From a virus: a stretch of 29,335 nucleotides of DNA. The position numbers were made by a program, and so were the translations under genes. The stretch lies in IMG/VR virus record IMGVR_UViG_3300005577_000070, positions 1 to 29,335 of that record; one strand, written 5' to 3'. Below the pieces are notes generated by a model that saw only the letters and a program-made list of their open reading frames with translations, did no database searches and was not told the origin of the DNA. Of this stretch, positions 1-29,335 are shown piece by piece (position 1 is the first letter of the stretch; every line of letters begins with the position of its first letter).

Positions 1-2
1 GA

Positions 3-2090
3 ATTCCGAATAAAGACACCAAGAACACCAACATTCTGGCGGACGATTGCTTCCAGCTGGAGTTCGCTGATCCGGACACCACGGTGATGCACTCGCCCGT
101 CGTGCAGGACATCTACCAGCGCTATTACTTCGGCAGTCCGTCGCGCAGTCCGCGCTACACGACTTACCAGCGCAACGCCGACGGGCTGGAGCCATGGTGG
201 CTCGGCGTGCCGCAGTCCGGATGCACGCCCGGCGTGATGGTGGAAGGCGGCGGCGACACGACCTCTGCCGGTTTCCCGAACGTGTCTGAAAACGCCATCG
301 GCTCGAAGTACGTCGGCGGCAACTACATCACGTTCGTGCCCATGGTGTCGACCGGATCGCTGTTGCTGCAGAGCATCGCCTGTAACCCGGCAGCGGTCGA
401 CAACACCGTGATCACGATGATCGGCGCGGTGTACAGCGATTTGAACGGGCACCCGTTCGAGCTCATTTCGCAAACGAACCCGATCATCTGCGACCTGTCG
501 CAGGTCACGCAGACCCTGCCGTTCGAGAACAGCGTGTCCGTTACCGCGAACGTGACATACTGGATCGCGGTCATGTCCGACAAAGCCTTCACGCTTGAGA
601 CCGCGGACAACACCACCCTCACGCGATCGGTCGTCACGACCTTCACCAACGGCGCCCCGGAGAGCATCAACCCGGTCGATTTGGCGCACGATACGACGCT
701 ACGTATCTGGGCCAACCTTGTCGGCGCGTCCGTGTTCGAAGCCCGCGGCTATGTTTATACGTGGGTGACGGAATACGACGAAGAGGGGCCGCCATCCGAA
801 CCGGTCATCGTCAATGGCTGGTCGAACGCGACGTGGACGATCACGCTCTTCCAGCCGGAAGCCGAAAATCTCGGCGGTGTCGGCGCCAAGCGCAACATCA
901 CGAAGACGCGCATTTACCGCACCGTCACCAGTCAGGCCGGCGTCGGCACCTATTTTCTCGTCGCGGAAGTTCCGGTCGCGCAAGGCGTCTACGTCGATCA
1001 GTCCGAAGACGACGTCGTCGCGCTGAACTCGCAACTGCTGTCGCTTTACTGGTTTCCTCCACCGGAAGACCTGCAGGCCATCGTCGACTTCCCCAACGGC
1101 GTCGCGGTCGGCTTCCGGGAAAACGAAGTCTGGTTCTCGGAAGCGTACCGGCCACATGCATGGCCGCCGGGCTACGTGCTCACCACGGAATTCCCCATCG
1201 TCGGCATTGGCGTTGCCGGCCAGTCGATCGTCGTCTGCACGAAGGGCACGCCGTACCTCGTGAGCGGCGTCAACCCGGCGTCCATGTCGATCACCAAGAT
1301 CAACCTGACGGAGCCGTGCATTCATCGCGGCTCGATCGTCGCGACCGACACCGCGGTGCTCTACGTCAGCGAGAACGGATTGATCCAGATCAGTCAGTCC
1401 GGTGCCGGCCTCAACGTGACCGAAGGATGGATCACGCGCGAGCAGTGGAAAAAGTACGTGCCGCAAGGTGACGTGCGCGCGATCAAGCTGGCGACGGCAT
1501 ACTTCGCGTTCGGCTCGGACGAACCGGGGGGCGCCATTCAGCGCGGGTTCACGCTCGAACTGTCGTCTGAAGACAAGACGTCGTTCACCATCTGGCCGCA
1601 GGCGGGCGGGCACCGGCTCGGGCTCAACCTCATGACGAGCCCGAACGGCTTCAACATCGCCAACCTGCAGGTCGATCCGTGGACCGGCGTCGGGCTCTTG
1701 GTGCAGAACGGGGCTGTCTATTATTACGACTTTTCCGACCAGAACCCGGAAATCGTTTCTTACAAGTGGCGGTCCAAAATCTACCAGCAGTCGGCCAAGC
1801 GCAACTTCGAAGCCATCAAGGTCTGGTTCAGCCCGCTCGATACCACGCCGGCGCAAATCGCTCGCGACGAAACGTACCCGCAGCTGGTTCTGGGCGCGAA
1901 CCAGTACGGCATCGTCCGCGTCTACGTCGACGATGAACTCTGGTGCACGCGTGAAATTCGCAGAACGGGCGAGCTCCTGCGGATTTTCTCTGGTATCAAG
2001 GGGGAAAGGTGGCAGTTTGAGATCGAGGGGCGGGTCGACGTCTCCAACATGCAGGTCGCAACCACGGTAAAAGAACTCGCACAGGTATAG
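3..2090 (+). CDS. Tail/nozzle-like virion protein, 5' end cut by window edge
   Basis: The frame is open from base 3 with no stop, so the gene begins before the window; the first in-window starts (GTG 84, ATG 87) are probably internal. About 696 residues are visible. The protein is beta-rich. Its middle has a Fn3-like entry (RGYVYTWVTEYDEEGPPSEP) followed by a stretch with NGVAVGFRENEVWFSE and GTPYLVSG, a style I associate with beta-propeller tail proteins such as T7 gp12 nozzle and P22 gp10. No catalytic motif or membrane segment is seen. It leads a compact plus-strand virion block; the next gene starts 2 bases after its stop. Role inferred: part of the tail tube or nozzle through which DNA leaves. 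A head-tail closure protein is an alternative. The coding call is firm, the exact family less so. Confidence 0.6.
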   Translation: MPNKDTKNTNILADDCFQLEFADPDTTVMHSPVVQDIYQRYYFGSPSRSPRYTTYQRNADGLEPWWLGVPQSGCTPGVMVEGGGDTTSAGFPNVSENAIGSKYVGGNYITFVPMVSTGSLLLQSIACNPAAVDNTVITMIGAVYSDLNGHPFELISQTNPIICDLSQVTQTLPFENSVSVTANVTYWIAVMSDKAFTLETADNTTLTRSVVTTFTNGAPESINPVDLAHDTTLRIWANLVGASVFEARGYVYTWVTEYDEEGPPSEPVIVNGWSNATWTITLFQPEAENLGGVGAKRNITKTRIYRTVTSQAGVGTYFLVAEVPVAQGVYVDQSEDDVVALNSQLLSLYWFPPPEDLQAIVDFPNGVAVGFRENEVWFSEAYRPHAWPPGYVLTTEFPIVGIGVAGQSIVVCTKGTPYLVSGVNPASMSITKINLTEPCIHRGSIVATDTAVLYVSENGLIQISQSGAGLNVTEGWITREQWKKYVPQGDVRAIKLATAYFAFGSDEPGGAIQRGFTLELSSEDKTSFTIWPQAGGHRLGLNLMTSPNGFNIANLQVDPWTGVGLLVQNGAVYYYDFSDQNPEIVSYKWRSKIYQQSAKRNFEAIKVWFSPLDTTPAQIARDETYPQLVLGANQYGIVRVYVDDELWCTREIRRTGELLRIFSGIKGERWQFEIEGRVDVSNMQVATTVKELAQV

Positions 2091-2092
2091 CC

Positions 2093-2503
2093 ATGCCGAC
2101 CTACACCGTTGCGCCGAACTGCTACATCAGCCACAGCCAGCAGAACAACATAAGCCGCTATCAGGGCCGTGAGCCTGATCCGCTCGCGAACGTTCCGCGC
2201 GCGACCGACTTGCGGTCGGCTCTTCGCGCGCTCAACGAGATGGCGAAGATCATCAGGGACATCCTCAACCGCGGCCCGCAGGTGAACAATATCCGGCAGA
2301 GCAATCCTCCGGACCGGACCGAGAAGGGGCAAGACAACAACCCGCATTACGCCGCTGCAGACTGGATCGAGGAGCAGCGCGTCTACAAAACCCAAAAACT
2401 GCGCAACCCGCTGGACCAGAACCAGTTCATCGAGATCAAGACGCTGTCCGAGATCGTCTTTTTTAACCAGAACACTGCGTATCGCTTGAAGTACGGTGAC
2501 TGA
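2093..2503 (+). CDS. Small virion-block protein, paralog 1 of 3
   Basis: 136 residues, unknown function. It starts 2 bases after the tail gene and is followed by two genes that look like its paralogs. Shared features: an N-terminal VAPxCxI(S/T) segment (here VAPNCYIS), a helical (A)TDLxSA segment at about residues 37-60, an NN(I/V) after it, a Trp/Gln-rich middle, and a C-terminal beta-looking segment (EIVFFNQNTAYRLKYGD). No signal peptide or membrane helix. Placement between a tail protein and Asp-box proteins suggests a minor tail or fibre component, by inference only. Confidence 0.7.
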   Translation: MPTYTVAPNCYISHSQQNNISRYQGREPDPLANVPRATDLRSALRALNEMAKIIRDILNRGPQVNNIRQSNPPDRTEKGQDNNPHYAAADWIEEQRVYKTQKLRNPLDQNQFIEIKTLSEIVFFNQNTAYRLKYGD

Positions 2504-2506
2504 GCC

Positions 2507-2989
2507 ATGCCGCTTTATTTTAGCTCTGTCGCTCCGACTTGCCCGATCAGCAAGGACAGTCCTGTTGGGCCGGACAACCCGTACAAGTATCACCGCAAGG
2601 ACAAGATACAGGCGCCGATCGGCCATGCGGTCGACCTGTCGAGTGCGATCGCGCTGGCGAACCGCTTGCGCCAGATCATGTTGAACATCATCAACAACCC
2701 GGTCCGCAACAACGTCCACCCCGGCAAGCAGGGCAAAGAGAACGTCGGCAAGGACAAGTTCAAGAACAAAACCGCGCGCTGGGTCGAACAGAAGAGCAAG
2801 CGCGTAAAGAAAAAGTTCAAATATTACGGCATCACCGATAGCGGCGAACGGGATCGAAACACCTATGTCGTCACCGAACGGATCGTCCGCATGGTCTGGT
2901 ACGACAAGGCGTGGAAAACGTATCTGATTTGGGACTACGGCGAGAAGGGAGAGGGCGAGCCTCTCTCCGACAGCAGCGCTGGAGAGTGA
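2507..2989 (+). CDS. Small virion-block protein, paralog 2 of 3
   Basis: 160 residues, unknown function. It carries the family pattern: VAPTCPIS near the N-terminus, AVDLSSAIALANRLRQIM as the central helix, then NNV. It differs from its neighbours by a strongly basic insert (around residues 70-105, many Lys) and an acidic tail ending EGEPLSDSSAGE. The C-terminal RIVRMVWYDKAWKTYLIWDYG corresponds to the beta segment of paralogs 1 and 3. It starts 3 bases after the previous stop and the next gene starts 1 base after its stop. Probably co-translated; a structural role is inferred from position. Confidence 0.7.
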   Translation: MPLYFSSVAPTCPISKDSPVGPDNPYKYHRKDKIQAPIGHAVDLSSAIALANRLRQIMLNIINNPVRNNVHPGKQGKENVGKDKFKNKTARWVEQKSKRVKKKFKYYGITDSGERDRNTYVVTERIVRMVWYDKAWKTYLIWDYGEKGEGEPLSDSSAGE

Positions 2990-2990
2990 A

Positions 2991-3434
2991 ATGCCGCCCA
3001 CCACGGTCGTAGCACCGGCCTGTTCGATCACGCGCAATCAGGACGTCGGCGATATCCATCGCTGGCACGGCGGCAACCCGTGGCGCAACATCCCGGTCGC
3101 GACCGACCTCGCCAGCTTGCTCGCTGCCGTGAACGCGCTTCGCGACGTGCTGCGGCAGTTCACCGGGCAATGGACCGTCAACAATGTCTTCGAGGCGCGC
3201 ACGCCGAACACCAAAAAGGAAGGCAACAAATATTACTCCGAGTACCCGGAGTGGGCGCAGGTCCAGAAGGACGTGCAGGCCGGGTTTGTCTTCCACAAGG
3301 ACAAATCGCTTCCGGGCGGCATGGATCGTTCGCAGGCAGCCTATGTCGTCCGCATCAACCGTGTGACGTTCCAGAACGAGATGCAGCCCGACCCCGAGTT
3401 CAACTGGAGCTATGTGAAGAGGCTCGATGGCTGA
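2991..3434 (+). CDS. Small virion-block protein, paralog 3 of 3
   Basis: 147 residues, third member of the tandem family. It has VVAPACSIT at the N-terminus, VATDLASLLAAVNALRDVL as the central amphipathic helix, VNNVF, then a Trp/Gln/aromatic region and a C-terminal beta segment (VVRINRVTFQNE, then FNWSYVKR). Its last 8 bases overlap the start of the next gene (ATGGCTGA), consistent with coupled translation. The three copies are too diverged for recent duplication, so each has probably specialised. Function unknown. Confidence 0.7.
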   Translation: MPPTTVVAPACSITRNQDVGDIHRWHGGNPWRNIPVATDLASLLAAVNALRDVLRQFTGQWTVNNVFEARTPNTKKEGNKYYSEYPEWAQVQKDVQAGFVFHKDKSLPGGMDRSQAAYVVRINRVTFQNEMQPDPEFNWSYVKRLDG

Positions 3435-4017
3435 ACCGTTTTATGAAGACTTCTTCGAGCGCGTCATCGACGTCAAATGGGAGACGGAGCCCGAAGTCTT
3501 CTGGATGGCCGGCACGGGCGTGCTGTCTTATATCAACGGTTCTATCGCCGGCGGTGACGGCCGGGCGTGGCTGTTCACGTCCGAAGACGGGAAAAGCTGG
3601 GAAGGCCAAGACATAGGTATTCGCACCTATGTCGACCCCGGTGAAGGGTCCAACAACATGAACCTGCCGCGGGGCTTTGGCTCGATCGTGAGCGGCGGGT
3701 GGATGCGTGAAGGGCTCAAAGCCGGTGCGACGCCCGTGTGGGTGCTTGTCGGCAGCGACGGCAAGTTTCAACCCGGCTCCGCAGCCTTGGCCAGCCTCGA
3801 CGGTAAATTCCCGGCCAGACTGCAGTATTTCGACGACCGGCACGTCGCTGAAAACTTTGTCGTCACGCAGGAACCAGACCCGGACGGTTCAGGGGGCGGA
3901 GAGGTCGGGATAAACAGCAAGTCGACCATATCCAATTTCGACACCGACGCCTTCAGGAGTTCCGACGGACAGGTCTGGACGCCGGGCAACTATCATCCGC
4001 GAGCTCCCAATGAGTAG
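3427..4017 (+). CDS. Asp-box-like small tail protein A
   Basis: 196 residues, not recognised as a named family. Two SxDGxxW-type motifs resemble the Asp-box turns of beta-propeller proteins: TSEDGKSWEG (about residues 51-60) and SSDGQVWT (about 178-185). The rest is Gly/aromatic-rich and beta-looking, with a Gly/Ser linker (DGSGGGEVG). It overlaps the upstream and downstream genes by 8 bases each. Adhesin or tail-spike function is inferred from the motifs and the location between tail genes. It could form one propeller together with the next gene. Confidence 0.65.
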   Translation: MAEPFYEDFFERVIDVKWETEPEVFWMAGTGVLSYINGSIAGGDGRAWLFTSEDGKSWEGQDIGIRTYVDPGEGSNNMNLPRGFGSIVSGGWMREGLKAGATPVWVLVGSDGKFQPGSAALASLDGKFPARLQYFDDRHVAENFVVTQEPDPDGSGGGEVGINSKSTISNFDTDAFRSSDGQVWTPGNYHPRAPNE

Positions 4018-4492
4018 CGCGCCGCTCGATCGCGCCGCGCGGATCGTGGCGCTCCCGTCGGGCTATTCCACTTCGGGGCGGGTGCGGCGCGGCCCGTTCG
4101 CGGGAAAATTGCTCACCGCCACGATTGATCCGTGGCATCCGATAAACACGTCGCAGCCGGGATGGGCGCACGGCGACAGCCGGCTCCTCATCAATGACGC
4201 CGAGACGGGCAAACTTCTCGGCGACACCGATTGCGGCGTGCCGATCACCGAGTGCGTGGCCTACGGTTTTTACACATGGTGCGTCGGCGGTGGCGCTGCC
4301 GGAGACGGCGGGATCATTTCGCTGATCGCGCACACCGAAGACCTGATCAACTGGCGGGTCATAAATTTGGGCCTGCACGGCACGGTCAACGCCTTCGCCG
4401 TGGGACCGAAAATAGGCGCGTTGAGCCCGACCGGGACGACGGGATTGTCCGGCTCGTTTGGCGGTCCGAACGTTCCCGAGGAAGAAGATTAA
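4010..4492 (+). CDS. Asp-box-like small tail protein B
   Basis: 160 residues, starting inside the previous gene (8-base overlap ATGAGTAG). It contains a degenerate Asp-box-like turn (HTEDLINWRV, about residues 108-117), preceded by YGFYTWCVGGG and a Gly-rich strand region, which looks like one or two propeller blades. The C-terminus is short and acidic (VPEEED). No enzyme motif. Probably acts with protein A in host-surface contact; this is inference. Confidence 0.62.
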   Translation: MSSAPLDRAARIVALPSGYSTSGRVRRGPFAGKLLTATIDPWHPINTSQPGWAHGDSRLLINDAETGKLLGDTDCGVPITECVAYGFYTWCVGGGAAGDGGIISLIAHTEDLINWRVINLGLHGTVNAFAVGPKIGALSPTGTTGLSGSFGGPNVPEEED

Positions 4493-4560
4493 GTATTCCT
4501 TAATAAATTCTTGCTACGTCGCAAACCAGCTGGCGCTGTTCAGCTTTTCCGGAGCCCCTT

Positions 4561-6516
4561 ATGGCGAGTTCGAATTCCAGTTCTGGTTGGAGCCAATCCG
4601 AGAGCTTTATTCCAGACTACCCGCAATCTGCCCTGCTGCAGCAGATCAGCCAGTACGCGTTCGATCATGCCGACGACACCTACAACTGGGGCATGCAGCA
4701 GTTCAACAAGAACCAAGGCAACATCGATGCCTTGATGCGCGACGCGCTGACGTACGCGTCGCCGCAGCGCATTGCCGCCGACATGGGCATGGCGGAAGCG
4801 GGCGTGATGCAGGCTGCCGAACAAGGCCGCCTCAACGCGATCCGCGATCTTGAGAGCTATGGCATCGACCCGTCGTCGGGCCGCTACGCCGCGCTCGACA
4901 GCGCCAACCGTGTCATGGCCGGTGCGGCGGCAGCGGGTGCCGGCAACCAGCAGCGCATGGCGACCGAAGAGCGCGGCAACACGATGCGCAATCAGGCGAT
5001 CGCTGCCAGCCTGCAGAACGAGGACTTCGGTTTGCGCGCCGGTGACCAGCGCGCGCGCATGCTGAACGCCGCCATGCAGCTGAAGTACCCACCGCTGGGC
5101 AACCGCTCGCAGTCGGAAAACCAGAGCCAAGGCAGTTCGGGCGATGGCGGGGGCGGTGGCGGCGGCAAGGGCGGCGGCGAGAAAGAGCCGAAGGGTGGCG
5201 GGCAGCAGGGCGGCGGCGAAGGTGGTGGCGGGCAGCCGAGTGGCGGCAGGGGCGGACGGCCGAGCCGATCGGCGCCCGTGCAGCGACAGCCGCCGCGCGA
5301 GCCGCAAGACGATAAAGAAAAAAATCCTCTAGGCGACGACAACCCGCTGGACGAGGGTCGCTACTCGGACCGCGGTTATGGCGACCAGTGGCAGAACCCG
5401 GAAGACACCGGCCGCTATTCAGACAGCGGCTACGGCGATCGCTGGGAAAACCCGGAAGACAGCGGCCGCTACTCGGACGAAGGCTACGGCCCCACATGGT
5501 CGCCGGATGAAGGCCGCTATTCAGACAGCGGCTACGGCGATGCGTGGCAGAGCAACCAGTACGAGGACAGCGGCCGCTATTCGGACGAAGGCTATGGCGA
5601 CGGCTGGCAAAGCAACCAGTACGCCGACACCGACACTGATTTCTCCGCGCGCGGCCGCGACGACAGCGACTACGCCGATGAAACCACCGATCGTTATTCG
5701 GACATAGGCTACGGCGACGAGTGGACGCCTGACACGGGCGACGAAGACACCGGCCGCTATTCGGACGATGGCTATGGCGACGGATGGTCGTCCGGAAACG
5801 ACGACTACGACTGGAACCAGTACGACGACGACCTGTACGCCGACGACTATCAGGACGAGCAGGACGAGCTCGACGACTACAACAACAACGACGACACGTT
5901 CGACGACTATCAGGGCGAAGAGAACTACGACGAAGAGGATTACGACAACTACGATTACAACGACGATAGCGACGACTACGACTATAGCGACGACTATAGC
6001 GACGACTATGACGACGGCGGCGACTACGCACGCGGCGGTCCGGTGCGCAGGAAACGACCCGCGCCGCGGCCTGCCGGTTACGGGCGGCAGCGCATGCCGG
6101 TCCGTCGCGCACCGCCGTCGCCTCCGCCGGGGATCACCCAGCGCGCCGCCGAACCGACGTTGCCACCGCGCGCCGGGTACATGGCCGCAACGGGGCGGCC
6201 GCAAGCATCGCCCGGCAGCATGCCGCAGATGGCGATGGCGCGCGGGGGTCAGGTGCCGCCGGGCGGGCCTGATCCGCGCAAGGCCACCAGCGGCGGCTTT
6301 GTCTCGACGAATTTGTCCCCAAGCCGCGGCGCGCAGGTCGACGACGTCGACGCCCGCCTGAACGCCGGCGAGTTCGTCATTCCGAAGGACGTCGCGCAGT
6401 GGAAGGGCAAAGAGTTCTTCTACAAGATGATCGAGCAGGCGCGAAAAGCGGGCGGCATGAACCAGCAGCCGCAGGCGCAATCGCGACCGCAAACCGGATA
6501 TGGGTCACGTCGATGA
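4561..6516 (+). CDS. Repeat-rich hyperacidic virion protein
   Basis: 651 residues; start ATG preceded by a CGGAG Shine-Dalgarno 7 bases upstream. Domains: 1-180, helical and Ala/Gln-rich, with LESYGIDPSSGRYAALDSAN, a pattern I associate with podovirus internal/tail proteins; about 190-245, Gly-rich linker; 266-410, seven GRYSDxGYGDxW repeats; about 412-489, an Asp/Tyr-dominated region with very few hydrophobics; about 489-580, Arg/Pro-rich with YARGGPV (489) and MARGGQV (559); about 595-640, a folded-looking tail with LNAGEFVIPKDVAQWKG, a motif frequent at the C-termini of phage virion proteins. The middle is almost certainly disordered. Its 3' end overlaps the next gene by ATGA. Function unknown; an internal or tail-attached protein is inferred from context. 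Confidence 0.72.
   Translation: MASSNSSSGWSQSESFIPDYPQSALLQQISQYAFDHADDTYNWGMQQFNKNQGNIDALMRDALTYASPQRIAADMGMAEAGVMQAAEQGRLNAIRDLESYGIDPSSGRYAALDSANRVMAGAAAAGAGNQQRMATEERGNTMRNQAIAASLQNEDFGLRAGDQRARMLNAAMQLKYPPLGNRSQSENQSQGSSGDGGGGGGGKGGGEKEPKGGGQQGGGEGGGGQPSGGRGGRPSRSAPVQRQPPREPQDDKEKNPLGDDNPLDEGRYSDRGYGDQWQNPEDTGRYSDSGYGDRWENPEDSGRYSDEGYGPTWSPDEGRYSDSGYGDAWQSNQYEDSGRYSDEGYGDGWQSNQYADTDTDFSARGRDDSDYADETTDRYSDIGYGDEWTPDTGDEDTGRYSDDGYGDGWSSGNDDYDWNQYDDDLYADDYQDEQDELDDYNNNDDTFDDYQGEENYDEEDYDNYDYNDDSDDYDYSDDYSDDYDDGGDYARGGPVRRKRPAPRPAGYGRQRMPVRRAPPSPPPGITQRAAEPTLPPRAGYMAATGRPQASPGSMPQMAMARGGQVPPGGPDPRKATSGGFVSTNLSPSRGAQVDDVDARLNAGEFVIPKDVAQWKGKEFFYKMIEQARKAGGMNQQPQAQSRPQTGYGSRR
5356..5793 (+). 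repeat. Seven in-frame GRYSDxGYGDxW repeats
   Basis: Seven copies of a unit coding for (G/D)RYSDxGYG(D/P)xW are spaced 16 to about 39 residues apart; the spacers are acidic and variable. The unit nucleotides are similar but differ at wobble positions. One interval contains TDTDFSARGR, which reappears next to the single repeat in the following gene. Confidence 0.9.
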
Positions 6517-8438
6517 AGCGCAAACACCGTCGGATCAAGCGTCGGGGCTACGCGGGCGGCGGCCCGGTCACGGCGTCGAATTACGGCGTCGCGAGCGACA
6601 CGAGCGCCGAGACATCGCAGATGGCACCGGTCTATATGTCGGTCACGCTCGACAACCGCAGCCACAATCCGGAGCATTTCAGCGAGGATTACGCTCCGAA
6701 CGAGACCATGCCGGACGGAGCGCCGGAGGTGCCTGAAGGCGCAGGCTATGCGCGCGGCGGCGTCGTTCGCGGTTACGACGACGGGGGTGAAGTCGACGAT
6801 GACGACTACGAGGAAGAAGACGACGCGCCGGAAGCTGAAGAGGATGACGACGAAGGCCCTGCGGAGGGCGCTCCGCCGGTTCGTCCGCAAGGTCCGCCAC
6901 GTCAGCCCGCCGGGGAAGAAGAGGAAGTTGACCCCGAGGAGGGCGGCGATCCGGACCAGATGGAAGCCCGGGGCGACCAAGTCCCCATGGGCCAAGAGAG
7001 CCGCAAGCCGCCGCTAGACACGGACTTCTCGGCCCGCGGCCGCACAGGCTACAACCCCGAGGCGGCGCCCGAGGAAGACACCGGCCGCTACTCGGACGCC
7101 GGCTACGGCCCGCGCATGCCGCAGCAACAGAACGACGAGAGCCGGGTGCGGAACGCGCTTGCGGCCATTCGTCAGGCGCTTGGGCTCAACGAGAACGGCG
7201 GGCCCGAGCCGGCACCGCCGCCGAGTTACGGCCCGCGCACGACGCTCCCTGCCGAAGGGTCGATACTGGACAACGCCGCGAAGTCCTATCAGGCGTCGCG
7301 GATGGACCCGATGACCGAGGGCGGGCTGCCGACGCCCCCCATGGAGGCGCAACGCGACCCGACGCAGCGCGACCCGGCGAACGGGCTCTACCAGCGTGGC
7401 GATTTTGGCGACGATCCGCTTGGCGGGCTCGTCCGCCGCGGCGCGACGGCGCTCAAGAATTACTTCGATGGCGGCGGTGCAATGGCGCAGCCGCAGGTGG
7501 AGCAGGCGCTCGCCAACACCGACAAGACCCGCCCCGGCCTCGACCAAGCGGGCAAGATCGGCAAGACGTTCAACGACATCTATGCGCAGGACCCGAAGGC
7601 CGCCGGCGAGTTCGTGCAGGCGATGAAGCCGTCATACGCGAACCTGCGCGCAGCGGCGATGGCCGCTGCCGGTCAAGGCGCGCTGGTCGAAGCCACGCAG
7701 CTGGCGTCCAAAATGAACGACCTTATCCCCAACGGGAAGTCGGTCACGTTCACGCGCGGACAGAACGGCAACATCAACGCGCATGTGCGCGACGCGATCG
7801 AGGGCGGCAAAGAGACCGCGGTGTTCACCATGACGCCGCAGCAGTTCGCCAATTACCTGAAGGGCCCTGCGTCGACGCTGGACGGCGCCGTCGAACTTGG
7901 CGTCGAGAAGGCGCTTGGCTCCGCCGGCAAACTGGTCACGCCGGAGCAACAGCGGCAGGGGCCGAGCACGGGCTACCAGCGCGCAATGGAGGACTACAAG
8001 CTCCAGATGCAGGCGTATCGCGCGTTCCCGTACCAAGGCCAAGAGGGTCAGTTCGAGCGGCTGCTCGACCGGCTGCGCAACGGCGGCGACCGGGTGAACG
8101 CCGAGCGGGCCAAACAACAGGCGATCACCGATCGCCAGAACAAAAATTTGGATGCCGTCGATCGTCGGTACCGCGACATGGACGAAGCGCGAGGTCTGCG
8201 CGAGGTCTACAAGGGCATCAACGACAAGTTCAAGGCCGACCCCGGCTACAAGCCGACGCCGCGCGAGCAGCAGATCATCGACCGGGTGCAGGAGCGCTAC
8301 AGCCGCGACCGCAACGCGCCGCAGCCGCAGCAGAGCGCGCCAGCGAACAACAGCGCTCCGCCGAGCGCGGCGCCGGCCGGCATGGTCTGGGGCCGTTCGC
8401 GCTCGACCGGTGAGTGGAGCCTGCGACCGCAACGGTGA
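6513..8438 (+). CDS. Second repeat-bearing virion protein
   Basis: The ATG at 6513 is chosen over the earlier open-frame start (6399) because it gives a 4-base ATGA overlap with the previous stop; length 641 residues. The N-terminus is a very basic patch (MKRKHRRIKRRG) followed by YAGGGPV and, at about 79, YARGGVV. An Asp/Glu-rich stretch follows at about 88-155. TDFSARGR and one GRYSDAGYGP unit, shared with the upstream protein, lie near 170-202. The second half is Gln/Arg-rich and helical, ending GMVWGRSRSTGEWSLRPQR. No enzyme motif, signal or membrane segment. Sharing of repeats and position suggest that it works with both neighbours in the virion or in DNA delivery (inference). Confidence 0.7.
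   Translation: MKRKHRRIKRRGYAGGGPVTASNYGVASDTSAETSQMAPVYMSVTLDNRSHNPEHFSEDYAPNETMPDGAPEVPEGAGYARGGVVRGYDDGGEVDDDDYEEEDDAPEAEEDDDEGPAEGAPPVRPQGPPRQPAGEEEEVDPEEGGDPDQMEARGDQVPMGQESRKPPLDTDFSARGRTGYNPEAAPEEDTGRYSDAGYGPRMPQQQNDESRVRNALAAIRQALGLNENGGPEPAPPPSYGPRTTLPAEGSILDNAAKSYQASRMDPMTEGGLPTPPMEAQRDPTQRDPANGLYQRGDFGDDPLGGLVRRGATALKNYFDGGGAMAQPQVEQALANTDKTRPGLDQAGKIGKTFNDIYAQDPKAAGEFVQAMKPSYANLRAAAMAAAGQGALVEATQLASKMNDLIPNGKSVTFTRGQNGNINAHVRDAIEGGKETAVFTMTPQQFANYLKGPASTLDGAVELGVEKALGSAGKLVTPEQQRQGPSTGYQRAMEDYKLQMQAYRAFPYQGQEGQFERLLDRLRNGGDRVNAERAKQQAITDRQNKNLDAVDRRYRDMDEARGLREVYKGINDKFKADPGYKPTPREQQIIDRVQERYSRDRNAPQPQQSAPANNSAPPSAAPAGMVWGRSRSTGEWSLRPQR
7075..7116 (+). repeat. Eighth GRYSD repeat, in the neighbouring gene
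   Basis: This segment encodes EDTGRYSDAGYGPR, matching the units at 5356-5793. It is preceded at about 7018-7041 by TDFSARGR, which is also found within the first array, so a module rather than a chance word is shared between the two genes. Confidence 0.85.
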
Positions 8439-8441
8439 TCC

Positions 8442-11400
8442 ATGGCCTATGAAGACGACGAGTACGAAGGCGATGAAGACGTAGGCGGCGGAGCCGAGGA
8501 GGCTTCCCCTCCGCCGGCGGCCGCGTCCAAACCTGAAGACGACTGGGAGCCGTACCAGCAAGACGACCGCGGCAAGTGGGTGCCGGCCTCGACGTCGCAA
8601 AAAGACGACGACTGGGAGCCATATCGCCAGAACGCCAAGGGCGACTGGGAGCCGCTGAAAAAGACACCGGAAGACGAAGGCATCGTCGGCACGTTCGCGC
8701 GCGAGCTCGCGCACGATATCGGACCGGCGGCCGCCGGCGCCGTGACCGGTGGAGCCGCCGCGGGCGCGGCCGGTGCAGCTGCCGGCACGTTGGGCGCGGG
8801 CCCGATCGGCGGCACGGTGGCGGGCATCGCGGGCGGTCTGGCCGGCGGCTTCGCGGGCGGCTACGGCGCCGAGAAAGTCCAAGAGGCCGCACTCAAGTAC
8901 CTCAACGCCGACGACAGCGCGCAGCGACAGGCCAACCGGGAAGCAAACCCTTGGACCGCGGCGGCTGCGTCCGGCCTGTCTAATTTGGTCGGCTTCACGC
9001 ACGGCGCCGTCAGCGGCGCGACCCGCGTTGCGTCGGCGGCTCTCGGTGGCGGCGTCGCCGCCGGCAGTGCCGCGGCGCAAGAGGGCAGTGACTTCTTCAC
9101 GCCCGAGGGCTTCAAGAAAGCGCTCCCGGATATCGTGGCGCAGGCCGCTGCCGGCGGTGCGTTTGCTTCGCCGCGGGGCTACGTACAGGACGCGCAGAAC
9201 TGGGGCGAGCGTTGGATGGCGGCGCGCGCGGGACGCGCTGGCGCGGCCGCTGCGGCGGCTGCAAGCGCCCCTGAAGCACCAGCCCAAGGACGCATGGACT
9301 TCGGGCAGGACGGCGCACCGGGCGCCGGTGCCACGCGCACGCCGCAGCAGATGGAGATGGACCTTCGTCCGCCGGGCCGCGCACCGGACACACAGGGAGA
9401 GCTCCCGCTCAACCTGCCACCCGAACAAGGCCAGCTTGATCTCCCCAACCCGCAGGCACGGGGAGCCGGCGGCCGCGTGCCGCAGCCACAGGGTGAAGCT
9501 GCACCAGCAACGCCAGAAACCCGCGTCGAGGTGCCGGGCAGCGGCGACGCGCCCCACGGTACCCCGGGGCCGCAGGCGGCCGGTGGTGTCGCCGAGACGC
9601 CTGCTCCGCCGCCCAAGCCGGCCGAAGCCACCCCGGGCCACGGCCCCGAGGACTACGGCAAGCGTCCGCCGACGCAGGAGCCCCCTGCCGGCGTGAACAT
9701 CGGGGAAGACCCGACGCTGAAGGCGGTGTTCGACAACCCGGCGGCGAAGGCGAAAGTCGAGCCCGAGACGCCACAGCTGCCGCCGACCCCACCCACCAAA
9801 TACGGCGCGAAACTCGACGCTGAGTTTCCAAAGATGGGGCCAAAGTCCGGGCGAGAGCAGCCGCTGATGCCGGCGGAAAAGCCGATCGCGGCCGCGTCGG
9901 AGGCCCGGCGATCGCCGAACGGCTTCACCTACGAGAAGACGCCGGAAGGCAAGTGGGCGGTCAAAGACCCGGATGGCGGTCTCGTGAGCGAGCACCCCAA
10001 CATGGGGAAGGCGATCATGGCGATGAACCGCGCGGACAAGGCGGCCATGGCGCCGGAGAAGCCCGCGGTGCCGCCCCTGCCGCCCGAACAGCCGGCCGCG
10101 CCGAAGCCGGCGGCCGTGACACCCGTCAAGCAATTTGGCTCTGACCTGCCGACGGCTGTGAAGCCGAAGAGAGGCGATCCGGGCCTCGCGTCCTACAATT
10201 ACGTGACCAAACAAGCCAAAGACCTGACTGCTAAACGCGGCATCCCGGCGCGCGTGGTCCGCACGCCCGAAGGCGGCTATGCGGTCACCACGGCGCGAGA
10301 GCCTGCCGCGAAGTCAGCGGAGGCACCGAAGCCGAAGACGACCGAAATCACGGTCATGCGCGACCCGATCACCGGCCGCGAACAGAAATTCAAGGTCGCA
10401 GACGAGAGCACGTTCCGGGAAGTGTTGGAAAAGCACGGCACGCGCGAAGGTCTGCACGAAGGCTTGACGAAGTTTCTCGGCGAAAAGGTGATGAAAGAGA
10501 TCGGCAACATGCCGGTCTACATCGTCCCGGAAAGCGAGATTAACCGCGCTGGAATGCGCGGCTCGCTTGGCGGCTACAACCGCCAGCAGGACCATATCTT
10601 CCTCAACGACGCAGCGTTCAAAAACCCGGAAAATCTCAAGCACGCAATCATCCACGAAGGGCTCCATGCCGTCACGGCGCACGCGGTCTTAAAAGACCCG
10701 GACCTCCGCAAAGCCATCAACGGCATCATGAAAGACGTCGCGCAGGCGGACCCGTTCCACCCGCAGCGGAAAGACACGAAATACGGTTTCACGAACGAGC
10801 GCGAGTTCATTTCTGAGGCGTTCTCCAACCCGACGTTCCAGAAGATGCTGGGCGAGCACCAACTCTCGCCCGGCGCTGCGTCGCGGCTGTCTGAATATCT
10901 CGGCACGCCGGTCAAGAACGCGTGGGACGCCGTCGTCGGTGCCGTCCGCAAGTTCTTCAACATTCCGAAGGATCAGATCAGCGCGCTCGAAGGCATGATC
11001 CGCGCGACGGCGAAGGCCATGGATATCAATCCGAAGGCCAAGGGCGACTTCCTGAAGCGCAACGCCGTTGAAGACAAGCAGGGGGAATACCGCGAGCCGT
11101 TCGAGAAACTGGAGCGCGTGCGCAGCGCAGACGAGACACCGGCGGCGACGGCGACCGCCGACGACCTGAAGAACGATCTCTGGACCAACGTCAAGCGCTG
11201 GGTTGGCGCCGTTGCGTCCGAGACCGAGAGTGGCCGTGCCGCGCGCAACAACATCATGGGTGAGTTCGGCGAGAAGAACCAATTAAAGACGGTTGCAGAC
11301 GCGAAGTTCACCAATGAAATGCATCGCATGATGAACGACCTCGCCAAGACGCAAGAGGGTCAGGATCGTCAGCGCGCACTGGTGAACTACATCCAAGGCG

Positions 11401-13439
11401 GCAGCGACTTCCCGAACTTCCGGCCGACGGAGGGCGAGAAGCGGGTCGTCGACGTGCTGCGCGATATCCACAAGATGTTCGAGAACAAGCTGCGCTCCAT
11501 GCCGGAGTTCGAGCAGATGAAGTTCTGGGACAACGACAAATATCTGGCGGGCCAGTACGAGAACCCGAAAGAGGCGATCAAGTTCTACCGCGACAACATC
11601 GCCGCGGGCGGTGGCGGCAGCACCAAGAAAAAGTTCTTCCCGACCGACGAAGACGCGCGCCGTGCCGGCTTCACGCCCATCTCGACCAACCCGATCGAGC
11701 GCGTGTTGCGCTACACCAACGCCATGGGCGACTACATCGCCTACCGCCAGATTGTCGCGAACGGCGAGAAGTCCGGCCACATCAAATATTTTACGCCCGA
11801 GACCGTCGCCGCTGCCGGCACGCCGAACCCGTATCGTCGTGGTGGCCCGCCCGAGGGCTGGGCGCCGATGCGCGGGCTGACCAATAAAGACGGCAAGCAG
11901 GCGTATGCACCGCGCGACTACGCCGAGACGTTCAACAACGCGTTCGGCCCGGGGCTGGGCCACGCGATCGGCGCCGAAGACTTGGTCTCGTCGCTGCGCC
12001 GGGCGTCCAACACCTTCACGATGCTGGAGTTGGGCATCCCGACCTATCACGCGTTCACCACCGTGCACGAGCGCATGGCGTCCGGCCTGTCGACGGCGCT
12101 TTCACAAGCCGCAAGCGGAAACGTTGCCGACGCCGGCAAGACGCTGGCGAAGGCGCTCGCCAGCCCCGTACAGGAAGCCCGGCTCAAGGGCGGAGAAGGG
12201 CAGCGGCTTGCAGACGTCTACGCCGGCAAGGTCGAAGGCACGCCCGGCGAGCAAAAGATCGTCAAGGCGATGAAACTTGCGAACTTCTCGCCGATCGGCA
12301 TGAAGCACGCACTCGACTACGACATGTCGAAAGCCGGCTCGCTCTGGAACTCGATCGCCAAGGGCTCGCTGAAGCATGAGATGATCGCCGAGTACAAGAG
12401 CATCGTCGGCGACAAGAACTGGAAGGAAGGCATGTCGTTCGTGCCGCGGATGGCCGGGCGCATGATGCAGTCGATCGCCAAGCCGCTGTTCGAGCACTAC
12501 ATCCCGCGCATGAAGACCGCCGCGTTCAGCGAAAACATGCAAGCGTGGATGAAGGCCAACCCGAACCACACGGACGCGCAGTTTCAGGAAGCCGCGATCA
12601 AGATCGGCAAGTCGATCGACAACCGCATGGGTGAGATGGCCCACGACAACATGATGATGAACCGCGTCCTGCGCGATGCGGCGTCGCTGACCCTGCGGTC
12701 GTTCTCGTTCACCGTCGGTGGCGTGTTCCGCGAGATCGGCGGCGGCACGCAGAGCCTCGCCCGCGGCGCGCTGAAGGGCGAGAACCGCCTCTCACTGAGC
12801 GCCAAAAATTACGACCCCCGTGCCGCCTACGCCGTGGCGTTCCCGATGTCGGTGGCGGCCATGTCCATGCTCTACCAGTTCCTGAAGACCGGTAAGGGGC
12901 CCGACGAGTGGCGCGATCTGGCGTGGCCGGAGACCGGCGGCAAGCAGCCGGGTGTCGGCAAGGGGCGGCAGGTGCCGGAGCGCGCGCTGCTGCCGGGCTA
13001 TCACAAGGACATCGCGGCCTACATCGCCCATCCGGGGCGTGAAGCCGGCAACAAGGTGGCGGGCCTCTGGTCTGCGATCGGCGAGCAACTGGCCAACTCA
13101 AAAATGACCGAGACCGGGCCGAAGCCGATCGTGCCACCGAAAGCGAGCGTTCCGGAAGCACTTGGCGAGCGCGCGAAAGCGTTCGGCGAGCGCATGACGC
13201 CGATCTTCGTACGGAGCGCGGGGAAGACGCCGTACAAACAGTCCAATATTTCTTACCCCGAGCAGCTTCTGGGTCTGCGCGCGCCCGGCAAGTGGGTCTC
13301 TGATCCGCAGGGGCAGAAGATCGCCGACGATCGTCGTGCCGAACGCGAATGGCGCGCGAGCGAGCGCCGGCAAAATGTTGATCGCGGCTACAGAGGCGTT
13401 GCGCCGGAGCCGCGAAGAGTTCTTCGACGCGACCAATAA
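8442..13439 (+). CDS. Giant ejection/polyvalent-type protein with HExxH peptidase motif
   Basis: 1665 residues. Order: acidic N-terminus with DDWEPY at 33 and 56 and DWEPL at 68; a Gly/Ala zipper-like hydrophobic stretch at about 95-142 and a second at about 170-205, possible membrane-active segments; Pro/Ala-rich disorder to about 480; two small domains containing GKWAVKDPDGG and GGYAVT; a peptidase-like domain with H738-E-G-L-H742 (IIHEGLHAVT) and a candidate third zinc ligand at E792 (EFISEAFSNP). A long helical region follows. Near 1393-1440 lie DNRMGEMAHDN and RSFSFTVGGVFREIGGG, which recall the LPD38 domain of phage polyvalent proteins (established family; assignment from memory). The C-terminus is basic. 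Likely packaged and delivered with the genome; a transglycosylase-free internal virion protein is the alternative. Confidence 0.75.
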   Translation: MAYEDDEYEGDEDVGGGAEEASPPPAAASKPEDDWEPYQQDDRGKWVPASTSQKDDDWEPYRQNAKGDWEPLKKTPEDEGIVGTFARELAHDIGPAAAGAVTGGAAAGAAGAAAGTLGAGPIGGTVAGIAGGLAGGFAGGYGAEKVQEAALKYLNADDSAQRQANREANPWTAAAASGLSNLVGFTHGAVSGATRVASAALGGGVAAGSAAAQEGSDFFTPEGFKKALPDIVAQAAAGGAFASPRGYVQDAQNWGERWMAARAGRAGAAAAAAASAPEAPAQGRMDFGQDGAPGAGATRTPQQMEMDLRPPGRAPDTQGELPLNLPPEQGQLDLPNPQARGAGGRVPQPQGEAAPATPETRVEVPGSGDAPHGTPGPQAAGGVAETPAPPPKPAEATPGHGPEDYGKRPPTQEPPAGVNIGEDPTLKAVFDNPAAKAKVEPETPQLPPTPPTKYGAKLDAEFPKMGPKSGREQPLMPAEKPIAAASEARRSPNGFTYEKTPEGKWAVKDPDGGLVSEHPNMGKAIMAMNRADKAAMAPEKPAVPPLPPEQPAAPKPAAVTPVKQFGSDLPTAVKPKRGDPGLASYNYVTKQAKDLTAKRGIPARVVRTPEGGYAVTTAREPAAKSAEAPKPKTTEITVMRDPITGREQKFKVADESTFREVLEKHGTREGLHEGLTKFLGEKVMKEIGNMPVYIVPESEINRAGMRGSLGGYNRQQDHIFLNDAAFKNPENLKHAIIHEGLHAVTAHAVLKDPDLRKAINGIMKDVAQADPFHPQRKDTKYGFTNEREFISEAFSNPTFQKMLGEHQLSPGAASRLSEYLGTPVKNAWDAVVGAVRKFFNIPKDQISALEGMIRATAKAMDINPKAKGDFLKRNAVEDKQGEYREPFEKLERVRSADETPAATATADDLKNDLWTNVKRWVGAVASETESGRAARNNIMGEFGEKNQLKTVADAKFTNEMHRMMNDLAKTQEGQDRQRALVNYIQGGSDFPNFRPTEGEKRVVDVLRDIHKMFENKLRSMPEFEQMKFWDNDKYLAGQYENPKEAIKFYRDNIAAGGGGSTKKKFFPTDEDARRAGFTPISTNPIERVLRYTNAMGDYIAYRQIVANGEKSGHIKYFTPETVAAAGTPNPYRRGGPPEGWAPMRGLTNKDGKQAYAPRDYAETFNNAFGPGLGHAIGAEDLVSSLRRASNTFTMLELGIPTYHAFTTVHERMASGLSTALSQAASGNVADAGKTLAKALASPVQEARLKGGEGQRLADVYAGKVEGTPGEQKIVKAMKLANFSPIGMKHALDYDMSKAGSLWNSIAKGSLKHEMIAEYKSIVGDKNWKEGMSFVPRMAGRMMQSIAKPLFEHYIPRMKTAAFSENMQAWMKANPNHTDAQFQEAAIKIGKSIDNRMGEMAHDNMMMNRVLRDAASLTLRSFSFTVGGVFREIGGGTQSLARGALKGENRLSLSAKNYDPRAAYAVAFPMSVAAMSMLYQFLKTGKGPDEWRDLAWPETGGKQPGVGKGRQVPERALLPGYHKDIAAYIAHPGREAGNKVAGLWSAIGEQLANSKMTETGPKPIVPPKASVPEALGERAKAFGERMTPIFVRSAGKTPYKQSNISYPEQLLGLRAPGKWVSDPQGQKIADDRRAEREWRASERRQNVDRGYRGVAPEPRRVLRRDQ

Positions 13440-13452
13440 AGACACGTCTTTA
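13437..13452. promoter_or_regulatory. Perfect 7-bp palindrome TAAAGAC-AC-GTCTTTA
   Basis: The inverted repeat TAAAGACACGTCTTTA begins with the stop codon of the giant gene. Two bases later a TTGACG (13455) could be a -35 box, but the sequence 17 bases downstream (about 13477-13482) is a poor -10. It could be an operator or promoter for the small-gene run that follows; it lacks the GC stem and T-run of an intrinsic terminator. Confidence 0.35.
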
Positions 13453-13508
13453 AGTTGACGTTACATTTCGTGCGTGAGATGTTCCCGGCTCTAGGGAATT
13501 TCACATTC

Positions 13509-13949
13509 ATGACCACGCCCTACGACCGCGCGACCAGCGGCGCTGCCGCCCGCGATGAAATCACGAAACTTTTGCGCCGGTTCGGCTGCGAGAGCGTCGG
13601 CTTCATGGATGATTTCGAGAACTACGAACTCATTCTGGCGTTCAAGCACCGCGGCCGGCAGATGCAGCTGAAGGCGTCTGCAAAGGGCTGGGCGGCGATG
13701 TACCTGAAAGAGAACCCGTACACGTATCGCCGCAAGAGCAACAAGCAGGACTACGAGCGCGCGGCGTTGCGGCAGGGGCTGGTCGCGGTCAACTCGGTTT
13801 TGCGCGACTGGGTGAAGGGGCAGGTCATGGCTGTCGAGTGCGGTATCCTGTCTTTTGACGCTGTGTTCATGCCGTACATGATGATGAACAACGGGCAGAC
13901 GCTGGTTGAATACGTCACCAGCAACAAACTTCTCCCGCCACCAGCATGA
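13509..13949 (+). CDS. Conserved-looking small phage protein
   Basis: 146 residues from ATG 13509 (MTTPYDRATSG). The open frame extends upstream to TTG 13455 and ATG 13479, but AGGGA at 13493-13497 fits 13509 best, though with a long spacing of 11. Mixed alpha/beta, with FGCESVGFMDDFENYELILAF then a basic KHRGRQMQLKASAKGWAAM and a helical RQGLVAVNSVLRDWVKGQV. I recall similar uncharacterised proteins in other phages but know no function. No membrane helix or catalytic signature. It heads the small-gene run after the virion block. Confidence 0.7.
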   Translation: MTTPYDRATSGAAARDEITKLLRRFGCESVGFMDDFENYELILAFKHRGRQMQLKASAKGWAAMYLKENPYTYRRKSNKQDYERAALRQGLVAVNSVLRDWVKGQVMAVECGILSFDAVFMPYMMMNNGQTLVEYVTSNKLLPPPA

Positions 13950-13976
13950 TACCCCCGTCTTTGGGAAAGTCCGACG

Positions 13977-14240
13977 ATGACCGACGAACAAGAGCAGGCG
14001 ATCTACGGGGCGTATCTCGGCATTTGTGTTCTGAAAACCATGTGCCGGAAAGCCCGTTTGGATATGGCTGCAGATCGGGCCGACGAGTTGCTGAAAGAAC
14101 TCAGCACGGCGTTTCCGACCGTCTACGAGCGCGTCCTGACGCTGCCGCTCCGAGATGCCACAGCTAGTCAACTGGCTGGCGGAAGCGACCGCGCCACGAA
14201 GATCGGGACCACACCGGACATGGCAAAGGACGCAACATGA
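13977..14240 (+). CDS. Small helical protein
   Basis: 87 residues; ATG preceded by GGGAAAG about 10 bases upstream. The first 60 residues are predicted helical by eye, with alternating charged and hydrophobic positions (LDMAADRADELLKELSTAF); the last 25 are polar and probably disordered. Function unknown. Its stop overlaps the next start by ATGA. Confidence 0.6.
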   Translation: MTDEQEQAIYGAYLGICVLKTMCRKARLDMAADRADELLKELSTAFPTVYERVLTLPLRDATASQLAGGSDRATKIGTTPDMAKDAT

Positions 14241-14344
14241 CCCTAGGCGACTACGTTCTGATCGGCCTCAATCTTCTGTCGCTTGCGTGGAACGTGGGCA
14301 CGATGATGAAGCTGGACGACATCGAGAAGCGACTTAAGCGCTGA
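14237..14344 (+). CDS. 35-residue single-pass membrane peptide
   Basis: ATGA overlap with the preceding stop. The product is MTLGDYVLIGLNLLSLAWNV followed by GTMMKLDDIEKRLKR: a hydrophobic helix of about 18 residues, then a charged basic tail. One membrane span with the tail in the cytoplasm is likely by the positive-inside rule. It could be a lysis accessory (holin-like or anti-holin) or a host-membrane effector. No endolysin lies in the window to support lysis. Confidence 0.5.
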   Translation: MTLGDYVLIGLNLLSLAWNVGTMMKLDDIEKRLKR

Positions 14345-14368
14345 CAGCGCGAGACGGAGACCCTGACT

Positions 14369-14539
14369 ATGGAAAAGGAGACAATCCTTGAGCAATCCGA
14401 AAACTTGGACGGCGCGTTTGTTCAAACGGTGCGCGATGTGGCTGGACGCGAGTTCGTTCGAACCATCGCGCGAGACGGCGAAGTCCGATCTGTTGTTTTC
14501 GTTGCTGGAACACAATCAGACCGGATCAATAACGGATAG
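14369..14539 (+). CDS. Small hypothetical protein
   Basis: 56 residues from an ATG preceded by GGAGA at proper spacing. It begins MEKETILEQSENLDGAFVQT and ends in a beta-looking EVRSVVFVAG followed by a polar tail. Another frame (TTG at 14388 to 14624) overlaps it; I prefer this one because of the ATG and ribosome-binding site. Function unknown. Confidence 0.5.
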   Translation: MEKETILEQSENLDGAFVQTVRDVAGREFVRTIARDGEVRSVVFVAGTQSDRINNG

Positions 14540-14655
14540 CTGCTTCGGCACGACATTCGCAGGCGCAAGTTTTGACCTTGGGAAAGTCGCCGACAGCTTC
14601 CTTTCTCGTCGCGCCGGCCGGTAGGTCAGACGACACAACACGAAAGACCTTACCC

Positions 14656-15129
14656 ATGGCTGATTTACCGTCGATCGCTGCAGGCACCTACAGCACGTCC
14701 TTTTACAACCCGGAGCCTGACGTAAACGTTTTTGGCGAAGCGCTCCCCCTGCCGCCGGCCAATCTTGCCGCTGGCGCGATGCGCCGCGGGAAAGCTGCCT
14801 TTCCAAGACCACCACTACTGCAACTTGAACCAGAGGAGTTACCAATGCCCGTTGAAACCAGACGTCTTGTACAAGTCGTCATCGCTGATCCGGACCGCCG
14901 CGTGAGACCGGAGATCGCGCTGATCTACCAAGGCCCCGCGATGTTCACGGACGCCACCGACCAAGAGCTTTTCTTCGAGCTCGACATCATGAGCAAGCTG
15001 GCGGCCTACAACAACGAGCGGACCAAAATTCCCGACAAGACCCTGTCGACCAAGGACCGGGAGGTTTTCCTCGAACCCGCCAAAATCCGCGACCTGAAAA
15101 TGATCGTGGTGAACATCGCCACGTTCTGA
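14656..15129 (+). CDS. Small protein with two possible in-frame starts
   Basis: 157 residues from ATG 14656, or 94 from ATG 14845 in the same frame. The inner start has a much better ribosome-binding site (AGAGGAG, 7 bases upstream), while 14656 has only a weak one. The upstream 63 residues are Pro/Ala-rich and look disordered (SFYNPEPDVNVFGEALPLPP). The inner form begins MPVETRRLVQVVIADP and is a compact alpha/beta sequence ending LKMIVVNIATF. Either two nested products are made or the inner one alone is the real gene. Function unknown. Confidence 0.6.
   Translation: MADLPSIAAGTYSTSFYNPEPDVNVFGEALPLPPANLAAGAMRRGKAAFPRPPLLQLEPEELPMPVETRRLVQVVIADPDRRVRPEIALIYQGPAMFTDATDQELFFELDIMSKLAAYNNERTKIPDKTLSTKDREVFLEPAKIRDLKMIVVNIATF
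14832..14847 (+). promoter_or_regulatory. Strong internal ribosome-binding site with ATG 14845
   Basis: AGAGGAG lies 7 bases before an in-frame ATG inside the gene above. It is one of the best Shine-Dalgarno matches in the window, which argues that translation starts here. Confidence 0.6.
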
Positions 15130-15172
15130 TAATTTGGTTCCCAGAGGGGTTCCAAATTCCAGCGAGGAAAAA

Positions 15173-15391
15173 ATGACTGCACCGTACAAAGGCACCGGCC
15201 CGACCAACGCGAGCTACGCCAAGGGCGGTGCCGTCATCAAAGAGGGCCGCTCGATCTTCATGAAGCAGCCGGACGTGTTCCGGGAAGACAAGGGTCCGGG
15301 TGCCCGGCAGGACTACGGCGGGAAGAAAGACCCGCTGAGCGTCGCCAAGGGCGACACCAAGTGTCTCACGCCGGTGAAGCCGAAGTCTTAA
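15173..15391 (+). CDS. Small basic protein with YAKGGAV tag
   Basis: 72 residues. ATG 15173 is preceded by GCGAGGAAA; the longer TTG frame from 15134 is rejected. Rich in Lys and Gly, no hydrophobic core, probably disordered. Residues 15-21 are YAKGGAV, the same tag type as in the two repeat-bearing virion proteins, which hints at a virion component. Function unknown. Confidence 0.62.
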   Translation: MTAPYKGTGPTNASYAKGGAVIKEGRSIFMKQPDVFREDKGPGARQDYGGKKDPLSVAKGDTKCLTPVKPKS

Positions 15392-15404
15392 ACAGGAGGG
15401 CGGG

Positions 15405-15584
15405 ATGAGCAACTACCAACCGAACGTCGACGTGTTCATGGACCACGTCGAGATCGATGGCCAGAAGTTAACCCGCCCCGCCAACGTTGCTCGTTCCGAC
15501 TGGAACAAGTTCTGGGACCGGTTTTCCGTGAGCAACCAGAAGATGCTCGAATACACTTGGTCCGACCGGTACCGGGATTTCTAG
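15405..15584 (+). CDS. 59-residue protein at the convergent junction
   Basis: ATG at 15405 is preceded by a strong AGGAGGG. The product begins MSNYQPNVDVFMDHVEIDGQ and ends EYTWSDRYRDF; it is Trp/Asp/Arg-rich and plausible as a folded small protein. It is the last plus-strand gene and overlaps tail-to-tail with the minus-strand primase-helicase gene by about 117 bases. Confidence 0.6.
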   Translation: MSNYQPNVDVFMDHVEIDGQKLTRPANVARSDWNKFWDRFSVSNQKMLEYTWSDRYRDF

Positions 15585-18419
15585 GCACATCTCCTGCGCC
15601 AGCGAGAAGGACGTACCAGCGCCCAACGTGTGCCGGACTTCCTTCACGCTGAAGTGCTTCGACAGTCCATCGAATACCTGCCGCGGGCGCTGCTCTTTCT
15701 TCTCCAGCCACTCCCTGAACGCACGTTTTGAAACCACGAACATCCGCAGATCGCGGATGAACTGGATGTAGATGTTCTTGCCGGCGTTCGGCGAGGCCAG
15801 CACCGTGACCGGCACCTCGTGGTGGCGGAATTTCTCGCGGGTGTAGAGCGCATGGCCGGCGCCGACGTGCTCGTTGAGGAAGTCGACGATCGCGTTCTGC
15901 GTGTTCTTGTACGACCCGCCTTCGTTGCCGCTGTCCAGCCGCGTCTTGCGGTTCTGCATGAACGTGTCGATGAGGAACTTCGTCATCTGCTCGACGTCCA
16001 GATCGATACCGATCTTGCGCGCGAGCAGCGCACCGGCCAGCAACACGCCGCAGAGGCCCCACCAGAAACTCTCGTCGGAGCCGCCGTTCACGGCTTGTCT
16101 GAACGAGCTCGTCGTGTGCCCGACAAGGTCTTTTATCATCGTGTGTTCGCGCGCCAGCATCGCGGCGTAAGTGGCGCCGACGCCGCCGTAGTTGTGTTCG
16201 AGCGCGGCGAACTTCCGCAGCGCGTCGACCGGATCGACGGCCGGGTCTTCGCGTTTCTCATAGTGAATTTCAAACACACGGCGGATGCCGGCCGTGGTGC
16301 TCTTTTGTTTCTTCACCAGATAGTCGACGAAGCTGGAGTTCGAACAGCACAACACCATCGACTGCCATTCGAGACGCTGCTTGTAGGAGCTATCCGGGTT
16401 GAGCCTGCCGCCCTCAGTGCCTTCGGTCGCCACGAACATGACGTCGAACAGCGCCAGCTGGTGCCGTTCGTCCTGAATGTCATCCCAGTACGCGGGCAGG
16501 TTCTTGGTGCGGCCAAGGCGGCCCTGCACCGACTTCGGTGTTGACGTCAGGCTCTCGCGGGTCTGTTTCGGATGCCCCCAGACGGAGGCGGCGACGTGCT
16601 GCGTGATGCTCTTGCCAGAACCAGCGCCACCATACAGCGACAAGACAGAGCCATAGAGTGCACCAGCAAAGACGATCAATGGCGCGGCAAACGGCACCGC
16701 TAGAATGATATTGAGCTCTGCGCGCTTGCGATCGGTGATCAGCTTCGCTGCCTCGAACCATGCCTCGCTCTCTCCCTTCGGGGTGTACCACTGGCGAAAT
16801 TCATCGTCGACGGTGGTCTGCACGAGGGGCGTCTGCGTGCCGTCGCTGTTGTACATGACGCCGCCGTAAACGAAGGCGGACAGCTTGCCGTCCTTGTCGT
16901 GTTTCCAGCCCATGCCGGGGTCGCGCACGCTGGCTTTGTCTTCTTCGAGGAGCTTGTCGAGCCACGACGTGGCGAACCGTTCAACCATGATCTTTGCTTC
17001 CGGAGATGGATTGTAGAGCACACCGTTCTCGGCGAGCGTCGATAAAAGACCGCTGTCGCGGTACGCCGCGCCGGCGCCGATGAACACTTCGACTTCGGCC
17101 CCGCGATCGGCGCTGGCAACGAAGCTGATCCCGCGCATGCCGTTGTGGACCTGCAGCTGCGGGCTGCGGATCACGTTGTAGATCAACAGCAAAAGTTTCG
17201 CCGGTTCCTTTTTCTTCTTCACGATCTGCGATGGAACGAACCAGCAAAGCTGCTTCTTTTCGTTGAGGCAAAATCCGGCCGGAAGACGCAATTCGACCGG
17301 GCGCGTCCCCTTCAACAGGGCCATTTCTTCGGCGATGGCCTCCTCGCGGATGACTTCCTGCGCGAGCGCCAGCGGTGACCTGCCTTTGGCGAAGTGCGGA
17401 CAGGCTTTGCAGAACGCACCGGCACCGCTCTCGGAAATGGTCTTGCACGACGGCCAGCCAAGATCACGCTGTTGCTGGTCATCGACCTTGCGGTCGAACA
17501 TTTCGTCCGTTTTGTGTGGGACGTAGTCGTGGTGCTTGTTGCTCAGTTCATGGAAGACCTCGCGGCCGTTCTCCATGAACGTCGCCGCCAGCGCCATGAG
17601 ATGCCACTGCGGCTGATCGAAGTCGCGGCCGCCGGTCTCAAAAGCCGCGCCGAACCACCCGCAGCCGTTTTTGATGGGCAAAAAAGGGAGCGGCGGGAGT
17701 TCCTCCGCCATGTTCTCGGCCAGCTTCTGGTTCGGGTCGAGATGCTTGAACGCATCCGCCACCTCGATACGGCCCGTGCTGGCCTTCGGTGCACCGGCGT
17801 AGCCGAGCAGCATCTTGAAGGTGTGCGAGAAGTCGAACCACTGGCCGCTGGAGCCCTCCACGAGCTCGACGACGCGCGGCGCGCCGTACTTGTGGTTCAG
17901 CGTGCCGGGGAGCCGCAGGATGCGCGCGGCGTCGGCCGTCACTGTCGGGTCGATCTTGAAACCGTATGTCGCCGCGGCGATCTTCAGCCCTTCGGCGTAG
18001 GGCTTCCAATCGGAAATCGGCAAATCACGGTCCGAGAACCAGTAGGCATGGAGCCCGCCGCCCGAGAGGACCACGGCCGAAGGCTTCGGCATGCCGGTCT
18101 TTTTACAAAAGACGAGCAGCGCCTCCATGGCGTCTTCGACGGTCTTGTAAAATTTCTTTGGGCCGACGTCGACGTCGATGAACAGCGATCGCGCCGCGAC
18201 GGCGTTGTCGGCTTCGCGCTTGCCGCCGCCTTCCTGCTGGCTGGTCAGACAGAAGTAAAAATCGTTCTGCAGCGCAAGTTGCCTTGCGGCCTGCAGAACT
18301 TCATCGGGCGTGCGGCAGGAACGGCTACGGAAATGACCTTTCCATTTGGCATGGTGCCAATTGACGACGACATGGTGTCCCCACGGGACAACAGACGCCA
18401 AAAAGTCCCTGACTTTCAT
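15468..18419 (-). CDS. Primase-helicase (AEP-like primase plus DUF927-like P-loop helicase)
   Basis: 983 residues. Residues 1-200 look like an archaeo-eukaryotic-type primase: metal-binding FIDVD (D82, D84), SGGGLHAYW (119-127, H124), and ADAARILRLPGTLNHK (162-177). At 218-237 is the VADAFKHLDPNQKLAEN peptide shared with the neighbouring gene. A C325, C337, C340, H342 set (CKAC-P-H) looks like the zinc region usual between primase and helicase in such proteins. The helicase has Walker A YGGAGSGKS (596-604) and Walker B YWDDIQD (D646, D647), in the style of the DUF927 family. It would make primers and unwind phage DNA. The final 30 residues are Pro/Val-rich and overlap the opposite-strand gene. 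It is the last gene of the operon, with a 55-base gap before it. Confidence 0.88.
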   Translation of the reverse strand: MKVRDFLASVVPWGHHVVVNWHHAKWKGHFRSRSCRTPDEVLQAARQLALQNDFYFCLTSQQEGGGKREADNAVAARSLFIDVDVGPKKFYKTVEDAMEALLVFCKKTGMPKPSAVVLSGGGLHAYWFSDRDLPISDWKPYAEGLKIAAATYGFKIDPTVTADAARILRLPGTLNHKYGAPRVVELVEGSSGQWFDFSHTFKMLLGYAGAPKASTGRIEVADAFKHLDPNQKLAENMAEELPPLPFLPIKNGCGWFGAAFETGGRDFDQPQWHLMALAATFMENGREVFHELSNKHHDYVPHKTDEMFDRKVDDQQQRDLGWPSCKTISESGAGAFCKACPHFAKGRSPLALAQEVIREEAIAEEMALLKGTRPVELRLPAGFCLNEKKQLCWFVPSQIVKKKKEPAKLLLLIYNVIRSPQLQVHNGMRGISFVASADRGAEVEVFIGAGAAYRDSGLLSTLAENGVLYNPSPEAKIMVERFATSWLDKLLEEDKASVRDPGMGWKHDKDGKLSAFVYGGVMYNSDGTQTPLVQTTVDDEFRQWYTPKGESEAWFEAAKLITDRKRAELNIILAVPFAAPLIVFAGALYGSVLSLYGGAGSGKSITQHVAASVWGHPKQTRESLTSTPKSVQGRLGRTKNLPAYWDDIQDERHQLALFDVMFVATEGTEGGRLNPDSSYKQRLEWQSMVLCCSNSSFVDYLVKKQKSTTAGIRRVFEIHYEKREDPAVDPVDALRKFAALEHNYGGVGATYAAMLAREHTMIKDLVGHTTSSFRQAVNGGSDESFWWGLCGVLLAGALLARKIGIDLDVEQMTKFLIDTFMQNRKTRLDSGNEGGSYKNTQNAIVDFLNEHVGAGHALYTREKFRHHEVPVTVLASPNAGKNIYIQFIRDLRMFVVSKRAFREWLEKKEQRPRQVFDGLSKHFSVKEVRHTLGAGTSFSLAQEMCLEIPVPVGPSVFEHLLVAHGKPVPELVPVGTSNVGGAG
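17711..17768 (-). repeat. Shared peptide-coding block, copy in primase gene
   Basis: 58 bases matching 19383-19440 at 49 positions, same strand and frame. Apart from one E/Q codon, the seven remaining differences are synonymous, so the encoded peptide, not the DNA, is conserved. Confidence 0.9.
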
Positions 18420-18474
18420 TCCCGGTCCGCCCCTGCCGCACGGTGTGATGCTCCCGTGCCGTATTCCTACAGCG

Positions 18475-19458
18475 CTATTTGAGCATGTCCGAGAGCTTTT
18501 TGCCCAAGGCGTTTTTCACGGCGTCGTCGAGGTTCGGATCGCTCTCCTCCGGGTCTCCCTCGCCGCCGTCGCTGTCATGCTGCTGCTGCGGCTCCGCGAC
18601 CGCCTCCACCAGCTTTGGCCGGCGCTGCTGGCGCTTGGGCGGCTGGATTTCGCCGTCCTTGACGGCGCCGCCCGCTGCGGCGAACGCGCCCAACAGGCCC
18701 GTGTCGACCGGACCGTCGTCCCGCTTCGGCTCCGGCTTCGCCAGCATCTGCACGCGCGGTGCGGTGCCGATCAGTTCCCGGACCTGCGGGTCTTCCAGCA
18801 TCGGGAGCACCAAAGGTGCTTCGGCGTTGGTCAGCGGTTGCAGAAACGTAAAATTCATCTGGAACTGCTTGTTCGGGTCGAACGAGATGCGCGTGATCAC
18901 GCTGGCGAAGTGCGCGCCGCGGTGGTTCAGCTGGTCGCTGTAGGACTTGAAGGTCTTCAGGCTGGCCGGCGGGACCTTGAAAAAGACGCCTTCCAGCAGC
19001 GGCGCTTCGAGCGGCGGCATGGTAGCCATGGTCGGCAGGAGCAGGATCGCGACCCGGCGGTGATCCTGACACTCTTTGCCCTGCCGGTTTGGGAGCCACT
19101 GGTTGTGGGGACAGATCGCGCACGACTGCGCCTGCGGCGAAGGACAGCCCGGGTCGGGCACGCTGCCGTCCACCGAGGTGCAGTCCGGCGCCTCTTGGCT
19201 GTCCTCCACGTAGGTGCCCTCGTAGTACATCTTCGAGTTCTGCGGGTTCACGCCAATAAAAATGACGTCGAGGTACGGCAGGGGCGTCCCATCGTCCTTC
19301 CGTACGAACAGGTGCTTGGTGCCCTGATGCATCAGGGCCCACGTCTTGCCCTTGAAGACAACGCGGCTGAAGCCGGCCGAGATGTTCTCCGCGAGCTTCT
19401 GGTTTGGATCGAGATGCTTGAACGCGTCTGCGACTTGGATTTTGGTGTTATCAACCAT
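18475..19458 (-). CDS. Cys-rich candidate ssDNA-binding protein
   Basis: 327 residues; ATG preceded by GAGGAAG and overlapping the previous stop by 8 bases. Residues 7-26 hold the VADAFKHLDPNQKLAEN peptide also found in the primase. Then comes a beta-looking region (LDVIFIGVNPQNSKMYY) with a Cys set in the pattern C...C...CAICPHNQW...ECQDHRRVAIL, likely zinc-binding. The last 80 residues are Pro/Gln-rich and acidic and end in a short helix (LDDAVKNALGKKLSDMLK), a layout like ssDNA-binding proteins with an acidic tail. I have seen similar uncharacterised proteins in other phages next to nucleases and primases. The ssDNA-binding function is inferred. Confidence 0.65.
   Translation of the reverse strand: MVDNTKIQVADAFKHLDPNQKLAENISAGFSRVVFKGKTWALMHQGTKHLFVRKDDGTPLPYLDVIFIGVNPQNSKMYYEGTYVEDSQEAPDCTSVDGSVPDPGCPSPQAQSCAICPHNQWLPNRQGKECQDHRRVAILLLPTMATMPPLEAPLLEGVFFKVPPASLKTFKSYSDQLNHRGAHFASVITRISFDPNKQFQMNFTFLQPLTNAEAPLVLPMLEDPQVRELIGTAPRVQMLAKPEPKRDDGPVDTGLLGAFAAAGGAVKDGEIQPPKRQQRRPKLVEAVAEPQQQHDSDGGEGDPEESDPNLDDAVKNALGKKLSDMLK
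19383..19440 (-). repeat. Shared peptide-coding block, copy at N-terminus of Cys-rich protein
   Basis: Partner of 17711-17768. It encodes IQVADAFKHLDPNQKLAEN where the primase has IEVADAFKHLDPNQKLAEN. Confidence 0.9.
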
Positions 19459-19849
19459 GGTTCTTCCTCACTCCCAGTGAACGGATCGTGTTGAGTTTGA
19501 CGCCCGGCGGCAGCCGACCGTTGTTGAACTTAGCGTATTCGCGGCACGCCGTGCCGTTGGCACGACGGTCCATGAGCTCGTAAAGATCGTTCTCGCGAAC
19601 GAACTCCATGAACGCGTCGGCGTCGGACAGGCTGGCGGTGGACTTCTCCAGCGCGCTCACCGTGCCGTGGACGGTCTTGATGTTCTTGGCGCCGAGGGCG
19701 TCAAGCGCCTTGAGAATTTCCGTGGCGATCTCGTCTTTTTTCGCCTTGAATGGTGCGAGTTGCTTATCCACGAGTGCTTCGGTCTGCTCGATATGCGTCC
19801 GGATCGCGATGAAGTTCTCGACCATGGTGTCGATGCGTTTCTGGTCCAC
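19451..19849 (-). CDS. Small coiled-coil phage protein near recombination genes
   Basis: 132 residues; GTG start supported by GGAGA 6 bases upstream. The first 55 residues are a long charged helix (VDKQLAPFKAKKDEIATEI), then a small domain with ENDLYELMDRRANGTACREY and the C-terminal PPGVKLNTIRSLGVRK. This arrangement recurs in uncharacterised phage proteins beside nucleases; some resemble Gam-like nuclease inhibitors in layout. No catalytic residues. A DNA-end or nuclease partner role is possible but unproven. Confidence 0.68.
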   Translation of the reverse strand: MDQKRIDTMVENFIAIRTHIEQTEALVDKQLAPFKAKKDEIATEILKALDALGAKNIKTVHGTVSALEKSTASLSDADAFMEFVRENDLYELMDRRANGTACREYAKFNNGRLPPGVKLNTIRSLGVRKNHG

Positions 19850-19870
19850 TGTTCTCTCCGATGTTCTCCG

Positions 19871-21421
19871 TCAGGGTGTGTAGTCACGCAGCATGCGCAG
19901 GAATTCATCCTGCAGTTTTTGTTTTTTACGAAGCATCCCGTAGACTTTCTTTTCCACGGGGGTCGCCTGAACGTGTAAAATCAGCTGCTTGTTTTTCTGC
20001 CCGTATCGACGGATACGGGCGTTGGCTTGTTCGTACACATCGAGGCTGGCAATGGGCGAGTACCAGATAATCGTGCTCGCCGCCGTCAATGTCACACCGT
20101 GTGCGATGCACCGTGGGTCTGACAACAAAACTTGGTACTGAGGCGTGTTCTGGAAAGCGTTAAAGATATCGTCTCGTTTTTTAGTTCCTCCATGGATGAC
20201 CGCATGATCTATCTTGTTCTTTGAAAAGAGCAACGACAGATTATCGATCAAGTGGCGCCACGGCGCGAACACGATGACTTTCTGTGGCGCTTCCTCGATA
20301 GCCTCAAGAACGGCCTCTTGGCGCGTTGAACTGTCAAGCGTCGCGTAGAGTGGATTTGTAGAGTACACGTAGCCGCAGCCGATTTGCAATAATTTTCCAA
20401 GCGCAACACCGGCATTTGCAGCTGTAATTTTTTGGTTCTCGACCATCATCGCAAACTCGTTCGAGAGCTTACGATATGCAGTGAGTTGTTCCTCTGTCAG
20501 CAATACATCTAGCGGCCTGTACACCACGTCCGGAAGTTCAACGACGTCGTCGAGTGAAAACCGAACACTTGGCTGCATCCATTCGAGCGCTTTTTCCTTG
20601 GCGCCATCTTTCGGCACCCATCTAAATTGTGAAATCTGCTCCATCAGCGCGCTCTGGGCGTGTCTAAAATATTTCGGACAGGTGTGCGGAGTTAAAATCC
20701 TGCACTGGGACCAAACGTCCGTCGGCGCGTTCGGCATGGGCTTGCCGGTCATGCCCCAGACCCACGTAAAGCGTTTGGCAAACTCCCGCATGTGCTTGGA
20801 GCGCTTCGAGTTGTTCCGGTAGACGGCCAACTCGTCGATGATCATGGTGTCGATATCTGTGCGCTGCTGGAGCTCGTCGCTGATGGTCCGCAGGCCGTCG
20901 TGGTTGATGACGTACGCGTCGGCGTCGGTAGCCAGTTGCTCCAGCCGGTGCCCCCTGCTGCCGTGCAGAATGGCCACTTTTACGCCCGGCATGGTCAAGC
21001 CGAACTCGCGCAGCCACACGAATTTAAGTGTGGACAACGGCGCGACGACCAGAAGTTTTTTGGCGACGCCCGTATCGTGGAGATACTTCCACGCCCACAA
21101 CGACGACCGGGTCTTGCCGGTGCCGAGATCATTGATGATGTAGGCCCGCTGGTGCGACGTCGCGAGCGCCACTGTCTCTTTCTGCACTTGGAACGGCGTT
21201 CCACCGTCAGCGGCAGGGAAGTCAAAATGCGTCAGGACGGGCGCCGGGATTTCCACGCCGGCAGCGCGCAGCTGGATTTGCGTGCGCGGGTTGTGCGGCA
21301 GGATGGCGAACGTGGTGCCTTGGTGATCGAGCGTCGGAATGTCACCCCACAGGGCCTTAATGGGCGCCGTATGGGGGATCAGGATTTTCTGCGTAGCTTT
21401 TGAGATGATCGGCGAAGGCAC
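19871..21421 (-). CDS. Snf2-like superfamily 2 helicase/translocase
   Basis: 516 residues. The start is GTG at 21421, with GGAG 7 bases upstream; it lies inside the preceding nuclease gene (65-base overlap). Motif I NDLGTGKT (97-104), motif II as DELA (196-199) instead of DEAH, motif III-like GMTGKPMPN (223-231), motif VI QANARIRRYGQ (465-475) with both arginine fingers. The length is typical of the minimal phage Snf2 proteins. ATP-driven movement on duplex DNA in replication, recombination or branch processing is expected. Its overlap with VRR-NUC suggests a helicase-nuclease pair. Confidence 0.88.
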   Translation of the reverse strand: MPSPIISKATQKILIPHTAPIKALWGDIPTLDHQGTTFAILPHNPRTQIQLRAAGVEIPAPVLTHFDFPAADGGTPFQVQKETVALATSHQRAYIINDLGTGKTRSSLWAWKYLHDTGVAKKLLVVAPLSTLKFVWLREFGLTMPGVKVAILHGSRGHRLEQLATDADAYVINHDGLRTISDELQQRTDIDTMIIDELAVYRNNSKRSKHMREFAKRFTWVWGMTGKPMPNAPTDVWSQCRILTPHTCPKYFRHAQSALMEQISQFRWVPKDGAKEKALEWMQPSVRFSLDDVVELPDVVYRPLDVLLTEEQLTAYRKLSNEFAMMVENQKITAANAGVALGKLLQIGCGYVYSTNPLYATLDSSTRQEAVLEAIEEAPQKVIVFAPWRHLIDNLSLLFSKNKIDHAVIHGGTKKRDDIFNAFQNTPQYQVLLSDPRCIAHGVTLTAASTIIWYSPIASLDVYEQANARIRRYGQKNKQLILHVQATPVEKKVYGMLRKKQKLQDEFLRMLRDYTP

Positions 21422-21737
21422 GAGCTTGCTCCAAACTGTCGACGACGTAAACGAGCCCCCCGGCGTCTTTTATTTGTTGGATCGTAAATTCCTGCTGCGC
21501 GGTGGGCTTTTTACCCGGGCGTTTAGTCTCCACCGCGAAGTAAAAACCCTTGTAGCAGCCGTGGCAGTCGAGGCAGGGAGCGCCGAAGCCTGACTGCACC
21601 GGCCAGTGCTGGTACGCGCCCATGTCTTTGAGATGCCGTTTGACTGCTTCCTTGACGGCTTTCTCTAGGATGGGGGTGTCTTTGACTTTGCGCGGCATGA
21701 AAAGGTCAGTTACTCGATACTTAGCGGCGGCTGGCAT
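21357..21737 (-). CDS. VRR-NUC domain nuclease
   Basis: 126 residues. Visible core: E25 in ILEKAVKEAV, QSGFGAP (48-54), D57, then FYFAVETKRPG with E70 and K72 (the E-x-K of the fold) and PTAQQ (79-83), AGG (92-94). This is the VRR-NUC branch of the PD-(D/E)XK superfamily, Holliday-junction or structure-specific nucleases in phages. An unusual C55-C58-C61 cluster sits next to D57. ATG 21737 overlaps the previous gene by 17 bases; ATG 21698 is possible, but neither has a good ribosome-binding site. Confidence 0.82.
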   Translation of the reverse strand: MPAAAKYRVTDLFMPRKVKDTPILEKAVKEAVKRHLKDMGAYQHWPVQSGFGAPCLDCHGCYKGFYFAVETKRPGKKPTAQQEFTIQQIKDAGGLVYVVDSLEQARAFADHLKSYAENPDPPYGAH

Positions 21738-22020
21738 TTTTCTTTTTGGCGGGATGTAAAATCTCGGATACGCGTGCGTTGGTGACGTTCACGCTCTCTG
21801 CGATGTGTTGCTGTGTCCACCTTGGGTGCAGCTTGGCCAACCGCTTGATGCGGCGCTTGAGCGCTGGCGTCATTTTGGCTCGCGTGCCGTGAGCGCGCCT
21901 GTACTGCGGACGGCGGTACATTTCCGCCAACGCTTGGCGGATGCACTTGCGTAGTTTGATCGGGGTCTTGTGCGCTAACGCAGCTTCCAAGATTTCCCTA
22001 GCTCTCGGTATGTCGCTCAT
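21721..22020 (-). CDS. Small HTH DNA-binding protein
   Basis: 99 residues; ATGA overlap with the upstream stop. Highly basic. The helix-turn-helix is at about 68-88: WTQQHIAESVNVTNARVSEI. The N-terminal part (KLRKCIRQALAEMYRRPQYR) is basic and helical. Could be an operon regulator or DNA-structuring protein; position between two nucleases favours a role in DNA metabolism. No homologous name is recognised. Confidence 0.7.
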   Translation of the reverse strand: MSDIPRAREILEAALAHKTPIKLRKCIRQALAEMYRRPQYRRAHGTRAKMTPALKRRIKRLAKLHPRWTQQHIAESVNVTNARVSEILHPAKKKNASRR

Positions 22021-22229
22021 TTGTGTAGTATCTCGATCTTGATGGTATCCCGCATGTCGTACTCATTTCGCCAGTGCACGACCGCAACTTCGAAGTCTGC
22101 CATGACCTCGTCGATCACGGCGCCAAGGTCTTCCCGCGCCTGCTTGAGCAGCCTCTTCCGAACTTCGTCTTTTACGGCTCTTGCCATCGCTGGTAGAATG
22201 TCCGTCGTGCCGGGGCGCGGGAGGATCAT
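22017..22229 (-). CDS. Small helical protein
   Basis: 70 residues; start chosen at 22229 because ATGA overlaps the nuclease stop; ATG 22187 (MARAVKDEVRKR) is possible. Mainly helix: VKDEVRKRLLKQAREDLGAV, then VVHWRNEYDM and a short beta end. Coupled on both sides by 4-base overlaps. Function unknown. Confidence 0.62.
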   Translation of the reverse strand: MILPRPGTTDILPAMARAVKDEVRKRLLKQAREDLGAVIDEVMADFEVAVVHWRNEYDMRDTIKIEILHK

Positions 22230-22897
22230 TTGCCGTGATACTCACATGATCGGACCGGGCACCAACTGCGACAGAACCGGCCCGGGTTCGGTGGAAATCT
22301 GTTGTCGAGCGAGGCTTTCTCCAGTTTCTTCACCCGCGGCATGATCTCGGCCCACAGGTCTGGAATTTCCTCGCGGTAGACGACTTGCGTGGTCTGGTGG
22401 TCTTCCTGCAGCCAGATGAAGTCGCTGCGCACGGCCTTGAGCTCGGGAAACTGCGCGAACATCATTAAAGACGTGAGCACCAGCTGCACCGGGTCGCCGT
22501 TCTGGGATTTTCCGGCCTTCCAGTCGACGACCAGCGCGACTTCCTTGTTGAGCTTCACCGCGTCTGCAATGGCCCGCAGCCATACAGTCTTGGAGAACCA
22601 TGTGGTCGGCGCGAAATCCTTGGTGATGGCCCAGCGGCACTGGTCTTCGACGAGCAGTTCGCCCGGCGTGGCGAGAACCTTGTCGACCCACGGCTGATAG
22701 ATGCGGAACGTGGTCGGAAGTTCTTTCTTGCCGAGAAGCGCCAGCGCCATGGCCTTGTGGACGTCGTCGCCCCACTGCAGCAACTCTGTCTTTTCCTCCT
22801 GAACGCTCTTGGCGATCTGGAGTTGATAGTAACGGTTGGGGCAATCCTCATAGGCTTTGAGGCGCGAATAGCTCCACGAGAACGCTTTTTCAGTCAC
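22226..22897 (-). CDS. PD-(D/E)XK exonuclease with Fe-S-type cysteines (Cas4/RecB-like)
   Basis: 223 residues; GTG start overlaps the previous stop by 8 bases. N-terminal SWSYSRLKAYEDCPNRYY with C19; H47 in GDDVHKAM; catalytic D112 (AIADAV) and D125-W-K127 (VVDWKAGK), then Q138 in the QLVL helix; C-terminal C209, C213, C218. One N-terminal and three C-terminal cysteines are the set that holds a 4Fe-4S cluster in AddB, Cas4 and related phage exonucleases. A DNA end-processing or recombination role beside helicase and primase is likely. There is no CRISPR array here, so this is not evidence for a Cas4. Confidence 0.85.
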   Translation of the reverse strand: MTEKAFSWSYSRLKAYEDCPNRYYQLQIAKSVQEEKTELLQWGDDVHKAMALALLGKKELPTTFRIYQPWVDKVLATPGELLVEDQCRWAITKDFAPTTWFSKTVWLRAIADAVKLNKEVALVVDWKAGKSQNGDPVQLVLTSLMMFAQFPELKAVRSDFIWLQEDHQTTQVVYREEIPDLWAEIMPRVKKLEKASLDNRFPPNPGRFCRSWCPVRSCEYHGK

Positions 22898-23117
22898 GAT
22901 CCGTGGCCCGTTCGTAAAGGGTGTCTTGAATTCGCCTGACGAGTTCGAGCGCTTCCTTGCCCGTCAAGACGGTGCGCGCGATCGGCTTTCTGTTCTCGTC
23001 GAACATCAAAAAATGGACGCAGTCGCAGTCGGGGTCGCCGCAGGTCCCCATGACCATGTCGGCCATCGGGGTGCCGCGAGGAACGTTGAACGGGAACGGA
23101 CGGCTTCCTTTGGGCAT
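22890..23117 (-). CDS. Small putative zinc protein
   Basis: 75 residues from ATG 23117, which has GGGAGA 8 bases upstream; the frame also offers ATG 23135 as an ATGA overlap with the upstream gene. Central CGDPDCDCVHFLMF is a compact Cys/His cluster, followed by a helical C-terminus (KEALELVRRIQDTLYERA). It resembles small unnamed phage proteins. Function unknown. Confidence 0.65.
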   Translation of the reverse strand: MPKGSRPFPFNVPRGTPMADMVMGTCGDPDCDCVHFLMFDENRKPIARTVLTGKEALELVRRIQDTLYERATDRD

Positions 23118-23131
23118 CACGGTATCTCCCG

Positions 23132-23416
23132 TCATTTCGTACAGGTTTTGCTAATCAGCTTGGCGTAGCCGGCGATGTCATCGTAGTGGTCGGCCACCAT
23201 GTGGTCGCCAGTAACCGCCCTCGATATCTTCAGGCAGATCATTTCCAGCGCTTCCCGGTGTATGACCGGCAGGCTGTCCCAATTAGGGCGTGTCTGCAGG
23301 ATGTGTTTCAACGCTTGTGAAACGCTTGCGTTATCGTGGAAGCAGCCGTGCGTGGTGCCGCGCTCAGTTATTAACTGCTCCGGCGAGATATTTTTTGACG
23401 TCGATACAGCTTCCAT
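23132..23416 (-). CDS. DUF6378-like protein
   Basis: 94 residues. Pattern: ERGTTHGCFHDNASVSQALK, then NWDSLPVIHREALEMICLKI and GDHMVADHYDDIAGYAKL. This matches the widespread phage family I know as DUF6378 (function unknown, often near nucleotide-metabolism and replication genes). The ATG lies inside the polymerase gene (53-base overlap), with a G-rich stretch (GGCGGGGG) upstream as ribosome-binding site. Confidence 0.82.
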   Translation of the reverse strand: MEAVSTSKNISPEQLITERGTTHGCFHDNASVSQALKHILQTRPNWDSLPVIHREALEMICLKISRAVTGDHMVADHYDDIAGYAKLISKTCTK

Positions 23417-25304
23417 AATTTGCCCCCGCCTTGACCTCGACCGCCAGCGGTAGATTGGGCATCCAATCCGGAGGCGTGGTCATTTCCAGTTCGATCGCCC
23501 GTGCCGCGCTCGCGACTTCATGGTTCTGGACGATGAAGCCCAGTTCGTCATGGGTCTGCAGCACGAAACGTAACCAGTAACGCTGACTGAGCCGCACCGC
23601 GGCCGACATCACGACAATACGAGCCAGCGCCTGAGTGATGTTCTCAAGCAGCTTCGCACCGTACAAGCGTTCGTCGGGCAAAGTGTACCTCAACGTCATC
23701 TTGTTCGGAAGAATAATCTTCGAACTTGTAAATTTTACCGGGCCCCAAACGAGGAGATTGTTGCTCGGGCTCTCCATGATCCGCAGCATCTTGTCCAGCT
23801 TGCGCCACGACGCGGCGATGTACTGCGCGAACAGGTTGCGGTATGTATTAACCGTGATCGTCGCAGTGCCTCTGTCGAATAGTCCTTCGAGCGGAATATG
23901 GTACTTGCGCGCGTCGGTGGTCACCATGGTGTAGAACCGCTCGTCGCCGCAGCCGTAGCCAAGCCCGAGAATTGCAGTCTTGCCGATGAAGCGCTCGTTT
24001 GGATTGTCTTTTTTGTTGACAGGTTTGCCGAACAATAAAGACGCGAACGACGCATAGACGTCCTCGCCGGCGGCGAATTGCTCAACGAGGTTGGTCTGCC
24101 CGGCGAGACACGCGACGATGCGCGCCTCGATCTGCGCCAAGTCTGCCGTGATCAGCGTATGCCCCGGCGGGGCGATCAGCGCGGAGCGCAGTTTGCTCTT
24201 CTCAATGTCCCGCGGCAGGTTCTGGCAGTTCATTTTCCATTCGCCAGAGAGCCGATGCGTGTGCGCGCCGCCGTAGCGAAGCGGGATGGGAAACATCTGC
24301 GGCAGGTATCCGGCGCGTTCCCACTGCAACGAGGAGATTTTCAGGAACCGTTCGGCGCGGGTCTCCTCGATCGTGGACTTCTCGGACAGACGCGCGGCCG
24401 CGAGGAGTTGCACCTTGGTGTTTGTGTCGTCGTTATATGACGCGCTGTACTCCAAAAGCTCCGCCATGAACGGGTCGCTCTTCGCGAACTGCGGCACGAC
24501 ACGCCCCGTCGGAGACACCTTCGTCTTTATTTCGACGCCCAGTGCCTCAAGCGACTGCTTGAATAGCTCCGTGCTCATCAGGGCGGCCTTGTCGGCACCG
24601 CACTCTTCGAGCAGCTTGGCCTTGCGCGCGCGGACCTCGAACAGGTGCTGCGCCAGCATGTCTTTATCGCCCTGCAGCTGGGGGTCGATCGCGGCCTTGA
24701 GCACCAAGTCCATCACCAGCTGTTCTTCGAGGGGAAACTCCGGGTAGAGCTTCAGCCAGATATGCATGCAGTCGCGGACGTCACCCATGGCGTAGGTCTT
24801 GTAAGCCGGCCACAGGCCCGCGCGCTTCACGTCAGCCGGCCGCATGCCGATCACCTTGTGGATGGTGTCGCCCTTGGTGTCACGCCCGAAAAGCTGTTTC
24901 ATCACCTCTTTGAGAGAATTGCGGGGATAATTCCGCAGCGCCCGCACCATGCCCAGAGCGTCCTGCAGGCGGGCAGGCACCCAGTGATACCGCCACGCCA
25001 TGATCGCCGCGTCAAACAACGCGTTGAACGAAATGAACATGGTCTCTTCGGCAGGGTAGTTTTTCAGGAAGGGCGCGATCTCGTGCGCCTCTAAAATCTT
25101 CGGCCCGTCCCATGTCAGGTCTTGCACACCCAGCAACATGGTCTCGTAACGAGGGTCTAAAATGTACTCCGGCGGGGTCAGCCGCCGGAGGGAGTAATCC
25201 TTGTCGTAGTAGGTCTCGAAATCGCCGACCAGAATATGCTTTAGTTTTCCAGCACTTTCCGGGCTTGCTTGTACCAGCGCTTTCCGGGCTTCGCGCAAAT
25301 CCAT
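23364..25304 (-). CDS. Family A DNA polymerase with 3'-5' exonuclease
   Basis: 646 residues; ATG with AGGG 8 bases upstream. Exonuclease: DFE (28-30), FNALFD (93-98), YAMGD (171-175), so DEDD-type proofreading appears intact. Polymerase: motif A ADLAQIEAR (D388, E393), motif B R438...K442...L446...Y450 (ERFIGKTAILGLGYG), motif C HDE (585-587). L446 aligns with E. coli Pol I Phe762. There is no 5' nuclease domain. It is the replicative polymerase of the phage, transcribed with primase-helicase, nucleases and MazG. Overlaps the preceding and following genes by 64 and 53 bases. Confidence 0.95.
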   Translation of the reverse strand: MDLREARKALVQASPESAGKLKHILVGDFETYYDKDYSLRRLTPPEYILDPRYETMLLGVQDLTWDGPKILEAHEIAPFLKNYPAEETMFISFNALFDAAIMAWRYHWVPARLQDALGMVRALRNYPRNSLKEVMKQLFGRDTKGDTIHKVIGMRPADVKRAGLWPAYKTYAMGDVRDCMHIWLKLYPEFPLEEQLVMDLVLKAAIDPQLQGDKDMLAQHLFEVRARKAKLLEECGADKAALMSTELFKQSLEALGVEIKTKVSPTGRVVPQFAKSDPFMAELLEYSASYNDDTNTKVQLLAAARLSEKSTIEETRAERFLKISSLQWERAGYLPQMFPIPLRYGGAHTHRLSGEWKMNCQNLPRDIEKSKLRSALIAPPGHTLITADLAQIEARIVACLAGQTNLVEQFAAGEDVYASFASLLFGKPVNKKDNPNERFIGKTAILGLGYGCGDERFYTMVTTDARKYHIPLEGLFDRGTATITVNTYRNLFAQYIAASWRKLDKMLRIMESPSNNLLVWGPVKFTSSKIILPNKMTLRYTLPDERLYGAKLLENITQALARIVVMSAAVRLSQRYWLRFVLQTHDELGFIVQNHEVASAARAIELEMTTPPDWMPNLPLAVEVKAGANYGSCIDVKKYLAGAVNN

Positions 25305-25495
25305 CGGTTATACCCTGCCTGCTTCAGAAGCCCGGCCTCGGCCATTTGAGACAGGTGGTACCAAGCCTGCTCCCAGTTGCCGATCCGTTTGGCCTTCTCG
25401 TTTGTCACGTAGCCCTTGCGATGCGCCTCGGAGAGGATGCGACTGCGGGCCTTCAAAGTCGCAAGTTGCTTCGGGGTTTTGTACTGCGTGTACAT
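25241..25495 (-). CDS. Small winged-helix-like protein
   Basis: 84 residues; ATG preceded by TAGGAGA. Basic, with KTPKQLATLKARSRILSEAH and then YHLSQMAEAGLLKQAGYNRW, which looks like the recognition helix and wing of a small winged helix. The 3' end overlaps the polymerase start by 64 bases, so its translation may be coupled to that of polymerase. DNA binding is inferred. Confidence 0.68.
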   Translation of the reverse strand: MYTQYKTPKQLATLKARSRILSEAHRKGYVTNEKAKRIGNWEQAWYHLSQMAEAGLLKQAGYNRWICAKPGKRWYKQARKVLEN

Positions 25496-25506
25496 GATAC
25501 TGTCTC

Positions 25507-26040
25507 CTACTTCTGGGTGCGTTTCTCGCGCTCCCAGTGATCTTTGATTGACTGCACGACTTCGTCGTCAGTTTCGACGTCCTGCCCCCTCACAACCTTC
25601 GTTGCATATATCTCCGCGTCGTTCATGGCAACCTGAACGATCTCGTTTATGATGGACATGCGGGTGCGGAGGGTCTGGGCGTAGGCTTGTAAAAAGTCCC
25701 GCTCGCCACGAAGGTTCCTTACTTCCGTGTCGTAGAGGGTCTTGTAAGCCTCGAATTTACCGTTCATCTCCTCCAGTTGCTTGGCCAGATCGTCACGCTG
25801 GAGGACAGTCAGCCGCAGTTCGTTCTTGGTTTGCTCCAAGGCGTCTTTGGTGTCTTTGAATTCGTCGATCGCCTGCTGGAAAGGGTTCGGTGGCTTGGGG
25901 GTGGTGCCGTTGTTCGCCATGGGGTGTTGGTCCTTTTTTGGTTTGTGGTCGTCGAAGCCTGCGCATGGGCCTGCGGTGTGGCACGCGAGACGGATACAGC
26001 GTCGGTTTTTCTCGCTCCAGCCACAGGCCCATACGGTCAT
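25507..26040 (-). CDS. Coiled-coil protein with Cys-rich N-terminus
   Basis: 177 residues from ATG 26040, which starts 2 bases after the MazG stop; alternative ATG 25920 gives 137 residues and has AAGGA 10 bases upstream. The extra 40 residues contain CGWSEKNRRC, LACHTAGPC and GFDDHK, a possible zinc knuckle, and have GC-rich third positions, so they are probably coding. The rest is a long charged coiled coil (TKDALEQTKNELRLTVLQ and KQLEEMNGKFEAYKTLYD), then a helical C-terminus. Function unknown; a replication-complex partner is conceivable. Confidence 0.55.
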   Translation of the reverse strand: MTVWACGWSEKNRRCIRLACHTAGPCAGFDDHKPKKDQHPMANNGTTPKPPNPFQQAIDEFKDTKDALEQTKNELRLTVLQRDDLAKQLEEMNGKFEAYKTLYDTEVRNLRGERDFLQAYAQTLRTRMSIINEIVQVAMNDAEIYATKVVRGQDVETDDEVVQSIKDHWEREKRTQK

Positions 26041-26042
26041 TT

Positions 26043-26366
26043 TTATGCGATCCGGGTTTTCAGTCCGTACTTTTCCGACGTCGCGTTGAACTTGTTGCGG
26101 AGCGCAGTGGACAAGTCGATGCCTTCGGCAGCGGCGATCAGGTCGATGCAGATGATCGCATCGGCCAGTTCTTCGGCAAGCTGTCCGGGCGTGGCGCGTG
26201 ATCCGCGGATACCCATGCGCTCGCGGTCGATTTTCTTGATGACGTTGCAGGCTTCGCCCACCTCGCCGGCAAGTTCGTTGCCGCGATAGGACAACGAAAT
26301 CTGGTTGGTCGGGTCCCACTCCAGTTGGCGAGTGATATTGGCGACGCGCAGTTCAGTCAGGTCCAC
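26043..26366 (-). CDS. MazG-like nucleoside triphosphate pyrophosphohydrolase
   Basis: 107 residues. Metal-binding pattern E31-x3-E35-x2-E38 (NELAGEVGEAC) and E65-E66-x2-D69 (AEELADAIICID), the all-alpha NTP-PPase signature of MazG/dUTPase-like enzymes. It ends with AEGIDLSTALRNKFNATSEK, also typical. It would hydrolyse NTPs or dNTPs to monophosphates, cleaning the nucleotide pool or lowering host alarmone signals, as proposed for phage MazG. Single-domain length is usual for phage copies. Confidence 0.88.
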   Translation of the reverse strand: MDLTELRVANITRQLEWDPTNQISLSYRGNELAGEVGEACNVIKKIDRERMGIRGSRATPGQLAEELADAIICIDLIAAAEGIDLSTALRNKFNATSEKYGLKTRIA

Positions 26367-26367
26367 C

Positions 26368-26643
26368 TTATTCCTCCTCTTTTGGTACTTCGAAAATGTG
26401 GAAGACGAGCGTGCCGTTGTTGAGGAAGACGGTCCCGATGTATTTGCCCTCGTCCATCATGACGTGCCCCGTGCCGACCATCATGATCGTGCGAAACTCG
26501 CGTTTGTGCGCGGGATTGCATGTGTACCAGAGTGTTGGAGTGCCGTCTTGGGCGGCAGCGCAGAGAAACTCTGCGCCTTCCGGGACCTCGATCGTCTGCA
26601 GGTGGTCTATCTTGAGCGGCGTTTTCCAGACCGTGATGTTCAT
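26368..26643 (-). CDS. DUF7352-like small phage protein
   Basis: 91 residues from ATG 26643 (MNITVWKTPLKI), with GAGG close upstream. The longer open frame to 26796 is an artefact of running through a tRNA-like segment. Features: VPEGAEFLCAAAQDG, LWYTCNP, GTGHVMMDEGKYIGTVFLNN and TLVFHIFEVP. This is the pattern of a small beta-rich family common in phages, which I know as DUF7352; function unknown. Confidence 0.8.
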   Translation of the reverse strand: MNITVWKTPLKIDHLQTIEVPEGAEFLCAAAQDGTPTLWYTCNPAHKREFRTIMMVGTGHVMMDEGKYIGTVFLNNGTLVFHIFEVPKEEE

Positions 26644-26661
26644 GCTGCCTCGAAGATTGGT

Positions 26662-26690
26662 TGGTGCCCCCGGCGGGGATCGAACCCGCA
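26662..26690 (-). tRNA. Partial tRNA: T arm, acceptor 3' strand and CCA only
   Basis: On the minus strand: GCGGG-TTCGATC-CCCGC (T stem-loop), CGGGGGC (acceptor 3' strand), A, CCA. The matching acceptor 5' strand (GCCCCCG) and a normal D or anticodon arm are not found upstream, so this is only a tRNA 3' end. It sits in the 89-base gap between two genes. Such fragments usually are phage attachment sites that restore the host tRNA upon integration. Confidence 0.6.
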
Positions 26691-26732
26691 TTGGCTGATA
26701 GCTATTACACTTCAGCGTGAACTCGTAAAAAA

Positions 26733-26951
26733 TTACTTGTACCTTGTGACGACAGGCTCCACGTCGGGGCGACCGACGACAACGGAAAGTTTCCACACCA
26801 ACACTTCGTCGTCGGGAGAGCCTTTCAAACGCTCTTTGGCGACCTTCAGCGCGGCCTTTTCAGTCGTGAATTCCATGTTCTGGCCCGCGTCGTTCATCGC
26901 TGGGTTACAATCCATGTCGGTGACGATATAGAAATTTTTACTTCTGGGCAT
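26733..26951 (-). CDS. Small hypothetical protein
   Basis: 72 residues from ATG 26951 (MPRSKNFYIVTDMD) with AGGA 9 bases upstream; a longer frame to 27026 is less likely. Beta strand, Asp-rich loop, helix (KAALKVAKERLKG), then EVLVWKLSVVVG. Probably a single small alpha/beta domain. It overlaps the upstream gene by 14 bases. Function unknown. Confidence 0.65.
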   Translation of the reverse strand: MPRSKNFYIVTDMDCNPAMNDAGQNMEFTTEKAALKVAKERLKGSPDDEVLVWKLSVVVGRPDVEPVVTRYK

Positions 26952-27186
26952 CGAGTTCTGTCCTGTATTGTTGGTAAATACGCCATGCTTCCTTGACGTC
27001 GTCAGGGTCGTAGCCTTCGAGCGCAACGAACTTCATCTCGAAGCCGTCATGCGGGAGAACCTCCCCAAAATCGTCCTCCCACGAGAAGACTTCTTTGAGC
27101 AGCATGCCGACAAAGCACGACTTCGCCGCGCTCTTGTACTTCAGCCGCAGAAGGATCATGTCTTCGCTCGTGGGGTCTTTGTTCAT
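26938..27186 (-). CDS. Small hypothetical protein
   Basis: 82 residues; ATG preceded by GCGGAAA. Acidic helical ends and an aromatic middle (FSWEDDFGEVLPHDGFEMKF). No known motif. Second gene of the operon after the HTH gene, 4 bases apart. Confidence 0.65.
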   Translation of the reverse strand: MNKDPTSEDMILLRLKYKSAAKSCFVGMLLKEVFSWEDDFGEVLPHDGFEMKFVALEGYDPDDVKEAWRIYQQYRTELDAQK

Positions 27187-27190
27187 GGTT

Positions 27191-27436
27191 TTATTTCCGC
27201 TGTCGCTTTTTATCCGTAGGTCGCCACTCTTTCCCCAACGCTTCGATGTCTTCAGGCTTCAGATCGTACGTGGCCATGATGGACAGAAGCAAAGCGACAT
27301 AGTACGGCGCTCCCTCGGCAGCCCATCGCCGGCCCGATGTTTTGGTCTTGCCGGCGAACAACCACGACGCTTGGCCCTGCGTCATGCCGAACACGGCTAA
27401 CGCTTTCTTGTACTGGGCCCCAGTCATACGCGCCAT
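27191..27436 (-). CDS. Cro/C1-type HTH protein, first gene of the operon
   Basis: 81 residues; ATG preceded by AAGGA. QYKKALAVFGMTQGQASWLF then GRRWAAEG is the layout of a Cro/C1 (XRE)-type helix-turn-helix, with a third helix YVALLLSIMATY; the tail is basic (DKKRQRK). It is the first gene behind the candidate promoter, so autoregulation of the replication operon is plausible. It is too small to be a full CI repressor. Confidence 0.72.
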   Translation of the reverse strand: MARMTGAQYKKALAVFGMTQGQASWLFAGKTKTSGRRWAAEGAPYYVALLLSIMATYDLKPEDIEALGKEWRPTDKKRQRK

Positions 27437-27469
27437 TTTAGTTTCCTTGGTAAAAATGCAGCGAACTCA

Positions 27470-27498
27470 AGATGGTAGTTGTAACGGAATTCGTCAAG
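27470..27498 (-). promoter_or_regulatory. Candidate promoter of the replication operon
   Basis: On the minus strand CTTGAC, 17 bases, CCATCT, located about 35-60 bases before the first ATG. The form CTTGAC-N17-CTATAT is the common alphaproteobacterial housekeeping promoter; four of six -10 bases match. It lies between a terminator and the first gene, as expected. Confidence 0.5.
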
Positions 27499-27518
27499 CA
27501 CGAAATGTGATAAAGACC

Positions 27519-27561
27519 TAAAAAGACAAACCCCGCGGGAGGAGTTAACCTCGCCGCGGGG
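27519..27561 (-). terminator. Intrinsic terminator of the upstream gene group
   Basis: Stem CCCCGCGG/CCGCGGGG (27531-27538 with 27554-27561), extended by GAGG/CCTC with one bulged G and an AGTTAA loop. On the minus strand it is followed by TTTGTCTTTTT. Strong GC stem plus T-run; oriented to end transcription of the 27600-29335 genes. Confidence 0.85.
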
Positions 27562-27569
27562 CCCCTCAA

Positions 27570-27604
27570 GGTAACAGGCCCAATGGGGCGCAAAGCCTGT
27601 TACC
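27570..27604 (-). promoter_or_regulatory. Perfect 10-bp hairpin over a stop codon
   Basis: GGTAACAGGC (27570-27579) and GCCTGTTACC (27595-27604) pair perfectly around a 15-base loop. The stop codon of the adjacent gene is inside the stem. The loop holds GCCCC (minus strand), which could pair with GGGGC just downstream (27561-27565). It may be a 3' mRNA stability element, or part of the termination region. Confidence 0.55.
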
Positions 27605-27836
27605 TGTCCTTTTTCGTCATCATGATCTTGACGACGTCGAGCGCGATGTGCCCGGCACCACCGTTCCAGCCGGCGTCGAACGCGGCTTTAAGCAGATGCT
27701 GCAACACCTCTTTCTGTTCCGGATCAGGCGCCGGGATCATCGCCATGCCCATGCGGGTCATGGCATGCGCCATGAACTGGTTGAAGGCGCTGGTCTTGGC
27801 AGCCTCCATCTGTTTCTCTTTTTCTTCGACGTTCAT
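27600..27836 (-). CDS. Small helical protein
   Basis: 78 residues from ATG 27836, which overlaps the previous stop by ATGA; the upstream extension to 27938 is out of keeping. It has a charged helix (NVEEKEKQMEAAKTSAFNQF), a Met-rich segment (MTRMGMAMIPAPDPEQK) and a Gly/Ala-rich region. No signal for membrane insertion. Function unknown; last gene before the terminator. Confidence 0.65.
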   Translation of the reverse strand: MNVEEKEKQMEAAKTSAFNQFMAHAMTRMGMAMIPAPDPEQKEVLQHLLKAAFDAGWNGGAGHIALDVVKIMMTKKDR

Positions 27837-28099
27837 TTGGTGTCGTCCTTGTCGGGTTCGCGTTTCCAAGGGACAACATAATCGTCGCCCTCGGTCTCTG
27901 GTGAATTGCGGATGCTGAGTGCCTCGACCGGGAAACACTCGCGGACCACCTCTTGGGTGCCGTAGACCATCATGGACACTTCGGCCATGCGGACCACGAC
28001 GCCCGTTGTCTCTTCCGTCTTTTCATAGAGCCGGGTCACTGTCATACGCGGTGACCCGGATCGCAGATAGACGATGGCGCCGATGCCTAGAATTTTCAT
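27833..28099 (-). CDS. DUF2158/YodC-like small protein
   Basis: 88 residues. GAIVYLRSGSPRMTVTRL at the N-terminus resembles the GDVVxLKSGGPxMTV core of the DUF2158 (YodC) family, then a short beta region and FPVEALSI; the tail is charged. Family function is unknown. Translation is coupled by ATGA to the next gene. Confidence 0.65.
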   Translation of the reverse strand: MKILGIGAIVYLRSGSPRMTVTRLYEKTEETTGVVVRMAEVSMMVYGTQEVVRECFPVEALSIRNSPETEGDDYVVPWKREPDKDDTK

Positions 28100-28110
28100 C
28101 TTCGGGTTCT

Positions 28111-29073
28111 TTAGATGTGGCAGTCAACGACCGTGAGCCACGTATCGGGCGGCAGGCTCTCGATCATCTTGGTGAACTCGTCGTCCCATGTGTCGATATC
28201 TTTTTCATCGATAACGACGCCCCACCAGCCCATGTCGCCGCGCTCGTACCACTTGCCGTCTTTGACGACAGCGAACGATTGCAGCGTCTGCTTGCGGGTG
28301 CGTTCGATGAACTTCTCGCGGGTGCAGTTCATCTGCTTGACGGCGCGGTTCAAATCCCACCGCTCTTTGAAGAGAGGCGCCGCCTTCAGGTCCAAGATGA
28401 CCGGGTCGTTCCAGTATTTCTCGCGGGCCTGCTCGATCGTGCCGCCGGCAGCAACCGTTTCTTCGCGGACCGTGTCCCAGTCCGGCGCGGGACGACCAGC
28501 GACGATCGCCTGAAACGCATCGTATTCCGGCAGCTTCACCGCGACCTCGGCGTCCTGCATCGCCGGGATATCCATGTCGCCTAGGCGAACGCTATCGCCG
28601 TAGGGCTCAAGCATGCCCGACCACCGACCACCGACGACCCACCAGTCCCACTTTTTGTTGGGGTTGGTCTTGCGGTAGCAGCGTCCGTCACGGATGAAGC
28701 CGCCCCACTCGCTTTCGACGCAGTCTTCCATGTCTTTGTAGCCGATGCCGTGCTTGCGGGCTTCGTCCGCCGGCATGTCCTCGATCAGTCGCCCGCCGAA
28801 CGGCAGGGAGAACGCCTTCGGTGCGAACTTGTCGTCGTTCTCTGGTTTCCAGAACTGCTCGTCGTAATAGTCGTGGATGGACCCGTCTTCAAGCTGGACG
28901 ACCTTCTGCGGCTTGTTGAATGTTTTCTCGCAGTCCTCGGTCACGTCGACGTCGATAACGTACTGGTCTTCTTTGCCGGTGCACTCGTACTCGTGCCATG
29001 GCTGGAGAATTTTGGTCAGAAGATAGTTGGTTGGTTCCCGGTCAGTGATGACCAGTACAGAGAAATGAGACAC
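28111..29073 (-). CDS. SHFSVLVIT-type conserved phage/accessory protein
   Basis: 320 residues. GTG 29073 is chosen because GGAG lies 8 bases upstream and the product then begins MSHFSVLVIT, the standard N-terminus of a family seen in phages and plasmids. The longer frame to 29319 translates a non-coding leader. Features: WHEYECTGKEDQYVIDVDVT, then KKWDWWVVGGRWSGML (aromatic signature), an acidic helix-rich middle and a C-terminal MGWWGVVIDEKDIDTWDDEF. Function is not known; no catalytic motif is evident. Expressed as part of the second minus-strand group. Confidence 0.78.
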   Translation of the reverse strand: MSHFSVLVITDREPTNYLLTKILQPWHEYECTGKEDQYVIDVDVTEDCEKTFNKPQKVVQLEDGSIHDYYDEQFWKPENDDKFAPKAFSLPFGGRLIEDMPADEARKHGIGYKDMEDCVESEWGGFIRDGRCYRKTNPNKKWDWWVVGGRWSGMLEPYGDSVRLGDMDIPAMQDAEVAVKLPEYDAFQAIVAGRPAPDWDTVREETVAAGGTIEQAREKYWNDPVILDLKAAPLFKERWDLNRAVKQMNCTREKFIERTRKQTLQSFAVVKDGKWYERGDMGWWGVVIDEKDIDTWDDEFTKMIESLPPDTWLTVVDCHI

Positions 29074-29103
29074 GTTTTTTGCTCCATTGATTTTGGGTGT
29101 TAG

Positions 29104-29146
29104 CACGCCTTCAAGCCGGGTAGAGGTTTGCACCCCGCCCGGCGTG
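29104..29146 (-). promoter_or_regulatory. Structured leader hairpin before the SHFSVLVIT gene
   Basis: GCCGGG/CCCGGC (29115-29120 with 29138-29143) encloses an inner stem with a GCAA tetraloop; CACGCC/GGCGTG (29104-29109 with 29141-29146) overlaps the outer stem, giving an alternative pairing. No T-run follows, so it is not an ordinary terminator. It lies in the untranslated leader upstream of GTG 29073. Confidence 0.4.
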
Positions 29147-29164
29147 AAAACGTCTTGGAGCCTC

Positions 29165-29335
29165 TCAGTATTCAGATGGCAGGAGCATCGTGGTGCTCGA
29201 ACGATCCGCCTCGGTGATGATCCAGAAATCACCGGGCGCGTTCTCCAGCGGGTAGACACTGAGGACGCGACCGCCGTTGACGAGCGCGCGGTCGTTGGCG
29301 GCCTTGTCTTGGTCGTCAACCGTGCCCCACTGGCC
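29165..29335 (-). CDS. C-terminal part of an unknown protein, cut by window edge
   Basis: 56 codons plus a TGA stop are in the window; the frame is open to the last base, so the 5' end is outside. It includes NDRALVNGGRVLSVYPLEN and FWIITEADRSSTTMLLPSEY, a compact beta-rich C-terminus similar in style to small phage proteins. No function can be given. Confidence 0.6.
   Translation of the reverse strand, partial: GQWGTVDDQDKAANDRALVNGGRVLSVYPLENAPGDFWIITEADRSSTTMLLPSEY

Follow-up and report, generated by a model that had tools for sequence, protein, structure and literature searches.

In a phage DNA stretch of 29,335 nt (IMG/VR record IMGVR_UViG_3300005577_000070, hereafter the window), one 17-residue peptide occurs both in the linker of a primase-helicase and at the N-terminus of the adjacent Cys-rich protein, most likely the phage SSB. 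Comparison across phages showed that selection maintains both copies as peptides and that the two vary in step from one phage to another. The sequences point to an undescribed plug that would dock the primase on coated DNA. In the reading that we favor, at a probability of roughly 0.55, this is a short bipartite docking peptide with which the SSB docks on itself and which the primase linker mimics.

The shared peptide in the window

The two genes and their motif copies, located by sequence comparison, tblastn, and ORF ranking, are as follows.

15468..18419, minus strand: primase-helicase, 983 aa, with a predicted N-terminal AEP (PrimPol), a disordered linker, and a DUF927-type AAA+ helicase (Pfam, profile, and Foldseek searches)
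17712..17762, minus strand: motif copy in the primase linker, VADAFKHLDPNQKLAEN, aa 220-236
18475..19458, minus strand: Cys-rich protein, 327 aa, putative SSB with a presumed N-terminal docking peptide, a 4-Cys core, and a C-terminal helix
19384..19434, minus strand: motif copy at the N-terminus of the Cys-rich protein, VADAFKHLDPNQKLAEN, aa 9-25

As a first-pass annotation of this DNA had reported, VADAFKHLDPNQKLAEN is found at both places, and the DNA blocks match at 49 of 58 bases, these being the 19 codons of I(E/Q)VADAFKHLDPNQKLAEN and the next base. Its account of a single E/Q change among otherwise silent differences was likewise accurate, with two of the nine base differences falling in the E/Q codon and the remaining seven being silent (no two in one codon), while the codons beyond the block are, as it also stated, unrelated between the two genes. 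A six-frame search of the contig with VADAFKHLDPNQKLAEN returned these two places only (score 89 versus 25 for the next best stretch), tblastn with the Cys-rich protein recovered the primase copy (E = 1.3e-7), and the SSB N-terminus compared with 271 six-frame ORFs placed the primase on top (score 99; runner-up 33), so that the pairing is not due to chance. Here, 10 of the 17 codons are common to both copies versus a mean of 8.8 for independent encoding with the codon usage of the window (P = 0.37), and the DNA similarity thus adds no information over the peptide itself. Under neutral drift, the probability that nine substitutions give at most one amino-acid change is 6e-5; together with the matched peptides of dozens of divergent phages, this upholds the selection on the peptide that had been proposed from the window.

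The primase-helicase and the Cys-rich protein

Among Pfam families, the primase-helicase matches PF06048 (3.1e-14) and, weakly, PriCT_2 (0.013), and its PDB profile matches are to DUF927 helicases (8tch, 4.9e-27; 5dgk, 7e-26) and a PrimPol AEP (6zp9, 0.0016). A Foldseek search with the homologue from phage locus L014 gave the same two folds (5dgk, 1.4e-17; 6zp9, 5.3e-8 with a TMt of 0.74). The invariant residues are D82, D84, G120, G122, H124, R169, N175, K177, and K603, and these include the AEP catalytic residues, namely DxD (D82, D84), GxH (G122, H124), R169, N175, and K177, in a predicted AEP fold, with the C-terminal part being a predicted DUF927 AAA+ helicase domain. The motif copy is in the segment that joins the AEP to the next helical domain.

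17634..17834, minus strand: primase linker, the sole part of the primase with an own-phage signal

For the Cys-rich protein, neither PDB profile, Pfam, nor Foldseek searches gave a named fold. Its AF2 model (pLDDT 75.7) has a mostly beta core of high pLDDT, in which C93, C113, C116, and C130 are invariant among 35 homologues, and the top PDB folds in Foldseek are the RB69 and T4 gp32 cores at a non-significant E of about 0.2. We rejected membership in the T4 gp32 family, given no gp32 profile match and Foldseek E values of 0.17-0.23, though by analogy the protein may work like gp32. More telling is the gene slot, as other phages, in whose loci the Cys-rich protein was undetected, have a Gp2.5/Enc34-type SSB there (in locus L172, PF10991 at 1.4e-6 and PHROG 112 at 2.6e-18), and in that branch the primase linker has no match to the slot SSB. 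Because an SSB of another type takes the same slot and the linker match is then lost, we read the Cys-rich protein as most likely an SSB, and its proposed role in coating ssDNA is thus favored as a predicted function by gene context and, weakly, by fold. Homologues have D/L-rich segments at the C-terminal end, where the window protein has a predicted helix.

18481..18531, minus strand: SSB C-terminal helix, resembling a protein-recruiting SSB tail (AF2 helix 310-326, low confidence)

Own-pair similarity across phages

Single-protein scans of viral contigs retrieved only a near-identical contig, and relatives were reached through alignments; the broad alignments (A3, A5) gave no pattern conserved enough for scanning, whereas narrower ones worked. 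In all, we collected at least 232 phage loci with both genes, of which a dereplicated set of 98 was used. The SSB N-terminus and primase linker of the same phage scored 31.4 on average against 20.75 for mismatched pairs (z = 21), and own linkers fell to 19.6 after shuffling. Among 24 phages with primase identity below 35%, the difference was also evident (33.4 versus 19.9). Moreover, the signal is limited to primase aa 160-280 (34 versus about 19 elsewhere in the primase, 36 phages). No own-pair signal was found among the 98 phages in the remainder of the primase or in the gp33-like (z = 0.42), polA, exonuclease, and VRR proteins, and that of SNF2 was marginal (z 1.8, p = 0.04), with the listed top matches unconvincing. 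A third clear motif carrier was therefore absent from the gp33-like, SNF2, exonuclease, VRR-NUC, and polA proteins. The SSB core and tail gave z = 3.35 against their own N-terminus, but the score of 24.4 versus 23.7 for shuffled sequence makes this likeness mostly one of composition.

The own linker was the single best match in only 19% of the 98 phages, which we attribute to a generic L-S-A-G form common to many of them, and three pairs (L020, L027, and L038) show little own-pair similarity. Codon choice tells the same story as in the window, since identical codons numbered 135 against 152 expected among 42 phages; with no trace of copied DNA, it is the peptide that is selected. Thus, where the first-pass annotation had taken a peptide limited to one family and diverging freely as the mark of a functionless copy, we found that both families carry the peptide and that the copies diverge together. 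The co-occurrence in neighboring proteins that it had suggested searching for was found for matching peptides across phages, the 17-mer being specific to this phage.

Form of the motif

By inspection of the family, the motif is in general bipartite, having (V/L/I)(P/S/A)xx(F/L), then 5-12 residues, and then (N/D)x(L/F)(S/T/A)x(G/H/N)(I/V). In the window, these are elements A and B.

17748..17762, minus strand: element A of the primase, VADAF
17709..17732, minus strand: element B of the primase, NQKLAENM
19420..19434, minus strand: element A of the SSB, VADAF
19381..19404, minus strand: element B of the SSB, NQKLAENI

The 17-mer as such is specific to the window phage, and in other phages the same two places share different peptides, examples being ELSAGI, INDDLTAH, SEFS(T/A)G, and RKSSL(N/T)AAAxAGV. 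Beside its nearest relative (L167), the motif pair of the window is unusually long and identical. As for placement, AF2 modeling of the L014 homologues has the linker disordered (residues 552-575, pLDDT below 50) and the SSB N-terminus partly disordered, and AF2 models give the region of SSB element A a partly helical form (pLDDT about 70).

A docking model and its alternatives

In the model that we prefer, the N-terminal peptide would dock on the core of the neighboring SSB on ssDNA and so promote cooperativity in the manner of T4 gp32. The primase copy would mimic it, letting the primase join the filament in the guise of the next SSB subunit and keeping it at the SSB-coated template. Within each phage, the groove that receives the peptide would evolve along with both copies, giving rise to phage-specific pairs. 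Phages Xp15 and HHU4 combine this SSB type with an unrelated primase and retain a similar SSB N-terminus, and we found no convincing motif copy elsewhere in them, including in their primases; the SSB peptide thus appears to be of use even where this primase is absent. In an exploratory covariation scan, with K232 and L233 of primase element B as positive controls, two SSB core columns (165 and 184) came at or near the top of the non-motif columns whose variation follows motif similarity (ranks 1-3 among about 1060 columns, in a phylogeny-confounded ranking).

18907..18966, minus strand: A165 to F184 of the SSB core, a candidate receptor surface

The scan favors columns 165 and 184, though not decisively, as the SSB columns are not clearly apart from gp33-like and SNF2 columns. 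Structure modeling, which the first-pass annotation had advised for the peptide complex, failed to place the peptide: neither AF2 model shows docking, and in that of the fused L014 SSB-primase (modeled with read-through of TGA under table 4) the peptide was left undocked, with pLDDT below 50 both for SSB element B and for the copy in the primase.

Foremost among the alternatives is that both copies dock on a third protein (gp33-like, SNF2 helicase, family A polymerase, or a host factor) that bridges primase and SSB, in the way that a sliding clamp brings together proteins sharing one motif. The conserved upstream neighbor, itself without the motif, is one such candidate.

19451..19849, minus strand: gp33-like/Gam-like protein, candidate third-party receptor (PHROG 13900, 3e-20; PF23984, weak, 0.0034)

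A gp33-like gene is nearby in 97 of the 98 dereplicated loci and SNF2 in 92, and a few columns of both also correlate with motif similarity. We nonetheless consider this possible but rather unlikely, given that no third phage protein in the tested families is a clear motif carrier, and that the primase linker match is lost where the SSB is of the other type and an apparent gp33-like gene is retained. It is more doubtful still that the primase itself is the receptor, in which case the SSB N-terminus would bind one of its domains and the peptide in its linker would be an internal competitor, an autoinhibition released by the SSB. A pair of identical peptides encoded by neighboring replication genes would suit competition for one groove, and the linker has the flexibility needed for folding back, but the retained SSB N-terminus of Xp15 and HHU4 beside an unrelated primase argues otherwise, as does the AF2 model, which has no sign of intramolecular docking and a linker of low confidence. 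Compositional convergence of two disordered, low-complexity segments might be supposed from the many motifs of A, D, L, S, and G and the common generic L-S-A-G class, but it is very improbable, being contradicted by the scores of shuffled linkers and mismatched pairs, by the lack of signal in the remainder of the primase, and by peptides such as INDDLTAH, KRELSELSK, and VADAFKHLDP that are not of low complexity. Recent copying of a functionless peptide between the genes, which the length and identity of the window pair relative to L167 would suit, is the least credible, as the codon tests rule out recent DNA copying, silent sites having diverged to the extent expected of independently chosen codons in the window and in 42 phages, and the neutral-drift probability and the matching pairs in divergent phages stand against it as well.

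Returning to SSB self-docking with primase mimicry, we tentatively extend it to a large, unrecognized phage group that would load its primase by mimicry and use a fast-co-evolving private code, an idea that is less likely than not. If such a code is true, the replisomes of co-infecting related phages would be kept apart. A function is hereby proposed for a phage protein family (PHROGs 27714 and 23155) whose function is now listed as unknown, with an SSB-primase link that is readable from sequence, and how a phage primase finds its SSB-coated template would become directly testable with peptides. Matched yet phage-varying copies in two non-homologous proteins would provide, for a single interaction, a natural collection of peptides that have co-evolved. 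The rule might also be of use in matching primase genes with SSB genes where viral contigs are fragmentary.

Comparison with known systems

Within the accessible portions of the open-access literature searched, we found no description of this SSB/primase motif. The domain combination of the primase-helicase is that of AEP primase-DUF927 helicase fusions of mobile elements, for which the same portions gave no linker motif shared with an SSB. The SCCmec DUF927 helicase is an active helicase with a solved structure (5dgk) (PMC5862659).

T4 gp32 docks an N-terminal segment on the adjacent SSB core for cooperativity and has an acidic C-terminal domain for partners (PMC12893549). The likeness to the phage SSB rests on gp32 cores as the top, but non-significant, fold matches. 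Yet the LAST motif of gp32, KRKST, is basic, and a near copy of it lies in the DNA trough of gp32 itself, whereas the phage peptide consists mostly of hydrophobic and acidic or polar residues and has its second copy in the primase.

The C-terminal tip of bacterial SSB docks in a pocket on the partner protein. As a tail peptide, it recruits replication and repair enzymes (PMC7145534). In the phage, by contrast, the partner bears the same peptide, and the SSB peptide is N-terminal.

BRCA2 is a further parallel, its BRC repeat mimicking the RAD51 oligomerization motif (FxxA), so that a partner bears a copy of the short motif with which a DNA-coating protein attaches to its neighbor (PMC12606624). 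Here, the receptor groove of the phage SSB is a candidate only. The proteins and sequence also differ from those of BRCA2 and RAD51, and the phage motif varies between phages, yet is matched within each.

A peptide shared by the primase-helicase and its Cys-rich neighbour

The first-pass annotation had reported one 17-residue peptide in both the primase-helicase and the adjoining Cys-rich protein (hereafter SSB, the presumed phage single-strand-DNA-coating protein), and sequence comparison located VADAFKHLDPNQKLAEN in both.

17712-17762, minus strand: copy of VADAFKHLDPNQKLAEN in the primase-helicase, residues 220-236
19384-19434, minus strand: copy of VADAFKHLDPNQKLAEN in the Cys-rich protein, residues 9-25

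The matching block extends to I(E/Q)VADAFKHLDPNQKLAEN, within which the copies differ at nine bases, seven of them silent, and the codons flanking it are unrelated between the two genes, as had also been described. No third copy of VADAFKHLDPNQKLAEN was found in the 29 kb contig, and among 271 six-frame ORFs the primase was the top match to the SSB N-terminus (score 99 versus 33). The shared peptide is thus real; it is also broader than first described and functional at the peptide level, as set out below.

A second neighbouring gene pair in the window (4561-6516 and about 6500-8438, plus strand; presumably virion genes) has common peptides as well: TDFSARGR is found once in each gene, and GRYSDxGYG has six copies in the first gene and a single one in the second; a 54-base tandem array lies within this pair at 5359-5551. 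YA(R/K/G)GGxV or MARGGxV, possibly a further motif common to virion proteins, occurs at 6025, 6235, 6549, 6747, and 15215 in three plus-strand ORFs.

Matching pairs in other phages

A search for the peptide pair across phages, as had been proposed, revealed matching but differing peptides in both neighbouring proteins of many phages. Both homologues are present in Rhizobium phage RHph_TM3_14A, in the order seen in the window, and its peptide at the same two places differs from the window's (TDELSAGI in the Cys-rich protein, TSELSAGI in the primase). When IMG/VR was scanned using an alignment built from the Cys-rich family, 40 loci were recovered, and in most of them the primase adjoins the Cys-rich gene.

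Table. Peptide pairs in comparison loci (SSB / primase)
L033, L034, L037, L041: INDDLTAH / INDDLTAH
L028: SEFSTGVT / SEFSAGIT
L024: PPALFANRKSSLNAAAMAGV / PPALAKVRKSSLTAAAQAGV
L010: KFAQSRVSHDDLGAG / KFKASKLAGDDLAAG
L167 (relative nearest the window; 46% primase identity): VAKSFKHLDPSQGLADGI / IAPAFKQLPVEPLSDQL
L157 (among the window's nearest relatives): MAPAFAEALNPAEQFGEGINA / MASEFAAQLMPGDRFGAGIDV

Within the window's own clade (window, L167, and L157), the architecture is constant while the letters differ, in both proteins. By inspection, the motif is bipartite, with element A, (V/L/I/M)(P/S/A)xx(F/L), separated by 5-12 residues from element B, approximately (N/D)x(L/F)(S/T/A)x(G/H/N)(I/V); a clear element A is missing from the primase in some phages. 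A further motif class comprises KRELSELSKSLM in both L268 proteins and, in L279 and L287, variants of the KRE(L/M)SE(L/M) type.

The primase is laid out as an AEP domain, a linker, and a DUF927 helicase. For L014, where the SSB was modelled with AF2 as a read-through product that continues into the primase, the linker has a pLDDT below 50. In GenBank, the Rhizobium phage primase-helicase (MN988472.1; L001:7279-10362) is labelled 'putative integrase protein', and primase matches in Pseudomonas phages are repeatedly labelled 'integrase'.

Specificity of the own-phage match

When each SSB N-terminus was compared with the primase linker of its own phage, the score was 34.6 versus 21.4 for mismatched pairs (36 phages), above all 20,000 permutations. 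This signal persisted in a dereplicated set of 14 phages sharing less than 36% identity, and leaving out the window and L024 did not abolish it; along the primase of the 36-phage set, it was confined to window residues 160-280. Three primase scans enlarged the set to 232 loci with both segments, among the matches listed, and as these include duplicate copies of the window's region and near-identical contigs, the statistics refer to dereplicated sets. Here, own and mismatched scores were 31.4 and 20.75 for 98 phages below 60% primase identity (z = 21), and 33.4 and 19.9 for 24 phages below 35% (z = 10), with own linkers scoring 19.6 after shuffling. No own-phage signal came from the rest of the primase (z = 0.7), the gp33-like protein (0.4), the exonuclease (0.06), VRR (0.8), or polA (0.24; 33 phages), and SNF2 gave z = 1.8 (p = 0.04); the own-pair test is specific to the primase linker. 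Own pairs have exact common strings of at least five residues in 15% of cases, mismatched ones in 2.4%. The own linker is the single best match in only 19% of phages, because a generic LSAG form is used by many of them.

Selection versus DNA copying

The two peptide copies are under joint selection. For the window pair, at most one amino-acid change after nine random substitutions has P = 6e-5, which upholds the earlier claim that the peptide is selected. The DNA match stressed in the same claim adds nothing beyond the identical peptide: silent sites are saturated, with 10 of 17 codons identical against 8.8 expected for two copies encoded independently with the window's codon usage (P = 0.37), so that the DNA match is merely what an identical peptide forces. 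Moreover, for the 356 identical residues in a set of 42 phages, 135 codons are identical versus 152 expected, which indicates that the match is in general held at the peptide level. With only 17 codons to judge from, the two window copies may still go back to an ancient copying event, after which selection took over.

Identity of the Cys-rich protein

We infer that the Cys-rich protein is a phage SSB. It has four invariant Cys, and its AF2 model comprises a β-rich core, mostly with pLDDT above 90, and a low-confidence C-terminal helix; a fold search against the PDB placed gp32 cores first, with a weak E of about 0.2. No Cys-rich protein was detected in a branch including L158-L161, L163, L165, L170-L172, L177, and L203. 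The primase is retained in this branch, as is an apparent gp33-like gene, and a protein of ~215-230 residues fills the slot between these two. In L172, the slot protein is a Gp2.5/Enc34-type SSB (PHROG 112, 2.6e-18; PF10991, 1.4e-6). Comparison of the two kinds of loci suggests non-orthologous replacement in one gene slot. In loci without a detected Cys-rich protein, no consistent match of the primase linker to the slot protein was found.

A candidate receptor and related systems

The SSB and primase copies probably have a common receptor, for which the SSB core is our favoured candidate, since the primase linker loses its match where the SSB type differs, and since Xp15 and HHU4 retain a similar SSB N-terminus even though their primase is unrelated and yielded no convincing peptide copy. 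SSB columns 165 and 184 also point to the core: when about 1060 columns were ranked by how closely they track motif similarity, these two took ranks 1 to 3 in two dereplicated sets, though random halves put them as far down as rank 97. The column result is weaker once other proteins are added and is confounded by phylogeny. AF2 modelling gave no docked pose of the peptide. As a whole, the reasoned proposal that the SSB N-terminal peptide docks on a neighbouring SSB core, and that the primase linker mimics it, is in our estimate slightly better than an even bet (roughly 0.55). The choice of the SSB core also draws on gp32, whose N-domain docks on the core of the adjacent gp32 (PMC12893549). That such mimicry exists is seen in the BRC repeats, which imitate the motif through which RAD51 oligomerizes (PMC12606624).
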